From contig WRPG01000023.1 in NCBI GenBank assembly GCA_009773355.1, positions 1-64,000 on the forward strand: 64,000 nt of DNA, written 5' to 3'. The DNA is from Limisphaerales bacterium. GTDB taxonomy: Bacteria > Verrucomicrobiota > Verrucomicrobiia > Limisphaerales > SXTU01. The notes under the pieces are model-generated. The model had not been told where the DNA came from and searched no databases. It was given only the letters and a program-made list of their open reading frames with translations. The position numbers were made by a program, and so were the translations under genes. This document shows, in pieces, positions 1-64,000 of this stretch (the stretch's first letter is position 1; the number at the start of each line of letters is the position of its first letter).

Positions 1-222
1 GGCGCGGACGCGGCGCTGCCCGTGCTCGCCGCCGGCTTGCGCGATCCATCGCGGGAAGTCGTGCTCCATGCCGCCCGCGCGCTGGAACTCCTTGGCCCCG
101 CCGCACGGCCCGCCTTCGACGACATGCGCGCCGCGCTCGCCACGGCCCGCGTCGCCGAGAAGGCCGGCGAGCCGATGGCCATGTTCGTCCGCTTCAGCCT
201 GGAAGCCGCCCTGCCCAAATGA
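1..222 (+). CDS. C-terminal end of a HEAT-repeat protein (partial)
   Basis: The frame is open from the first base and stops at 220-222, so only the last 73 residues are visible. They contain a typical HEAT-type helical repeat: PVLAAGLRDPSREVVLHAAR followed by ALELLG and a helix ending near AMFVRF. The stop overlaps the start of the MFS transporter by 4 bp (ATGA), so the two are probably co-transcribed and translationally coupled. In Verrucomicrobiota and Planctomycetes such HEAT tails often close exported sulfatases or cytochrome proteins, but the catalytic part is outside the window, so the function is not assigned. Confidence 0.75.
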   Translation, partial: GADAALPVLAAGLRDPSREVVLHAARALELLGPAARPAFDDMRAALATARVAEKAGEPMAMFVRFSLEAALPK

Positions 223-1463
223 CCTCACTCCCCACGAATCTCCCGCCACCCAGCCGCCAGGCGCTGCTGCTCGTGGCCTTCATGTGGTTCGCCTACTTCC
301 TGAACTACTGCGACCGGCAGGCGGTGTTCTCGATGTTCCCGGTGCTGAAGTCCGACCTCGGCTTCACGGACACGCAGCTCGGCTACGTCGGCGCGTCGTT
401 CCTGTGGATTTACGGCGTCGGCAGCTTCTTCGCCGGGCAGATTGGCGACAAGTTCTCCAAGCGCCGGCTCATCGTGTGGAGTCTCGCGCTGTGGAGTCTG
501 GTCACGATTGCGACCGGGCTGGCGAACTCGCCGAACATGGTGCTGGCGCTGCGCGCGCTCATGGGCATTTCCGAGGCGCTGTTCATGCCGGCGGCCATCG
601 CACTCACGGCGAACGCCTTCCCGCCCGCCACGCGGTCGCGCGCCATCGCCGCGCTGACGACCGCGCAAATCCTCGGCAACGTGGGCGGCGGCTGGTTCGG
701 CGGCTGGATGGCGCAGCAGGGCCAGTGGCGCACGGCGTTCTTCGCGCTCGGCGCGGTGGGACTGGTCTTTGCGCTGCCTTACTTCGCGTTCCTGCGCGGC
801 GTGAGCGAGGAAGCCCAAGTCGAAACGAAGAAGAGCGGCGGCTCCGGCGCGCTGGTCGGACTGGCGCAAACACGAACCTACTGGCTGCTCTGCGTGGTCT
901 TCCCGGTCTTCGTCTTCGGCCTGTGGCTGCTCTACGGCTGGCTGCCGAATTTCCTCCACGAGAAGTTCGCGCTGGGCCTCGCCGACGCCGCGTTCAACGC
1001 CACCGTCTTCCTCCAAGGCGCGACGCTCGTCGGCATGTTGAGCGGCGGCGTGCTGGCGGACACCCTCTACCGCCGCACGAAGGCCGCGCGCCTCTGGCTG
1101 CTCACCGCCAGCCTGCTCGGCTGCGCGCCCTTCCTCCACTACCTCGGCAACAGCGACACCCTCGCCGCCACGCGCGTCGCCGCGATGGGCTTCGGCCTTT
1201 TCAGCGGCTTCTTCATGGGCAACATCTTCCCGTCGGCATTCGAGATTGTCCCGGCGGACGCGCGCGCCTCGGCGGTCGGCGTGCTGAATCTGTTCGGCGC
1301 AGTCATCTCCGGCTTCGCGACCCTGGCCGGTGGCGCGCTCAAGCAGAGCGTCGGCATCAACCATCTGCTCACCTACACCGCCCTGGCCTACGTGCTGGCC
1401 GGCCTCGCGGTCATCGCGGGCATCCGCTTCATCTTTCCTCGTGATTACGAAAGAGTTCACTGA
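219..1463 (+). CDS. MFS transporter
   Basis: 414-residue major facilitator superfamily permease of the inner membrane. About twelve hydrophobic segments are visible, starting with QALLLVAFMWFAYFLNYCDR. The loop between TM2 and TM3 carries the family signature (GQIGDKFSKRRLIV), and the central loop near residue 200 (EEAQVETKKSGGSG) separates the two six-helix bundles. The NYCDRQ motif in the first helix resembles anion:cation (sugar-acid/organic-acid) symporters, so uptake of a sugar acid or breakdown product is a reasonable inference. The start overlaps the preceding stop by 4 bp. Substrate cannot be read from sequence. Confidence 0.9.
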   Translation: MTSLPTNLPPPSRQALLLVAFMWFAYFLNYCDRQAVFSMFPVLKSDLGFTDTQLGYVGASFLWIYGVGSFFAGQIGDKFSKRRLIVWSLALWSLVTIATGLANSPNMVLALRALMGISEALFMPAAIALTANAFPPATRSRAIAALTTAQILGNVGGGWFGGWMAQQGQWRTAFFALGAVGLVFALPYFAFLRGVSEEAQVETKKSGGSGALVGLAQTRTYWLLCVVFPVFVFGLWLLYGWLPNFLHEKFALGLADAAFNATVFLQGATLVGMLSGGVLADTLYRRTKAARLWLLTASLLGCAPFLHYLGNSDTLAATRVAAMGFGLFSGFFMGNIFPSAFEIVPADARASAVGVLNLFGAVISGFATLAGGALKQSVGINHLLTYTALAYVLAGLAVIAGIRFIFPRDYERVH

Positions 1464-1510
1464 ACATTCTCGCCCATGAACTACCACCCCGTGACGAGTT
1501 GGCCGACGCG

Positions 1511-1711
1511 TCTTGGACTGCGCCGGCAGAGCGCAGCGGCGACGGCGCTTTCCCTTCCTGCGGAGCGGGAGTTTCGTAAGGGGGACACTCTTGTCCCCCA
1601 GCCCAGTGACGCGAGCGCCTGGACGCACAGCGGACAGGAGTGTCCGCCCCACGCGCCGCTCCGCGGGATGCCAAAGCGGCGTCGTGCTCCGCTTGCCGCC
1701 GCAGTCCAAGA
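1511..1711. repeat. Paired inverted GC-rich element (REPIN-like), copy 1
   Basis: Left arm begins CTTGGACTGCGCCGGCAGAG and runs to about 1550; right arm (about 1676-1711) is its inverted relative, reading TTGGACTGCGGCGGCAAGCG on the minus strand. About 120 bp of filler lies between. The same two arms occur in opposite order at 29185-29327, and a single degraded arm is near 57648. The element fills the gap between the MFS gene and the hydrolase gene and keeps the hydrolase frame open, so an artificial N-terminal extension appears. The architecture resembles REP doublets; no RAYT transposase is in this window. Confidence 0.75.
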
Positions 1712-1718
1712 TGTCGTG

Positions 1719-4505
1719 ATGCCTCCGCTGCGCCTTCTGACATTGCTTACTTTGCTGTTTCTCGGAGCTGGCGCACCCGCCATTTTCTCCGCCACGCCCG
1801 CCGAGCCGCAGGACATCGCCTTCACCGCCAAGGCCGACGGCTCCGAGCAGCGCTACGTCGAGCTGTTGCCGCCGGGCTTTGACGCGAGCACTCCGCATGA
1901 AGTGCTGCTCGCCCTCCACGGACACGGCTCCGACCGCTGGCAGTTCATCCGCGACGCGCGGGGCGAGTGTCGCGGCTCGCGCGATGTCGCGGCGCGGTTC
2001 GGGATGATTTTCGTTTCGCCGGACTATCGGGCGAAGACCTCGTGGATGGGGCCGCTGGCCGAGGCGGACATGGTGCAAATCATCGCCGAGTTGCGTCAGC
2101 GGCACAAAGTCGGGCGCGTGTTCCTCGTCGGCGGTTCAATGGGCGGGACGGCGGTGCTGACCTTTGCCGCGCTGCACCCGGAGCTGGTTGCCGGCGTGTG
2201 CAGCCTCAACGGCACCGCCAACCATGTGGAATACGACAAGTTTCAGGACGCCATCGCCGCATCCTTCGGCGGCACGAAGGCGCAGGTGCCGGACGAATAC
2301 AAGAAGCGCAGCGCCGAGCTGTGGCCGGAGAAGTTCACCATGCCCGTCGCGTTCACGACCGGCGGCAAGGATTCGCTGGTCCCTCCGGCGAGCGTGCTGC
2401 GGCTCGCGGAGAAGCTGAAGCAGGATGGGCGCAAGATGCTCTTGCTGCATCGTGAGGCGGGTGGGCACGCGACGACTTACCTGGACACCGCGACGGCGCT
2501 GGAGTTCGTGTTGCGCGAGGCAGGCGCGACGCCGCTGGTCCCCGCTGGGTTGTCGGCGGAGGACCAGCGATGGTTCGCCGCCGAGTCGCGGAAGCTGGCG
2601 GACAAGCTCGCACCACTTCGCGCGCGTCTGGTCGCACCCGGCGAGGCAGCCAAGGCCGATGCGTTTGCCGCCGCCGATGTGTTTCTGAAAGGCTTCACCT
2701 GGGCGCTGCGCTACGAAACCAGCCTGACGACCAACGACGTTGCTTCGCTCAAGAAGGCGCTCCTTCGCGGCCATCAGCGCGCCGATGCCTTGCTGGCGAA
2801 TCAGCAGCCGTGGACCGCGCGCAAAGGCAAAGTCCTCCGTGCTTACGTCTCCGCTGTGGACGGCTCCACCCAGCCTTACGGCTTGAACGTGCCCGCCAGC
2901 TACGACGGCTCGAAGCCGATGCGCCTCGACGTGGTCCTGCACGGCAGCTCGAAGCCCGTGGGCATGAGCGAACTGAAATTCATCGCGCGCTTCGACGAAG
3001 GCGACGAGGCGGCGAAGTCCGCGCCGGACGTGGACTTCATCGAACTGCATCCGCTGGGGCGGGTGGAGAACTGTTACCGCTGGGCCGGCGAGACAGACGT
3101 GTTCGAGGCCATCGAGGCGGTGTGCCGGAACTACAAGATTGACCGCGACCGCATCGTGCTGCGCGGGATGAGCATGGGCGCGTCGGGCACCTGGCATCTC
3201 GGGCTGAAGCACCCGAGCCGCTTCGTCGCGCTCGGGCCATATTGCGGCTATGTGGACACGCACCGCTTCTCCGAGACGCCGATTGCGAGCTTCATCCGAG
3301 TCGGCCCGCTGCCGCCGCATCAGGAGCGCGGCCTGCACATGCTGGACTCGATTGACTACGCGGCGAACGCAGGCGTGGTGCCGGCCATCGCGGCCATCGG
3401 CGACAAGGACGTGTTCTTCCAATCACACGTCCACATGAAGGAGGCCATGGCGAAGGAGGGGCTGCAAATGGTGAACCTCATTTCGCCCGGCACCGGCCAC
3501 ACGATTGACCCGGTGACGCATCGCGAGCAGATGCGGCGCATCGGCGAGCACGTTGCGAAGGGTCTCGACCACGCGCGCAAGGAGCTGCGCTTCGTGACCT
3601 GGACGCTGAAATACAACCGCTGCCACTGGCTGGAACTGCTCGCGCTCGGCGAGCACTACGAGCGCGCGGAGATCATTGCGAAGGCCGCTGACGACGGCTT
3701 GGTGGAGGTCAGCCTGGCGAAGAACATCACGCAGTTCGCCATCCACCCGCCGATGCTCGCATCGCGATCGGCGAAGGTCAGCATCGCCGGGCAGGAGGTT
3801 TCCTTGCCCAAGCGCAAAACCAGCGAGGCGGCGCACGCGCTGGTGTTCGCCTTGGAGCAAGGCAAGTGGAAGTTCGCCGGCCCGCGCGCCTCCGTCGCGC
3901 TCGCGGGCAAGCGCCCCGGCGTGCAAGGGCCGATTGACGACGCGTTCGCCTCGCCCTTCCTCTGCGTGCGCGGCACGGGCACGCCGTGGAATCCCGCCGT
4001 CGGCGCGTGGACGGACGCGAGCCTGCGGCGCTTCGCCTACGAGTTCGCCCGCTATATGCGCGGCGACCTGCCGGTGAAGAACGACACCGAAGTGACCGAG
4101 GCGGATGTGCGCACGAAGCACCTCATCCTCTTCGGCGATCCCGGCAGCAATCCGTGGATTGCGAAGGCGCTGCCCAAGCTCCCGCTCACTTGGACACGCG
4201 ACACGGTGAAGCTCGGCACGGAAAGTCACGCCGCGAAGAACCACGCGCCCGTCTTCATCAGCGCCAGCCCGTTCCCCGGCGCGGGCGACCGCTACGTGGT
4301 CATCAACAGCGGCCACACCTTCCACGAGAAGGAATTCGCCGCGTTCAACTACCTGCTGTTCCCGCGCCTTGGCGACTGGGCGGTGATGCGTGTTTCGCCT
4401 GGCGCGGAGGCGTGGAAGCCGGGTATGGCGACGTTTCCCGAGGAACCCATCCGTGCGGGCTACTTTGACGAGCAATGGAAGCTGACAGTCGGAGCCGCCA
4501 GGTGA
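1719..4505 (+). CDS. Secreted double alpha/beta-hydrolase (esterase/prolyl-oligopeptidase-like)
   Basis: 928 residues with a signal peptide (LLTLLTLLFLGAGAPAIFSA), so probably periplasmic. It has two alpha/beta-hydrolase domains in tandem. The first (about residues 30-260) has the nucleophile elbow GGSMGG with Ser140; the second (about 380-620) has RGMSMGASG with Ser485 and a plausible catalytic His in GTGHTIDP. A C-terminal beta-rich region (about 620-928) is of the kind seen in PHB-depolymerase-like and acyl-peptidase-like proteins of this phylum. Start 1719 is chosen because the frame upstream (from 1476) is repeat DNA and encodes no signal peptide. Likely roles are ester or peptide cleavage of plant or algal material; the substrate is unknown. 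Confidence 0.8.
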   Translation: MPPLRLLTLLTLLFLGAGAPAIFSATPAEPQDIAFTAKADGSEQRYVELLPPGFDASTPHEVLLALHGHGSDRWQFIRDARGECRGSRDVAARFGMIFVSPDYRAKTSWMGPLAEADMVQIIAELRQRHKVGRVFLVGGSMGGTAVLTFAALHPELVAGVCSLNGTANHVEYDKFQDAIAASFGGTKAQVPDEYKKRSAELWPEKFTMPVAFTTGGKDSLVPPASVLRLAEKLKQDGRKMLLLHREAGGHATTYLDTATALEFVLREAGATPLVPAGLSAEDQRWFAAESRKLADKLAPLRARLVAPGEAAKADAFAAADVFLKGFTWALRYETSLTTNDVASLKKALLRGHQRADALLANQQPWTARKGKVLRAYVSAVDGSTQPYGLNVPASYDGSKPMRLDVVLHGSSKPVGMSELKFIARFDEGDEAAKSAPDVDFIELHPLGRVENCYRWAGETDVFEAIEAVCRNYKIDRDRIVLRGMSMGASGTWHLGLKHPSRFVALGPYCGYVDTHRFSETPIASFIRVGPLPPHQERGLHMLDSIDYAANAGVVPAIAAIGDKDVFFQSHVHMKEAMAKEGLQMVNLISPGTGHTIDPVTHREQMRRIGEHVAKGLDHARKELRFVTWTLKYNRCHWLELLALGEHYERAEIIAKAADDGLVEVSLAKNITQFAIHPPMLASRSAKVSIAGQEVSLPKRKTSEAAHALVFALEQGKWKFAGPRASVALAGKRPGVQGPIDDAFASPFLCVRGTGTPWNPAVGAWTDASLRRFAYEFARYMRGDLPVKNDTEVTEADVRTKHLILFGDPGSNPWIAKALPKLPLTWTRDTVKLGTESHAAKNHAPVFISASPFPGAGDRYVVINSGHTFHEKEFAAFNYLLFPRLGDWAVMRVSPGAEAWKPGMATFPEEPIRAGYFDEQWKLTVGAAR

Positions 4506-4654
4506 AGTAGGACAGTGCGTCCCACCTGTCCTTCCAACTCAAGATTCCGCTTGAGCGGTATCCCTGAAGTTAGAAGTCAGGCTGGAAGCACTGACCTGCT
4601 TGAAGCGGCTTGCTGCCGCTGGGAGTCCGTCGCTAGTCTCAACGCAAGTTCACC

Positions 4655-6151
4655 ATGCCACGCATCCTCATCGCCGAGTGCAAACAGGAAGTCTCGACGT
4701 TCAACCCGGTGTTGAGCGGCTACGGGGATTTCACCATCCGCAACGGGCAGGCGATTCTGGACTACCACCGCACGGTGAAGAGCGAGGTTGGCGGGGCATT
4801 GAGCGTGTTCGATGCGACGCCGGGCGTGGAACTGGTGCCGACTTGCAGCGCGCACTTCATCACGTCCGGCGGCACGCTGGCGGACGGCGCGTTTCAACGC
4901 ATCGCGGGCGAATTGCTCGCGAGCATCAAGGACGCGGCCCCGGTGGACGGCATTTACTTCTCCCTGCACGGCGCGATGGCGACCGAGACCGAGGGCGACC
5001 CCGAAGGCTATTTGCTGGCGGAGACGCGGAAGATTGTCGGTGAGCGCGTGCCCATCGTCATCTCGCTCGACCTGCACGGCATTCTGACCGACCGGATGCT
5101 GGAGCACAGCGACGCGGCAGTGGCGTTTCACACTTATCCGCATGTGGACTTCTTTGGCACCGGCGCGCGCGCGGCGAAATTGCTGCTGCGCATCGTCGCG
5201 GGCGAGGTGAAGCCGGTGACGGCGAAGGTCACGGTGCCCGCGCTCGTGCGCGGCGATGAACTCATCACCGAGACCGGCTCCATCCGCCACGCGGTCAGCG
5301 CGGCCAAGGCCATCGAGCAAAGTCCCGGCGGACTCTCGGCGGCGATGATGTGGGGCAACCCGTTCACCGACGTGCCCGCGCTGGCCTCGAACAGCTTCGT
5401 GGTGACGGACAACGACCCGGCGCGGGCGGAGCGCGAGGCGTTGCGCATCGCGAATCTGTTTTGGGAGCATCACGAGAAGATGCAGGTGCCGCTCACCAGT
5501 CTGGCGGACGCGGCGCGCATCACGAAAGAGAACCAATCGGGAACAGTCGTGCTGGTGGACGCGGCGGACGCGACGAGTTCCGGCGCTTCGGGCGACAGCA
5601 ACGCCATCCTGCGCGCATTGCTAGATGACTGTTATCAGGGCACCGCGCTGATTCCCATCGTGGACCCGGATGCGGTGACGGCGGCGTTCGCGGCGGGTGT
5701 CGGGAATCCGGTGCAGACCACGGTCGGCGGCGCGCTGGACAAGGGGCGGTTCACGCCGCTCCTCATCGAAGGCACGGTGCGGATGCTGTCCGACGGCTGG
5801 TTTCACAGCGAGACGACGCGCGAGCTGTGGCAGGCGGGGAAGACGGCGGTCGTTCAGGTCGGAGGCTTCACGCTGATTCTCACGAGCCGGGCGGTGAGTT
5901 TGTATGACCGGGCGTTGTTCCTGGCCCACGGCTTTGACCCGAAGCACTTCGGCGCGGTCGTCGTGAAGTCGCCGCACTGCGAGCCGCACATGTTCAAGAC
6001 CTGGGCGGCGCGCTACGTGGACGTGGACGCGCCCGGCTCGACAAGCGCTAACCTCCGCAGCCTCGGCCACACGAAGTGCGCGCGGCCCATGTTTCCGCTG
6101 GACCCGGACGTGAAGTTCACGCCGGTGGTGAAGGTGTTTTCCCGGACGTGA
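4655..6151 (+). CDS. M81 family metallopeptidase-like protein (MlrC-type)
   Basis: 498 residues. The N-terminus MPRILIAECKQEVSTFNPV and the block SLDLHGILTDRMLEHSDA followed by AFHTYPHVDFFGTG are hallmarks of the M81/MlrC (microcystinase C) family, in which Asp and His residues of these blocks bind zinc. Length agrees with the family (about 490). No signal peptide, so cytoplasmic. Most family members outside microcystin degraders have unknown substrates. It is followed by an MR/MLE enzyme, a pairing that suggests a small-molecule catabolic cluster; the two are separated only by a palindromic element at 6154-6223. Confidence 0.88.
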   Translation: MPRILIAECKQEVSTFNPVLSGYGDFTIRNGQAILDYHRTVKSEVGGALSVFDATPGVELVPTCSAHFITSGGTLADGAFQRIAGELLASIKDAAPVDGIYFSLHGAMATETEGDPEGYLLAETRKIVGERVPIVISLDLHGILTDRMLEHSDAAVAFHTYPHVDFFGTGARAAKLLLRIVAGEVKPVTAKVTVPALVRGDELITETGSIRHAVSAAKAIEQSPGGLSAAMMWGNPFTDVPALASNSFVVTDNDPARAEREALRIANLFWEHHEKMQVPLTSLADAARITKENQSGTVVLVDAADATSSGASGDSNAILRALLDDCYQGTALIPIVDPDAVTAAFAAGVGNPVQTTVGGALDKGRFTPLLIEGTVRMLSDGWFHSETTRELWQAGKTAVVQVGGFTLILTSRAVSLYDRALFLAHGFDPKHFGAVVVKSPHCEPHMFKTWAARYVDVDAPGSTSANLRSLGHTKCARPMFPLDPDVKFTPVVKVFSRT

Positions 6152-6153
6152 GG

Positions 6154-6223
6154 GTAGCTCGACATTCCAATGTCGAGTTTGCAAGCTCGCCCACGCTCAC
6201 TCGACATTGGAATGTCGAGCTAC
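6154..6223. repeat. Inverted-arm element, family B copy 1
   Basis: Two perfectly inverted 24-bp arms: GTAGCTCGACATTCCAATGT... at 6154-6177 and its reverse complement at 6200-6223, around a 22-bp centre. Each arm is itself nearly palindromic (CTCGACATTCCAATGTCGAG). A second copy with identical arms but a different centre lies at 47618-47693. It starts 3 bp after the M81 stop and ends 10 bp before the next start codon, so the transcript between the two genes would be a strong hairpin and the ribosome site of the next gene is squeezed between them. Confidence 0.9.
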
Positions 6224-6233
6224 ATTTCAAACC

Positions 6234-7367
6234 ATGAAGATTCGCGAAATCCGTTGTGCCGGCCTGCGCGGCGCCACTCCTGAAGGCGGCTGGAGCAATG
6301 AGCTTCGGCCTGAAGACTGCGTCCACACGCTCATCGCCGTGCACACGGACGAGGGCGCGGTGGGCCTGGGCAGCGTGTTCACCAACGACGCGCTCGTGCG
6401 CGCCGCGCTCGCGGTGCTGGAGCCGCTCTATCGCGGCGAGAACGCGCTGGAGCCGGAGCGCGTGAGCGAGAAGTTGAGCCAGCACATGTTCTGGCTCGGA
6501 CGCGGCGGCTCGATCACCCACGCCATCAGCGGCGTGGACATCGCGTTGTGGGATTTGCTCGGCCAGGCCACGGGGCAACCGGTGGGGCGCTTGCTCGGCG
6601 GACGTTACCGCGAGCGCGTGCAGCCTTACGCGTCGCTGTTGATGGATGAGCCGGCGAAACTGCGCGACCATCTGCTGCGCGTGAAGGCGCAGGGGTTTCG
6701 CGCGTTCAAGATCGGCTGGGGGCCGTTCGGCCGGCGCAACGCCGCGACGGACGAGGCCATCGTCCGCGCTGCGCGCGAGGCGGTCGGGCCGGAGAACAAG
6801 CTCATGGTGGACGCTGGCGGCAGCGATGCTTACTGGAACAACGGCTACAAGTGGGCGCTCAACACCGCGAAGATGCTCGCGGACTACGACGTGTTCTGGT
6901 TCGAGGAGGCGCTGGTGCCGGATGCCCTCGAAGATTTCGCCAAGCTCCGCGAACATTCGCCCGTGCCGATCTCCGGCGGCGAGGTGCTCACGCGGCGGCA
7001 GGCGTTCCAGCCGTTCCTCGAAGCGCGGGCCTTCGACATCATCCAGCCGGACGTGACCAAGGTCGGCGGCATCAGCGAGGAGCGGCGCATCGCGTGGATG
7101 GCACAGGAGCACGGCGTGCGCTTCATCCCGCACGGCTGGAACACGGCGGTCGGCCTCGCGGCGGACCTGCATCTCGCGTCGGCGTTTCCCGGCACGGACC
7201 TCATCGAGTATCTCACCGGCTCGCCGTTCATTGACGAGATCACCGCCGGCGGCTGGCACCTCGACGCGGATGGGATGCTGGCGATTCCCACAAAGCCCGG
7301 CCTCGGCCTCACGCTCGACCGCGACGCGGTGAAGAAATACACACGCGGTGAAAAATTGCTGGACTGA
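6234..7367 (+). CDS. Mandelate racemase/muconate lactonizing enzyme family protein
   Basis: 377 residues, enolase-superfamily barrel. Visible signatures: lid and capping domain at the N-terminus, RAFKIGWG (catalytic-lysine strand; K-x-G rather than K-x-K), LMVDAGG and FWFEEAL and ISGGEVL for the three metal ligands (Asp, Glu, Glu), then DIIQPDVTKVGG and FIPHGWNTAVG with the catalytic His. This His-dependent pattern fits the MR subgroup acting on sugar acids. Start 6234 (MKIREIRCAG) is chosen over 6207, whose first nine codons lie in the family B repeat. Likely works with the upstream MFS/M81 genes in catabolism; substrate unknown. Confidence 0.9.
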   Translation: MKIREIRCAGLRGATPEGGWSNELRPEDCVHTLIAVHTDEGAVGLGSVFTNDALVRAALAVLEPLYRGENALEPERVSEKLSQHMFWLGRGGSITHAISGVDIALWDLLGQATGQPVGRLLGGRYRERVQPYASLLMDEPAKLRDHLLRVKAQGFRAFKIGWGPFGRRNAATDEAIVRAAREAVGPENKLMVDAGGSDAYWNNGYKWALNTAKMLADYDVFWFEEALVPDALEDFAKLREHSPVPISGGEVLTRRQAFQPFLEARAFDIIQPDVTKVGGISEERRIAWMAQEHGVRFIPHGWNTAVGLAADLHLASAFPGTDLIEYLTGSPFIDEITAGGWHLDADGMLAIPTKPGLGLTLDRDAVKKYTRGEKLLD

Positions 7368-7532
7368 GCGCCTCAACGCACCAGGGCAATTGCGGGAGAA
7401 ACTCCGGCAAACACGGGAGGGTGCGGCGGCGGCGGGCGGCGGAGCTTACAACGCGGGTCAGGATTTGCCCGCATTGCGGTGGGGTGGAATTCGGCTTAAA
7501 GAATGCGAGCCGCTGTGGTTTGCTTTGCACAC

Positions 7533-10313
7533 ATGATTGATTCGCGCCGCCATACCGGGTTGCTGCCGCTCCTGTTCAAGGGGTTGCTGGCGGCGTCTTG
7601 CCTGCTAACACCGGTCCCCGTCTGGGCGGACACCGTGCAGAACTTCGAGGCCGGCGGCACGGCCTACGTCCTCGCGCAGAACAACGTCAACCCGCCGCCG
7701 ACGATCACCACCGGCGGACCGACCGGCAATTTCCTGCGGCTCGCCTCGGCCAGTGCGAACCAGAATGTCAACACGGTCGCCTTCACCAAGAGCGACGCGG
7801 GCACTTACAAGCTCATCACCGCCGAGTTTGATTTCCACATCACCGGACTGGCGGACGGTTTTGGCTTCGCGCTGCTGGACACGTTCACCTGGGGACAGGC
7901 CGGGCCGATGGACACGATTGGCAATTTCTATCAGGAGCCAAACATCGCGGCGTCGCTGGGCGTGGGCTTCGATGTGTTCCAGAACATTGACGGCGGCGAC
8001 CAGAACGGGAACCACGTCTCGATCCACTTCAACGGGCAGAAGGTCAACGAGTTCGACGCCGGCCTGGTCAACCTCAAGAGCGGCCAGTGGATCCACGCCA
8101 AGATCATCGTGCGCCCCGGCGGCGGAAACTCGGACGTGAGCGTCATCCTCACGCCCGACGGCGGCGCGCCCGTGACGATCTGCACGAACGTCGTCGTGGC
8201 CGGCCTCCAGCCCTACGAGTCCCGCGTGATGTTCGGCGCACGCACGGGCGGACTCACCGCCGACCACGACCTTGACAACGTGAACGTGAAGTTCGAGCAG
8301 CCGAACCTCGGGACGGTGGGTTTCGGCTTCGCGGCTTACGCGACGCCGGAGACGTTTCCCGCGCAGGTGTATGTCAGCCGTTACGGTGCGAGCACGGGCG
8401 ACGTGACCATCGCCTTCGCGACCTCGAACCTGACGGCCGTCGCGGGCGTGGATTACGTGGCGACGAACGGCACGCTGACGTTCGGGCCAAACGATCTGGT
8501 GAAATTCTTCCGCGTCGAGCCGCTGGACAACCCGACCATCCAATCCAACCGCCAGCTCACCGTCCACCTCAGCAACCCCGGCGGCGGCGTGAGCCTGGAC
8601 ACGCAGACCGTGGCCACCGTGACCATCGTGGACAACGACGACCTGGCGCGCGTCGGCGCGTGGGGCACCCCCATCAACACGCCGTCGAACCCCTATCCGG
8701 TCGTGCCCATCCACGCGAACCTGCTGCCCACCGGCAAGGTGCTGCTCTGGGACCGGGGCGCGCCCTTCGACACGCCCTTCGGCGGCACGGACGGCTATCC
8801 CTACCTCTGGGACGTGGACGCCGGGACGTTCACGCGCACGCCCTTCCACGGTTACGACCTCTTTTGCGCCGGGCACTCCCTGCTGGCGGATGGACGGCTT
8901 TTCGCACCGGGCGGACACATCGCCGACGGCGTCGGCGAGATCAAGGCCAGCATCTACGACCCCGGCTCGAACACTTGGACGCGCATCACGGACATGAACG
9001 CGGGCCGCTGGTATCCCACCGTCACCATGCTCGGCAACGGCGACCTGCTCGTCGAGGCCGGCACCGTGGACATCGCCACGGACGTGAACAAGGTCTCGCA
9101 AATCTGGCAGATCGCGAACGGCACCTGGCGCAACCTGACCGCCGCCGCCGCGCAACACGGCATCTTCCCGGTCTGGGCGAACTACTACCCGTTCATGTAT
9201 CTCGCGCCCAACGGCAAGGTCTTCAACGCCGGCCCGCAGCAGATGTCCCGCTACCTCGACACCACGGGCACCGGAGCCTGGACGGACGTGGCCGCCAGCA
9301 GCCTCATCTACCGCGACTACGGCACATCGGTGCTCTATGACGACGGCAAGATCATGGTCCACGGCGGCAACCCGCCGGAGGGCTACGCGCAGCCCAGCAT
9401 CTACGCCACCACCGCCACGATCTATCCGAGCCGCGTCACCGAGGTCATCAACCTCAACGACGCGACGCCGGCCTGGCGGCAAACGACGCCCGCGAACACC
9501 GGCCGCCGCCACGGCACCGCAGTCCTGCTGCCCGATGGCAAGGTCTTCCTTTGCAACGGCAGCAGCGCGCCCGGCTTCAACCTCGCCGCCGGCAAAATCC
9601 TCCTGTCCGAAGTGTGGGACCCGCTGACGGAAGTCTGGACGCCGATGGCCCCGAACGTGCGGTATCGCGGCTACCATGCCAACGCCTTCCTGCTGCCCGA
9701 CGGCCGCGTCGCCGCCACCGGCGGCGGGCATCCAAACCCGCCCGACGACCTCGCCGAGGCCAGCATTGAGATTTACTCGCCGCCGTATCTGTTCCGGGGC
9801 GCGCGCCCAACCATCACCAGCGCGCCCGCCAACGTGACCTACGGCGAAAAGTTCACCGTCACGACGCCGGACGCCGCGAGCATCACCAACGTCGTGTGGA
9901 TTCGCCCCGGCACCACGACGCACGCCTACGACCAGAACCAGCGCATCAACCGCCTCCAGTTCACCATCGGCAACGGCCAGCTCACCGTCACCGCGCCGAG
10001 CGACCCCAACCTCTGCCCGCCCGGCCATCACATGCTGTTCATCCTGAACACCAATGGCGTGCCCGCCGTGTCCAAGTTCGTCCGGCTCGGCATGGGCATC
10101 CTGTCCGTGGCGAAGTTCGGCGTGGACAACCTCGTGACCGTCACGACCTACCCCGGCACGAAATACACCCTGGAGCGCGCGAGTGACCTGCCGGTTGGGA
10201 CATGGACGCCCGTGCTCGCCAACTTCACCGCCACCGCGAACACCACGCTCATCACCGATCCCGGCGGGGCGGGCACCACGAAGCGCTTCTACCGCGTGCG
10301 CCAGGTGCCGTGA
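7533..10313 (+). CDS. Secreted copper-radical oxidase (galactose/glyoxal oxidase family) with lectin-like and Calx-beta domains
   Basis: 926 residues. Signal peptide ([12 protein letters not shown] region ending VPVWA), a legume-lectin-like beta domain (about 30-265), a Calx-beta domain (about 270-375, [17 protein letters not shown]-type with final TIVDND), kelch-type propeller (about 380-740) and a DUF1929 C-terminal immunoglobulin-like domain. All copper-radical-oxidase residues can be placed: Cys445 in LFCAGHS and Tyr494 in GRWYPT (the thioether pair), Tyr714-His715 in RGYHAN, and His797 in TTTHAYDQ. The product should oxidise primary alcohols or aldehydes to give H2O2, outside the cytoplasm. 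Start 7533 puts the signal peptide at the N-terminus; 7503 is an in-frame alternative. Confidence 0.87.
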
Positions 10314-10317
10314 CCTT

Positions 10318-10385
10318 TTGGAGCGCAGGTGTCCAACCTGCGTTCATGACTCTTGGAGCGCGCAAGTTGGACACCTGCGCTCCAG
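10318..10385. repeat. Inverted-arm element, family D
   Basis: Arms GGAGCGCAGGTGTCCAACCT... (10320-10342) and its near reverse complement ending CACCTGCGCTCC (to 10384) around a centre of about 15 bp. It starts 5 bp after the stop of the oxidase gene and could act as a 3' hairpin. Related GGAGCGCGG arms occur at 52271 and 57534. Only one full copy with this exact arm is in the window. Confidence 0.8.
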
Positions 10386-10441
10386 CCTCAAAGAGAACTT
10401 CCCGCTCGTCCTCACCCGCGCCACCTCGGTATCCTCTCCCC

Positions 10442-11818
10442 ATGATTTCGCGGGCCAAATCCGAGGCGCTCTTCGCCGAAGCACTCCAGCACATCCCCGG
10501 CGGGGTGAACTCGCCGGTGCGCGCCTTCCGCGCCGTGGGCGGGCAGCCGTTCTTCGTGCAGTCCGCCAAGGGCGCGCGCGTGACCACGGTGGATGGCGAC
10601 GAGTTGATTGACTACGTCGGCACCTGGGGGCCGGCCATCCTCGGACACTCTCATCCGAAAATCATTGCCGCCGTGAAGGCCGCCGCCGACCACGGCACGA
10701 GCTTCGGCATCCCAAACCCGTTCGAGGTCACGATGGCGCGGCTCATCAAGCAGCTCGTGCCCAGCGTGGACAAGGTGCGCATGTGCAACTCCGGCACCGA
10801 GGCGTGCATGAGCGCCATCCGCCTCGCGCGCGGCTTCACGCGGCGCGACAAGTTCATCAAGTTCGACGGCTGCTATCACGGCCACGCGGACTGCCTGCTG
10901 GTCAAGGCCGGCTCCGGCGCGTTGACTTTCGGCAACCCGGACAGCGCGGGCGTGCCGGCGGATTTCGCGAAGCACACGCTGGTGCTGCCCTACAACGACG
11001 TGGAGGCGCTGAAGGCGTGCTTCGCGGCGAACCCAGGAGAAATCGCGGCGGTCATCATCGAGCCGGTGCCGGGCAACGCGGGCCTCTATCTGCCGCGTCC
11101 GGGTTACTTGGAGTTCCTCCGCCAGATCACAGCCGAACACGGGACCGTGCTCATCTTCGACGAGGTGATGACCGGCTTCCGCCTCGCGCCCGGCGGCGCG
11201 CAGGAGCGCTTCGGCATCCGGCCGGACTTGAGTTGCTTCGGCAAGATCATCGGCGGTGGGCTGCCGGTCGGCGCGTTCGGCGGGCGCGGCGACATCATGG
11301 ACTGCCTCGCACCACTCGGCCCGGTTTATCAGGCCGGCACGTTGAGCGGCAATCCACTCGCGATGGCGGCGGGCATCGCCGCCCTCGAAGAGTTGGGTAG
11401 CAGCCGACGTGAGGAGGCTCCATCCAATGCGGAACGCGGAATGTGGAATGCGGAATCGAGTCAGAGCCTCCTCACGTCGGCTGCCACCGGGACGAACGCC
11501 TACGCGCAACTCGAAGCGAAAGGTGCTGCCCTCGAATCCGGCCTGCGCGACGCCGCCAAGTCCGCCGGCATCCCCGTCACCTTCAATCGCTGCGGCTCGA
11601 TGTTCTGCGGCTACTTCACCAGCGAACCGGTATGGAACCTCGCCGACGCGATGAAAGCCGACCGCGAGCGGTTCAAGAAGTTCTTCCACGGCATGTTGGC
11701 CGAGGGCGTGTATCTCGCCCCGTCACAGTTCGAGGCGGGCTTCCTCTCCACCGCGCACACGGAGGCGGACATTGAAACGACAATGAGGGCGGCGGCGAAT
11801 GTGATGAAGAGGCTATGA
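10442..11818 (+). CDS. hemL: Glutamate-1-semialdehyde 2,1-aminomutase
   Basis: 458 residues. PLP enzyme that makes 5-aminolevulinate in the C5 pathway of tetrapyrrole synthesis. The order of motifs is standard: [13 protein letters not shown] at the N-terminus, [35 protein letters not shown] and [17 protein letters not shown] with PLP-binding Lys268. The family is about 427-430 long; the surplus of about 31 residues (about 319-349) is a family A palindromic element translated in frame between AALEEL and YAQLEAKG. Start 10442 ([11 protein letters not shown]) fits homologues; the longer frame upstream is repeat DNA. The stop overlaps the next gene by 4 bp. Confidence 0.96.
11396..11488. repeat. 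Inverted-arm element, family A, inserted in frame in hemL
   Basis: Arms GGTAGCAGCCGACGTGAGGA... (11396-11420) and its near reverse complement (11464-11488). The 43-bp centre is made of a 10-bp sub-repeat (GCGGAATGTG type). The length of 93 bp is a multiple of three with no stop in the hemL frame. Other copies: 27356-27427 (also in a gene), 42922-43019 and 47394-47465, and a single arm at 23032-23054. The centre of 42922-43019 carries the same sub-repeat in the opposite orientation. Confidence 0.92.
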
Positions 11819-12093
11819 AACGGGGACGCATTAAACCAGGCTCTGACGGCCAGCCTAGCCATTCACTGTTCGATTTGCTGAGGAAGCTTGAAACCGCAGG
11901 AATTCATTACACTTTGGGACGTTACCGTGAGGAGACGATCTTGGTGACCATCACAATCGTCGGCGAACGAATCGAGGTGGATGTGTTCGAGGACGGCCAC
12001 ATGGAAGTTTCCCGATTCAAGGGGTCCGAGGCGATTGTGGGCGGTTCGGAACTGGTGGAGCAACTTCTTCAACGCGAGCTCGGGAGAAATTAA
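11815..12093 (+). CDS. Small protein of unknown function
   Basis: 92 residues, starting on the ATGA that ends hemL and stopping 3 bp before ruvX, so it looks translationally coupled to both. Sequence features: a helix [19 protein letters not shown], two beta strands ([18 protein letters not shown]), an acidic turn [10 protein letters not shown] and a terminal helix [11 protein letters not shown]. This alternating alpha-beta-beta-alpha pattern resembles small single-domain proteins found next to toxin-type genes and elsewhere, but I do not recognise a named family. Its base composition is lower in GC than the flanking genes, which hints at a different history. Confidence 0.7.
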
Positions 12094-12096
12094 CCA

Positions 12097-12510
12097 ATGC
12101 GTGTCCTTGCCCTTGACCACGGAACGGTCCGCGTCGGCGTCGCGGTGAGCGATGAACTGGGGATGATTGCACGGCCGCTGGAGTTCATTCCGGCGGAACC
12201 GTGGGAGGGATTTCTGACGCGGTTCAACCAACTGCTCGCCGAGTTGCAGCCGGAGCAGATCATCATCGGCATGCCGCGCAACATGGACGGCTCGATGGGG
12301 CCCGCAGCGGAGAAGGTGCGCGCGTTCGTGGCGAAGCTGCGCGAGACGGTCACGGTGCCGATACGCACCTGGGACGAGCGGCTGACGACGGTGCAGGCGC
12401 AGCGGATGCTCCGGCAAGCCGGCCACAAGGCGAAGGACCAGAAGGGGAAGATGGATCAGACAGCGGCGGCGATCATTCTCCAGAGCTTTCTGGATTCACA
12501 GGGCGGCTGA
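12097..12510 (+). CDS. ruvX: Putative pre-16S rRNA nuclease (YqgF/RuvX)
   Basis: 137 residues, RNase H-fold family of about 140. The N-terminal strand MRVLALDHGTVRVGVAVSD holds the first catalytic Asp (residue 6), IIIGMPRNMDGSMGP is the middle block, and the end carries DERLTTVQAQRML and KMDQTAAAIILQSFLD with the remaining acidic residues. The E. coli homologue trims the 5' end of 16S rRNA; a Holliday-junction role was proposed earlier. Three bases after the small unknown and followed by a sub-repeat hairpin. Confidence 0.95.
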   Translation: MRVLALDHGTVRVGVAVSDELGMIARPLEFIPAEPWEGFLTRFNQLLAELQPEQIIIGMPRNMDGSMGPAAEKVRAFVAKLRETVTVPIRTWDERLTTVQAQRMLRQAGHKAKDQKGKMDQTAAAIILQSFLDSQGG

Positions 12511-12511
12511 C

Positions 12512-12574
12512 TTTTTTACGCATTACGCATTACGTTTCACGCGGCCCCGTAATGCGTAAAACGTAATGCGTAAG
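12512..12574. repeat. Sub-repeat hairpin (CATTACG units)
   Basis: Arm 1 (about 12516-12541) is TTACGCA, TTACGCA, TTACGTT, TCACG in series; arm 2 (about 12549-12574) is the inverse, TAATGCGTAAAACGTAATGCG. Each arm is three to four 7-8 bp sub-units, and the arms face each other around GCGGCCC. It starts right after the ruvX stop and ends 13 bp before the truA start. It belongs to the same architectural class as 36886, 38509, 39992, 53063 and 60736. Confidence 0.8.
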
Positions 12575-12587
12575 AAGACACGCGGGC

Positions 12588-13379
12588 ATGAGCAGTCTCG
12601 TAAAACTCAAACTCACCATCGCCTACGACGGCTCCGGCTACGATGGCTGGCAGACGCAGAAGACGGGCGTGGGGGTGCAATCGCTCGTGGAGGCGGCGCT
12701 GGCGAAGTTGTTTCCCAGCCAGCCGAAGGTCTTCGGATCCAGCCGCACGGACGCGGGTGTCCACGCGCTGGGCATGGCGGCGCACTTCGAGGTGCCACGC
12801 GCGGAGTGGCGGATGACGACGGCGCGGCTGTTGCTGGCCGTGAACGCGCACTTGCCGGAGGACATTCGCGTGCAGTCGGCGAAGCGCGTGCCGGCGGAGT
12901 TTCACGCGCGCTTCAGCGCGGCGGGGAAGGAGTATCGCTATCAGGTGTGGAATCACGCGGCGATGAATCCGCTGCTGCGCACGCAGGCGTGGCACTTCAA
13001 GCGGAAGCTGGACCTGGGGGCGATGCGTTCGGCGGCGCGGGACTTCGTCGGCAAGCATGACTTTCGCTCGTTCCGAGTGAATCCGAGCTACGACACGGAC
13101 TCGACGGTGCGGACGTTGTCGAGGTGTGAAATCAGGAAGCGCGGGCCGTTGTTGACGTTTGTCATCGAGGGCGATGGGTTCCTCTACAAGATGTGCCGGG
13201 GCATCGTGGGCACACTCGTGCAGGTGGGCGAGGGAAAGATTCCCCGCGACGCGGTGCGCGGCATCCTCGCGCAGCGCACGCGAGTCGTTGCCGGCATGAC
13301 GGCTCCAGCGCACGGGCTCGTCCTGTGGCGCGTGCTTTACGACCCGAAGAATCTACACCCGAAGCCGCGCCCGGAATGA
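12588..13379 (+). CDS. truA: tRNA pseudouridine(38-40) synthase
   Basis: 263 residues. Converts uridines 38-40 of the tRNA anticodon arm to pseudouridine. Visible motifs: IAYDGSGYDGWQ at the N-terminus, SSRTDAGVHALG with the catalytic Asp55, FHARFSAAGKEYRYQVWN, and LYKMCRGIVGTLVQVGEGK near the C-terminus. Length is typical. The stop overlaps the start of trmL by 4 bp (ATGA), so two tRNA-modification genes are coupled. Confidence 0.97.
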   Translation: MSSLVKLKLTIAYDGSGYDGWQTQKTGVGVQSLVEAALAKLFPSQPKVFGSSRTDAGVHALGMAAHFEVPRAEWRMTTARLLLAVNAHLPEDIRVQSAKRVPAEFHARFSAAGKEYRYQVWNHAAMNPLLRTQAWHFKRKLDLGAMRSAARDFVGKHDFRSFRVNPSYDTDSTVRTLSRCEIRKRGPLLTFVIEGDGFLYKMCRGIVGTLVQVGEGKIPRDAVRGILAQRTRVVAGMTAPAHGLVLWRVLYDPKNLHPKPRPE

Positions 13380-13840
13380 ACATCGTCCTCGTCGAGCCGG
13401 AGATTCCGCCGAACACGGGCAACATCGCCCGCTTGTGCGCGGCGACACGGACGACGCTGCATCTCATCGAGCCGTTGGGCTTCAAGCTGGACGACGCGAC
13501 CCTCAAGCGCGCGGGGATGGACTACTGGCAGCAGGTGGAGTGGCGGCGGTGGCGGAACTGGGCGGAGTTTGCGGCCTCGGTGCCGGCGGGCGCGCGGCTG
13601 TGGTTCGTGGAGTCGGGCGGGCCGAAGCGCTATGACGAGGTCCGGTTCGCGGCGGGGGACTACCTGGTGTTTGGGCGGGAGACAGCGGGGCTGCCGCAGG
13701 TGTTGCTGGAGGCGGATCGCGAGCGCTGGCTGCGGATCCCCATGTTCAACCCGGAGGCGCGCTCGCTGAACTTGTCGAACTGCGTGGCGCTGGTGCTTTA
13801 CGAGGCGCTGCGGCAGCAGGGGTTCGCCGGGGAAGGCTGA
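13376..13840 (+). CDS. trmL: tRNA (cytidine(34)-2'-O)-methyltransferase
   Basis: 154 residues, SPOUT methyltransferase that 2'-O-methylates position 34 of certain leucine tRNAs. Signatures: MNIVLVEPEIPPNTGNIARL, LHLIEPLGF, VFGRETAGLPQ (SAM-binding knot) and the C-terminal IPMFNPEARSLNLSNCVALV. Start 13376 is the ATG inside the truA stop and gives the exact family N-terminus. The window also carries a leucine tRNA with anticodon CAA (31538-31624), one of the known substrates of the E. coli enzyme. Confidence 0.95.
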   Translation: MNIVLVEPEIPPNTGNIARLCAATRTTLHLIEPLGFKLDDATLKRAGMDYWQQVEWRRWRNWAEFAASVPAGARLWFVESGGPKRYDEVRFAAGDYLVFGRETAGLPQVLLEADRERWLRIPMFNPEARSLNLSNCVALVLYEALRQQGFAGEG

Positions 13841-13917
13841 GGTTCGGTCATGGTTTTTCCGTATTGGTGAAGCGGCGGAAGGGCGCGTATTTTCAAGGCG
13901 TTCCGATGACGCCGGGT

Positions 13918-13945
13918 TTGACATGAGGTCATCCGCCGGTAGTAT
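13918..13945 (+). promoter_or_regulatory. Candidate sigma-70 type promoter for the pilus motor operon
   Basis: TTGACA at 13918-13923 is a perfect -35 box; TAGTAT at 13940-13945 is a 4/6 match to the -10 box, with a 16-bp spacer. It lies about 30 bp before the GTG start of the first pilB, at the only gap over 100 bp upstream of the four-gene pil set. Seen by eye only. Confidence 0.4.
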
Positions 13946-13976
13946 GCCGCCAGACGCCGTTCAACCGATTTAAGCC

Positions 13977-15695
13977 GTGCCTGTCAAAGACGATTATCTG
14001 GTAGATACGCTCGCGGACATGGGGCTGGTGACGAACGAGGATGTCGTCCAGGCGCGGGCGGAGGTTGAGTCGGGAGAGTTCACGGACCAGGGCGTGATTG
14101 ACCGGCTGCTGGCGACGCAGATCATCAACGCGGCGCACATCACGCAGGCCAAGGCGATCCAGTTCGGCATGGAGACGGTGGACCTTGGCGGTCTCACGCT
14201 GAAAGAGGACGCGCTCCAAATCCTGCCGCGCCACATCGCCAACAAATACAAGTGCGTGCCGGTGTATTTCGGCGAGGGCACGCTCATCGTGGCCATCACG
14301 GATCCGTCCGACCTCGACACGATGGACAGCCTGCGCCATGTGCTGAAGGTGGACAACCTGGAGTTCCGGGTGGCCACCGAGGAGCAGGTGCAGCAGGTCA
14401 TCGCGAAGCATTACGCCACGGCCGAGGAGTCGGTGGCGGGGATGATTCAGGACATGACCGAGGGGGAGATTGACCTGGGCTTCTCCACCGGGGATGCGAT
14501 GGACGATGATCAGGAGGCGACCGAGGCGGACGCCCCGCTCATCAAGCTGGTCAACACCATCATCGCCGACGCCTACAAGACGCGCGCGTCCGACATTCAC
14601 ATTGAACCGCTGGAGAAGCGGCTGCGCGTCCGCTATCGCATTGACGGCTGCCTGCAGGAGGTCAACAGCCCGCCCAAGAAGCTGCAGAACGCGATCATCA
14701 GCCGTCTGAAAATCCAGTCGGCCATGTCCATCGCGGAGAAGCGCATCCCGCAGGACGGCCGCATCCAGCTCGAAATCATGGGCAAGCCGATTGACCTCCG
14801 CGTCAACTCCCTGCCCACGGTGCATGGCGAAAGCATCGTCATGCGTATTCTCGACAAGTCCGGCCTCAAGCTGGGGCTGACGGAACTGGGCTTTTTGACC
14901 GACGACCAGCAGACCTTCGAGCGCCTGATCGGCCTGCCGGACGGCATTCTGCTCGTCACCGGCCCCACCGGCTCCGGCAAGACGACGACCCTTTACTCCT
15001 GCCTCAACTATATCAACCGCCCCGACCGCAAGATCATCACGGTCGAGGACCCGGTCGAATACGTGCTGGCCGGCATCAACCAGGTGCAGGTGCATGAGAT
15101 CATCGGCCTCACCTTCGCCGCCGCCCTGCGCGCGATGCTCCGCCAGGCGCCGAACGTGGTCATGCTGGGTGAGATTCGCGACTTGGAAACGGCGACCATC
15201 GCCATCAACGCGGCCCTCACCGGCCACCTGGTGTTCTCCACGCTGCACACGAACGACGCCCCCGGCGCCGTGCAACGTCTCGTGGACATCGGCATCAAGC
15301 CGTTCCTCGTCGCCTCCGCCACCCGCGCGCTGATGGCCCAGCGCCTCGTGCGCCGCATCTGCAAGAAGTGCATCGCGCCGCACATTCCCACGGAGGTCGA
15401 GCTGAAGACCCTCAAGCTGGATCCCAACCTGCCCGGGGCCAAATACTCCAAGGGCATGGGCTGCGACAACTGCAACAAGACCGGCAACCGCGGACGCTTC
15501 GGGGTCTTCGAGGTCTTCGTCATTGATGACAGCGTGCGCAAGCTGATTTTCGACAAGGTCTCCGGCGTTGCCCTCCGGGCGCGCGCCCGCGAGATGGGCA
15601 TGAGAAGCCTGCGCGAGGACGGCGCGCGCAAGGTCGTGGCCGGCATGACCACGGCGAGCGAGGTCATCAGCAACACCGTGGCGGACGAAGTCTGA
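13977..15695 (+). CDS. pilB: GspE/PilB-family assembly ATPase (first copy)
   Basis: 572 residues. Hexameric cytoplasmic ATPase that powers extension of type IV pili or a type II secretion pseudopilus. N-terminal GspE-II domain (about 1-150), then NTE/PAS-like part (SDIHIEPLEKRLRVRYRIDG), Walker A GPTGSGKTT with Lys335, Asp box, Walker B VVMLGEIRDLETA, His box LVFSTLHTND, and a tetracysteine zinc site (CKKC ... CDNC). GTG start at 13977; the nearest alternatives would cut the N-domain. A second paralogue at 16817 lies beyond pilT, so the two may serve different machines or form mixed hexamers. Confidence 0.92.
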   Translation: MPVKDDYLVDTLADMGLVTNEDVVQARAEVESGEFTDQGVIDRLLATQIINAAHITQAKAIQFGMETVDLGGLTLKEDALQILPRHIANKYKCVPVYFGEGTLIVAITDPSDLDTMDSLRHVLKVDNLEFRVATEEQVQQVIAKHYATAEESVAGMIQDMTEGEIDLGFSTGDAMDDDQEATEADAPLIKLVNTIIADAYKTRASDIHIEPLEKRLRVRYRIDGCLQEVNSPPKKLQNAIISRLKIQSAMSIAEKRIPQDGRIQLEIMGKPIDLRVNSLPTVHGESIVMRILDKSGLKLGLTELGFLTDDQQTFERLIGLPDGILLVTGPTGSGKTTTLYSCLNYINRPDRKIITVEDPVEYVLAGINQVQVHEIIGLTFAAALRAMLRQAPNVVMLGEIRDLETATIAINAALTGHLVFSTLHTNDAPGAVQRLVDIGIKPFLVASATRALMAQRLVRRICKKCIAPHIPTEVELKTLKLDPNLPGAKYSKGMGCDNCNKTGNRGRFGVFEVFVIDDSVRKLIFDKVSGVALRARAREMGMRSLREDGARKVVAGMTTASEVISNTVADEV

Positions 15696-15707
15696 GGGAC
15701 AGCGACT

Positions 15708-16814
15708 ATGGGAACGTATCAAATGTCGGATTTGTTGCAGTTGATGGTGTCCGAGGGCGCCGCCGACCTGCATGTGCGCGTGGGCATTCCACCTTGCATC
15801 CGCGCCCACGGCGTGCTGGAGCGCGTCCAGGGTCCGCCCTGCGCCCCGGAGGACACCGAGGAGTTGATGACGAGCATCACCTCGGAGGACAACATCCAGC
15901 AGGTGCGCACGAAAGGCGGCGCGGACTTTGGTTTCGCGTTCGGCGAAATCGCGCGCTTCCGCGTCAGCGCCTTCAAGGAAAGGGGCAACTTCGCCCTCGT
16001 CTTGAGGCAGATTCCCACCAAGCTGCTGACCATTGAGCAGATCGGCCTGTCGCCCACCCTGGTGGACGAGCTGATCCACAAGCCGCGCGGGATGATTCTG
16101 GTGACCGGCCCCACCGGCTCGGGCAAGTCCACCACCCTGGCCTCGATGGTCAACATCATCAACGAAACCTCCGATCACGCGCATATCATCACGGTCGAGG
16201 ATCCCATCGAGTTCTATCACAAGCACAAGAAGGCCGTCATCACCCAGCGCGAGGTGCACATTGACGTGCCGAGTTTCGCCGAGGCCCTGCGCCGCGCGCT
16301 CCGGCAGGATCCCGAGGTGATCCTGGTCGGCGAGCTGCGCGACCTTGAGACCATTGACGCCGCGCTGACCGCCGCCGAGACGGGCCACGTCGTCTTTGGC
16401 ACGCTGCACACCAACTCGGCGGCCAAGACCATTGACCGCATCATCAACGCCTTCCCGATCAACGCGCAGGAAACCGTCCGCATCCAGCTCTCCACCGCGC
16501 TGGTCGCCGTCGTCGCCCAGATCCTCGTGCCCACCAGCGACAAGCCTGGGCGCTTGGCGATTCATGACATCATGGTGATGACCAACTCGATCTCCGCGCT
16601 CATCCGCGACAACAAGACCTTCCGCCTCATGTCCGAGCAGCAGACCGGAGCCAAGTTCGGCATGAAGACCCTCGATCAAGGGCTGGTGGACTGGTATATC
16701 AAGGGCCGCATTGCCCGCGACACCGTGATCAACCGGTGCATTGATTCTCAGGCCATCCTTGGCAAGGTGCAGGAGGCGGATGCCGCAAAAGAGGCTGCGG
16801 CGGAGGAAAAATAG
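15708..16814 (+). CDS. pilT: Type IV pilus retraction ATPase PilT
   Basis: 368 residues. Shorter than PilB and lacking the zinc tetracysteine motif, as expected for retraction ATPases. N-terminus [20 protein letters not shown] is the PilT PAS-like domain; Walker [10 protein letters not shown] with Lys140; Walker [21 protein letters not shown]; His box [12 protein letters not shown]; and the AIRE-type region near residue 210. C-terminal Ala/Glu-rich tail. 12 bp after pilB and 2 bp before the second pilB, so clearly one operon. Indicates twitching-type retractable pili, not only secretion. Confidence 0.94.
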
Positions 16815-16816
16815 CC

Positions 16817-18529
16817 ATGTCCGCCAACATCTCAGACCCATTGCTGGCCCTCGTCCGCGAGCGCGGGCTGATTGACGACCTGCAGCTCGAGGAGGTCATG
16901 CAGGAGAACAACAAGAGCGGCAAGGCCATCGGCCAGATTCTGGTGGACGCGCGCATCCTTGATCTGGACACGCAGCTCAACCTCATCGCCGAGCATCTGG
17001 GCACGGAAGTCGTGACGGGCGTGAAGGACATGGAGATCCAGCCCGACGTCATCGCGGCCATCCCGCCCGCCACGGCGCGCATGTATCAGTGCCTGCCCCT
17101 GGAAATGCACGGCAACTCGCTCCGCGTGGCGCTGGCCGACCCGTTGAACCCGGCCATTGTGGACGAGGTCGGCTTCATTGTCCGGAAGGAGCTGCAGGTG
17201 GTCGTCGCGGACCCGAGCGCCGTCGTGGCCGCCATCACCAAGTTTTACGCGGAGAAGTCCGAGTCGTTTGACGACATCCTGGGCGAGCTTCACTTGGGCG
17301 AGGACTCCGTGAAGGAGCTCCAGGCCGCCGCAGGCCAGGAGGACTCCGCCGACGCGCTGGCCAACATGGCCAACGAGACGCCCATCATCCGGTTCGTCAA
17401 CCTCATCCTTTACCAGGCGGTGCAGGACCGCGCGTCCGACATCCACTTCGAGCCGTTCGAGGATGAGTTCAAGATCCGTTACCGCGTGGACGGCGCGCTC
17501 TACGAAATGGCCCCGCCGCCCCGTTACCTGGCCACGCCGGTCATCTCGCGCATCAAGGTGCTGGCGAACTTGAACATCTCCGAGCGCCGCCTCCCGCAGG
17601 ACGGGCGCATTTCCATGAGCCTGGCGGGCAAGCGCATTGACCTCCGCGTCTCCACGCTGCCCACGAAGTTCGGCGAATCCGTCGTGCTGCGCGTGCTGGA
17701 TCGCGGCTCGGTCAGCCTGGACCTGGAGAACCTCGGCATGACGCCGGCGGTCATGGCGAGCGTGGGGGACATCGTCCAAAACCCCAATGGCATCTTCGTC
17801 GTCACCGGCCCCACCGGCTGCGGCAAGACCACGACGCTCTACGCCTGCCTTCGCCGCGTCAACGCGCTGGACACCAAGCTCCTCACCGCCGAGGACCCGG
17901 TCGAATACGACATTGAGGGGATCATGCAGGTGCCCATCAACGACACCACCGGCATGACCTTTGCGAAGGCGCTGCGCGCCTTCCTCCGCCAGGACCCGGA
18001 CATCATCATGGTCGGCGAAATGCGCGACTTGGAAACCGCGCAGATCGCCGTGCAGGCGTCGCTGACCGGCCACTTCGTGCTCTCGACGCTCCACACCAAC
18101 GACGCGCCCGGCGCGGTCACCCGCTTCGTGGACATGGGCGTCGAGCCGTTCCTGATTTCCTCCACGCTGATGGGCGTGCTCGCCCAGCGGCTCGTCCGCA
18201 CCATCTGCTCCAAATGCTGCTCGCCCTTCGAGCCGACGGAAAACCAGCTCTCGCAGTTGAACCTCTCCACCTTCGACGTGGGCGACAAGACGTTCTATTA
18301 CGGGCGCGGCTGTGAGACGTGCAACGACACCGGCTACAAGGGACGCTCCGGCATCTACGAGCTGCTGGCCATCAATGACGCCGTGCGCACGATGATCAAT
18401 GAGCGCATCCCGGCCGTGATCATGCGCCAGCGGGCCGTCGAGATGGGCATGGCCACCATCCGCGACGACGGCCTCCGCCTGATTTTCGAGGGCAAGACAA
18501 CCGTTGAAGAAGTGGTCCGCTACACCTGA
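16817..18529 (+). CDS. GspE/PilB-family assembly ATPase (second copy)
   Basis: 570 residues, same layout as the first PilB: N-terminal GspE-II domain (1-150), [20 protein letters not shown], Walker [10 protein letters not shown] with Lys337, Walker [15 protein letters not shown], His box [10 protein letters not shown] and zinc tetracysteine (CSKC ... CETC). The Walker A has Cys where the first copy has Ser. The linker at 160-185 differs. It overlaps no neighbour but is 2 bp from pilT and 14 bp from pilC. Whether it drives pilus extension or type II secretion cannot be decided from sequence. Confidence 0.92.
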
Positions 18530-18543
18530 ACCGGAGAAAACCT

Positions 18544-19869
18544 ATGCCTGTCTTCACCTACGAGGCGATGGACGCCAAGGGCAAGCCCACCAAAGGCACC
18601 TTGGACGTGGCCAACCAGAACGAGGCGCTCACCCGCCTCAAGGAGATGGGCTACTTCCCGACCAAGGTCGTGGAGTCCGACAAGGGCAAGGACAAGGACA
18701 AGAAGGACGCCAAGGATGCCAAGGCTCCGGCCGGCAAGGGAGCCGCCAAGGGCAAGGGCAAGGGCATGTCCATGCAGATCAACCTGAAGATCCCCGGCCT
18801 GGGCGGGAAGGTGGGCACGAAGACGCTCTGCACTTTCACCCGCCAGCTCGCCACGCTGGTGGACGCCGGCCTCCCGCTCCTGCGCGGACTGACGGTGCTG
18901 CAAAAGCAGGAGAAGGACGTGACCCTGAAGGAGATTCTTGGCAAACTGGCGCTGTCCATCGAAGGCGGCAGCACCTTCTCCGAGGGCCTCTCCCAGCACC
19001 CCAAGGTGTTCAACAAGCTCTTCGTGAACATGGTCAAGGCCGGCGAGCTGGGCGGCGTGCTCGAAGTCACGCTCACCCGCCTGGCGGAGTTCGCGGAGAA
19101 GGCGGAGAAGATCAAGGGCAAGGTCAAGGCCGCGATGTTCTACCCCGTCGCCGTGCTCACCGTCGCCGTCGGCATCGTCATCCTCCTGATGACCGTCGTC
19201 GTGCCCAAGTTCAAGGAAATCTTCAACGACATGCTCGGCCCCGGCCAGATGCCGGAGTTCACCCTGCTCGTGCTGGCGATCAGCGAGTTCATCCAGCACA
19301 ACTTCCTGGCCACCGCCGGCATCATCGCGGGCATTGTCATCACCTTCAAATTGTTCGTCCGGACCAAGTTCGGCGCCCGGCTGTTCGACCGGTTCCTGCT
19401 CGTGATGCCGGTGTTCGGCCCGGTGATCCTGAAGGTCGCCATCTCCCGGTTCACCCGCACGCTGGGCACGCTCGTCAGCTCCGGCGTGCCCATTCTCCAG
19501 TCCCTCAACATCGTCCGGGAGACTTCCAGCAACATCATGGTTGCCGAGGCGGTGCAGAGCATCCATGACAGCGTCAAGGAGGGCGAATCCATCACCGCCC
19601 CGCTCGAAGCCTCCAAGATCTTCCCGCCCATGGTCGTCTCCATGGTGGACGTCGGCGAGCAGACCGGCGCGCTGCCGGAAATGTTGATGAAGGTGGCCGA
19701 CAACTATGAGGAAGAGGTGGACAACGCCGTCTCGGCCATGACCTCGCTCCTGGAGCCGATCATGATCGTCTTCCTCGCCGTCATCGTCGGCAGCATCGTC
19801 ATCGCGATGTTCCTGCCCCTCATCAAGCTGATGGATTCCCTCGGCTCGGACAGTGGCGGCGACAAATAG
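18544..19869 (+). CDS. pilC: Type IV pilus/type II secretion inner-membrane platform protein PilC/GspF
   Basis: 441 residues. Starts MPVFTYEAMDAKGKPTKGTL, the standard GspF N-terminus. Residues about 42-75 form a Lys/Ala-rich linker (KGKDKDKKDAKDAKAPAGK) before the first T2SSF helical domain (TFTRQLATLVDAGLPLLRGL), a TM pair near 195-225, the second domain (FTRTLGTLVSSGVPILQSLN) and a final TM segment. It should anchor the PilB/PilT motors to the inner membrane. The long basic linker is extended relative to typical family members. No pilin or prepilin peptidase follows. Confidence 0.93.
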   Translation: MPVFTYEAMDAKGKPTKGTLDVANQNEALTRLKEMGYFPTKVVESDKGKDKDKKDAKDAKAPAGKGAAKGKGKGMSMQINLKIPGLGGKVGTKTLCTFTRQLATLVDAGLPLLRGLTVLQKQEKDVTLKEILGKLALSIEGGSTFSEGLSQHPKVFNKLFVNMVKAGELGGVLEVTLTRLAEFAEKAEKIKGKVKAAMFYPVAVLTVAVGIVILLMTVVVPKFKEIFNDMLGPGQMPEFTLLVLAISEFIQHNFLATAGIIAGIVITFKLFVRTKFGARLFDRFLLVMPVFGPVILKVAISRFTRTLGTLVSSGVPILQSLNIVRETSSNIMVAEAVQSIHDSVKEGESITAPLEASKIFPPMVVSMVDVGEQTGALPEMLMKVADNYEEEVDNAVSAMTSLLEPIMIVFLAVIVGSIVIAMFLPLIKLMDSLGSDSGGDK

Positions 19870-19985
19870 GGCCAGCCGTCACCGTCAAAGTCACCGTCAA
19901 TGTGTCGTCCCGTGGCGACGGCATGGTGGATGCCGGTTCTTGAGTCCGCTTGCGTTGCGTTCCTTCGGGCCGTTAGGCTCCCCAC

Positions 19986-20552
19986 ATGACAAGCGACGAA
20001 GCCTTGGGCCTCTTTCGCGGGACGGGAGCACTGCTCGAAGGCCATTTCATCCTCCGCAGCGGGCTGCACAGCCGCCAGTTCTTCCAGTGCGCGCTCGCGC
20101 TCCAGCAGATGCCCATCGTCGAGCGATTCGGGGCCGCGCTCGCGGACAAGCTGCGCGGCTTGGGCGCGGCCACCGTCATTTCGCCGGCCATGGGCGGGCT
20201 GGTCATCGGCCAGGAAGTCGCCCGCCAGCTCGGCCTGCGCTTCATCTTTGTTGAGAAGGAGGCGGGCCGGCTCGTCCTCCGGCGTGGCTTCCAAATTGCC
20301 CCGGGTGAGAAGCTGCTGGTCATCGAGGATGTTGTCACCAAGGGTGGCCGCGTGCAGGAAACCATGGACATCGTCCGCGCCCATCAAGGCACCGTCGCGG
20401 GCGTGGCGATGGTTGTGGACCGCTCCGGCGGCGGCGTGAGCCTCGGCGTCCCGACCTTCAGCCTCATCAAGCTCGATGTGGAGACCTTCCCGGCGGACAA
20501 GCTGCCTCCCGACCTCGCCGCCACTCCCGCCACCAAGCCCGGCAGCAAGTAA
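19986..20552 (+). CDS. pyrE: Orotate phosphoribosyltransferase
   Basis: 188 residues. Transfers the phosphoribosyl group of PRPP to orotate in pyrimidine synthesis. Motifs: FILRSGLHSRQFFQCALAL at the N-terminus, ISPAMGGLVIGQEVARQLG, and the PRPP loop LLVIEDVVTKGGRVQE near residues 110-125. Length is slightly below the 200-210 of E. coli-type enzymes but close to other phyla. Followed by the UbiD-family gene 95 bp downstream. The upstream gap (19870-19985) holds short GTCACCGTCAA direct repeats and nothing else noted. Confidence 0.94.
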   Translation: MTSDEALGLFRGTGALLEGHFILRSGLHSRQFFQCALALQQMPIVERFGAALADKLRGLGAATVISPAMGGLVIGQEVARQLGLRFIFVEKEAGRLVLRRGFQIAPGEKLLVIEDVVTKGGRVQETMDIVRAHQGTVAGVAMVVDRSGGGVSLGVPTFSLIKLDVETFPADKLPPDLAATPATKPGSK

Positions 20553-20647
20553 CCGGGCAGGCTCCACCTTCGCTGGTGGGGCGAACGTCCCCGCGCGCCG
20601 TCCGCCCGCTGAATTGCATCCCCGCCGCCGCCTGTTAGCCTCGCGGC

Positions 20648-22213
20648 ATGGCATTCGATTCCTTCCGCGACTGGGTTCACACGCTCGACCGGGCCGGAGA
20701 GCTGCGGCGCATTTCCAAGCCCGTCGCCACCGAACTGGAAATCACCGAGCTGGCCGACCGCGAGATGAAATCTCCCGGCGGCGGCAAGGCGCTGCTCATC
20801 GAAAAGCCCACGGTGAACGGCGTCGTGTCCCCCTTCCCAGTCGCCATCAACACGCTCGGCTCGCACAAGCGGATGGCGATGAGCATGGGCGCAAATTCCG
20901 TGGACGAAGCTGCGGCTGAACTCGGCTCGCTCCTGAAAGCCAAGCCGCCGACCTCGCTTCGCGAGACGATGCGGCTGCTCGGTCAAGCGATGGATTTGCG
21001 CCACGCCAAACCGAAGATCGTCAAGGACGGCCCGTGCAAAGAGGTCATCCACAAGTTCGACGCTCCTTCCACCCGCAGCGATCCCTGGCCGAAGGCCGCT
21101 GACATCCAATCGGCAATCAGCAATCGGCAATCGGCAATGGCGTCACCAACCTTGCTGAATCTCCCGATCCTGAAGTGCTGGCCGCTCGACGGTGGACGTT
21201 TCATCACCCTCCCCTGCGTCGTCACCAAAGACCCCGACACCGGCGAACGCAACGTCGGCATGTATCGCATCCAGATTTACGACGACCGCACCACCGGCAT
21301 GCACTGGCAGCTCCAGAAAGTCGGCGCGCGCCACGGACGTCGCTACTACGAAACCGGCACGCGCATGCCCGTCGCCATTTTTCTCGGCGGCGATCCGGTG
21401 TTCACCTTCGCCGCCACCGCGCCGTTGCCCGACGGCCTCGACGAATTTCTGCTGGCCGGTTATCTGCGGAAGAAATCCATCGAACTCGTGAAGTGCGAGA
21501 CCAACGACCTCGAAGTCCCCGCCAACGCCGACTTCGTCATCGAAGGCTACGTTGATCCGACCGAGCCGCTCCGCGACGAAGGCCCGTTCGGCGATCACAC
21601 CGGCTATTACACACTGCCCGAGCCGTATCCCGTCTTCCACGTCACCGCCATCACGCATCGCAAAGACGCCGTTTATCCCGCCACCATCGTCGGCATCCCG
21701 CCGATGGAAGACTTCTACATCGGCGGCGCGTCCGTGAAACTCTTCCTGCCGATCTTCAAGATGAACTTCCCCGAAATCGTGGACATCGCACTGCCGGCGG
21801 AAGGCGTCTTCCACAACCTCGTCTTCGTGAGCATCCGCAAGACCTACCCGATGCAAGCCTACAAAATCATGCACGGCCTGTGGGGCATGGGGCAGATGAT
21901 GTTCACCAAATACATCGTGGTGGTGGACGACGACGTGGACGTGCACAACACCAGCGAAGTCCTCTTCCGCCTCTGCGCCAACACCGACCCGCAACGCGAC
22001 AGCATCTTTACCAAAGGCCCGTCCGACGTGCTCGACCATGCCACCAGCGAAATCGCCAGCGGCAGCAAACTCGGCATTGACGCGACGAAGAAATTGCCGG
22101 GCGAAGGCTTCAAACGTCAATGGCCGTCGCTGATCAAGATGGATGCCGCCGTGATGGCGAAGGTCAACGCGCTGTTCGGGAACAGCAGTGACAGTCCGCC
22201 CGCGCGACGCTAG
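20648..22213 (+). CDS. ubiD: UbiD-family decarboxylase
   Basis: 521 residues. Prenyl-FMN-dependent (de)carboxylase family; in ubiquinone or menaquinone pathways it removes the ring carboxylate. Recognisable blocks: FRDWVHTLDRAGELRRISKP, the KALLIEKPTVNG region, GMYRIQIYDDRTTGMHWQ, EFLLAGYLRKKSIELVKCET, DEGPFGDHTGYYT, and the C-terminal IVVVDDDVDVHNTSEVLFRL. Residues about 154-164 (IQSAISNRQSA) are encoded by a simple CAATCGG sub-repeat at 21106-21140 and look like an in-frame insertion. A decayed copy of the last 100 bp lies at 22923-23015. Confidence 0.9.
   Translation: MAFDSFRDWVHTLDRAGELRRISKPVATELEITELADREMKSPGGGKALLIEKPTVNGVVSPFPVAINTLGSHKRMAMSMGANSVDEAAAELGSLLKAKPPTSLRETMRLLGQAMDLRHAKPKIVKDGPCKEVIHKFDAPSTRSDPWPKAADIQSAISNRQSAMASPTLLNLPILKCWPLDGGRFITLPCVVTKDPDTGERNVGMYRIQIYDDRTTGMHWQLQKVGARHGRRYYETGTRMPVAIFLGGDPVFTFAATAPLPDGLDEFLLAGYLRKKSIELVKCETNDLEVPANADFVIEGYVDPTEPLRDEGPFGDHTGYYTLPEPYPVFHVTAITHRKDAVYPATIVGIPPMEDFYIGGASVKLFLPIFKMNFPEIVDIALPAEGVFHNLVFVSIRKTYPMQAYKIMHGLWGMGQMMFTKYIVVVDDDVDVHNTSEVLFRLCANTDPQRDSIFTKGPSDVLDHATSEIASGSKLGIDATKKLPGEGFKRQWPSLIKMDAAVMAKVNALFGNSSDSPPARR
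21106..21140. repeat. Sub-repeat tract inside ubiD (CAATCGG units)
   Basis: Four to five imperfect 7-bp units (CAATCGG, CAATCAG, CAATCGG, CAATCGG, CAATGG) in the ubiD frame, translating as SAISNRQSA. UbiD homologues have no reason to carry this sequence, so it is likely an insertion that was tolerated in a surface loop. Same kind of short-unit DNA as the arms of the intergenic hairpins. Confidence 0.75.
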
Positions 22214-22228
22214 ACTGCTCGCGTCAAC

Positions 22229-22438
22229 ATGAGACAGCGCCAGCCAGCCACCAGCCCGTCACAAGCCCGACGCTGGGCCATCCGGCTGACGGCCCGCGTT
22301 GAGCAGGTGCTGGCCGCTCATCCCGAAGCCGACCGCGACAACGTCCGCCTCACGCTCATTCTGCTGGAGCAACCTCCCCTCGAACGCCTGCAAAGGAGCC
22401 TCATCCGTGGCCGCGCCACTGCCCTTCGCCGAAAGTGA
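22229..22438 (+). CDS. Small basic helical protein of unknown function
   Basis: 69 residues, Arg-rich (13 Arg), mainly helical: TARVEQVLAAHPEADRDNVR and LTLILLEQPPLERLQRSLI. The 3' end overlaps the following nucleotidyltransferase-like gene (GTG at 22407) by 32 bp, and AAAGGAG in this gene serves as its ribosome site, so expression is coupled. A small basic partner ahead of a minimal nucleotidyltransferase is reminiscent of two-gene defence or toxin-antitoxin modules, but no family is recognised. Confidence 0.6.
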   Translation: MRQRQPATSPSQARRWAIRLTARVEQVLAAHPEADRDNVRLTLILLEQPPLERLQRSLIRGRATALRRK

Positions 22439-22922
22439 AATCCGCCTCCTGACCGCGCTGCTCAAGGCCCGCGTGCGGTTCATGGTCGTGGGACTTTCCG
22501 CCGCCACCATGCAGGGAGCGCCCGTCGTCACCCAGGATGTGGACCTGTGGTTTGAGAAACTGGGCGATCCCCAAATCTCTCAGGCCCTCCAAACCGTCGG
22601 CGCAGCCTACGTTCCGCCGAGCAACTTCAATCCACCGATGCTGGCCGGCACTGGTGCGGAACTCTTCGACATCGTCCTGCGCATGGACGGACTTGGACCC
22701 TTTGCCAGCGAACTCAAGCACTGCGTCAATGTCCCGCTGGGGCTTCACAAGCTCAAGGTGCTCTCTTTGGAACGCATCCTCGTCAGCAAACTGGCTGCAA
22801 ACCGCGCGAAGGACAGGCTGACGATCTCCGTCCTGCGCGATGCCCTAACCACCACCACGGCGGTCAAGCCCCCGGCCCGGAAGCGAAAACCGAATCGCCC
22901 GCCCCGATGCACCAGACCATGA
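22407..22922 (+). CDS. Nucleotidyltransferase-fold protein
   Basis: 171 residues from the GTG at 22407 (VAAPLPFAESEIRLL), chosen for its AAAGGAG ribosome site and because residues encoded upstream are frame-shifted small-gene sequence. The core FMVVGLSAATMQGAPVVTQD followed by VDLW matches the minimal nucleotidyltransferase pattern hGG-x-hG-x-T-x-D-h-D (the usual Gly-Gly is Gly-Leu/Ser here). Then ELFDIVLRMDGLG and a KVLSLERILVSKLAANRAKD segment as in DUF6036/AbiEii-like proteins. The Lys/Arg/Pro-rich C-terminus runs into the decayed ubiD copy. May nucleotidylate RNA or protein; unproven. Confidence 0.65.
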   Translation: MAAPLPFAESEIRLLTALLKARVRFMVVGLSAATMQGAPVVTQDVDLWFEKLGDPQISQALQTVGAAYVPPSNFNPPMLAGTGAELFDIVLRMDGLGPFASELKHCVNVPLGLHKLKVLSLERILVSKLAANRAKDRLTISVLRDALTTTTAVKPPARKRKPNRPPRCTRP

Positions 22923-23015
22923 GCAGCAAACCCGGCATCGAAAGTGCCGGGCGAAGGCTTCAAACGCCCCTGGCCGCCGCTCGTCAAGATGGATGAAAGC
23001 GTGAAGGCGAAGGTG
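22923..23015 (+). pseudogene. Decayed duplicate of the ubiD 3' end
   Basis: Aligns by eye to 22062-22165 of the intact ubiD: both contain GCAGCAAA(C/T)(C/T)CGGCAT, then GTGCCGGGCGAAGGCTTCAA versus TTGCCGGGCGAAGGCTTCAA, and TCAAGATGGATG followed by GGCGAAGGT. A deletion of about 10 bp follows CGGCATYGA. It encodes VPGEGFKRPWPPLVKMDESV, matching LPGEGFKRQWPSLIKMDAAV. The two-gene module 22229-22922 sits exactly between the two ubiD ends. Confidence 0.85.
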
Positions 23016-23031
23016 GAAAAGCCTTCAACCC

Positions 23032-23054
23032 GTAGCAGCCGACGTGAGTGGGCT
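23032..23054. repeat. Single arm of the family A element
   Basis: GTAGCAGCCGACGTGAGTGG, matching the left arm at 11396, 42922 and 47394 for 17 bp and then diverging. No opposing arm is found before the next gene. It directly abuts the decayed ubiD copy. Confidence 0.7.
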
Positions 23055-23124
23055 GCAAACTGAAAAGTCTGAACGCCCGAAAGAAAATCGCCCAGGACAA
23101 GCGAAGCGAAACGCGCCGCCCACG

Positions 23125-23919
23125 TTACCCGGCGCGCAGTCCGCGCTCGTAGGTTCGGTTGGCGAGGCAGTTCCTGCCCAGCGCTTCCGTCAGCGGGTCA
23201 ATGTCGTTGGCACTGAAACCCAGGTGCAGGTGCCGCCGCCAGCCTTCGGCGAACTTGAACTTCTTGGACAGCCTGCCCACGGCACGGGACATGTCCTCCA
23301 TCGAGCGCAGGTAGGAGTTCATGCCCTGGCTCACATCCAGCCAGCCTTGCTGGCTTTGGTGCGCGGCGAGCGCGGCGAGCTTCGTGGCGTGGACGGAAGT
23401 CGTGTTGACGAATGAACCGGGGATGATCCTGCGTCGCAGCGGATCACACAGGCCGTGCGGCATGGCGTGGTAGAGGGTCACGTCGTGCGCGTAGGTGGGG
23501 CGCGGTGGGATCGAGTGAAAGTTCGGCATCCCGTGCGTGAAGGCCGCCGTCACCGCCAGCCGGCAGGTGTTCATGTGGTCCTCCATGTAGTCCTGCGGCG
23601 AGTGCGTGAGGATGATGCTCGCCCTGGACTCGCGGATGACCGCCGCGATGCGCCGCAGGGTCTTCACCTCGTAGCGGATTTCCAGGTCATCGCACAATGG
23701 CGCGTGGAAATGCGCGCCGAGCAGCTTCGCGGCGGCCTTTGCCTCCGCCAGCCGCACGCGACGGGTCTTTGCGGGGCTGAACTCCACGCTGCCGCAGTTG
23801 CCGGTGGAGACGTTCAGGTAATGGGTTTCCCAGCCGCGCTGCCTGAGCAGCAGCAAGGTGCCGGCGGCGACGAATTCGATGTCGTCCGGGTGCGCGAAAA
23901 TGGCGAGGGCGGATTTCAT
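23125..23919 (-). CDS. PIG-L family deacetylase
   Basis: 264 residues. Zinc-dependent N-deacetylase family acting on GlcNAc-type sugars and related amides (PIG-L, MshB, BshB). The N-terminus MKSALAIFAHPDDIEFVAAG has the metal-binding HPDD motif, and IILTHSPQDYMEDHMNTCRL holds the second histidine cluster (H-x3-H). Start 23919 is chosen because upstream residues are Arg-rich and unlike the family. No signal peptide. It follows the sulfatase by 13 bp on the same strand, so the pair may process sulfated amino-sugar polymers together (inference). Confidence 0.9.
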   Translation of the reverse strand: MKSALAIFAHPDDIEFVAAGTLLLLRQRGWETHYLNVSTGNCGSVEFSPAKTRRVRLAEAKAAAKLLGAHFHAPLCDDLEIRYEVKTLRRIAAVIRESRASIILTHSPQDYMEDHMNTCRLAVTAAFTHGMPNFHSIPPRPTYAHDVTLYHAMPHGLCDPLRRRIIPGSFVNTTSVHATKLAALAAHQSQQGWLDVSQGMNSYLRSMEDMSRAVGRLSKKFKFAEGWRRHLHLGFSANDIDPLTEALGRNCLANRTYERGLRAG

Positions 23920-23932
23920 GCGGGCAGTTGGA

Positions 23933-25384
23933 CTATTTTCCCGCCGCCTTCTTCGCCTTGCCCTTCTTGCCCTTGGGTTCGCCATCGGGCGTGGCCTTGG
24001 TCGCGCCTTTGCGCGCGGTGACTTCCGGCGGCTCGGGGATGCGGCCCAAGTCGTTGCTCTCCTCAATCCACTTCTCCAGCTCACCGCGCAGTCGCTTCAG
24101 CGCGGCCTGATGCTCCGGCTTCGGGGACGTGACGAGGTTGTTCATCGAGTGCGGGTCGGCATCCATGTCGAACAGCTCCTCGGGCGGCATGGTGGGCGCG
24201 AGGTAAAAGTTTTTCTGCCAGTCGGTCAGTTTGCCCGCCGCGCCGAGTTCCTTGAGGAGGTTCCAGACCGGATACTGCGCCTCCTTGTAGGCGTTGGTCT
24301 GGAGGAATGGGCGCTCCGGCATGAAGTTGCGGATGTAGCGCCAGCGCGCGTCGCGCACTGTGCGGAAGCGGAACATCGTCTCGTCGCAGCGGTCGCGCGC
24401 GCCGAAGACGAACTGGCGCGGCGGCTCGGACTGGTCGCCGAGGAAGACGCGGCCCTGCATGGTCGCGGGCTTCTTCACGCCGGCCAGCGCGAGCGACGTG
24501 GCGGTGAAGTCCAGCGAGCACACGAGCTGGTCGCTCATGGTGCCGGGTCTAAAATTCTTCGGCGCAGGAATGCCCTTGGGCCAGCGGACGATGAGCGGGA
24601 CGCGCAGACCGTCGTCATACACGAACTGCTTGCCGCGCACATGGGCCTGCCCGTGGTCGCCCATGAAGAGCACCATCGTGTGATCTGCGAGGCCGTCAGC
24701 TTCGAGCTGCGCGAGGATGAGGCCGATCTTCCGGTCCAGCTCGCTTGCGGCATCGAGATACTTCGCCCAGTCCGCCCGCGCGACGAGATGGTCCGGGTAG
24801 ATGGGCGGCAAATCCACCTTCGCCGGGTCGGCCTTGGCGGGTGCCTTGAAGGTGCGGTGCGTCTCCTGAAAGTTGATCTGCGCGTAGAAGGGCTGGTGCG
24901 ACTTGAGGTCGCTCCATTGGTCGGAATCGAACGGCTTGCCCGCGTAGGTAAAATTCCAGTCCGTCTTGCCGCTGCCCTTGAAACCGAAGCCTGCGGGCAG
25001 CTCGCGCAGGTTCGCCGTGAAGTAGCCCGCCTCGCGGAAGCGGTCGGTGGCCACCTTCACGCCGGCGGGGAGCTGGTAGCCGTCGTCGCGATGCGAGCGG
25101 TGGTGGTGCGCGCCGATGGTGGTCTGATACATCCCGGTCATGAACGCCGACCGGCTCGCGCTGCACACCGGCGCGGTGGTGAACGCGCGCGTGAAGCGCA
25201 TCCCGTCGGCGGCGAGCCTGTCGAGGTGCGGCGTCCAGACCTCCTTCGTGCCGTAGCAGCCGAGGTGCGGCGAAAAATCCTCGCCGATGAGCCAGAGGAT
25301 GTTCGGGCGCGGCGCGGCGGAGGAGTTGAAAGTCGAAAGCTGAAAACTGAAAGCCAGCAGCGTGGCGGAAAGGAGGCGTTTCAT
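23933..25384 (-). CDS. Exported sulfatase
   Basis: 483 residues, type I sulfatase (alkaline-phosphatase fold), periplasmic. Signal peptide MKRLLSATLLAFSFQLSTFN with cleavage near SSAA-P. Metal site near RPNILWLIGEDFSPHLGCYG, formylglycine site VCSASR with Cys74 (C-x-A-x-R instead of C-x-P-x-R, a variant seen in this phylum), and FMGDHGQAHVRGKQF for the second metal/active-site part. C-terminal Lys-rich tail (GKKGKAKKAAGK). Needs formylglycine maturation by a separate enzyme. The signal-peptide core is encoded by a simple repeat (25326-25355). Transcribed with the PIG-L deacetylase. Confidence 0.92.
   Translation of the reverse strand: MKRLLSATLLAFSFQLSTFNSSAAPRPNILWLIGEDFSPHLGCYGTKEVWTPHLDRLAADGMRFTRAFTTAPVCSASRSAFMTGMYQTTIGAHHHRSHRDDGYQLPAGVKVATDRFREAGYFTANLRELPAGFGFKGSGKTDWNFTYAGKPFDSDQWSDLKSHQPFYAQINFQETHRTFKAPAKADPAKVDLPPIYPDHLVARADWAKYLDAASELDRKIGLILAQLEADGLADHTMVLFMGDHGQAHVRGKQFVYDDGLRVPLIVRWPKGIPAPKNFRPGTMSDQLVCSLDFTATSLALAGVKKPATMQGRVFLGDQSEPPRQFVFGARDRCDETMFRFRTVRDARWRYIRNFMPERPFLQTNAYKEAQYPVWNLLKELGAAGKLTDWQKNFYLAPTMPPEELFDMDADPHSMNNLVTSPKPEHQAALKRLRGELEKWIEESNDLGRIPEPPEVTARKGATKATPDGEPKGKKGKAKKAAGK
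25326..25355. repeat. Sub-repeat tract encoding the sulfatase signal-peptide core
   Basis: On the minus strand it reads GCTTTCAGTTTTCAGCTTTC then GACTTTCAAC: four units of a 7-8 bp TTTCAGC repeat. In the sulfatase frame it gives AFSFQLSTFN, the hydrophobic core of the signal peptide. Confidence 0.7.
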
Positions 25385-25637
25385 GGCGGAGAGCTTATCC
25401 ATGAAGCAACCGTCCCGGTGAGCGAAAAATGCGGCCGCCCGATGACGCGCCGGCTGGCGGCAGCCCGCGCAGCCCCCCCTCCGGCGAAGGGCGTGCCAAG
25501 CTTCGCCCACATGATCGCCCGCCACGGTGCGTTGAGTCTGCACTGACTTGGTGGTCCCCCGCCGGTCAGCGCGAAGTATGTGCACCGGCGTATTGACTCG
25601 GGGGAGGCTGGTTTGTAGTTTCCCCGCGCCTTCGAGT

Positions 25638-25712
25638 TCCAAAGTAGCTCAATGGTAGAGCATCCGGCTGTTAACCGGACGGTTGTAGGTTCGAGTCCTA
25701 CCTTTGGAGCCA
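25638..25712 (+). tRNA. tRNA-Asn (anticodon GTT)
   Basis: Acceptor TCCAAAG pairs with CTTTGGA (25702-25708); D arm GTAGCTCAATGGTAGAGC; anticodon stem TCCGG/CCGGA with loop CTGTTAA, anticodon GTT; T arm GTAGG-TTCGAGT-CCTAC; discriminator G and encoded CCA (25710-25712). Stands alone between divergent genes; the 250 bp upstream (25385-25637) holds no gene that I can support. Confidence 0.97.
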
Positions 25713-25883
25713 GCTTTCAAAGGCCCCCAGTCCCACAGGACAGGCAGGCCTCGCCCCTTGGGGGGGCGTGCCTCCTTTTCATCCGACCTTCGCTCCGGTG
25801 GATTTCGCGTGACCGCCACCCTCACACGGCGCGGTTGTCGCCGCCCGCGTGAACGCCTACGCTGCGCCGCAAGTCTGTTCACC

Positions 25884-28800
25884 ATGCACCGCCGCGCTGC
25901 CTTTCTGCTGCTGTTTGCTTCGCTCACGCTTCCTTGCCTCGCCGCCGTCAGCCACGGCTTCCGTGTGCCGGATGGCTTCGAAGTCACGCTCTACGCCGGC
26001 GACGACCTCGCGCACGACATCTTCTCCATGACCACCGACGCCAAGGGCCGCATCGCCGTGGCCGGCAAGGAGTATGTGAAAATCCTCCACGACACCGACG
26101 GCGACGGGAAGGCTGACAAGGCCACGCTCTTCGTGAAGGCCAGCAAGACCGGCGCACACGGAATGTATTTCGACGGCCCCGACCTCATCATGAACGGCGA
26201 CGGCGGCATCCGCCGCTGGCGCGACACCGACGGCGACGGTGTGGCCGATGACGAACCCGAGTTCTGGCTCCGCACCGAGCGCGACGGCGAGCACTCCGCC
26301 AACGGCATTGTGAAAGGCCCGGACGGCTGGTTCTACCTCATCTGCGGCAACGACACCGGCATCTCCGCCGAGCACGCGAAGCTCCCCGGATCGCCCATCA
26401 AGCAGGTCAACGCCGGCGCGCTCGTCCGCATCTCGCCCGACGGCAAGACCAGCGAAGTCCTCGCGCACGGCTTCCGCAATCCCTACGACCTCGACTTCCA
26501 TCCGCTCGGCCACGTCTTCACCTACGACGCCGACGGCGAGCGCGACCACCATCTGCCGTGGTATTCCGGCACGCGCATGTTCGACATCGCCACCGGCGCG
26601 CACCACGGCTGGGTGCTCAAGGGCTGGGGCCACGCCTGGAACCGCCCGCCCGCCTGGCCCGACAACACCGAGCGCCTTTGGGAAGTCGGCCGCGGCTCGC
26701 CCACCGGCGTCTTCGTCTATCGCCACCGCGCGTTCCCCGCGCGCTACCGCGACGGCCTCTTCGCCATCTGCTGGACCTTCGGGCGCATCTACTTCTTCCC
26801 GCTCACGCGGCGCGGCAGCACGTTCGACACGCGGATGGAAATCTTCATGGAGACGGCGGGCGACACCGGCTTCGCGCCCGTGGACGCGGTGGTCGGCCCG
26901 GACGGCGACCTCTTCGTGGCCATCGGTGGACGCGGGACGATTGGCAGCGTCTTCCGCGTGAAATACACGGGCAAGCTGCCGGTGGAAAAGCCCGACAACA
27001 GCCCGCTTCACCAAGTCCTGGCCGCCCCGCAACCGCTCTCAAGCTGGTCGCGCGCGAAGTGGGTTCCGCTCGCGAAGGAACTCGGCAAACCCGCCTTCGA
27101 GCAGGCCGCGCTGAACCGGAAACTCACGACCCTTGAACGCATCCGTGCCGTGGAGGTGCAGGTTGAACTCTTCGACGGAGTAGCCCCTGAACTTGCACGC
27201 AAGCTCGCCGGCAGCGGCGAACCGGAACTCATCGCCCGCGTGGCATGGGCCTTGGCCCGCAGTGCTGATGCGAACGCGGCGACCAAACTCCTGTCTGAAC
27301 TCACGCACCGCGACGACCCGCGCATCGCCCGCGCGGCGTGGGAGTCGCTCCAGTCGGTAGGTGCCGACGTGAGGAGGCTCCATTCAAACCTGGAACTCAA
27401 TCAGAGCCTCCTCACGTCGGCACCTACGCCAGATTGGTTTCGCGGCCTGAACTCCGATGACCGCCGCGTGCGCGCCGCGACCGTGCTTGCCGCGCGGGCG
27501 ATTGGCACCGAAGTCTTCGCCCGCACGCCGATGCCCCGCCAACTCACCGAGCGCCAACGCCTCGGCATCCTGCGCATTTACGGTCCCGAGCGTGCCGACG
27601 ACCCGAACTGGCAATCGCACTACTTCAACAACGCCGCCTTCGTCGCCGCCACCTCGCGCGACCCGGTCACGCGGCTCGATGCCGTGCGCCTGCTCCAACT
27701 CGGCCTCGGCGACGTGAAGCTCGTGCAGGACAAGCCCGACACCTACGACGGCTTCGTCGCCAGCCAGACCGAGGACATCCCCACACCGCTCCGCCAGCAC
27801 GTCGTCGAGCGCCTCGCCCCCGCGTTCCCAACCGGCGACGCGGACTTGGACCGCGAGCTTGGCCGCCTGCTCGGGATGCTGAGTGCCGACGCGCCGGGCT
27901 TGCTCGAACGCGTCACCACCAAGCTCACCGACGGCAGCCCCGTCGAGGACGACATTCATTTCCTCATGGTCGCCGCACGGCTACAGGGGCCGCGTTCCTT
28001 TGAAGTCAGCCTCCGCGTCGCCCACACGCTCGCCGGACTGCATCACAAGATGCTCGCGGACAAAAAGGAGCCGAGCCGCTTCTGGCCCGCGCGTGTGGCC
28101 GACATGTTTTCCCGGCTCATGGAACGCGACGCCAAGCTCGACGCTGCGCTTGTCGCCTCGCCGAACTTCGGCCTGCCCGACCATGCGCTGTTCGCCCAGC
28201 GCTTCGAGAAGCCGGAGCAGCCCGCCGCCGCGCGAAGGTTGCTGGCCGCGCCCAACTGGACCAGCGAACTGGTGGTCTTTCTCGCCGTGCTGCCGGACGC
28301 CGAATTGTTCCCCGCGCTGCGCCAGCAGTGGTCGCAAGCCAGCTTGCAGGACAGCCTCCTCCGCGTGCTCGCACGTTCGCCGCAACCAGAGGACCGCGCC
28401 CGCTTCGTCGCCACGCTCGGCTCCTTCCAGCCCGCCGTGGTGGAACTCTCCGCGAAGTCGTTGGCGAAACTCACTGGCGAAGCCACGCCGAAGGAGCTTG
28501 CCACCGCGCTGGTTTCACTCCGTCGCCACTGTGCCGCGCCGCGCGAGAAGGCCGCGCGCGCCGCCCTTGCGGACTTGCTCGTCAAGTGGAGCGGCCAAAC
28601 CATTGCCGTCACGGAAGCCGGCGATTTGGTGAAAGCCTACGCGCCCTGGTTCAACTGGTTCTCTCAGTCGCACCCCGACGCTGCGAAGGAACTGCTCGGT
28701 GGCGACGAGGACACGGCGGCATTTCTCAAGCGCCTGCCCGCCATCGCATGGGACAGCGGCGATGCGAAACGCGGCCAGCGGCTCTACGAAGAGCGCATGT

Positions 28801-29162
28801 GCCACCGCTGCCATTCCACCAGCACGCGCATCGGCCCGGATTTGACCGGCGTGGCGAGCCGCCTCTCCCGCGAAGACCTGTTCATCGCCATCCTCGATCC
28901 GAGCCGTGACATCTCGCCGACGTATCTGCCCAAGCTGCTCACGACCAAGTCCGGCGCGACCTACACGGGCTTTCTCGTCTATGACGCGCCCACCGCCCGA
29001 CTCGTCCAGACCGGCCCGGACACGACCGTGCGGCTGACCGGCGATGAAGTGACCAGTGTGACCGACACGCGTGTTTCGCTCATGCCGACGGGCTTGCTGA
29101 ACGGATTGAAGGATGCCGAGATGGCGGATTTTTACGCGTTCCTGAAGACGCTGAAGAAGTAG
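25884..29162 (+). CDS. Secreted propeller-HEAT-cytochrome c protein (PVC-type heme-binding)
   Basis: 1092 residues. Signal peptide MHRRAAFLLLFASLTLPCLA; N-terminal six-bladed propeller of the membrane-bound dehydrogenase type (about 25-390, with Ca-binding-like DTDGDGKAD and DTDGDGVAD); HEAT-like helical region (about 400-900); C-terminal cytochrome c domain with CHRCH (Cys973-His977) and axial-Met region SLMPTGLLNGL. Such proteins are very abundant in Verrucomicrobia and Planctomycetes and are thought to oxidise sugars or related compounds with periplasmic electron transfer. A family A element (27356-27427) adds about 24 residues in the helical part. Start 25884 gives the signal peptide; the frame is open upstream to 25704. 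Confidence 0.9.
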   Translation: MHRRAAFLLLFASLTLPCLAAVSHGFRVPDGFEVTLYAGDDLAHDIFSMTTDAKGRIAVAGKEYVKILHDTDGDGKADKATLFVKASKTGAHGMYFDGPDLIMNGDGGIRRWRDTDGDGVADDEPEFWLRTERDGEHSANGIVKGPDGWFYLICGNDTGISAEHAKLPGSPIKQVNAGALVRISPDGKTSEVLAHGFRNPYDLDFHPLGHVFTYDADGERDHHLPWYSGTRMFDIATGAHHGWVLKGWGHAWNRPPAWPDNTERLWEVGRGSPTGVFVYRHRAFPARYRDGLFAICWTFGRIYFFPLTRRGSTFDTRMEIFMETAGDTGFAPVDAVVGPDGDLFVAIGGRGTIGSVFRVKYTGKLPVEKPDNSPLHQVLAAPQPLSSWSRAKWVPLAKELGKPAFEQAALNRKLTTLERIRAVEVQVELFDGVAPELARKLAGSGEPELIARVAWALARSADANAATKLLSELTHRDDPRIARAAWESLQSVGADVRRLHSNLELNQSLLTSAPTPDWFRGLNSDDRRVRAATVLAARAIGTEVFARTPMPRQLTERQRLGILRIYGPERADDPNWQSHYFNNAAFVAATSRDPVTRLDAVRLLQLGLGDVKLVQDKPDTYDGFVASQTEDIPTPLRQHVVERLAPAFPTGDADLDRELGRLLGMLSADAPGLLERVTTKLTDGSPVEDDIHFLMVAARLQGPRSFEVSLRVAHTLAGLHHKMLADKKEPSRFWPARVADMFSRLMERDAKLDAALVASPNFGLPDHALFAQRFEKPEQPAAARRLLAAPNWTSELVVFLAVLPDAELFPALRQQWSQASLQDSLLRVLARSPQPEDRARFVATLGSFQPAVVELSAKSLAKLTGEATPKELATALVSLRRHCAAPREKAARAALADLLVKWSGQTIAVTEAGDLVKAYAPWFNWFSQSHPDAAKELLGGDEDTAAFLKRLPAIAWDSGDAKRGQRLYEERMCHRCHSTSTRIGPDLTGVASRLSREDLFIAILDPSRDISPTYLPKLLTTKSGATYTGFLVYDAPTARLVQTGPDTTVRLTGDEVTSVTDTRVSLMPTGLLNGLKDAEMADFYAFLKTLKK
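27356..27427. repeat. Inverted-arm element, family A, in frame in the cytochrome gene
   Basis: Arms GGTAGGTGCCGACGTGAGGA... (27356-27380) and its near reverse complement (27404-27427) around a 23-bp centre. 72 bp, a multiple of three, without stops in the host frame; translated as VGADVRRLHS...NQSLLTSAPT between LQS and PDWFRGL. The outer arm positions differ from the other copies (GTAGGTGCC versus GTAGCAGCC), and both arms changed together, so pairing is preserved. Confidence 0.9.
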
Positions 29163-29184
29163 GGCGAGAGAAGCCCGCCGCGTC

Positions 29185-29327
29185 ATGGAGTGCGGCGGCA
29201 AGCGGAGCGCGACGCCGCTTTGGGGTCCCGCGAAGCGGTTCGCATTTTCGGTAGCAGGGATGGCTCGTTCCGCTCCGCGGGAATGAAAAGCGCCGTCGCC
29301 GCTGCGCTCTGCCGGCGCAGTCCAAGA
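29185..29327. repeat. Paired inverted GC-rich element (REPIN-like), copy 2
   Basis: Left arm GTGCGGCGGCAAGCGGAGCG followed by CGACGCCGCTTTGG; right arm AAAGCGCCGTCGCCGCTGCG then CTCTGCCGGCGCAGTCCAAG. These are the two arms of 1511-1711 in reversed overall orientation; the filler differs. It occupies the gap between the cytochrome gene and the convergent aminotransferase, where it could act as a two-way hairpin. Confidence 0.75.
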
Positions 29328-29331
29328 CGGC

Positions 29332-30420
29332 TCAGAGCTTCGCCATCGCGGCGTCCAGCGCGGCGTAGAGCTGATTCATCGTCGCGGGCGTTTCGTCGCC
29401 CATGTTCGAGAGGCGGAAGGTGGTGCCCTTGATTTTCCCGTAGCCGCCGTCAATGAGGAAGCCCTGCTCCTTCACGAGCTTCTGGAGCTTGGCCGCGTCC
29501 ACGATGCGCCCGCCGGGCTTGGCGCCGTTGTTCACGCAGCAGAGCGTGATGGACTCGAAGCCGGCCTCGGGGAAGAGCGTGAAGCCGTGCTTCGCCGCCC
29601 AGTCGCGGGTCATCTGGTTGGTCTGCTTGTGCCGCGCGAAGCGGGCGGCGAGGCCCTCGGCGAAGAACTCGTCCAGCTTGCTCGCGAGCGCGTAGATGTG
29701 CGGGATGCTCGGCGTGCTGGGCGTCATGTTGTCCTTCGCGTTCTTCTCGAACTCCACAAAGTCGAAGTAGTAGCCACGGTCCTTCGTGGTCGCAGCCTTC
29801 GCGAGCGCGGCGGGCGAGCAGGTGAAGACCGACAAGCCGGGCGGCAGCGCGAAGGCCTTCTGCGTGCCGGCCAGCAGCACATCAATGCCCAGCGCGTCGA
29901 AGTTCAGCGGCAGCGCGGTCATCGAGCTGACGGCGTCCACGATGAACATCACGTCGGGATACTTCGCCTTCAGCGCGGCGATCTCGGCGACGGGCGACAT
30001 GGTGCCGGTGCTGGTCTCGTTGTGGATGAGCGTGAGGGAGTCGAACTGGCCGGTGGCGAGCTTGGCGTCAACGGCTTCGGCACGGATGGGCGAGCCCCAC
30101 GGGACTTGCAGCGCCTCGGCGTCCTTGCCGCAGCGCCTGGCGACGTCGAGCCACTTGTCGGAGAAGGCACCCTTCATGCAGCAGAGGACTTTCTTCTGCG
30201 TGAGGTTGCGCAGCGCGCCCTCCATCACGCCCCAGGCGCTGGAGGTGGAGAGGTAAACCAACTGCTTCGTGCCAAGGAGGGTCTGAAGCTGCGGCTGAAT
30301 CTTCGCGACGAGGTCTTTGAAACCCTGGCCGCGATGGCCGATCATCGGCGAGCAGAGCGCCTGGAAGGTTTTCTCGCTGACTTCGACCGGACCCGGGATG
30401 TGGAGTTTGACGTGCGCCAT
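29332..30420 (-). CDS. Class V aminotransferase (alanine/serine-glyoxylate aminotransferase family)
   Basis: 362 residues. Starts MAHVKLHIPGPVEVSEKTFQ, the family's glycine-proline N-terminus; GHRGQGF binds substrate and PLP phosphate; TSSAWGVMEGALRN; FIVDAVSSMTALPLNFD includes the Asp that pairs with the PLP nitrogen; LAGTQKAFALPPG carries the PLP lysine; the end FRLSNMGDET holds the carboxylate-binding Arg. Cytoplasmic. May act on glyoxylate, serine or phosphonates. Start 30420 agrees with homologues; upstream residues would add a non-family segment. Confidence 0.9.
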   Translation of the reverse strand: MAHVKLHIPGPVEVSEKTFQALCSPMIGHRGQGFKDLVAKIQPQLQTLLGTKQLVYLSTSSAWGVMEGALRNLTQKKVLCCMKGAFSDKWLDVARRCGKDAEALQVPWGSPIRAEAVDAKLATGQFDSLTLIHNETSTGTMSPVAEIAALKAKYPDVMFIVDAVSSMTALPLNFDALGIDVLLAGTQKAFALPPGLSVFTCSPAALAKAATTKDRGYYFDFVEFEKNAKDNMTPSTPSIPHIYALASKLDEFFAEGLAARFARHKQTNQMTRDWAAKHGFTLFPEAGFESITLCCVNNGAKPGGRIVDAAKLQKLVKEQGFLIDGGYGKIKGTTFRLSNMGDETPATMNQLYAALDAAMAKL

Positions 30421-30584
30421 AAAACAGGCGGCGAAAGTTTCACAAGGGGCGCGGCGAGGCAAGTTCGTTCATGTGAACAAGCCGTTGGACTCGGAAAAGC
30501 CAGTTGCGTGAGGAGCCGACGGGCTTGAACCAGCCAACCATGCATCGGCCACGCCTGGAGGGGGCGATGACGCCAACCGTCATC

Positions 30585-31493
30585 TCAGGGCGTGGCAAGC
30601 GGCTCGGCAGGAGCAGAAGCCGGTTGAACGGCCGGCAAATCATCCGCCCGAGGCCGGCGGATGCCGTTGAACACCATGATCCGCCCATCCTCCTCCAACC
30701 GCAGTCCCGGCCGCGGCCCAAGCGATTCAAAGGTCTCCCGCCGCAATATCTCACCCTCGGCATCCACGACCGTGTGCGTGAAGAGCCGCGCGTCGGTCTG
30801 ATGGAGCACATGCAGATAATTCAAGCGGTCCAGCTTGGCCTGCGGGTTGTCATTGGCCGAGGCGCGACCCAAGGGCACCTGACGAAAAATGACGCCCTCG
30901 GACGCGTCCGTGACCGTGGCATAGAGGCGCATATCCCTCAGGTTCGTCAGCCGTTGGAGGAGATACTTGCGCGACTCCGGCTGCGTTTCCCCCTCCGCCG
31001 GGCGCGCGCCGAACTCCTGCTCCCACAATCGCGCCCCGGTGGTGATCTGGAAAATGACCGGCTCGGCCTTCGCACGCGCGGCGGCTCCCCGGTAGGCCGC
31101 CGAGGCCGTGAGCTTGTAACGGCCGGGCCGCAACAGCGCAAAGGTCTTGGAAATGTCCACCTTGGTCCGGGCCGAGCGGGCGCTTTCCAAGATGAACGCC
31201 TCGTTCACCAGCACAGGCTTATACTGCTCCACCAGCGCGCCGTCCCCGCCCAGCTTGGTGATGCTGAACACATCCATGTCCAGCCAGTCCTCGCTGGGGC
31301 TGAAGACCAGCGGCCGGCCCGATGAATTGCGCAGCGCGACCTCCACTTCCACCGGCTCGCCGGGCAGCAGGAGCGTCTGCAGGACCTTGATCTGCAACTC
31401 GACCGGCGGCCTGGCCACGGCGGCGCGCGGCGACTGCGCAGTGCCCTCCCAGGCGGCGAGGGAGGCGATGCCAAGGGCAATCAAGAAACGCAT
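30585..31493 (-). CDS. Exported protein of unknown function
   Basis: 302 residues with an N-terminal signal peptide (MRFLIALGIASLAAWEGTAQ). The first half resembles an immunoglobulin-like beta domain (PPVELQIKVLQTLLLPGEPV, then VEVALRNSSGRPLVFSP), as in proteins that carry a relative-strength 'bound' domain; the rest is mixed with no motif that I recognise. C-terminus is Pro/Ala-rich. Start 31493 is the only ATG before the signal peptide. Lies between the aminotransferase and tRNA-Leu on the same strand; the 164-bp gap to the aminotransferase holds no further gene. Confidence 0.75.
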   Translation of the reverse strand: MRFLIALGIASLAAWEGTAQSPRAAVARPPVELQIKVLQTLLLPGEPVEVEVALRNSSGRPLVFSPSEDWLDMDVFSITKLGGDGALVEQYKPVLVNEAFILESARSARTKVDISKTFALLRPGRYKLTASAAYRGAAARAKAEPVIFQITTGARLWEQEFGARPAEGETQPESRKYLLQRLTNLRDMRLYATVTDASEGVIFRQVPLGRASANDNPQAKLDRLNYLHVLHQTDARLFTHTVVDAEGEILRRETFESLGPRPGLRLEEDGRIMVFNGIRRPRADDLPAVQPASAPAEPLATP

Positions 31494-31537
31494 GGTCGCA
31501 GTCTAGGCTTTCCGCCATCGGAGGCAAGCCGGAGGTT

Positions 31538-31624
31538 TGGTGCCGACGGAGGGGGTCGAACCCACACTCCCGTAAGGGAACCAGATTTTGAGTCTAGCGC
31601 GTCTGCCGATTCCGCCACGTCGGC
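31538..31624 (-). tRNA. tRNA-Leu (anticodon CAA)
   Basis: Read on the minus strand: acceptor GCCGACG (31618-31624) pairs with CGTCGGC; D arm GTGGCGGAATCGGCAGAC; anticodon stem CTAGA/TCTGG with loop CTCAAAA, anticodon CAA; a long variable arm (GGTTCCCTTACGGGAGTGT) typical of class II tRNAs; T arm GGGTTCGACCC; discriminator A and encoded CCA at 31538-31540. Confidence 0.95.
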
Positions 31625-31719
31625 CCAAAGCCGGGAGACAGATACCAGAGCGAGGCCGGGGGGCGCAAGGCGTGTTCTCGCCCGTTGCGAATCGCGACCG
31701 CCCGCCGCAGGCTGGCGGG

Positions 31720-32340
31720 ATGAAACGCCTGCGCCGCCGTTCCGACCTCCTCGTGAGCGCGCTGCTGCTGCCGGCGGTGCTCGCGGGCTGCGCCACCGCA
31801 CCGCCGCCACCAGACGACCACGGCCAAATCCAAACTCTCGTCACGCGCATCCATGATCCCGCCGAGGCCGCGACGGTCTGGCTGCTGTCGCTCATGGGCG
31901 AGCGGCTGGCGCTGATGACGCCGGTGGCGCAGTCAAAGTGGAACACGCGCTCGCCCGTGGAGGATGCGCCGCGCGAAGCGGCGCTGGTGGCGGCGGCCGT
32001 GAAGGAAGGGCAGGCCCGGGGCTTGCCGGCGGCGCTGACGGAGCGGTTCTTCCGCGCGCAGATCGAAGCGGCCAAGCAGGTGCAGCGCGAGCATTTCGCC
32101 GCGTGGGAGGCCGCCGGCCAGAAGCCGTTCCCGCGTCCCCGGAGCCTGCAACGTGACCTGCGTCCGAAGCTCGACGCGCTGACGAAGGACTTGCTCGATG
32201 CGCTCGCGGCTGTCCGCCCGCAGCTCGGCGGCGAGAAGTCGCGGGTGGCGCTCGCACGCCACTCCCTTGCCCTGCCCGGTCAGTCCGGTGTCTCCGAACG
32301 TGCGGCGGCACTGGCCTTGGAGCCGTTGCGGTCGCCGTGA
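31720..32340 (+). CDS. aroQ: Exported chorismate mutase, AroQ gamma type (lipoprotein)
   Basis: 206 residues. Lipoprotein signal MKRLRRRSDLLVSALLLPAV ending with a lipobox-like VLAGC. The mature part is all-helical with RLALMTPVAQSKWNTRSPVE, AVKEGQARGLPAALTERFFR and AQIEAAKQVQREHFAAW, which match secreted gamma-class chorismate mutases (Arg, Lys and Glu of the active site, FFRAQIEAAK). Converts chorismate to prephenate but outside the cytoplasm, where the pathway is not known to run; such enzymes are mostly known from pathogens and some Proteobacteria. Start 31720 gives the signal peptide. First of three closely spaced genes. Confidence 0.82.
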   Translation: MKRLRRRSDLLVSALLLPAVLAGCATAPPPPDDHGQIQTLVTRIHDPAEAATVWLLSLMGERLALMTPVAQSKWNTRSPVEDAPREAALVAAAVKEGQARGLPAALTERFFRAQIEAAKQVQREHFAAWEAAGQKPFPRPRSLQRDLRPKLDALTKDLLDALAAVRPQLGGEKSRVALARHSLALPGQSGVSERAAALALEPLRSP

Positions 32341-32354
32341 TAGCCTGCGCGCGC

Positions 32355-32819
32355 ATGAGCGAACCGTGGACATCGGACTGGGCGGTGGCGCACGCCGGCA
32401 CGCTGGCGCGGAGCTTCCGGCATTGGCTGGGGCGCGAGCTTTTGCCCGGCGTCACGGAGCCACCGGCGTTGGCGGAGGCGCTGTTCGCCGCGCCCTTCGT
32501 CCTCGTGTCGCACGGCACACAGGCGGACCCCGTTTTGAACTACGGCAACCGCGCCGCGCTCGCGCTCTGGGAAATGCCGTGGGACGAACTCACCGGCACG
32601 CCCTCGCGCCTGACCGCCGAACCCGTCGCCCGCGAGGAGCGCGCGCGACTGCTCGCGGAGGTGACGCAGCACGGGCACATCGCGAACTACGCCGGCGTGC
32701 GCATCTCGAAGTCGGGCCGACGCTTCCGCATCGCGCAGGCGGTCGTCTGGAATCTGCTCGATGAGCGCGGCGCGCACTGCGGACAAGCGGCGATGTTCGA
32801 CCGCTGGGAGTATTTGTGA
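32355..32819 (+). CDS. MEKHLA-domain protein
   Basis: 154 residues. The segment LVSHGTQADPVLNYGNRAAL then ALWEMPWDELTGTPSRLTAE matches the MEKHLA domain, a PAS-related domain first noted in plant HD-Zip III regulators; the bacterial single-domain forms are of unknown function. No signal peptide. Start 32355 (MSEPWTSDWAV) is preferred to GTG 32337. 14 bp after aroQ; the stop overlaps the start of the phosphodiesterase gene by 4 bp. Confidence 0.8.
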   Translation: MSEPWTSDWAVAHAGTLARSFRHWLGRELLPGVTEPPALAEALFAAPFVLVSHGTQADPVLNYGNRAALALWEMPWDELTGTPSRLTAEPVAREERARLLAEVTQHGHIANYAGVRISKSGRRFRIAQAVVWNLLDERGAHCGQAAMFDRWEYL

Positions 32820-33790
32820 ACAACGTGCCGCTCCACCTCACGCGCCTGCTGGCTTGTCTGGCCCTGCTGTCCGCTGGCTGCAAGAAGGACTCCGCTCCGG
32901 TGCCGTCCCCCGAAGCCGCTTCAACCAACGTCGCGCCACCGCCTGTGCTGACCGCCAGCCCCGCGCCGCGCCCTTCGCACATCATCTTAGTGAGCTTCGA
33001 CGGCGCGCGGCCCGACATCGTGCAGCAGGCGCGGATGCCGACGCTCCTCGCGATGGCGCGCGAAGGCGCGACGACTTGGAACGCACAAAGCATCGTGCCG
33101 CCGCTCACGCTCCCGGCGCACACGTCCATGCTCACCGGCCTCGCGCCGGAGGAGCACGGCGTGTATTGGAACTACTGGATGCCGGCCTTCGGCACGTTGC
33201 GCGCGCAGACCATCTTCATGCTCGCCAAGTCCAACGGCCTTTCCTCCGCCGTCTTCTCCGGCAAGGACAAGCTGGCCTATCTCTTCCCGACCGGGTCCGT
33301 GGACATCGTCTCTTTCCCCAACACCGACCCACAGGACTTCTCGGGCACCAACGTCTTCTCCGCGCGCAGCGTGGCGGCGCAGGCCGTGAAGTATTTCGAG
33401 CAGCGGAAACCACATCTCACATTCGTGCATTTCCCCGACGCGGACATGGCGGGCCACTACTACGGCTGGCCGTCGCCGGAGCAATTCACCGCGCTGGCCG
33501 AGTGCGACGCGGCGCTCGCGCTGCTGCGCACCGGCATAGAAAAAAGCGGCACGACGAATTCTGTCTTCCTGCTCACCGCCGACCACGGTGGCGCGGGGCT
33601 GGCCCACGGCGTTGACCGCCCGCCGGACATGACGATTCCGTGGATTGCCTGGGGCGCGGGCGTGAAACGCGGTCATGCGCTGACCAGCCCAGTCACCCTG
33701 CCCGACACCGCCGCAACCATCGCCTGGCTGTGGGGCTTCCCAATGCCAACGAACACCATCGGAAAACCCGTGCGCGAGGCATTCAAGTAA
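32816..33790 (+). CDS. Alkaline phosphatase-superfamily lipoprotein (nucleotide pyrophosphatase/phosphodiesterase type)
   Basis: 324 residues. Lipoprotein signal ending SAGCKKD. Metal and nucleophile motifs of the family: HIILVSFDGARPDIV (first Asp), SIVPPLTLPAHTSMLTG with the nucleophile Thr, FPDADMAGHYYGW and LTADHGGAGLAHGV with His ligands. This arrangement is of the NPP/ENPP type cutting phosphodiester or pyrophosphate bonds outside the membrane. GTG start at 32816 inside the MEKHLA stop, so coupled. Confidence 0.87.
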   Translation: MNNVPLHLTRLLACLALLSAGCKKDSAPVPSPEAASTNVAPPPVLTASPAPRPSHIILVSFDGARPDIVQQARMPTLLAMAREGATTWNAQSIVPPLTLPAHTSMLTGLAPEEHGVYWNYWMPAFGTLRAQTIFMLAKSNGLSSAVFSGKDKLAYLFPTGSVDIVSFPNTDPQDFSGTNVFSARSVAAQAVKYFEQRKPHLTFVHFPDADMAGHYYGWPSPEQFTALAECDAALALLRTGIEKSGTTNSVFLLTADHGGAGLAHGVDRPPDMTIPWIAWGAGVKRGHALTSPVTLPDTAATIAWLWGFPMPTNTIGKPVREAFK

Positions 33791-33849
33791 GCAGCGGCAC
33801 CGACATTTTCCTTCACCGCCCGCGTTGAATCCGCCATCGTGCGCAGCCT

Positions 33850-34656
33850 ATGAACTTGTTCAGTTTGCAGGGTGATGTTGCCGTTGTCATCGGAGCCACA
33901 GGTGTCCTGGGCGGCGCGTTGGCGGACGGGCTTGCGGAAGCGGGCGCGAAGGTCGCGGTGCTCGGCCGCAACGCCGAGCGAGGCGAGGCGCGCGTGCAGG
34001 CCATCCAAGCCAAGGGCGGCACGGCGGCGTTCTTCAACTGCGACGCCATCTCCCGCTGCTCGCTCACCGAGGCGCACGAGCAAATCGAAGCCAAGCTCGG
34101 CGCGCCGACCATTCTCGTGAACGCCGCCGGTGGCAACGCTCCGCAAGTCACCGTGACCGCCGAGCGTGCCTTCGAGCAAATCCAACTCGCCGACTGGCAG
34201 GCAAACTTCGACCTCAACCTCGCGGGTGGCGTGCTGCTGCCCTGCCAGGAGTTCGGCCCGGCGATGTGCCGGCGCGGGCGTGGCAGCATCATCAACATCG
34301 CTAGCGTCTCCGCGCACCTGCCGCTCTCGCGCGTCGTGACCTACTCGGCGGCCAAGGCGGCGGTCCTGAGCCTCTCGCAGTTCCTCGCCCGCGAGTGGGC
34401 CACCAAGGGCGTGCGCGTGAACACCCTCACGCCGGGCTTCTTCCCCGCCGAGCAGAACCGCAAGCTGCTCTTCAACGAGGACGGCTCGCCCACCGCGCGC
34501 ACCAAATCCATCTGGGGCCACACGCCGATGAACCGCTTCGGCGAATCGCACGAACTCATCGGCGCGTGCCTCTTCCTCGCCAGCCACCAGGCCAGCAGCT
34601 TCGTCACCGGCACGGACATCCGGGTGGATGGCGGGTTTTTGAGCCAGACGATTTGA
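33850..34656 (+). CDS. SDR-family oxidoreductase (mannonate/gluconate-oxidoreductase-like)
   Basis: 268 residues, classical SDR. Nucleotide-binding GATGVLGG, NAAGG motif (ILVNAAGGNAPQ), Ser of SVSAHLPLSR, catalytic YSAAK, and C-terminal DIRVDGGFLSQT. The insertion FFPAEQNRKLLFNEDGSPTA and the HTPMNRFGESHEL block resemble SDRs annotated as D-mannonate oxidoreductases in sugar-acid catabolism. NAD(P)-dependent. 60 bp after the phosphodiesterase gene and 12 bp before the DUF3800 gene. Confidence 0.85.
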   Translation: MNLFSLQGDVAVVIGATGVLGGALADGLAEAGAKVAVLGRNAERGEARVQAIQAKGGTAAFFNCDAISRCSLTEAHEQIEAKLGAPTILVNAAGGNAPQVTVTAERAFEQIQLADWQANFDLNLAGGVLLPCQEFGPAMCRRGRGSIINIASVSAHLPLSRVVTYSAAKAAVLSLSQFLAREWATKGVRVNTLTPGFFPAEQNRKLLFNEDGSPTARTKSIWGHTPMNRFGESHELIGACLFLASHQASSFVTGTDIRVDGGFLSQTI

Positions 34657-34668
34657 GCGGTCGCGTTT

Positions 34669-35451
34669 ATGCAACTGGTCTATCTCGACGAGTCCGGGAA
34701 CTCGGGGAACAACCTGCATGACAAGCAGCAACCGGTATTTGTGCTCTGCGCGCTGCTCGTGCCGGAGGACAAATGGCTGGCCCTTGAAACCGACTTGCAC
34801 GACGCAGTTGAAAAGCATTTTCCGTCGCCACGCCCGACGGATTTCGAAGTTCACGCGACAGGGTTGCGGAATGGCGACATGTTTTTCCGCAGCGCGCCCA
34901 TACTTCAACGGCTCGAACTCCGAGACGCCTGGCTGCGGCTCGCAGCCAAGCACCAGCTCAAGGTCATCTATCGCGCCATCGAGAAGCGCAAGTATCACCG
35001 TTGGCAGCAGGAAACGTTTGGGGTCGGCGTCGCCATCAATCCTCACTTGGTAGCGTTACCACTGGTCGCGCGAGTGGTGGACGATTATCTGGCGGCGTTG
35101 CCCGGCCAGCCACACGGGATGTTCATCTCGGATGAAGACCGGGCGACGATGGGCGACGTGGAGAAAGCGATTCAGCTCCTGCGCGTCACTCCCGGTGCAC
35201 TTAAGCTGCGGCGCATTGTGGAGAAAGGCTTCTTCGCCGACTCCCGCAAGAGTCTACCACTGCAACTGTGCGACCTGTGCGCCTACCAAGCCCGAAAGAT
35301 TGAGGAAGCACGGCTAGGAATGCCGACCAAGTCAGTGGACTCAGTGGGTATGCAACTGTTGGAACCTTTGATTGCCCGTGGAGCAGAAAAGCTCCAAGAC
35401 ACGCTCGCATGGATAGTGGACCAGCAAAAAAAAGGAGCGACCAGGGAATGA
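34669..35451 (+). CDS. DUF3800 domain protein
   Basis: 260 residues. MQLVYLDESGNSGNN at the N-terminus is the DUF3800 signature (Asp-Glu-Ser-Gly on a first beta strand, RNase H-like fold proposed). Further: FEVHATGLRNGD, LPLQLCDLCAYQARKIEE with the second acidic/His region. Function is not established; members occur often near phage and defence genes. GC content looks lower than in its neighbours and a run of eight A residues lies just before the stop, both suggestive of separate origin. It is 12 bp after the SDR gene. Confidence 0.85.
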   Translation: MQLVYLDESGNSGNNLHDKQQPVFVLCALLVPEDKWLALETDLHDAVEKHFPSPRPTDFEVHATGLRNGDMFFRSAPILQRLELRDAWLRLAAKHQLKVIYRAIEKRKYHRWQQETFGVGVAINPHLVALPLVARVVDDYLAALPGQPHGMFISDEDRATMGDVEKAIQLLRVTPGALKLRRIVEKGFFADSRKSLPLQLCDLCAYQARKIEEARLGMPTKSVDSVGMQLLEPLIARGAEKLQDTLAWIVDQQKKGATRE

Positions 35452-35532
35452 ATCACGGAGCCGGTAGTGACCGACCCGCACTGGCCGCTGGACGTAATAA
35501 AGCCTGTGAGTGCTGGCTCGGCAATCTTTTTA

Positions 35533-35570
35533 AGGACAAATCAGGATATTTCAGGATGTTTCAGGACAAT
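35533..35570. repeat. Short tandem tract (TTTCAGGAT units)
   Basis: Three to four imperfect 10-11 bp units: AAATCAGGATA, TTTCAGGATG, TTTCAGGACA. Lies just upstream of the LarA-like start at 35578 and keeps the frame open upstream. No inverted arm is seen. The gap 35452-35577 holds nothing else noted. Confidence 0.65.
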
Positions 35571-35577
35571 TGCTGAC

Positions 35578-36873
35578 ATGGCTAATCTACTCACCTCCAC
35601 CGCTCCCACCGGCTCCACTGTTTCCCCCGACCAAGTCGCCGACCTCGTCGCGCAGGCGTGTCCGGCCAAGGAATATCGCGGCAAGAAGGTGCTGCTCGTT
35701 GTGCCCGACGCAACGCGCACCGCGCCGGTGGGGCTGATGTTTCAGACGCTCTTCAAGCAAATCGGCGCGGTCACGGCGAACTTCGACATCCTCATCGCGC
35801 TGGGCACGCACCAGCCCATGAGCGAGGCGGCGATTTGCGACCGGCTGGAAATTTCCGCCGCCGAGCGTGCGGCCACCTACGGCGCGGTGCGCTTCTTCAA
35901 CCACGAGTGGGACAACCCCGCCGCGCTCCGCAACGTCGGCACGCTCACGAAGGCTGACACGCGCGAGTTGTCTGACGGCCTGTTCGAGCTGGACGTGCCG
36001 GTGGAGGTCAACAAGCGCGTCTTCGACTACGACCAGGTCGTCATCATCGGCCCCGTGTTCCCGCACGAGGTCGTCGGCTTCAGCGGCGGCAATAAGTATT
36101 TGTTCCCCGGCGTCGCGGGGCCGGAGATTTTGAACTTCTTCCACTGGCTCGGCGGTTGCGTGACCAACCCCATGACCATCGGCAACAAATGGACGCCCGT
36201 CCGCCGCGTCGTGGACCGCGTGGGCGCGATGGTGAAGGTGAACAAGCTCTGCATGGCGATGGTCGTGCGCCCGGACAAATCGCTCGCCGGTCTCTTCATT
36301 GGCTCACCCGAAGCCGCGTGGGACGCGGCGGCAGACGTGTCGCGCGCCGAGCATATTGTCTTCAAGGACAAGCCGTATCACACCGTCCTCTCCTGCGCGC
36401 CGAAGATGTATGAGGACGTTTGGACCGCCGGGAAGGCGATGTATAAGCTGGAACCGGTCGTGGCCGACGGCGGCGAACTCATCATCTACGCACCACACGT
36501 CACCGAGGTGAGCGTCACGCACAACAAGACGATGCACGCCATCGGCTACCACTGCCGCGACTACTTCCTCAAGCAGTGGGACAAGTTCAAGGACTACCCG
36601 TGGGGCGTGCTCGCGCACAGCACCCATGTGCGCGGCATCGGAACCTTCGAGAACGGCATCGAGCAGTGCCGCATCAAGGTCACGCTCGCCACCGGCATCC
36701 CGCGCGAGGTCTGCGAGCGCATCAACATGGGCTATCGCGACCCGGCGACGATTGACATTGAAAGCTACGCGAACCGCGAGGCCGAGAGCGTGCTGCTCGT
36801 GCGCAAGGCGGGCGAGATGCTTTACAAGCTGTCCAATCCGCCCGCGTGGCAGAAGGGCGTGGAGAAGGGGTAG
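35578..36873 (+). CDS. LarA-like nickel-dependent racemase family protein (DUF2088)
   Basis: 431 residues. Blocks match the lactate-racemase (LarA) N-terminal domain: VLLVVPDATRTAPVGLMF, ALGTHQPMSEA with the His of the nickel-pincer site, FFNHEWDNP, GPVFPHEVVGFSGGNKYLFP with a further His and Lys. The C-terminal domain includes THNKTMHAIGYHCRDYF. Family members racemise or epimerise various 2-hydroxy acids and need the pincer cofactor made by LarBCE, not seen in this window. Start 35578 (MANLLTSTAP) is preferred; upstream is tandem-repeat DNA. Confidence 0.85.
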   Translation: MANLLTSTAPTGSTVSPDQVADLVAQACPAKEYRGKKVLLVVPDATRTAPVGLMFQTLFKQIGAVTANFDILIALGTHQPMSEAAICDRLEISAAERAATYGAVRFFNHEWDNPAALRNVGTLTKADTRELSDGLFELDVPVEVNKRVFDYDQVVIIGPVFPHEVVGFSGGNKYLFPGVAGPEILNFFHWLGGCVTNPMTIGNKWTPVRRVVDRVGAMVKVNKLCMAMVVRPDKSLAGLFIGSPEAAWDAAADVSRAEHIVFKDKPYHTVLSCAPKMYEDVWTAGKAMYKLEPVVADGGELIIYAPHVTEVSVTHNKTMHAIGYHCRDYFLKQWDKFKDYPWGVLAHSTHVRGIGTFENGIEQCRIKVTLATGIPREVCERINMGYRDPATIDIESYANREAESVLLVRKAGEMLYKLSNPPAWQKGVEKG

Positions 36874-36885
36874 CGGCCGAAGCAG

Positions 36886-36969
36886 TTTTCAGTGTTCAGT
36901 CTTCAGTAATCAGTAGGCCCAACCACCACGCGGCTCGTTCTGAGCACTGAACACTGGTTGCTGAACACT
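36886..36969. repeat. Sub-repeat hairpin (CAGTGTTCAGT units)
   Basis: Arm 1: TTTTCAGTGTTCAGTCTTCA then GTAATCAGTA; arm 2: CTGAGCACTGAACACTGGTT then GCTGAACACT, the inverse. Centre about 25 bp. Lies after the racemase stop; related in plan to 12512, 38509, 39992, 53063. Confidence 0.75.
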
Positions 36970-37029
36970 TCTCCGTAACATCCCTCAGCCCCGCCGCGTC
37001 CAAGCACCCGACCGAAACAAAACACCATC

Positions 37030-37380
37030 ATGCGCTCCCTCACTCGTTCGCTCCTCGTGCTGACCGTCGCCACCGCGTTCTCCATCTTCACCTCCGACGC
37101 CTCGGCGGCGGACAAGAAGGCTCCGAAAGACGCCGGCCTTCATGGCAAGATCACCGCCGTGGACAAGGAGGCGAAAACCGTCACCGTCGCGGGCAAGACC
37201 GTCGCCGTGGACGACACCACGCTCATCACCGACTCCGGCAAGCCGGCCAAGCTGGAGAACCTCAAAATCGGCACTGACGCCACCGTCGCCACGTTCATGC
37301 TCGGCGGCAAGCTCACCGCCACGAGCATCAAGACCGGCACCGTGGCCGCCGCCGTGCCCACGACGAAGAAGAAAAAGTAG
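37030..37380 (+). CDS. Small exported protein with a DUF5666-like beta domain
   Basis: 116 residues. Signal peptide (MRSLTRSLLVLTVATAFSIF ... DASA). Mature part is a repeated beta module: HGKITAVDKEAKTVTVAGKT, VAVDDTTLITDSGKPAKLEN, LKIGTDATVATFMLGGKLTA, resembling OB-like DUF5666 domains. Ends with a Lys run. Probably periplasmic; role unknown. A strong Rho-independent terminator follows 20 bp after the stop. Confidence 0.78.
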   Translation: MRSLTRSLLVLTVATAFSIFTSDASAADKKAPKDAGLHGKITAVDKEAKTVTVAGKTVAVDDTTLITDSGKPAKLENLKIGTDATVATFMLGGKLTATSIKTGTVAAAVPTTKKKK

Positions 37381-37399
37381 CCGTCACGCGCCTTCAACC

Positions 37400-37442
37400 A
37401 AACACCCGCCCAGTCTTTCGGCTGCGGCGGGTGTTTGCTTTT
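37400..37442 (+). terminator. Rho-independent terminator
   Basis: Perfect 11-bp stem AAACACCCGCC (37400-37410) / GGCGGGTGTTT (37426-37436) with a 15-base loop, followed by GCTTTT. Sits 20 bp after the small exported-protein gene. Confidence 0.8.
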
Positions 37443-37556
37443 CAGCGGCGCGTCACGACCTCGTTCTTCGTGCAGGATGGACTCCTGCGCTCCATCTGCA
37501 AATCCCCCGCTTGGCTTCCGCGTTCACTTCGGGTTTGCTTGCGCCACAACCAAACC

Positions 37557-38504
37557 ATGACCGACTCGCTCGCCGCCGCGCAGAAGACCTCCCGCACCAT
37601 CGCCGCCAACATTGAGACGGTCATGCACGGGCAAGGCCCCGCCGTCCGCAAGCTGCTCACGGCCTTCGCCAGCGGCGGCCATGTGCTGCTGGAGGATTAT
37701 CCCGGCACCGGCAAGACAACGCTGGCCAAGACGCTCGCCCGCAGCATCAACGCCGGCTTCAAGCGCGTGCAGTTCACGCCCGACCTGCTGCCCAGCGACA
37801 TCCTCGGCGTCTCCATCTTCAACCAGCGCGACCAGAGCTTCGAGTTCCGCTCCGGCCCCATCTTCACCAACATCCTGCTGGCCGACGAAATCAACCGCGC
37901 CTCGCCGCGCACGCAGTCGGCGCTGCTGGAGGCGATGGGCGAGGGGCAGGTGAGCGTCGAGGGCGACCGGCGGGATTTGGAGAGCCTGTTCTTCGTCATC
38001 GCCACGCAGAACCCGGTCGAGTTTCGCGGCACGTATCCGTTGCCGGAGGCGCAGATGGACCGCTTCGCGCTGCAATTCAGCCTCGGCTACGTGAGCGCGG
38101 CGGAGGAGGTCGCCGTGTTGTCCGCGCAGGAGAAATCCCATCCGCTCGACCGCGCGGCGGCCGTGGTCGCGAAGGACGATGTGCTCGCGCTCAAGCGCGC
38201 CGTCACCGAGGTGCGCATCAGCGACGAGCTCAAGCGCTACATCGTTGACCTCGTCTCGGCCACGCGCTCGGCGAGCGGCGTCTCGCTCGGGGCCAGCCCG
38301 CGCGCGTCGCTCTCGCTGATGAAGGTGGCGCAGGCGTCGGCGCTCTTTGACGGCAGCGAGTTCGTGACGCCGGAACACGTGCAGCAGATGGCCGTGCCGG
38401 TCATCGCGCACCGCATGGTGATGGACCCGCAGGCGCGCTTCAGCGGCGTGACAGCGCGCGGCGTGGTGGAGGAGCTGCTGAAGAAGCTGAAGGTGCCGGC
38501 CTGA
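37557..38504 (+). CDS. MoxR-family AAA ATPase
   Basis: 315 residues. Walker A EDYPGTGKTTLAK, Walker B ILLADEINRASPRTQSAL, sensor 1 FVIATQNPVEFRGTYPLPEA and sensor 2 near GASPRASLSLMKVAQ are standard MoxR. These chaperone-like ATPases act with DUF58 and transglutaminase proteins encoded next to them, probably in assembly of envelope or redox complexes. Start 37557 (MTDSLAAAQKT) is chosen; the in-frame extension to 37431 is repeat-like DNA. First of the MoxR-DUF58-transglutaminase operon. Confidence 0.93.
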   Translation: MTDSLAAAQKTSRTIAANIETVMHGQGPAVRKLLTAFASGGHVLLEDYPGTGKTTLAKTLARSINAGFKRVQFTPDLLPSDILGVSIFNQRDQSFEFRSGPIFTNILLADEINRASPRTQSALLEAMGEGQVSVEGDRRDLESLFFVIATQNPVEFRGTYPLPEAQMDRFALQFSLGYVSAAEEVAVLSAQEKSHPLDRAAAVVAKDDVLALKRAVTEVRISDELKRYIVDLVSATRSASGVSLGASPRASLSLMKVAQASALFDGSEFVTPEHVQQMAVPVIAHRMVMDPQARFSGVTARGVVEELLKKLKVPA

Positions 38505-38508
38505 GAGA

Positions 38509-38612
38509 GCAGGTGAGCAGGCGAGAAAGTGAGAAAGTGAGAGCGTGACCTCGAAGCCTCCAGAGCAACGAACGGCCGTCTCACTTTCTCACCTGCCCAC
38601 TTTCTCACCTGC
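38509..38612. repeat. Sub-repeat hairpin (GTGAGAAA units) overlapping the DUF58 start
   Basis: Arm 1 (38509-38542) is GCAGGTGAGCAGGCGAGAAA then GTGAGAAAGTGAGA; arm 2 (38579-38612) is the inverse, TCTCACTTTCTCACCTGCCC onward. The centre of about 36 bp contains the GTG start at 38545, and arm 2 encodes residues 12-23 of the DUF58 protein, so the protein start is embedded in a hairpin. Confidence 0.8.
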
Positions 38613-39978
38613 TTCCACTCGTGCCTCCTGGCTTCAGCGCCGCCTGCACGGCAGCTACCAGTTCACCTCGTCCTTCACCTGGTGGTGGCGGCGGCGGTTC
38701 ACCAGGGGCGGCTGGCTCGTGTTCCTCAGCATCGTCGCAACCGGGATGATGGGCGTGGACACGAACCTCTCGCTTGCCTACCAGGCCTTCGTCTTCCTGA
38801 GCTTCCTGTTCATCGCGGCGCTGGCGGGGACGCAGTTCTCGCGGACGCGGGTGGCGGCGGAGCGCGCCTTGCCGCGCTTCGGGTCGGTCGGCCTGCCCGT
38901 GAGCTACCGTGTGACGCTGACGAACCTCACCGCCAAGCCGCAGCGCGGCCTCTCTGTGACGGAAGACCTCGCCGACCCGCGTCCGACGCTGGCGCAATTC
39001 GCCTCGACGCCGGAGCCGGGCGAGGAGGCGCGCAATTGGTGGGACCGAGGCAATGCTTATTACCGCTACGTCTGGCTGCTGAAGCAGAACGTCCGGGGCC
39101 GGGTCAATGAAGTCCCCTGCCCCGCCCTGCCGCCGAACGGTTCCGCCGACGTGCGACTCGAACTCACTCCGCTCCGGCGTGGCGTGCTGCGCTTCGACGC
39201 GGTGGCAGTCGCGTGCCCGGACGCGTTCGGGCTGTTCCGCACGTTCGTCCGCGTGCCGCTGCCGCAATCGCTGCTCATCCTGCCGAAGCGCTACTTCGTC
39301 CCGCCGCTCGAACTGCCCGGCCAGTTGAAATACCAGCAGGGCGGCGTGGCGCTCGCCGCGAGCGTCGGCGAGTCGGAGGAGTTCGTCTCGCTGCGCGACT
39401 ACCGGCCCGGCGACGCGCTGCGGCACATCCACTGGCCGAGCTGGGCGAAGACCGGCAAGCCCATCGTGAAGGAGTTTCAGGACGAGTTCTTCACCCGGCA
39501 CGCGCTGATCCTCGACACGTTCCTGCCGGTGGCGGCGAGCGCGGTGTTCGAGGAGGCGGTGAGCGTGGCGGCGTCGCTGGCCTGCACCGTGCAGGCGCAG
39601 GAGTCGCTGCTGGACCTCATGTTCGTGGGGCCGCAGGCGTATTGCTTCACCATGGGCCGGGGCGTCGGGCACCTGGAGCAACTGCTGGAAATCCTCGCCT
39701 CCGTGCAGCCGTGCCGCGACCGCGAGTTCAAATCGCTGCTGCAACTGGTGCTGCAGCACGCCGGCGAGTTGAGCGGCTGCCTGTGCGTGTTCGTGGAGTG
39801 GGACGAGCAGCGCAAGGAGTTTGTCCGTCACTTGCGCGAAATGGGCGTCCCGCTGATGGTGTTCGTCGTCACCGAAGCCGGCGCACCGAGGCCCGAACCC
39901 GGGCCGATGGCGGCGCAGCCGGAGCGCTTCCGGCGGCTGGAAGTGGGGAAGGTGGCGGAAGAGTTGATGAAGCTGTGA
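38545..39978 (+). CDS. DUF58 domain protein
   Basis: 477 residues. Two membrane segments near residues 50-95 (GWLVFLSIVATGMMGVDTNL ... FVFLSFLFIAALAGT), a beta domain, then the DUF58/vWA-like core with the family hallmark EFVSLRDYRPGDALRHIHWP then SWAKTGKPIVKEF. Partner of the MoxR ATPase in a conserved operon; function in the cell envelope is proposed for the family. The GTG start at 38545 is the only in-frame start before the membrane segments, but the first ~25 residues derive from a repeat element, so the true start could be further in. Confidence 0.88.
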   Translation: MTSKPPEQRTAVSLSHLPTFSPASTRASWLQRRLHGSYQFTSSFTWWWRRRFTRGGWLVFLSIVATGMMGVDTNLSLAYQAFVFLSFLFIAALAGTQFSRTRVAAERALPRFGSVGLPVSYRVTLTNLTAKPQRGLSVTEDLADPRPTLAQFASTPEPGEEARNWWDRGNAYYRYVWLLKQNVRGRVNEVPCPALPPNGSADVRLELTPLRRGVLRFDAVAVACPDAFGLFRTFVRVPLPQSLLILPKRYFVPPLELPGQLKYQQGGVALAASVGESEEFVSLRDYRPGDALRHIHWPSWAKTGKPIVKEFQDEFFTRHALILDTFLPVAASAVFEEAVSVAASLACTVQAQESLLDLMFVGPQAYCFTMGRGVGHLEQLLEILASVQPCRDREFKSLLQLVLQHAGELSGCLCVFVEWDEQRKEFVRHLREMGVPLMVFVVTEAGAPRPEPGPMAAQPERFRRLEVGKVAEELMKL

Positions 39979-39991
39979 ACCGAGAGAGCCA

Positions 39992-40076
39992 AGAGGATAG
40001 AGAATTGAGGATAGAAGATAGAGCGGCGTGCCCACCGCTCCTCTCTATCCGCTATCTTCTTTCCTCTATCCTCTCC
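39992..40076. repeat. Sub-repeat hairpin (GAGGATAGA units)
   Basis: Arm 1 AGAGGATAGAGAATTGAGGA then TAGAAGATAGAG; arm 2 CTCTATCCGCTATCTTCTTT then CCTCTATCCTC, the inverse. Centre about 20 bp. Lies between the DUF58 stop and the transglutaminase start (40094) and keeps the frame open upstream of that start. Confidence 0.8.
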
Positions 40077-40093
40077 CTCCCCGCTCGTTCGCG

Positions 40094-42211
40094 ATGAAAC
40101 CGCCTCCCTTCCTCCTCGCCGCCGCGCTGCTGCTCTGGGGCTGGCAGACGGGCCTGCTCGCGTTCGCGCTGCTCATGGCCGTGGTGCTGGAGGCGGCGCG
40201 GTGGATCGAATGGCGCGTGGACTTCGGCATCAAGGACTTCAACCGCGTGGTGGACCTCGTGAGCCTGCTGGGCGCAGTCGGCGGCCTCTACTGCATCCTC
40301 ACCCGCGAGGCCACGAACCAGGTCATGGCGATGTTCCAGGCGACGAACTTCACCGCGCAGTCCAAGGCCGTGAACTCCATCTCGCAGACCACGTTCATCT
40401 ACTTCCAGTGGTTCCCGATGATCCTCTTCCCGGTCGTCGCGGCGCTGGCCTACAGCACGAGCGAGCAGGTGCCGCGCTCGTGCTTCTTCATGCTGGCCCG
40501 GCGCAAGGCCGCGCGGTTGGGCGTGCCGCAGCCGGTGACGCCGGGCATCAACCTGTTTTATCCCTACCTCGCCGTCGTGCTGTTCTCCGCAAGCCTCGCG
40601 AACCAGCGCAACGAATGGTTCTACTTCGCCGTGTGCGGCGTGGTGGCCGCCGCGCTGTGGGCCACGCGGCCGGGGCGCTTTTCCACGGTCGTCTGGCTGG
40701 TGGCACTCATCCTCGTGGTGAAGGCTGGCTTCTACGGCCATCGCGGGCTGAACCAGTTGCAGGTCATCGTGGAGAACAAGGTCGCGTTCTGGGTCAGCAA
40801 CTGGGCGCGGCGCTCCGGGGAGCGCAAGGAGGCGGCGACGGCCATCGGTGAGGTCGGCAAGCTCAAGCTGTCCGGCAAGATCGTCCTGCGCGTGCAGCCG
40901 GAGATCGGCCCGGTGCCGTCGTTGCTGCGCGACAGCACCTACTCCCGCTTCGACAGCCCGAAGTGGAGCAACTTCCGGCAGAACAGCGGACCAGTCACGC
41001 CCTCCGAGGACGGCAACACCTGGCAGCTCCTCAACAAGCGCGCGACGAACGTCGTCCGCCTCATGACCTTCGCCACGCGCGGGCAGGCCGTGCTCTCCAC
41101 GCCGCCGGGCACCGCCGTGCTGCGTGACCTGCTCGCCGGGGAGATGAGCACCAACAGCCACGGCGTCATCCGCGTGCAGGGCGCGGCGGACTTCCTGCAC
41201 TTCCGCGCGGTGCATGGCCCGGGGGAGAGCGTGCAAAGCCCCTCGCAGCCCGACCAGTTCTTCGTCGCTCCCGATGGGCGCGAGTTCGGCCTCTGGGCCG
41301 ACGGCGACCTGCAAATCCCCTTCGCCGAGCTGGAGGCCGTTTCCAGGATTGCGAAGGAGTTGAAGCTGGACCGCCTGCCGGAGGCGGAGAAGGTCCGCGC
41401 CATCGAACACTTCTTTGCCACTGGCTTCAAATACGGCTCCTTCCTGCCATCGTCGCTTGATCAGATGCCGCAAGGCATGACGCCGCTGGGCTTTTTCCTG
41501 ACGAAGAACCGCGTCGGGCACTGCGAGTATTACGCCACGGCCACGGCACTCCTGCTGCGCCGCGCGGACATCCCGGCGCGCTACGCCTACGGCTGGAGCG
41601 TGCAGGAGCCGGAGAAAAACTCGAACGGCTTCGTCGTGCGCGAGCGGCACGCGCACGCGTGGTGCGTGTATTGGAGCAAGGAGGCGCAATCGTGGATTGA
41701 CCTCGACACGACGCCCGCCGACTGGGCGCGGACCGAGGAGCAGAACGCGTCGTTCTGGGAGCCGCTCTCCGACCAGTGGTCGCGCGCGTGGTTCGCGTTC
41801 TCGCAATGGCGCTGGTATGGCGGCGCGGGCGAATGGCAGAACTATCTGCTCCTCGCGCTGGTCGGGCTTATCGCGTTGCTCGCGTGGCGCGTGCTGTCCC
41901 GGCAGCGGCGGCAGCGCAAGGCCGACGAAGCGGTGGCTGAGGAATGGCTGTCCCGGCCGGGGCTTGATTCCGAATTCTACCGGGTGGAGGGCCGGCTCGA
42001 CGAACTCGGCCTGGGCCGGTGGCCCGGCGAAACTCTGGCTGACTGGCTGGCGCGCATCGAACCGCTGGCGAAACTTCCGGTCGCCTCGCTGCGTGAGCTG
42101 CTCGCGCTGCACTACCGGCTGCGGTTCGACCCGCAGGGGCTGAAGCCGGCCGAGCGTGACGCCTTGCGCGATGGAGTGGGCGACTGGCTGGCGCGGGCCA
42201 GGCCGGCGTGA
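40094..42211 (+). CDS. Transglutaminase-like membrane protein (TgpA/DUF3488 type)
   Basis: 705 residues. N-terminal membrane domain of about six hydrophobic segments (1-245, e.g. LLAAALLLWGWQTGLLAFAL), a periplasmic transglutaminase core with the Cys-His-Asp triad (NRVGHCEYYATATALLLRRA, then RHAHAWCVYW, then WIDLDTTPAD), a further TM helix near 600 (LLLALVGLIALLAWRVLS) and a cytoplasmic DUF4129-like tail. Conserved partner of MoxR and DUF58. Could cross-link or cleave envelope proteins. Start 40094 (MKPPPFLLAA) is preferred. Confidence 0.9.
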   Translation: MKPPPFLLAAALLLWGWQTGLLAFALLMAVVLEAARWIEWRVDFGIKDFNRVVDLVSLLGAVGGLYCILTREATNQVMAMFQATNFTAQSKAVNSISQTTFIYFQWFPMILFPVVAALAYSTSEQVPRSCFFMLARRKAARLGVPQPVTPGINLFYPYLAVVLFSASLANQRNEWFYFAVCGVVAAALWATRPGRFSTVVWLVALILVVKAGFYGHRGLNQLQVIVENKVAFWVSNWARRSGERKEAATAIGEVGKLKLSGKIVLRVQPEIGPVPSLLRDSTYSRFDSPKWSNFRQNSGPVTPSEDGNTWQLLNKRATNVVRLMTFATRGQAVLSTPPGTAVLRDLLAGEMSTNSHGVIRVQGAADFLHFRAVHGPGESVQSPSQPDQFFVAPDGREFGLWADGDLQIPFAELEAVSRIAKELKLDRLPEAEKVRAIEHFFATGFKYGSFLPSSLDQMPQGMTPLGFFLTKNRVGHCEYYATATALLLRRADIPARYAYGWSVQEPEKNSNGFVVRERHAHAWCVYWSKEAQSWIDLDTTPADWARTEEQNASFWEPLSDQWSRAWFAFSQWRWYGGAGEWQNYLLLALVGLIALLAWRVLSRQRRQRKADEAVAEEWLSRPGLDSEFYRVEGRLDELGLGRWPGETLADWLARIEPLAKLPVASLRELLALHYRLRFDPQGLKPAERDALRDGVGDWLARARPA

Positions 42212-42220
42212 GGCAGGCGG

Positions 42221-42919
42221 TTGATTGAACTGGATTCCCGCCCGGCCTTGCCCGCAGTTTCCGCCGTGCCCAAGTGGCCCAAGTTCATCCTCGGCCTGCT
42301 CCTGCTGCCGCTGTGCGCGGGGGCGGTGCCGGCCTTGGTCAGAGTCGTGCGCGTGAGCGGCGGGGCGTCGGAAGTCTGGGTGCCGCTCGGGGCGGGGGCG
42401 GCGTGCTGGCTGGTGGTCTTCGCGCTGCTGCCCAAGCCGATGTGGATTTACGTGGTCGGCCACGAGCTGACGCATGTCGTGTGGTCGGGCTTCTTCGGCG
42501 GCAAAGTGAAGAAGTTCAAGGCCACGTCGCAGGGCGGCGAGGTGGTGGTGACGAAGTCGAACTTCCTCGTCGCGCTCGCGCCGTATTTTTTCCCGCTCTA
42601 CGCGGTGCTGGTGGTGCTGGTCTTTCTCGCCGGGCACCTCATCTGGGGCTGGGCGCGATGGACGCCGGGCTTCCATCTGCTGCTCGGTGCGGCCTACGCC
42701 TTCCACCTCACGCTGACGTGGGAGATTCTCAAGACCCGGCAATCCGACATCACCGGACAGGGCTACCTCTTCTCCGGTGTCGTCATCTTTCTTGGCAACG
42801 TGCTCGTGCTGCTGGTGAGCATCCCGTTGCTCACGGGCCAAGGCCGCTTGCTCACCGTCCTCGGCTGGTGGCTGGAGGCGACGGGAGCGCTGCTGAGGCG
42901 GTTGAGTGGGCTGTTGTGA
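42221..42919 (+). CDS. Membrane protein with HELTH metalloprotease-like motif
   Basis: 232 residues from the TTG at 42221 (GTG 42266 is an alternative start). At least four hydrophobic segments (KFILGLLLLPLCAGAVPALV; ACWLVVFALLPKPMWIYVVG; YFFPLYAVLVVLVFLAGHLI; LFSGVVIFLGNVLVLLVSIP). The motif VVGHELTHVVWSGFFGGKVK (His81-Glu82-His85) resembles the zinc site of intramembrane M50-type or DUF3267 proteins. 9 bp after the transglutaminase gene, so probably the fourth gene of that operon. I do not recognise a specific family. Confidence 0.75.
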   Translation: MIELDSRPALPAVSAVPKWPKFILGLLLLPLCAGAVPALVRVVRVSGGASEVWVPLGAGAACWLVVFALLPKPMWIYVVGHELTHVVWSGFFGGKVKKFKATSQGGEVVVTKSNFLVALAPYFFPLYAVLVVLVFLAGHLIWGWARWTPGFHLLLGAAYAFHLTLTWEILKTRQSDITGQGYLFSGVVIFLGNVLVLLVSIPLLTGQGRLLTVLGWWLEATGALLRRLSGLL

Positions 42920-42921
42920 CC

Positions 42922-43019
42922 GGTAGCAGCCGACGTGAGGAGGCTCTGACTTTCTTGCTGTTCCACGTTCCGGGTTCCGCGTTCCGAGTTGGATGGAGCC
43001 TCCTCACGTCGGCTGCCAC
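42922..43019. repeat. Inverted-arm element, family A, intergenic copy
   Basis: Arms GGTAGCAGCCGACGTGAGGA... (42922-42946) and its near reverse complement (42996-43019). The 49-bp centre holds GTTCC-type sub-repeats (GTTCCACGTTCCGGGTTCCG) that are the reverse complement of the centre in the hemL copy. Starts 3 bp after the HELTH gene. Confidence 0.9.
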
Positions 43020-43078
43020 GAGGCGGGTGAAGAATCTCCTACCGCCGCCGCGTCTGCCTTCTTAAGCTTCACCCAGCC

Positions 43079-46000
43079 ATGAAACGACTTTTGCAGACAC
43101 TGCTTCTACTCGCCCTTGCCTGCGCCGTCCTGCCCGCCGCCTCCGCCGCGCCGGCCATCTTCGCCCGCACAAATCTCGTCGCCTGGTGCATCGTGCCGTT
43201 CGACTCGAAGAAGCGCGGTCCCGCCGAGCGCGCGGAGATGGCCGCGAAGCTCGGCTTCAAGCACATCGCCTACGACTGGCGCGCGGAACATGTCGCGGAG
43301 TTCGAGACGGAGATTCTGGAATACCGCAAGCGCGGCCTGAACTACTTCGCGTTCTGGTCCACGCACGAGGAGGCGTTCAAGCAATTCGCGAAGCACAGCC
43401 TCCATCCGCAGATTTGGATGACCGTGCCGAGTCCCGCCGGCGCGACGCAGGCCGAGCGCGTCGAGAAGGCGGCTGCGCAACTGCTCCCAGCCGTCCAGCG
43501 GGCGGGGAAGGCCGGCAGCCAATTCGGCCTCTACAATCACGGCGGCTGGGGCGGCGAACCGGAGAACATGATTGCCATCTGCGAGCTGCTGCGCACCAGG
43601 CACGGCGCGACCAACGTCGGCATCATCTACAACCAGCACCACGGCCACGACCATGTGGACCGCTTTGCCAAGGTGCTCGCCGCGATGAAGCCTCACCTTC
43701 TCTGCCTCAACCTCAACGGCATGACCCGCGACGGCGACAAGCGCGGGCAGAAGATTCTTCCGCTCGGCTCGGGCGAATTGGATTTGCCGCTGCTGAAAGT
43801 CATCGCCGCGTCCGGCTACCGCGGTCCCATCGGCATCATCGGCCACACGCAGGACGACGTGGAGCAGCGCCTCCGCGACAACCTCGACGGCCTCGACTGG
43901 CTCCTCCCGCAGCTCGAAGGCAAGCCCGCCGGCCCGAAGCCGAAGTATCGCACGATTGCCGCCGCAAAACCTGTGGCTGCCGCAGCGCAGCCGCCAGCCG
44001 CCGTCGTGGGACAGTCCGCCGCGCCGTCGCTCGCGAAGGAGTTCGGCCATGCGCTCGCAGGCGGTTTCGTCGAGGAGGGCAAGGCGGCTTACCGCGAGTT
44101 GCCCATCACGGTCGAGTTGCGCGCACAGGTGCATTCCAAGAACGGCTTCAACATCCTCGTCGCCTGCGACCCGAAGGCTTCCGCGCAGCACTGGGAACTT
44201 TACACCTACTCGGGCAGCGGCGTGTTCAGCCTCTACATGCCGGGACGCGGTGGGGAGTTCAAATCCTCCGCCAACATCTGCGACGGCCAGTGGCACGCGC
44301 TCGCGGCCATCATCGAGCCGGCGCGCGTGCGGCTCTTCGTGGACGGCAAGCAAGTGCTCGACGCGCCCGCCAAGCCGCTCACTGGCACGCCGAAGCCCGG
44401 TGGCTTGGGCATCGGCAAGCTCGTGGAAAGCGGCCTCGGTTGCGACGGTTTGCTGGATGACATCCGCATCTCACGCGGCGTCCGCGAAATCAACGGCGTG
44501 CCGAAGGAGCCGCTCAAGGCAGACGCGCAGACCATCGGGCTGTGGAATTTCGATGATGCGAAATCTCCCTCGGCTGGTAGGGCCGACCTGCCGGTCGGCC
44601 AAGCGCGTGCGGCGTCCAGTCAGGCTGCGGACGCGCAGCAGCGCGTCCCTACCAAGAAACCGGAACTCCTCTACACCAAGCAAGCCACTCGCGAAGCGAC
44701 CGAGTCAGCCACGACCACCGCGACCTTGAAGCAACTCCCCGCCGCCCGCCTCGCCAGCATCCACGCCCTCCCCGCCGCGCCCACTCTCAAGCCCGATGGC
44801 TCCGCCGACGTGACCGGCGCAAAAACTATCACGCTCCCCAACGCCCAGTGGACCACGCTCGACGCCTCGGCCAAGTCACTCCTCTTCACCTTGCGCGCGG
44901 ACGCCCCGCGCGAAGTCACGTTCCGCATCGGCTGCAAGCGGCCCGTGCAGACGAAGTTTAATAACGGCCCGATGCCCTCCGACCTCGGCCCGCCCGGCTG
45001 GCTCGCCGGGCAGATTGGCAACATCGCCGACCCGGTGCCCTTCCACGTCAAGCTGCGCGCGGGCGACAACTTCCTTTCCCTCACCTTCACCGAGACGGTG
45101 CCGTTCTACTTCGAGCTGGACCCGCTCGGGCGCGACTTGCGCGAGCAGTTGAACGCCCGGCTCACTGCTGACTTCCCGCCGACGGGTGAGGCGCGCTACT
45201 GGCGCATCGAGACCATCCCCGTGCCCACTGGCATCGCGCTCGAAGTGGGCGGCATGGCCTTCGCGCCGGACAATGCGCTCATCGTTTGCACTCGGCGCGG
45301 CGAAATCTGGCGTTACTACTCCGCCGCCGTGCAGGCCGAGTGCGCCAAACCCGGGCCGAATCGTGCGGCGATGCTTAAGGCATCTTCTTCAACCGCCACC
45401 GCCGTGCCGCCCTCCTTCGGTGACCGCTGGGAACTCTTCGCCACCGGCCTGCACGAGCCGCTTGGCCTGCTGGCCGGCAAGCCCGGCGAAGTCTTCGTCG
45501 TGCAGCGCTCCGAGCTGACGCGCATCGCCGACACCGACGGCGACGGGCGCGCCGACCTCTTCGAGACGCTCGACCAGAACTGCGGCGTCTCCGCCAGCCA
45601 GCACGCCTACATCTTCGGCCCCGTGCGCGACAAGGCCGGCAACCTCTGGGGGGCCATCTCAGGCATCGGCGTGAGCGGGCCGGGCAAGTATTTCGGCTGG
45701 AGCTTCAAGGTCACGCCCAAGGGCGAGTTCATCCCCGTCAGCAGCGGACTCCGCTCCCCCAACGGCCTCTGCATGACCCCGGACGGCGACCTCTTCATCA
45801 CCGACAACCAGGGCGAATGGGTCGGCACCTCGCCGCTGCATCACGTCAGCCCCGGCGCGTTCCACGGGCACCCGGCCTCGCTCAAGTGGGAGCCGAACTT
45901 CAAGGGCAACGCCAGCAGCGCGGACGACCTCACCAAGATTCGCAAGCTCCCCGCCATCCAGTTCCCCTACGGCACCATGGGCCAGTCCCTCGCCGAGCCG

Positions 46001-46618
46001 GTGATTGACACCACCGGCGGGCGGTTCGGCCCCTTTGCCGGGCAGATGTTCGTGTGCGACGAGAGCAAGTGCATCGTCGTGCGCGTGGCGCTGGAAAAGG
46101 TGGACGGCGAATGGCAGGGCGCGTGCCTGCCCTTCCGCAGCGGCTTCCAGGGCGGCAACAACCGCGCCGCCTTCGCGCCCGACGGCAGCCTCTTCCTGGG
46201 ACAGACCGACCGCGGCTGGGGCAGCACCGGCGGCAAATCCTTCGGCCTGCAACGCCTCGTGTGGAGCGGTGAGGCGCCCTTCGAGATTGAGACCATGAAG
46301 CTCACCCCCGACGGCTTCGACGTGCGCTTCACGCGGCCCGTGGACCGCTCCGCCGCCGCCACGCCCGCGAACTGGTCCCTCTCGCACTACCACTACCTCT
46401 ACCGGCAGGCCTACGGCTCCCCGCAGCAGGACATCACGCCCGTGAAGGTCGCCACCGCCACCGTCTCAGCCGACGGCCGCACCGTGCGGCTCAAGCTGCC
46501 GGAGCTTCGCGCAGGAAAAATCTACGAACTCCACCACGCGAACCTCCGCGCCGCCGACGGCACCGCCCCGCTGCACACAGCGGCGTATTACACGCTGAAT
46601 CGGGTGGGGAAGGAATGA
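43079..46618 (+). CDS. Exported fusion: isomerase-like TIM barrel, LamG-like domain and dehydrogenase-like propeller
   Basis: 1179 residues with a signal peptide (MKRLLQTLLLLALACAVLPA). Domain 1 (about 30-290) is an AP-endonuclease-2-like/sugar-isomerase TIM barrel (AAKLGFKHIAYDW, YNHGGWGGEPENM, IYNQHHGHDHVDRF). Domain 2 (about 340-490) is a concanavalin/LamG-type binding domain (DGQWHALAAIIEPARVRLFV). A linker with a family C element (residues about 500-525) follows. Domain 3 (about 700-1110) is a glucose/sorbosone-dehydrogenase-like propeller (MAFAPDNALIVCTRRGEIWR, GLCMTPDGDLFITDNQGEWV). A final fibronectin-like part closes it. Suggests carbohydrate binding and conversion in the periplasm. 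Preceded by a family A element. Confidence 0.82.
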   Translation: MKRLLQTLLLLALACAVLPAASAAPAIFARTNLVAWCIVPFDSKKRGPAERAEMAAKLGFKHIAYDWRAEHVAEFETEILEYRKRGLNYFAFWSTHEEAFKQFAKHSLHPQIWMTVPSPAGATQAERVEKAAAQLLPAVQRAGKAGSQFGLYNHGGWGGEPENMIAICELLRTRHGATNVGIIYNQHHGHDHVDRFAKVLAAMKPHLLCLNLNGMTRDGDKRGQKILPLGSGELDLPLLKVIAASGYRGPIGIIGHTQDDVEQRLRDNLDGLDWLLPQLEGKPAGPKPKYRTIAAAKPVAAAAQPPAAVVGQSAAPSLAKEFGHALAGGFVEEGKAAYRELPITVELRAQVHSKNGFNILVACDPKASAQHWELYTYSGSGVFSLYMPGRGGEFKSSANICDGQWHALAAIIEPARVRLFVDGKQVLDAPAKPLTGTPKPGGLGIGKLVESGLGCDGLLDDIRISRGVREINGVPKEPLKADAQTIGLWNFDDAKSPSAGRADLPVGQARAASSQAADAQQRVPTKKPELLYTKQATREATESATTTATLKQLPAARLASIHALPAAPTLKPDGSADVTGAKTITLPNAQWTTLDASAKSLLFTLRADAPREVTFRIGCKRPVQTKFNNGPMPSDLGPPGWLAGQIGNIADPVPFHVKLRAGDNFLSLTFTETVPFYFELDPLGRDLREQLNARLTADFPPTGEARYWRIETIPVPTGIALEVGGMAFAPDNALIVCTRRGEIWRYYSAAVQAECAKPGPNRAAMLKASSSTATAVPPSFGDRWELFATGLHEPLGLLAGKPGEVFVVQRSELTRIADTDGDGRADLFETLDQNCGVSASQHAYIFGPVRDKAGNLWGAISGIGVSGPGKYFGWSFKVTPKGEFIPVSSGLRSPNGLCMTPDGDLFITDNQGEWVGTSPLHHVSPGAFHGHPASLKWEPNFKGNASSADDLTKIRKLPAIQFPYGTMGQSLAEPVIDTTGGRFGPFAGQMFVCDESKCIVVRVALEKVDGEWQGACLPFRSGFQGGNNRAAFAPDGSLFLGQTDRGWGSTGGKSFGLQRLVWSGEAPFEIETMKLTPDGFDVRFTRPVDRSAAATPANWSLSHYHYLYRQAYGSPQQDITPVKVATATVSADGRTVRLKLPELRAGKIYELHHANLRAADGTAPLHTAAYYTLNRVGKE
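44576..44653. repeat. Inverted-arm element, family C, in frame in the fusion gene
   Basis: Begins GGTAGGGCCGACCTGCCGGT (44576 on), ends GCGCGTCCCTACC (44653). Inner palindrome GCCGACCTGCCGGTCGGC and a second inner inverted pair (GCGGCGTCC / GGACGCGC). 78 bp is exactly 26 codons and there is no stop in the host frame. Intergenic relative at 57367-57445 and an arm-like copy at 47587-47617. Confidence 0.8.
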
Positions 46619-46636
46619 CGGACAGCAGGTGTGGCA

Positions 46637-47197
46637 CTACGGCGTATCTGTCTCCTTGTCACGCACCGCGCTCCTGAGCTTCTGCTGGATCTTGCGTATA
46701 ACGCGGCTCTCCACTTCTTCATTGCCGAATTCGAAACGTTGGAGATCTGTGCCGCAGTCGTCACAATGATATTTCACTGAGCCAAGTGCTTCGTAAGAGG
46801 TCGCAGGTCGCGAATAAACCTGCATGTCGCAAGTTGGGCAGAACGCGCAAAGGTCATAAATGCCGTGTTGCCCGTAGCTCCACCTCCACCGAACGCCGAA
46901 GATCGTGTCTTCAGTATACCGAGCAGCGAAGTTGCTCTCCGGATTTCTCATAACAGCGTATGCCACGACACCAACTGTTACCACGGCTGCAAGGGACAAC
47001 AGCGACAGGATAACCACGAGCCAAACGGGAATGAGCACGGCACCTCCCAGCCATTTCCAAGCAATTTGAAACTGCGTGAAAACCCAGTTCCAACCACCAG
47101 GAACCAGAGTCGTTATGAGACCGATGATAGCAGCCGTTATGAGCGACGGCACCACCTTGGTGCGAATCGAACTCTCCTTCGTTGTTTCTTTGCTCAT
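46637..47197 (-). CDS. Membrane protein with a C-terminal zinc-ribbon-like region
   Basis: 186 residues from 47197 (MSKETTKESSI). Two hydrophobic segments (LITAAIIGLITTLVPGGWNW and AVLIPVWLVVILSLLSLAAV continuing VVTVGVVAYAVM), followed by a soluble domain with a CPTC...CDDC pair, likely a zinc ribbon (LCAFCPTCDMQVYSR and KYHCDDCGTDLQRFEF). Base composition is clearly lower in GC than the neighbours, so recent transfer is possible. Convergent with the large fusion gene. No named family is recognised. Confidence 0.75.
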   Translation of the reverse strand: MSKETTKESSIRTKVVPSLITAAIIGLITTLVPGGWNWVFTQFQIAWKWLGGAVLIPVWLVVILSLLSLAAVVTVGVVAYAVMRNPESNFAARYTEDTIFGVRWRWSYGQHGIYDLCAFCPTCDMQVYSRPATSYEALGSVKYHCDDCGTDLQRFEFGNEEVESRVIRKIQQKLRSAVRDKETDTP

Positions 47198-47393
47198 GGC
47201 GTGAGCGGTTAGTCTAACTTTCGAGCACCACTGAACTTGTGAAGAATCCAAGTTCAACAGTTGTGACACTGGAGGGAGGGTTGGCTGGATGGCCTGAGCT
47301 GTCAACGATGGCGGAACGCCGTCCGCGCTGGGTCGGAGCCGGCGCGCAGCGTGACACCGCGCGGCTCCAGAGCTGTTTCCTCTCCATGAACCT

Positions 47394-47465
47394 GGTAGCA
47401 GCCGACGTGAGGAGGCTCATGCTGAAATCGGGGAAAGTCAGAGCCTTCTTACGTCGGCTGCTACG
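47394..47465. repeat. Inverted-arm element, family A, intergenic copy in the repeat island
   Basis: Arms GGTAGCAGCCGACGTGAGGA... (47394-47418) and its near reverse complement (47441-47465, with two changes: GAGCCTTCTTACG). Centre 22 bp. First unit of a repeat-rich island that fills 47198-48600 between the divergently transcribed membrane-protein gene and argS. Confidence 0.85.
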
Positions 47466-47507
47466 GTATTCTGGGGCCGAAATCGCGGCAGTTGACGGGC
47501 CGTTGAT

Positions 47508-47544
47508 TCTCTCCCTGCGGCAAAGGGTCAGGGTGAGGGAGAAC
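47508..47544. repeat. Hairpin TTCTCTCCCT / AGGGAGAA
   Basis: TTCTCTCCCTGCGGCAAAGG then GTCAGGGTGAGGGAGAA: arms of about 14 bp. Resembles a widely distributed bacterial intergenic hairpin type. Single copy here. Confidence 0.6.
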
Positions 47545-47586
47545 GGCCACGAAGTGTTTTAAGTGAGCAGATTCACCAGCGCGCAA

Positions 47587-47617
47587 GGTAGGGCGGGGTG
47601 TCCTCACCCCGCCCTCC
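47587..47617. repeat. Half element of family C type
   Basis: GGTAGGGCGGGGTGTCCTCA then CCCCGCCCTCC: a near-palindromic arm with the same GGTAGGG...TGTCCTCA plan as 57367-57445 but GGGG/CCCC in place of CGCG. Directly joined to the family B copy that begins at 47618. Confidence 0.65.
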
Positions 47618-47693
47618 GTAGCTCGACATTCCAATGTCGAGAATCCCCCGCTCCCAGTTTGCTTCCGAACTCGACATTGGAATGTCGAGCTAC
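47618..47693. repeat. Inverted-arm element, family B copy 2
   Basis: Arms identical to those at 6154-6223 (47618-47641 and 47670-47693) around a different 28-bp centre. Adjacent to the family C half and 26 bp before the direct repeat at 47719. Confidence 0.9.
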
Positions 47694-47718
47694 GCCGCTG
47701 TGCGGCCACCCGCACGCC

Positions 47719-48400
47719 ACCGTCGTTCGCGGCGCGCTGGGGTTACATCGTGCGAAACGGGGTGCGTTTGCCACGCCAGTGGCGCGCGGCCTTGAGGCCG
47801 CTTCAGCGTGCGGCGGCGACGGGTTGATCGGACACCCGGTTTGCGCCCCACCTCGAAGCGGCGTGATCGCCGCGCTCCAAACGTCTTACACCGCCCACAG
47901 CGCATCGTCGTCGCCAAGGAACAGGCGGTCGTTGGCTCGGAAAGCCGCGTCGCCCGCTCGGAATGGCCGGTCGTCGCCTCGGACTGGCTCATCGCCCTGT
48001 CGGAACGCGCACTCGACCGGTCGAACTGGGTCATCGCCCGGTCGGAATGGCCTCTCGACCGCTCGGAACGCCTCGTCGTCGCCTCGAAGTGGGCTGTCCT
48101 TCAGTCAGAATGCCTCATCCTCCACGTCAATGACCCATTCCGACTCGTCAACGGCCCATTCCGAGCGGTAAATGAGCCAGTTCGAGCGGTAAATTGGTCA
48201 GTCCGAGCGGTAAATGGAGCAGTTCTGGCGGTGGACGAGCCATTCCGACCGGTCAAGACCCCGTTCCGAGCCGTCAACGACCCATTCCGAGGCGTCAACG
48301 AGGCGTTTCGAGAGGTAAATCAGGTATTCCGGGCCGACGAAGGGTTGCTCTGGCAGGGCCATCAGCCATCCATGCGTGACCGTCGTTCGCGGCGCGCTGA
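47719..48400. other. Segment bounded by identical 21-bp direct repeats
   Basis: A 21-bp sequence beginning ACCGTCGTTCGCGGCGCGCT occurs at 47719-47739 and again, identical, at 48380-48400, 661 bp apart. Between them lie about 200 bp with small palindromes (e.g. GAAGCGGCGTGATCGCCGCG) and the twenty-unit array. The repeat length equals the array period, but the sequence is not a unit of the array. No gene that I can support lies inside; long open frames there arise from the 21-bp period. Confidence 0.7.
47937..48356. repeat. Twenty-unit 21-bp array with an internal inversion
   Basis: Exactly 420 bp, 20 consecutive 21-bp units with no phase slip. Units 1-9 (47937-48125) follow TCGGAATGGCCTCTCGACCG; units 10-20 (48126-48356) follow GTCAACGACCCATTCCGAGC, whose reverse complement is the same unit family. 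Copies are imperfect. Because the period is a multiple of three, several frames on both strands stay open and give heptapeptide repeats (SEWPLDR-like then VNDPFRA-like). The halves could fold on each other as a large hairpin or cruciform. No spacers, so not a CRISPR. Confidence 0.9.
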
Positions 48401-48600
48401 TGACAGCGCGTCCCACCCATCGCTGGTTCCCGTTCGCCGTCAGGTTGAGCCGCGCCGACGGCTTGAAACGGGCCGGCGGCTTGGGTGGCCACTTCGACCG
48501 CGTGCATCGGCAGGCGGTGCCTCGGCGACCCGCCGCCCCCGGCCCTTTGCACTCGACCCTCTCCGCGTCGGTGGCTAGCCTGCGCGCCTTTCTGGAAGCC

Positions 48601-50367
48601 ATGTTGCACCTGACCCTCCAAGCGAAACTCCAAGCCGCCGTCCGCGCCGTGCTGCCGGACGCGGACACCGCCGCCATCCTCGTGCGCCCCTGCCCCGACG
48701 CGCGCCACGGTGATTACCAGTCCAACGCGCTCATCCCGCTCGCCAAGCAGCGCAAGCTGAACCCCCGCCAGCTCGCCGAGCAGGTGAAGGCCGCGCTCGA
48801 CGTGGCCGACCTCTGCGACGCCGTGGACATCGCCGGGCCGGGCTTCCTGAACTTCCGCATCCGCCCCGCCGCGCTGGCCGCCGTGCTGCAAACCGCCGCG
48901 CGCGGGGAGCACCTGTTCTTCGCGCAGGCCGCGCAGCCGCGCACGGTGGTGATTGACTTCAGCTCGCCGAACGTCGCCAAGCCCATGCACGTCGGCCACA
49001 TCCGGTCCACGGGCATCGGCGACGCGCTCCAGCGCGTCTTCCGCCTGCTCGGGCACCGCGTCATCACGGACAACCACATCGGCGACTGGGGCACGCAGTT
49101 CGGCAAGCTGCTGCTTGGCTGGAAGCAAATCCTCGACCGCGACGCGCTGGCCCGCGACGCGATAGCCGAGCTGGAACGGCTCTACCGCGTCATCAACGCC
49201 GAGTGCGACGCGAACCCCGCCCGGCTGGAGGAGGCGAAGCAGGAACTGGTGAAGCTCCAGGCGGGCGACGCGGAGAACATTGCCGTCTGGCAGGAGATGA
49301 TTCGCGTCTCGCAGGCGCAGTTTGACGCGATCTACGGGCGGCTGGGCGTGAAGTTCGATCACGCGCTGGGCGAGAGCTTCTACAATCCGCAGCTCGGCTC
49401 CGTGGTGGATGACCTGCTCGCGCGCGGCATCGCCCGCGAGAGCGAGGGCGCGGTGGGCGTGTTCAGCGCTGGCTCAGTGCCGCCGAAGTCCGACCCGTTC
49501 CTCGTCAACCGCGACGGCGAGTGGGTGCCCGATCCCGCGCTCGTGCGCAAGAGCGACGGCGGCTTCAACTACATGACCACCGACCTCGCCACGGTGGATT
49601 ACCGGCTCAGGACGTGGGTGCCGGACGAGATTGTCTATGTCGTGGATGACCGGCAGGCCCCGCACTTCCGCAAGTTGTTCCTGACGTTCGCCCGCTGGCA
49701 GCCGGAGGCCGCCGCGAAGGTGAAGCTCGTCCACGTCGGCTTCGGGAAAATTCTCGGCGAGGACGGCAAGCCGTTCAAAACCCGCAGCGGCGACACCGTG
49801 AAGCTCGGCGACTTGCTCGACGAGGCTGAGGAGCGCGCTCTCAAGGTCGTGACGGAGAAGAACCCCGATTTGCCCGAGGCGGAGCGGAAGGAAATCGCCC
49901 GTGTCGTCGGCCTCGGCGCGGTGAAATACGCGGACCTGCTGCCGAACCGCCAGAGCGACTACCAGTTCAGTTGGGACAAGATGCTCGCGCTGCAAGGCAA
50001 CACCGCGCCGTATCTGCTCTACGCCTACACGCGGGTGCGCAGCATCTTCCGCAAGGGCGGCGCGGACAGCGCGACGTTGACCACGCAGTTGCCCGCCTTG
50101 AACGCGCCGGACGAGATCGCGCTGGCGAAGCAGTTGATGAGCTTCGGCCTCGTGCTGGAGGCGGTCGCGGAGGAATACCGCCCGAACTTCCTCTGCAACT
50201 ACCTTTACGACCTCGCCGGCCTGTTCGCGCGCTTCTACGAGAGCTGCCCGGTCCTCAAGGCCGAGGGAGCCGAGCGCGCCACGCGCCTGCTGCTCTGCGA
50301 CCTCACGGGCCGCGTGCTCAAACAGGGTTTGGAGGCGCTCGGCATCGAGACGACGGAACAAATGTGA
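48601..50367 (+). CDS. argS: Arginyl-tRNA synthetase
   Basis: 588 residues, class I. N-terminal additional domain (1-110); KPMHVGHIRSTGIGDAL holds the HIGH motif (HVGH); NHIGDWGTQFGKL and FNYMTTDLATVDYRL are family blocks; the KMSKS position reads FKTRSGDTVKLGDLLDEA, the variant that occurs in this subgroup; C-terminal anticodon-binding helices end at LEALGIETTEQM, typical of ArgS (LGI...ERM). Start 48601 (MLHLTLQAKLQAAV) is chosen; the frame is open upstream only because it runs into the repeat island. Confidence 0.96.
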   Translation: MLHLTLQAKLQAAVRAVLPDADTAAILVRPCPDARHGDYQSNALIPLAKQRKLNPRQLAEQVKAALDVADLCDAVDIAGPGFLNFRIRPAALAAVLQTAARGEHLFFAQAAQPRTVVIDFSSPNVAKPMHVGHIRSTGIGDALQRVFRLLGHRVITDNHIGDWGTQFGKLLLGWKQILDRDALARDAIAELERLYRVINAECDANPARLEEAKQELVKLQAGDAENIAVWQEMIRVSQAQFDAIYGRLGVKFDHALGESFYNPQLGSVVDDLLARGIARESEGAVGVFSAGSVPPKSDPFLVNRDGEWVPDPALVRKSDGGFNYMTTDLATVDYRLRTWVPDEIVYVVDDRQAPHFRKLFLTFARWQPEAAAKVKLVHVGFGKILGEDGKPFKTRSGDTVKLGDLLDEAEERALKVVTEKNPDLPEAERKEIARVVGLGAVKYADLLPNRQSDYQFSWDKMLALQGNTAPYLLYAYTRVRSIFRKGGADSATLTTQLPALNAPDEIALAKQLMSFGLVLEAVAEEYRPNFLCNYLYDLAGLFARFYESCPVLKAEGAERATRLLLCDLTGRVLKQGLEALGIETTEQM

Positions 50368-50467
50368 CCGCGTGCATCGCGCGATGGGGTTGAAGATTCC
50401 GCTTCAGGGCCGCGTCGCACTTGCCGATTTCCTTTACAGCAAACCAGTTGGGAATTAAACAAAGCGC

Positions 50468-51175
50468 GTGGATCAAGCACCCCAGGAAACCGGCTACAAA
50501 ATCTGGGCAGTCGACGATGTCGTCTATGGCCCGGTGGACATGCCAACGCTCGTGGAGTGGGTGAAAGACGAGCGGGTGCTGACCGACACCTGGGTCTTCG
50601 TCTGCCACGAGAAAAAGTGGAACCAGGCCGGCCAGATGGGGGAGATGCGGTCCGTCTTCAACTCCGTCCTGCCCGGCAGCGTCCCGGTTGCCCCGGCTCC
50701 GCTCATCGCCGGCATCCGGCCCGGCGCGTTGCGGCGGGTGAAGATTCTCGGCGAAATGACCGACCAGCAGCTTGGCCGGTTCGCCGCGTTCATGGAGGTG
50801 GAGAACGCCCGGCAGTTCCACACCATCGTCAAGCAGGGCGATCCCGGCGATGCGATGTATCTCATCCTGGAGGGCGAGCTGCGCGTGCGGCAGATGATCG
50901 GCGGCAAGGAAACCGTCCTCGTCACGCTCAACGCGGGCGAGTTCTTCGGCGACATCTCGCTCTTCGACCACGGCCCGCGCTCCGCCGACGTGGTGGCGAA
51001 CGCCAACTCCGTGCTGCTGAAAGTCTCCGCCAGCAACCTGCAAAAGATGGTCCAGGAAGCGCCGGAGCTGGCCACGCCCTTCCTCGTCGCCATCTGCAAG
51101 ACCCTCACCGCCCGCATCCGCGCGGACAACAAGCGCCTCCGGGACTCGATCAACGTGGCGCGCGCGTCGCGCTGA
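50468..51175 (+). CDS. Cyclic-nucleotide-binding domain protein with N-terminal GYF_2-like domain
   Basis: 235 residues, GTG start. Residues about 8-60 (KIWAVDDVVYGPVDMPTLVE) look like a GYF_2/DUF4339 domain; residues about 90-220 form a cNMP-binding beta-roll (IVKQGDPGDAMYLILEGELR; GEFFGDISLFDHGPRSADVV, the phosphate-binding cassette with Gly-Asp/Glu...Arg). No HTH at the C-terminus (helix TLTARIRADNKRLRDSIN), so it is not a CRP-type regulator. Could respond to a cyclic nucleotide and act through protein contacts. 100 bp after argS. Confidence 0.85.
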   Translation: MDQAPQETGYKIWAVDDVVYGPVDMPTLVEWVKDERVLTDTWVFVCHEKKWNQAGQMGEMRSVFNSVLPGSVPVAPAPLIAGIRPGALRRVKILGEMTDQQLGRFAAFMEVENARQFHTIVKQGDPGDAMYLILEGELRVRQMIGGKETVLVTLNAGEFFGDISLFDHGPRSADVVANANSVLLKVSASNLQKMVQEAPELATPFLVAICKTLTARIRADNKRLRDSINVARASR

Positions 51176-51238
51176 GAGACTCGCGCCCCCGCCCGGCGGG
51201 GCTTGTGCGGCCTGCCTGATTGCGCAAAGCTGCGCGCC

Positions 51239-52267
51239 ATGAACCGCCGCGCCTTCCTGCACACCGCCGCCGTTTCCACTGTCGCCCTGTCCGCCTCCGC
51301 CGCCGAGGCACGGCGCGTCCGCATCGGATTTCTCGGCTGCAGCCATTCGCACGGGATGCCGAAGGTGAAGCTCGCGCTGGAGTCGCCGGACTGGGAGTGC
51401 GCCGGCGTCTTCGAGCCGGATGTGAAGTATCGCACTGCCGCCGAGAAGCTCGGGGCCAAGGCGCTTTCGCAGGAGCAAGTTCTCGGTGCCAGCGAGGTCA
51501 TCGCCATCGAGTGCGACGCGAAGGACCGGCACCGGCTGGCGAAGGCCGCCCTGCTCGCCGGGAAGCACGTCCACATTGAGAAGCCGCCGACCGTGACGCT
51601 CGCGGAGTTCCGCGAACTGCTCGCGCTGGCCCGCGAGAAGAAGGCGCTCATGCAGATGGGTTACATGTGGCGCTTCAACCCCGGCATCAACGCCGCGCTG
51701 GAGGCCGCGCGGAAAGGCTGGCTCGGCGACGTCTATCTCGTGCGCGGCGTCATCAACACGAACCTCAACGCCGAGTCGCGTCGCTCCTTCGGCGAGATCG
51801 CTGGCGGCACCATGTATGAGCTGGGCTGCCACCTGGTTGACCCGCTCGTGCGCCTGCTGGGCAAGCACGCCAAGGTCACGCCCGTCCTGCGCCACGATGC
51901 GAAGGACGCCGACGCGCTCGCCGACAACTGCGTCGCGGTCTTCGACTTCAAACGCGCCGTCGGCATCATCAGCAGCGCGACGATGCAGCCCACGGCGGGC
52001 GCGCACCGCACGTTTGAGATTCAAGGGACCAACGGCATCGCGGTGGTGAAGCCGCTGGAGCAGCCGGTGTTGACGCTGGACTTGGCGAAGGACGCCGGGC
52101 CTTACAAGAAGGGCGGCCAGGTCATCAGCTTCCCGCCCTACAAGCGCTACGTGCCCGAGTTTGCCGAACTCGCCGCGTGCGTCCGCGCCGGCAAGCCGCT
52201 CGCGGTCACACCGGAGGAAGATGAGTTGGTGCATGAGGCGCTGCTCAAGGCCAGCGGGATGCACTGA
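51239..52267 (+). CDS. Gfo/Idh/MocA-family oxidoreductase, Tat-exported
   Basis: 342 residues. Twin-arginine signal MNRRAFLHTAAVSTVALSAS. Rossmann core RIGFLGCSHSHGMPK (an unusual His-rich variant of GxGxxG), HVHIEKPPTVTLAEF with the EKP motif (Lys of the active site), LMQMGYMWRFNPGI, GGTMYELGCHLVDPLVRLLG with the catalytic His region. NAD(P)-dependent sugar or inositol oxidoreductase family; Tat export suits a folded cofactor-bound enzyme. Start 51239 is chosen for the Tat signal. Followed by an inverted element and the DUF1080 gene. Confidence 0.88.
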   Translation: MNRRAFLHTAAVSTVALSASAAEARRVRIGFLGCSHSHGMPKVKLALESPDWECAGVFEPDVKYRTAAEKLGAKALSQEQVLGASEVIAIECDAKDRHRLAKAALLAGKHVHIEKPPTVTLAEFRELLALAREKKALMQMGYMWRFNPGINAALEAARKGWLGDVYLVRGVINTNLNAESRRSFGEIAGGTMYELGCHLVDPLVRLLGKHAKVTPVLRHDAKDADALADNCVAVFDFKRAVGIISSATMQPTAGAHRTFEIQGTNGIAVVKPLEQPVLTLDLAKDAGPYKKGGQVISFPPYKRYVPEFAELAACVRAGKPLAVTPEEDELVHEALLKASGMH

Positions 52268-52270
52268 GCC

Positions 52271-52385
52271 GGAGCGCGGGCGTCCCGCCCGCGGCAGCCG
52301 CGCGAAGCCAGCGAGCCGTGAACTCGCACATCCTCGTGCTAATAACCCATTGCGGCCTGGAAGGCCGCGCTCCGGGCCGCGCTCC
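52271..52385. repeat. Inverted GGAGCGCGG/CCGCGCTCC element
   Basis: Left arm GGAGCGCGGGCGTCCCGCCC, right part GCGGCCTGGAAGGCCGCGCT and GGGCCGCGCTCC (to 52385), with small palindromes in both arms. Fills most of the 182-bp gap between the oxidoreductase and DUF1080 genes. Relative of the GGAGCG-arm elements at 10318 and 57534. Confidence 0.65.
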
Positions 52386-52449
52386 AATCCGCTTGCCGCG
52401 CTCTGTCCTTCCCCCTTTAATCCGCCGCGTGTCCACGACATCGCCCACC

Positions 52450-53049
52450 ATGAAACGCATTGCCTTCCTCAAGTTCACCGCCGCCCTCTGCCTCGCCGCC
52501 GCCACCGCCCAGGCCGCCGACGGCTGGAAGCCGGACGCCGGCTTCACCAGCCTCTACAACGGCAAGGACCTCACCGGCTGGGGCTACCGCGACAAGGAGT
52601 TCAAGCCCGCCGAGACGTTCGACGGCAAGACCAACGCCAGCGACGAGCGTTACACGGCCAAGGGCCAGTCGCTCACGGTCAACCCGTTCACCGAGGGCAA
52701 AGGCCCCAAGCTCCGCCAGCTCTACACCACGAAGGAGTTTCCGAAGGACTTCATCCTCAAGCTGGAGTTCCGCGCCGCCGTGAACGCGGACAGCGGCATC
52801 TTCCTGCGCAAGCCCCAGCTCCAATGCCGCGACTACCTCGTGGCCGGGCCTTACAAGGAGCTGAAGAAATACAAGGCGCAGGACTGGAACGTCATCGAGG
52901 TCGTGGTGAAGGACGGCAAGGCCCGCTGCACCTGCAACGGCGAGGTGCTGGCCGAGGCGCTCCAGCTTCCCGCCACCGGCCCCATCGGCCTCGAAGCCGA
53001 CCGTGGCACGATGGAGTATCGGCGGATTCAGATTAAGGAACTGCCCTGA
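52450..53049 (+). CDS. Exported DUF1080 (3-keto-disaccharide hydrolase-like) protein
   Basis: 199 residues. Signal peptide MKRIAFLKFTAALCLAAATA; the mature part is a LamG-like beta sandwich with the DUF1080 pattern FTSLYNGKDLTGWGY, DFILKLEFRAAVNADSGIFL, WNVIEVVVKDGKARCTCNGE and GPIGLEADRGTMEYRRIQIK. The family is expanded in Planctomycetes and Verrucomicrobia; some members hydrolyse 3-keto-glycosides, which fits a Gfo/Idh/MocA oxidoreductase next to it (one oxidises the sugar, the other cleaves it; inference). Start 52450 gives the signal peptide. Confidence 0.9.
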   Translation: MKRIAFLKFTAALCLAAATAQAADGWKPDAGFTSLYNGKDLTGWGYRDKEFKPAETFDGKTNASDERYTAKGQSLTVNPFTEGKGPKLRQLYTTKEFPKDFILKLEFRAAVNADSGIFLRKPQLQCRDYLVAGPYKELKKYKAQDWNVIEVVVKDGKARCTCNGEVLAEALQLPATGPIGLEADRGTMEYRRIQIKELP

Positions 53050-53062
53050 GCGGCGGCGGACG

Positions 53063-53148
53063 GGATTAGGAGCAAGATTAGGATTACGAGCAGGAGAAGA
53101 CGGTGGCTCACCGGCTCCTGCTCGTAATCCTGACCTTAATCCTGCTCC
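53063..53148. repeat. Sub-repeat hairpin (GATTAGGA units)
   Basis: Arm 1 GGATTAGGAGCAAGATTAGG then ATTACGAGCAGGAG; arm 2 CTCCTGCTCGTAATCCTGAC then CTTAATCCTGCTCC, the inverse. Centre about 17 bp, itself partly paired (CGGTGGCTCACCG). Lies between the DUF1080 stop and secA. Confidence 0.85.
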
Positions 53149-53210
53149 ACCCGTTTCTTCCCCTTTGACGCACCCCCGCCCTTCCCGTAGCGTCGCCCCC
53201 TGTTTCGATC

Positions 53211-56273
<3,063 letters not shown>

Positions 56274-56296
56274 CGCCGCGTCAGCGGGCGGACCTC

Positions 56297-57274
56297 CTAC
56301 TTCGCCCCGTGCCGCTCCGCGAGCTGCCCGGCGCCCGCGCGCACCGCCTCCACCAGCTCACGCGGCGCCACGGCCACCGCGCGCCCCGCCCAAGCGAGCA
56401 CCCAGCGCTCGACTTCCACCAGACTCGACAGCTTCATCCGCAGCTCCAGCCCGCCGTCGGGGAGGTCCGTCGCCTTCTGTGACGCGTGCCAGCGCTTCTC
56501 GCGGATGTAGTCCGCGATGGACGCATCGAACCGGATGCAAACCTCGAACTCCCCCTCCGCCGAATGCACGCCGAAGCTGTCGCGCAGCCGCTTCTCCAGG
56601 GAAAACTTCTGCGGCCGCGCAAAAGTCTTGCCCGTCTCCCGCACTTCCGAAATGCGCGCCGGCGCGAAGGTCCGCACATCCTTCCGCCCGTGGTCGAACG
56701 CGAAGAGGAACCACTCGCCGTTGATGTTCGCGAGATGATACGGGTCCACCACGCGGCGGTCGGGCGCGGTCTGGCCGGGCTTGCGGTAGGCGAGTTCGAG
56801 CTGCCGGCGCGCGGCGGTGGCCTTGGCCAGCACGTCGAACACGCCGAGGTTCAGGATTGGCTCCGCCGTCGTGCGGAACGAGATGGTCTGCTCCACGTCC
56901 GCGAGGTTCAGCGAGATGGTGTCGGGCAGCGCCTGCTCCATCTTCCTGATGGCCGAGAGCAGCGGCTTCTCGAAGCTCGTGCCGCGATATTGCTGCAACG
57001 CTTTCTCCGCCACGATCAGCGCGAACAGCTCGCCCTCCGTGATTTGGAACGTGGGGAACGCGCTGACCTCCTCGGTGTAGCGGTAGCCGTTGCGCAACTT
57101 GTCGAACTCGATGGGCAGCCCCAGCCGGTCGCGCATGAACTCCACGTCGCGATAAATGGTCTTCGTCGTGACCTCCAAGTCCGCCGCGAGCGAGTTCGCG
57201 TTCGGGCAGCCGCCCGCGTGCAACGCCTGGTGGATGCGCTGCATCCGCTCCAGCGGCGGACGCGACAGCGGCAT
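56297..57274 (-). CDS. HTH/WYL-domain transcriptional regulator
   Basis: 325 residues. N-terminal winged HTH (about 10-65: RMQRIHQALHAGGCPNANSL, ADLEVTTKTIYRDVEFMRDR), then a WYL domain (about 150-230; variant FLFAFDHGRKDVRTFAPARI) and a WCX-like C-terminus (FDASIADYIREKRWHASQKA). Such regulators often sense nucleic acids or small ligands and act on DNA repair or defence genes. Start 57274 (MPLSRPPLERMQRIH) is chosen; the upstream extension is repeat-like. Convergent with secA, with only 23 bp between stops. Confidence 0.88.
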   Translation of the reverse strand: MPLSRPPLERMQRIHQALHAGGCPNANSLAADLEVTTKTIYRDVEFMRDRLGLPIEFDKLRNGYRYTEEVSAFPTFQITEGELFALIVAEKALQQYRGTSFEKPLLSAIRKMEQALPDTISLNLADVEQTISFRTTAEPILNLGVFDVLAKATAARRQLELAYRKPGQTAPDRRVVDPYHLANINGEWFLFAFDHGRKDVRTFAPARISEVRETGKTFARPQKFSLEKRLRDSFGVHSAEGEFEVCIRFDASIADYIREKRWHASQKATDLPDGGLELRMKLSSLVEVERWVLAWAGRAVAVAPRELVEAVRAGAGQLAERHGAK

Positions 57275-57366
57275 GGCAACAGGCTTCTTCGGCACGCCGG
57301 CAGGATTGGGCAACCCGGCGCGCAAGGCCAGCGGGGAAAACGCCCGTGACCGGCAAGCCATTCGTG

Positions 57367-57445
57367 GTAGGGCGCGCTGTCCTCAGCGCGCCGGTTGGGT
57401 ATCCAGACGATGTGGCGGCGCGCTGAGGACAGACGCGCCCTACCT
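57367..57445. repeat. Inverted-arm element, family C, intergenic copy
   Basis: Arms GGTAGGGCGCGCTGTCCTCA then GCGCGCC (57367-57393), and GGCGCGCTGAGGACAGACGC then GCCCTACC (to 57445), centre about 24 bp. Upstream of the WYL regulator start. Part of a 449-bp gene-free gap (57275-57723). Confidence 0.85.
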
Positions 57446-57533
57446 CTGCGTCGCTATTCAGAGAGCCATCGTGGGTGGACTCATTCAACGCCAAGGCGCA
57501 AGGACACAAGGACTCGGAGGATGGAGGAACGGT

Positions 57534-57662
57534 GTGGAGCGCGGCTGTGTCGCAGACCAGCCGCAGCGCGTTCGGACTACGGGGCAGGCTGCGGGTGATG
57601 CTGCGCACACACCCGCGCTCCGGGGGCGAAGGAAAACGTGCCAGCGTCTTGGACTGCGGGGC
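57534..57662. repeat. GGAGCGCGG-arm element plus a degraded REPIN arm
   Basis: GGAGCGCGGCTGTGTCGCAG (57536 on) faces CGCACACACCCGCGCTCC (to about 57623), with inner pairing AGCCGCAGC/GCTGCGGG. About 25 bp later CGTCTTGGACTGCGGGGCCA repeats the outer arm of the 1511/29185 elements without an opposite arm. The rest of the gap shows nothing further that I can name. Confidence 0.55.
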
Positions 57663-57723
57663 CACTCCACCGCTTTTCGCGGCACCCGATGACCTCCACG
57701 CCCCGGTGGAACGCGCCAGAGGC

Positions 57724-59415
57724 TCACTTGCCCTGCTCACGGTCCACCCACTCGCGGCGTTCATCCCACTTGCGTTTGGGTTTGTTCTTCCGGATGCGAT
57801 GCACCTGGCAGCAAGAGTAGGGTTGACCTTTGCGCAGCCCGCTCAGGTGCAGGTCCGTGGGCCGACCGCACACCCAGCAAAGGCCTTGGGCGCGCCGGCT
57901 CTTGGGAAATTGAGCCAGGACTTGCTCCAAGGATGCCGGAACAGGGGTGTCGGCAGCCTTGCGGATCAAGTCGCTTCGCCGCTGCTGATATTCATTCATC
58001 TCCTGGCGGTGCCGGGCGCAGAACGTCTGCGGCTTGCCTTTGTTTTTGCCTGTCAAGTTCACCTGGGCAGGCAGGCCGCATTTGAGGCAAAGCCCGGCAC
58101 GCCGAAGTTCGTCATAAGTGCGCCCCTGTCGCCAGAGGCGATCCAGTTGCTCAGGTGACTCGGCTGCATAGGAGAGGGAGGGAACCCGCTGGACGCAGCC
58201 GTAGAGCTTGCGGATGTATTCACGGCGTTTGGCCATGTGTTGGGCACAGAACATGGCGGGCCGCCCTTTGCGCTGGCCCCAAAGGTGGATCAGCGCGGTT
58301 TGACCGCAGGACACGCATAGGCCCTGCTGACGCCGCTGTCGCTGTAGCTCGGTCTTCGATTGCTTCTGCTTGGGCGGGGGCAGGCGATCAGGGGAGGCGA
58401 TGCCGGCCGCGATTTCCGCCTCATAGGAGAGGCTGGGCATCCGTCTGATGGTGCCATTCTTTAGGCGTCCCGTTTCGCGATACTCGACGAGATGCTGAAG
58501 GCAGTAGTGGGCGGCCTTGCCCTGCCGCTGGCCTTTGGTATGACGCAGCGCAGGCTGGCCGCACTTGACGCACAGCCCTTGGGCGCGCCGATCGGCGTGG
58601 GTGAATGGGGGGAACTGGGACATGCCTTGAGCCGCAGCCAGCTCATACGCCTGGACGAGACTGGGACGGGCACGCAGTCCCTTGCTTTTTCCATGGGTTC
58701 GTTGATGGATCTGCCGGGCATGGACGAGGCATAAGTTGGCGGGCTGGCCTTTGCGCTTTCCCCAGAGATGGACGAGGGCGGGCTGGCCACAACGGAGGCA
58801 AAGCCCTTGTTCGCGCCACTGTTTAACCTGCAATTTACGCGCGGCCCGGCCCACACCAGGCGGGGGCATCCCCGGAGTCTGCCGCCCGGCCTGATGTTCT
58901 GCCTGATAGGAGGGGCTGTTCTTGCGCCGGACGGCACCGTCGCGCTGGCGTTCATGCTCGCGGGACTGGATGCGATGATCGAGACAAAACTCAGAGTATT
59001 CACCCGCTCGTGGGCCGCTCTCATGACGCATGGCGGGCTGGCCGCACCAGAGGCAGATGCCGGCGCGGCGCTTTTGCAGCCGCCGCTCGCGCATTTTATC
59101 CAGGTGAACCAGACAGTAGCTGGAAGTTTTTCCCTGGCGGGGGCCGTCGGGAAAAACGAACGCGGGCTGGCCGCACCAGATGCAGCAGCCGAACCGGCGC
59201 CGGTCGGCGATCGGGGGCTTGGAGGAGCGCGGGCGGCGGAGCTTGGGGATGTAGGCCGCACACTTGGCCGCGCGCCGTTGCTCCATGTGCGTGGCACACA
59301 GGTTGGAAGGCTGCCCTTGCCGGGGGCCGTTGAGATGAATGAACGCGGGTTGGCCGCATCTGACGCAGAGACCCTGGCGGCGGCGCTCGGTTTGATTCAA
59401 ACTTTGCTGCTTCAC
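57724..59415 (-). CDS. Protein with eight tandem C-x2-C-x19-C-x2-H zinc modules
   Basis: 563 residues, GTG start at 59415. Eight modules of the form RR-x3-GLCxxCGQPAxxHxxG then xxxGxxxxxCxxH. First Cys of each: residues 17, 78, 121, 206, 282, 367, 443, 513. In all eight the second Cys and the third Cys are exactly 20 residues apart, and the last ligand is always His. Between later modules a second conserved stretch (PSLSYEAE-like) recurs at about 166, 251, 327 and 412, so the full repeat is about 76-85 residues. Very basic; no signal peptide, no TM, no enzymatic motif. Nucleic-acid binding is a guess. No family name recognised. Confidence 0.85.
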   Translation of the reverse strand: MKQQSLNQTERRRQGLCVRCGQPAFIHLNGPRQGQPSNLCATHMEQRRAAKCAAYIPKLRRPRSSKPPIADRRRFGCCIWCGQPAFVFPDGPRQGKTSSYCLVHLDKMRERRLQKRRAGICLWCGQPAMRHESGPRAGEYSEFCLDHRIQSREHERQRDGAVRRKNSPSYQAEHQAGRQTPGMPPPGVGRAARKLQVKQWREQGLCLRCGQPALVHLWGKRKGQPANLCLVHARQIHQRTHGKSKGLRARPSLVQAYELAAAQGMSQFPPFTHADRRAQGLCVKCGQPALRHTKGQRQGKAAHYCLQHLVEYRETGRLKNGTIRRMPSLSYEAEIAAGIASPDRLPPPKQKQSKTELQRQRRQQGLCVSCGQTALIHLWGQRKGRPAMFCAQHMAKRREYIRKLYGCVQRVPSLSYAAESPEQLDRLWRQGRTYDELRRAGLCLKCGLPAQVNLTGKNKGKPQTFCARHRQEMNEYQQRRSDLIRKAADTPVPASLEQVLAQFPKSRRAQGLCWVCGRPTDLHLSGLRKGQPYSCCQVHRIRKNKPKRKWDERREWVDREQGK

Positions 59416-59526
59416 GGTGCTGAGGTGACGACAGTGGCTAAAGCGGGAGAAAAAATCACGCCGATTTCGGTTCAGTCACCATCGTGGCGGGCGCGTCCTC
59501 CACCAAGTGCGCCTAGTTCCACTTTT

Positions 59527-59545
59527 GCGGGGCTTGAAGCCCCGC
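59527..59545. promoter_or_regulatory. Perfect 19-bp palindrome between divergent genes
   Basis: GCGGGGCTTGAAGCCCCGC, 9-bp arms around one base. In the 160-bp region between the starts of the zinc-module gene (minus) and the NHL gene (plus), so an operator or the 5'-end hairpin of the NHL transcript; not followed by T residues, so not a terminator. Confidence 0.4.
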
Positions 59546-59575
59546 TCACTTCACTGCGTCCACTTCCGACACAAC

Positions 59576-60703
59576 ATGAACTCCAGCCATTATCTCTTCC
59601 CCCGTCGTTTGACCCGCCGCGATTTCCTCAAGGCTTCCTCCGCTGCGCTCGCGGTCGCCCCGCTGGCGGGCGCGCAGCAAGCCGCGCCGCAGCGCATCGG
59701 GTCGGGGAAGTGGACTTACACGTTGGATGAGGCGTGGGGCCGGTTGCCGGCGGGCATGAAATACGGGCTGGGGTGCGGGGTGGTCGTGGATGCGCGCGAC
59801 AATGTCTATGTGACCTCGCGGTCGGCCAGTCCGTGCGTGGCGGTGTTCAGCCGCGAGGGGAAATTGCTGGAGACGTGGAGCAAGGATTTCGGGGACAAGA
59901 TCGGCGGCTACTCGGCGGACCAGGTTTCCAGCACGGCGCATTGCCTGTATTGGAGCAAGGAGGGGAAGGACGAGTTTCTTTACTTCACGGAGAACGTGGC
60001 GTCCGGCGGGAAGGACGGGGAGGGGAAGGACAGGCCGGCGTTGGGCAAGCGGGTCTACAAGACGGACCTCAAGGGCAAGGTGCTTTACACCATCGGCAAC
60101 GTGGCGAAGGAGTCGGGCACGTCGCAGAAGTTCGACTGGACCAATCCGACGGATGTGGCGGTGGCGTCGAACGGGGATATTTACGTGGTGGATGGTTATG
60201 GCAGCCAGCGCGTGAGCCGGTTCGACAAGAACTGGAAGCATCTCAAGACGATTGGCGGTCGCGCGGACAAGGACGCGCCCAAGGGCGCGAACGCGCCACA
60301 CGGGACGTTCAGCACTTGCCACGGCATCTGGGTGAGCACGGTCGGGACTGAGCCGGAGATCTTCATCGCCGACCGGGCGAACGGGCGGATTGAGATTTTC
60401 TCGCTCGACCTCGTGTATCGCCGGACAATTCCTGACTTCAAGGCGCCGTGCTGCTTCTATCAGCACGCCGGGCACCTCTATGTGCCGGAGCTGGGCGCGC
60501 GGGTGAGCATCGTGGACAGCACGGGCAAGATCGTGGCGCGGCTGGGCGACGGCGCGGCGGTGCCGAAGGAGCGGAAAGACAAGCGCGTGGAGTTCATCGC
60601 GCCGCACGCGCTGACGGTGGACTCGCGGGGCGACCTCTACGTGGTGGAGTGGGTGCCGCAGGGGCGGGTGCGGAAGTTCAAGCACACGCCGCAGGCGGCG
60701 TGA
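59576..60703 (+). CDS. NHL-repeat six-bladed propeller protein, Tat-exported
   Basis: 375 residues. Twin-arginine signal RRLTRRDFLKASSAALAVAP (RRDFLK). Mature part is a six-bladed NHL propeller: GCGVVVDARDNVYVTSRSAS, NPTDVAVASNGDIYVVDGYG, GIWVSTVGTEPEIFIADRAN, PHALTVDSRGDLYVVEWVPQ. No heme or obvious catalytic residues. Similar proteins of this phylum accompany carbohydrate-active enzymes. Start 59576 (MNSSHYLFPRRLTRR) is chosen for the Tat signal. Confidence 0.85.
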   Translation: MNSSHYLFPRRLTRRDFLKASSAALAVAPLAGAQQAAPQRIGSGKWTYTLDEAWGRLPAGMKYGLGCGVVVDARDNVYVTSRSASPCVAVFSREGKLLETWSKDFGDKIGGYSADQVSSTAHCLYWSKEGKDEFLYFTENVASGGKDGEGKDRPALGKRVYKTDLKGKVLYTIGNVAKESGTSQKFDWTNPTDVAVASNGDIYVVDGYGSQRVSRFDKNWKHLKTIGGRADKDAPKGANAPHGTFSTCHGIWVSTVGTEPEIFIADRANGRIEIFSLDLVYRRTIPDFKAPCCFYQHAGHLYVPELGARVSIVDSTGKIVARLGDGAAVPKERKDKRVEFIAPHALTVDSRGDLYVVEWVPQGRVRKFKHTPQAA

Positions 60704-60735
60704 GGGCGGGATTTTAACCACGGATGCGGAGGGAA

Positions 60736-60809
60736 TTAGCCGCGAGAGGGCGCAGAGAGAGGCGAAGCGGAGGAACTCTTTGCGACCTCTGCGCTCTTTC
60801 GCGGCCAAT
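60736..60809. repeat. Sub-repeat hairpin (GCCGCGAGAGGGCGCAGAG)
   Basis: Arm TTAGCCGCGAGAGGGCGCAG (60736 on) and arm CTCTGCGCTCTTTCGCGGCC (to about 60807), inverse of each other with a few mismatches; centre about 30 bp. In the 189-bp gap before the alpha/beta-hydrolase gene. Confidence 0.75.
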
Positions 60810-60892
60810 CAGCGGTGAGGATCGGGATTCAGGTTGAACCCACTTTCCTCCGACCGGTATCCTCGCGGCCAGTTCCGAAGCCCGCTTGCATC

Positions 60893-61786
60893 ATGAAACT
60901 GTTTGCCCTCCTACTCGCCACGCTCACCACCACCACGCTGTTCGCACAACCGAAGGACGCCTTCCCGCTCTGGCCCAAGGACACGCCCGGCGCACTGGGC
61001 GCGGACCCCGTGAAGGATATTCCCACGCTCACGCCGTTCTTCCCGGCGGCGGACAAGGCCACGGGGGCCTCGGTCGTGATTTGTCCGGGCGGCGGTTACG
61101 GCGGGCTGGCGTCGCACGAGGGACGCGACTACGCGCTGTGGCTGAACGCGCATGGCATCGCGGGCTTCGTGCTCAAGTATCGCCTCGGCTCGGCGGGCTA
61201 CCGGCATCCGGCGATGATGAACGACGTGAACCGCGCGGTGCGTTACGTGCGCGCGCACGCGGGCGAGTGGAAGCTGGACGCCAAGCGCATCGGCGTGATG
61301 GGCAGCAGCGCCGGCGGGCACCTGGCCTCGACGGCGGTGACGCACTTCGACGCCGGCAAGCCGGACGCGGCGGACATGGTGGAGCGCGCGAGCAGCCGGC
61401 CGGACTTGGGGATACTTTGTTACCCCGTCATCACGATGGGCGCGAACACGCACAACGGCTCGAAGAACAACCTGCTGGGCAAGGAGCCGTCTCCCGAACT
61501 GGTGAAGCTCATGTCCAACGAGCTGCAAGTGACCAGGAGCACGCCGCCGTGTTTCGTCTGGCACACCTGGGAGGACAAGGGCGTGAAGATCGAGAATGCC
61601 ATGGAGTTCGCCGCCGCCTTGCAGCGGAACAACATTCCTTTCGACTTGCACGTTTATCAGAAAGGCCCGCACGGCATCGGTCTGGGCGTGAAGGGCTGGG
61701 ATCCGGAGAAGACGCCGCTCTCCGCGCTGCATCCGTGGACGCATGACCTGGCCGTGTGGCTCAAGGTGCAGGGTTTTGCGAAGTGA
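60893..61786 (+). CDS. Secreted alpha/beta-hydrolase (BD-FAE/acetylxylan-esterase-like)
   Basis: 297 residues. Signal peptide MKLFALLLATLTTTTLFAQP. Oxyanion-hole motif VICPGGGYGGLASHEGRDYA, nucleophile elbow IGVMGSSAGGHLAS, Asp region CFVWHTWEDKGV and His in KGPHGIGLG give a full Ser-Asp-His triad. This is the family of small esterases that deacetylate xylan or release ferulate. Start 60893 (MKLFALLL) gives the signal peptide. Probably periplasmic carbohydrate esterase. Confidence 0.9.
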   Translation: MKLFALLLATLTTTTLFAQPKDAFPLWPKDTPGALGADPVKDIPTLTPFFPAADKATGASVVICPGGGYGGLASHEGRDYALWLNAHGIAGFVLKYRLGSAGYRHPAMMNDVNRAVRYVRAHAGEWKLDAKRIGVMGSSAGGHLASTAVTHFDAGKPDAADMVERASSRPDLGILCYPVITMGANTHNGSKNNLLGKEPSPELVKLMSNELQVTRSTPPCFVWHTWEDKGVKIENAMEFAAALQRNNIPFDLHVYQKGPHGIGLGVKGWDPEKTPLSALHPWTHDLAVWLKVQGFAK

Positions 61787-61837
61787 CCGCGCCGCTTGAC
61801 TCGTCCGGCGAGGTGGCGGACAGTCCGCCCGTTGGCC

Positions 61838-62192
61838 GGGGGCGCACTGGTTTCGACTTGGGAGATGCGCCAGAGGCGGCATGCCGAGGACGGTTCGTTG
61901 GCCTCGTTAATCATCGAACCAAAACATAAGAGCTAACGAAGAGTTGGCCCTCGCGGCCTAAACCACCGCGACGTTCACCGACAGACACCTGCTATGTCGA
62001 GTGAACGCCACTTGCAGGCATGGCTGAAGGCGGAGACCGCGCGCCGGCAGCCGAGAACATCTCATGCGGACTAAGCAGCGGGTCTCGAGTTCAGGTGCCA
62101 TCCCGCAGCCGACAAATCTGCCTGGACTAAGCATGTAGTCGCGGCTGGTAATTCTGCCAAGGACGGGGGTTCGACTCCCCCCGCCTCCACCA
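61838..62192 (+). ncRNA. ssrA: Transfer-messenger RNA
   Basis: 5' end GGGGGCG (61838-61844) pairs with CGCCTCC (62182-62188); the tRNA-like domain has GCACTGGTTTCGACTTGGGA at the 5' side and GGGGGTTCGACTCCCCC as T arm, with encoded CCA (62190-62192). The tag frame starts with GCT at 61932 and reads A-N-E-E-L-A-L-A-A then TAA (61959-61961), so the tag is (A)ANEELALAA. Pseudoknot-rich segment follows. A TTGACT box at 61796 with a weak GACAGT at 61819 may be the promoter. Rescues stalled ribosomes with SmpB. Confidence 0.97.
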
Positions 62193-62231
62193 AATCCAAA
62201 AGGAAGGCCATCGTCGGACGCGCCCCGCGCC

Positions 62232-62690
62232 TCAGGCCGCCGCCCGAACGAGTTCCGCCCGGGCGGGCTTGCCGGGCGTTGGGGCCAGCAGGATTCCTCC
62301 CGTCGAACGAAACACCGCGTCGCGAACGGCCCGCCGGAGCATCTCGACGGAGAGGCGGTCGCGGTCGAGACAATCCCAAGGCTGGCCGGTAGGGATGTCC
62401 GCCATCTCCTCGCGGCTCGCCAGCATGATGACGGGCGTCGTCGGATAATTGGCCTTGATGTGGACTGCCAGGTCCGTGCCGCTGCGGTGGCCGATGTGCG
62501 AGCTGATCAGGCACAGGCAGAACGGCTGGCGGCGCATCGCCGACACTCCGAACCCATAGGTCGAGGCCCACTCGAGCATGAACCGGCGCGGGGCGACCTC
62601 GTCCAGGAGCAGCGTGATCTTGGTGAAGAAGTCAAATTCCACGTCCGCCAGCATGACGCGCAAACGCGGTTGGGGAAGGATGGGGGTCAT
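62232..62690 (-). CDS. Degenerate receiver-like protein (pseudo-receiver)
   Basis: 152 residues from 62690 (MTPILPQPRLRVMLADVEFD). Secondary-structure pattern of a CheY-like domain: strand RVMLAD, central strand PFCLCLISSHIGHRSGTDLA at the phosphoacceptor position, then ANYPTTPVIMLASREEMADI and a helix LSVEMLRRAVRDAVFR. The phosphorylatable Asp is replaced by Ser63/Ser64 and the conserved Lys is not evident, so signalling by phosphorylation is unlikely. Downstream of a LuxR-type response regulator on the same strand, 276 bp away. Could be a dead receiver modulating it; alternatively an unrelated small alpha/beta protein. Confidence 0.55.
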   Translation of the reverse strand: MTPILPQPRLRVMLADVEFDFFTKITLLLDEVAPRRFMLEWASTYGFGVSAMRRQPFCLCLISSHIGHRSGTDLAVHIKANYPTTPVIMLASREEMADIPTGQPWDCLDRDRLSVEMLRRAVRDAVFRSTGGILLAPTPGKPARAELVRAAA

Positions 62691-62922
62691 AGACAGGAGG
62701 GGTTGGGGGTGAATGCCGCCGCCGCGCTGGCGGGCGCCTTCGCACGTTCCAAAGGCGCCCGCCACGGCCGGGAGTCGGCGTGCGCGCACCGGTCGCGAGG
62801 GGTGGTCCCCTGGCCGGCATGCCATTGCGGGTCTCATAGCTGCCCTGGGCCGGTCCTTGTCTGCCCGAGGGGCCGGTTCTGAGCGGGGCCAGTTTCCCGT
62901 GCGGGCGCGCGCGACACAACAC

Positions 62923-62961
62923 GTCATATGACCGACACGCTTGTCGGTCATATGACCGACA
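62923..62961. promoter_or_regulatory. Double palindrome, likely operator
   Basis: TGTCGGTCATATGACCGACA at 62942-62961 is a perfect 20-bp palindrome; 15 bases of it (GTCATATGACCGACA) recur at 62923-62937, so the two together make a 15-bp perfect inverted repeat with a 4-base loop. Lies 5 bp after the stop of the response-regulator gene and upstream of the pseudo-receiver gene. Not T-rich, so a Rho-independent terminator is not supported. Confidence 0.5.
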
Positions 62962-62966
62962 AGGCT

Positions 62967-63713
62967 TCAAGCCCCGTCGGCGCGGCGCGAAGCCGCCGAG
63001 GGCGGGATCAGGCCGCGCGCCACCGCGTAGCGCGTGAACGCGGCCACGCTGTGGAGGTCCAGCTTGCGCCGCAGGCGCTCGCGGTAGGTGCGGACACTGG
63101 CGAACGACAGTTTGAACCGCCGCGCGATCTCCTTGCTCTGCGCGCCGGTGGCGATGGCCGCGAGCACATCCAGCTCGCGTTCGGACAATTGGGCCGTGTC
63201 CGCCGGCGTCAGCCCGCCCAACATCTTGGCGGCCACCTGCGGGCTGAAGAACGCCTCGCCGCGATGCACCGCCTCGATGGCGCGCACGAGTTCGGCGGGG
63301 GAGGCATCCTTGAGCACGTAGCCGCGCGCGCCGCAGTGGGTGACTTGGGAGACGTATTCCCGGCGGTCGTGGACGCTCAGGATGAGCACCCGGGCCGCCG
63401 GCGCGACCACGCGCAACTGGGCGGTGGCTTCCAACCCGGAGATGCCCGGCAGGTTGATGTCCATGAGCACCAGATCCGGCTTGCGTTTGGCGGCCAGGCT
63501 CAACGCCTCCTCGCCGCTGGCCGCCTCGCCGACGATCTGGAGGCGCGGGTGCATCGCCAGGCAGGAACGCAGCCCTTCGCGCACGACGGGATGATCATCC
63601 ACGAGCAGCAGCCGGATGGCCGGCCCCGGCGCAGTGGCCTTGCTGCCCGCCGGCTTTGCCCGCGTCCGGCCGCCGGCCCGGACGGGCGTCCGGGGATGCT
63701 TGCGCTGGCTCAT
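62967..63713 (-). CDS. NarL/FixJ-type response regulator
   Basis: 248 residues from 63713 (MSQRKHPRTPVR), overlapping the stop of the kinase by 4 bp. Basic N-terminal tail (1-32), receiver domain with acidic pair LLLVDDHPVVREGL, phosphoacceptor Asp85 in LVLMDINLPGISGLEA, Thr/Ser switch ILSVHDR and Lys in YVLKDAS, then a LuxR HTH (LSERELDVLAAIATGAQSKE through SFASVRTYRERLRRKL). DNA-binding output regulator of the two-component pair that ends at 63710. The unusually long basic N-tail of about 32 residues is not part of the receiver. Confidence 0.93.
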   Translation of the reverse strand: MSQRKHPRTPVRAGGRTRAKPAGSKATAPGPAIRLLLVDDHPVVREGLRSCLAMHPRLQIVGEAASGEEALSLAAKRKPDLVLMDINLPGISGLEATAQLRVVAPAARVLILSVHDRREYVSQVTHCGARGYVLKDASPAELVRAIEAVHRGEAFFSPQVAAKMLGGLTPADTAQLSERELDVLAAIATGAQSKEIARRFKLSFASVRTYRERLRRKLDLHSVAAFTRYAVARGLIPPSAASRRADGA

Positions 63714-64000
63714 GCCTGCTTGGCCTTTCCCCGGGCGGGTGACAACGGCGCCCACGCTTCAATGACGCTGCCTTCGCGCGGCACGGACTTCACGGTCACG
63801 GTTCCGCCGATGAACTCCGCCCGCTCGCGCATGTTGACCAAACCCAGGCTGGAGCGCGAGCCGCCCGTCCGCTTGCGCGCCGCCGTGAAGCCGCAGCCGT
63901 CGTCGGCGATGCGCAGCAGGACACCGTCCACCTCCCGCTCCAGCTCCACCGTGATGCGCGTGGCTCCGGCGTGCTTGATGACATTCGTCACCGCCTCTTG
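63710..64000 (-). CDS. Sensor histidine kinase, C-terminal ATPase part (partial)
   Basis: Only the last 96 residues are inside the window. They hold the HATPase_c N box (QEAVTNVIKHAGATRITVEL), the G1 box IADDGCGF and a GLVNMRERAEFIGGTVTV G2 segment, as in NarX/DegS-type kinases with HisKA_3. The stop overlaps the response-regulator start by 4 bp (ATGA). Sensor and dimerisation parts are beyond the window end. Confidence 0.92.
   Translation of the reverse strand, partial: QEAVTNVIKHAGATRITVELEREVDGVLLRIADDGCGFTAARKRTGGSRSSLGLVNMRERAEFIGGTVTVKSVPREGSVIEAWAPLSPARGKAKQA

Follow-up and report, generated by a model that had tools for sequence, protein, structure and literature searches.

Cysteine- and histidine-rich modules that end in C-x2-H make up the EsV-1-7 repeats of brown algae and their virus. 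A bacterial zinc domain of comparable ligand order is the N1 domain of ClpG, in which the metal is held by C6, C9, C31 and H34, V17 and L21 bind protein aggregates, and at least four copies per ring are needed for high activity (PMC10641755). N1 is a single domain carried on an AAA+ ring, and the N-terminal zinc domains of ClpE and McsA are grouped with it. A further point of reference, LIC10235 of Leptospira, is entered in two papers simply as a hypothetical protein (PMC8638967, PMC5979558). The protein described here is encoded in the window, by which we mean the whole stretch of 64,000 nucleotides analysed from contig WRPG01000023.1 of a Limisphaerales bacterium, and carries eight zinc modules in tandem. 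It is a real and well-formed, species-specific expansion of an unnamed family.

Eight zinc modules in one reading frame

The gene and the Cys/His cores of its modules are placed as follows.

57724..59415, minus strand: gene encoding the zinc array protein with its eight modules (563 aa), starting from a GTG at 59415
59287..59367, minus strand: core of module 1, residues 17-43, from the motif position
59104..59184, minus strand: core of module 2, residues 78-104, from the motif position
58975..59055, minus strand: core of module 3, residues 121-147, from the motif position
58720..58800, minus strand: core of module 4, residues 206-232, second half of super-repeat 3-4
58492..58572, minus strand: core of module 5, residues 282-308, with the PSLSYEAE linker next
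58237..58317, minus strand: core of module 6, residues 367-393, with the PSLSYAAE linker next
58009..58089, minus strand: core of module 7, residues 443-469, from the motif position
57799..57879, minus strand: core of module 8, residues 513-539, from the motif position

From the GTG the frame is open for 563 codons, and it is also open farther upstream. The array-gene frame has the best codon score among the six frames, and differences between modules occur at codon positions 1, 2 and 3 with frequencies of 0.39, 0.32 and 0.58, an order of third over first over second. On this codon-position bias and codon score, the frame is a real coding sequence. The product has a computed net charge of +71 and a pI of 10.6, so that the strong basicity claimed for it in an earlier note, made from the DNA letters, holds.

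Exactly eight C-x2-C-x19-C-x2-H motifs are present, starting at residues 17, 78, 121, 206, 282, 367, 443 and 513, against a mean of 0.003 and a maximum of 1 in 20,000 composition-preserving shuffles of the protein; the invariant spacing that the earlier note had described is thus borne out. The modules are 32-55% identical to one another, with all 32 ligands and the framework residues intact throughout. Besides the ligands, the invariant positions relative to the first cysteine are R(-5), G(-2), G(+4), G(+13) and G(+17), and an arginine occupies hairpin position +15 in seven of the eight modules. Charge per module ranges from about +2 to +9, and the hairpin tips are basic.

The intervening sequence is less uniform than had been reported. 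A recurrent PSLSYEAE motif between modules is clear in only three linkers, reading NSPSYQAE after module 3, PSLSYEAE after module 5 and PSLSYAAE after module 6; the linker that follows module 4 has a degenerate form (PSLVQAYE), and the remaining linkers have none. The linkers had also been said to vary, and the module-to-module spacings do differ (61, 43, 85, 76, 85, 76 and 70 residues), but not freely, as the run 85/76/85/76 forms a two-module super-repeat. Modules 3-4 align with modules 5-6 over approximately 145 residues, and this alignment together with the spacing indicates that the array grew in part by copying of a two-module block. A three-module alignment (A3) was discarded, MAFFT having aligned identical stretches.

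No Pfam family describes the array protein, the sole match above cut-off being a 12-residue partial match to TtuA_LIM_N, and the best NCBIfam model scores far under its cut-off, in agreement with the earlier statement that the family was not recognised. Nor does Pfam find an HNH catalytic motif or an AAA+ domain, as expected of a protein first described as lacking catalytic motifs; the only PHROG match covers 18 residues and falls on the knuckle. A PDB sequence search with the whole array protein returned nothing useful.

Homology to a small single-module family

Entry to the relatives of the array came through its x19 module profile (A4), which has ten rows, one of them (L119) a probable out-of-frame sequence. 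L119 shows the exact spacing and overlaps a longer, likely real open reading frame in another frame, for which it was set aside. When the marginal A4 matches within the order (E 0.001-0.01) were inspected, only L144 resembled a real relative. It is a protein of about 83-121 residues, in which one zinc module is followed by RRHWNAPSYHLSE, a segment that resembles the array linkers RRKNSPSYQAE and RRMPSLSYEAE, and it led to a family of small proteins. With L144 as query, matches were obtained in 35 other genomes of the order at E 0.01, though some of the weaker matches were not real. A profile built from nine clear members, without any window sequence (A5), places the family in 27 of 313 genomes of the order besides the window's own, with up to four copies each; the 388 genomes sampled across the phylum, mostly from outside the order, gave no match. 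Neither Pfam nor NCBIfam has a name for the family.

The members are very basic proteins of approximately 80-120 aa (for example L155, L166, L171 and L176), with a median net charge of +17 over about 88 residues. Their conserved parts are, in order, R-I-x-D-E-F-T-x-L-P-[IV]-S-R-Q-R-K-Y-Q-L-R, the zinc module, H-x-[IV]-x-A-R-E-R-x-R, G-x-x-R-R and S-x-SY. The pattern C-x2-C-x(8-10)-C-x2-H is kept in 35 of 36 distinct extracted members, none of which has a second module. The earlier note had held that loss of the ligands in close homologues would speak against its reading of the modules; all four are retained in those 35 relatives.

A5 matches all eight array modules for a total of 90.5 bits, against 6.1 for the best of 500 shuffles, and its alignment by hhalign with a profile of the window unit (A6) extends over 53 columns, module plus linker, at E = 2.6e-13. 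As judged from these profiles, the repeating unit of the array, module and linker together, has been shown to be homologous to the small single-module family. Since the alignment spans the linker, the PSLSYEAE-type motif belongs to the ancestral unit. Module 3 is the closest match to the family profile (35.6 bits), the match running on into the NSPSYQAE linker. Array and family share the four ligands in order, strong basicity, and an Arg-rich helix after the module followed by the S-x-SY linker, which in the array are clear after modules 3, 5 and 6. They differ in module number, eight against one, and in the loop, which is 8-10 residues long in the small family and 19 in all eight array modules; being common to all eight, the longer loop was probably fixed before the array expanded. 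The N-terminal motif R-I-x-D-E-F-T-x-L-x-[IV]-S-R-Q-R is missing from the array, in which the profile matches begin at position 21 or later, and for this reason we regard the array as a homologue of part of the small family rather than as a full member.

The small-family genes are mostly solitary among ordinary chromosomal genes, and no neighbours are conserved beyond pairs of loci. The clearest common neighbourhood seen is that of L182 and L191, from genomes of different families, in which the gene directly follows hldE-like and panB-like genes (names read from sequence). In size, basicity and solitary position among housekeeping genes, the family resembles small zinc ribosomal proteins, and the PDB search gave weak matches to eL37. 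Family and array might accordingly bind the ribosome or rRNA, the array being a ribosome-associated factor rather than a reader of DNA. We find this distinctly doubtful: a family present in 27 of 313 genomes, in up to four copies, and missing from most of the order is unlike a structural ribosomal protein, and the eL37 match is to the knuckle only (E 0.25).

Predicted fold and comparison with solved structures

Each module is predicted to consist of a helix, a zinc knuckle, a short hairpin and a second helix around one zinc with Cys-Cys-Cys-His ligands, as modelled by AlphaFold2 for one module with the other seven as alignment (pLDDT 87.5). The full-length model from the single sequence is of low confidence (mean pLDDT 48). 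Foldseek found nothing significant in the PDB, where the best hit was T4 endonuclease VII (E 0.5) followed by MYND-type domains; among viral models the top hit was to a 'double zinc ribbon' protein of a phage (probability 0.99, TM 0.67, E 0.19). By profile, the short-loop family has its best PDB match in the splicing-factor zinc protein PHF5A (E 0.003), a weak resemblance, whereas the entry nearest to the x19 profile is ClpG N1 (8p66, solved by NMR) at E 2.8e-4, a value that is approximate because one of the ten A4 rows, L119, is probably out of frame.

The x19 module and the N1 domain of ClpG and ClpK both have a CysCysCysHis zinc site, CGQPA after the knuckle, and a hairpin and then a helix, although N1 is spaced C-x2-C-x21-C-x2-H and the array modules keep x19. 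N1 also lacks both a module array and the S-x-SY linker, and the array lacks an AAA+ region. That the best solved-structure match binds protein aggregates counts against nucleic-acid binding, and it raises the alternative that the modules bind protein in the manner of ClpG, ClpE and McsA, through hydrophobic residues of the first hairpin strand, the array serving as a multivalent adaptor or scavenger of unfolded or aggregated proteins. The multivalent working of N1 (PMC10641755) would fit an array, and a hydrophobic residue (Leu) takes the place of V17 in five of the eight modules. The position of L21, however, is Arg in seven of the eight, the modules are strongly basic, and the closer relatives in the small family are extremely basic and have a much shorter hairpin; moreover, no AAA+ region is attached and none of the adjacent open reading frames was recognised as a clp gene. 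We therefore consider a protein-binding array unlikely.

Related modules in phages and other bacteria

As in the window protein, modules of the form R-x2-G-x-C-x2-C ... C-x2-[HC] occur in phage 'double zinc ribbon' and module-HNH endonuclease proteins (A0A8S5SE21, L052 and AnClar gp1), some of them in short arrays. In L052, three modules precede an HNH domain, a part that is 48-59% identical to phage genes mostly annotated as HNH endonuclease, and in AnClar gp1 of a Gordonia phage a single module stands ahead of the HNH domain. Compared with the window protein, the phage proteins have shorter loops and, in those seen, no more than about five modules, and some carry the HNH domain that the window protein lacks. 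Short module arrays were also seen in the phage protein L047 and in L033 from a Clostridia genome. The phage protein L085 has the exact 19-residue spacing and adjoins an apparent phage recombination operon, its gene roles having been assigned by eye. The proteins from these pattern scans were picked for likeness to the array modules, and their profile scores are therefore biased upward. A divergent relative on the minus strand of G090:C81 (L224) carries a Cys instead of the final His, giving a C-x2-C ending, and is possibly a bridge to the four-Cys modules of phages.

The NCBIfam model for LIC10235 (NF047605) reaches 59 bits when summed over seven stretches of the array, against a cut-off of 160, with single matches of at most 19.3 bits. 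About 40 positions at the C-terminal end of this 92-residue model match these seven stretches and also L085, the phage protein with the 19-residue spacing. EsV-1-7 (PF19114) matches over 13 residues at E 4.1 and 7.8 bits against a cut-off of 25, with a different spacing, and offers an analogy only.

The basicity of the modules, the extreme basicity of the small relatives and the joining of phage modules to HNH domains together make nucleic-acid binding plausible. The weak resemblance to PHF5A and the setting of L085 beside an apparent recombination operon point in the same direction. On balance we lean, by a modest degree, towards the array being a cytoplasmic multivalent nucleic-acid-binding protein.

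Distribution and genomic surroundings

Whole-protein relatives were found neither in phages, plasmids and viral contigs by direct protein searches nor in 97 related genomes, ten of them of the same genus, and the module profile, run against the 388 genomes sampled across the phylum, returned nothing but one half-module chance frame. Among the genomes examined, only a single species of the genus has the array gene. Two further sets of candidates were rejected: a match in G029 (E 2.6e-4) is a chance frame within another gene, and the 26 genome-contig matches to the DNA pattern for GLCxxCGQPA are mostly short or out-of-frame frames.

Two neighbours, which we treat as context and not as part of a system, flank the gene.

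56297..57361, minus strand: HTH_11/WYL/WCX regulator
59507..60703, plus strand: divergent neighbour gene, 94% identical in G001 and 86% in G007

All 11 genomes of the genus carry the WYL regulator, which is 84-92% identical in the ten congeners but has other surroundings there; the DNA flanking it matches the window's flanks in none of the ten, and this suggests that its neighbourhood is often rearranged. Next to the orthologues of both flanking genes the array gene is missing, and the DNA upstream of the divergent gene in G001 and G007 is without it. A search for an empty insertion site did not yield one, the flanking genes being conserved in the genus yet scattered; their conservation indicates that the contig is native to the genus.

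Elsewhere in the window, a tmRNA gene with the tag ANEELALAA lies at 61838-62192, about 1.1 kb past the end of the divergent neighbour, and is overlapped by a mechanically called open reading frame at 61657-61914. At 47907-48319, two arrays of approximately 21/42-bp units lie side by side and are apparently inverted relative to each other (CTCGGAATGGCC... and CCATTCCGAGCGGTAAATGAG...). Some 0.3 kb beyond them, the segment 48628-48758 is matched at 85-97% in the genus genomes G008 and G009, close to the WYL regulator. No tie between the zinc array and the 21-bp array (about 47.9-48.3 kb) was found in the genus loci compared, which are a small part of those genomes.

The composition of the array gene sets it apart, as its GC3 of 0.73 lies below the 0.86-0.91 of its neighbours and its codon score is low; on the GC3 difference the gene would be compositionally foreign or young. 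Occurring in one species and with atypical codon usage, it may be young and of little importance. Another reading sees it as an orphan, acquired or put together not long ago, that has no settled cellular role, such as decaying cargo of a mobile element, with which its absence from ten genomes of the same genus and from the sampled phylum, its low GC3 and codon score, and the failure of a simple scan to find a promoter-like site would all agree. We give this a low probability: all the ligands and the framework are intact in eight diverged modules whose differences are biased towards synonymous change, a combination that points to sustained selection.

A model for the array and its significance

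The sequences show that a unit of zinc module, Arg-rich helix and S-x-SY linker gave rise to the eight copies of the array, in part through duplication of a two-module block. For binding to nucleic acid, we propose that phosphate backbones may be touched by the Arg/Lys-rich tips of the hairpins and by the helix that follows C-x2-H. With eight such weak contacts, joined by flexible basic linkers, the protein would hold long DNA or structured RNA with high avidity but would select little, or only modestly, for sequence. Its single-module relatives would bind in the same way through one contact. A far more specific proposal, to which we assign only a slim chance, is that the protein represents a new kind of tandem zinc-module array in prokaryotes, each module making one contact as the array reads nucleic acid; it would have been built in one lineage from a widespread single-module ancestor and would form a natural bacterial counterpart of the poly-zinc-finger proteins of eukaryotes.

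These results connect what looked like an orphan to small basic zinc proteins that form an unnamed family, widely scattered in the order, and they make visible how a protein with one module has grown to carry an array of eight. Should the modules bind nucleic acid, comparison of the single-module relatives with the array could test directly how affinity or specificity increases with the number of modules in a bacterial zinc protein.
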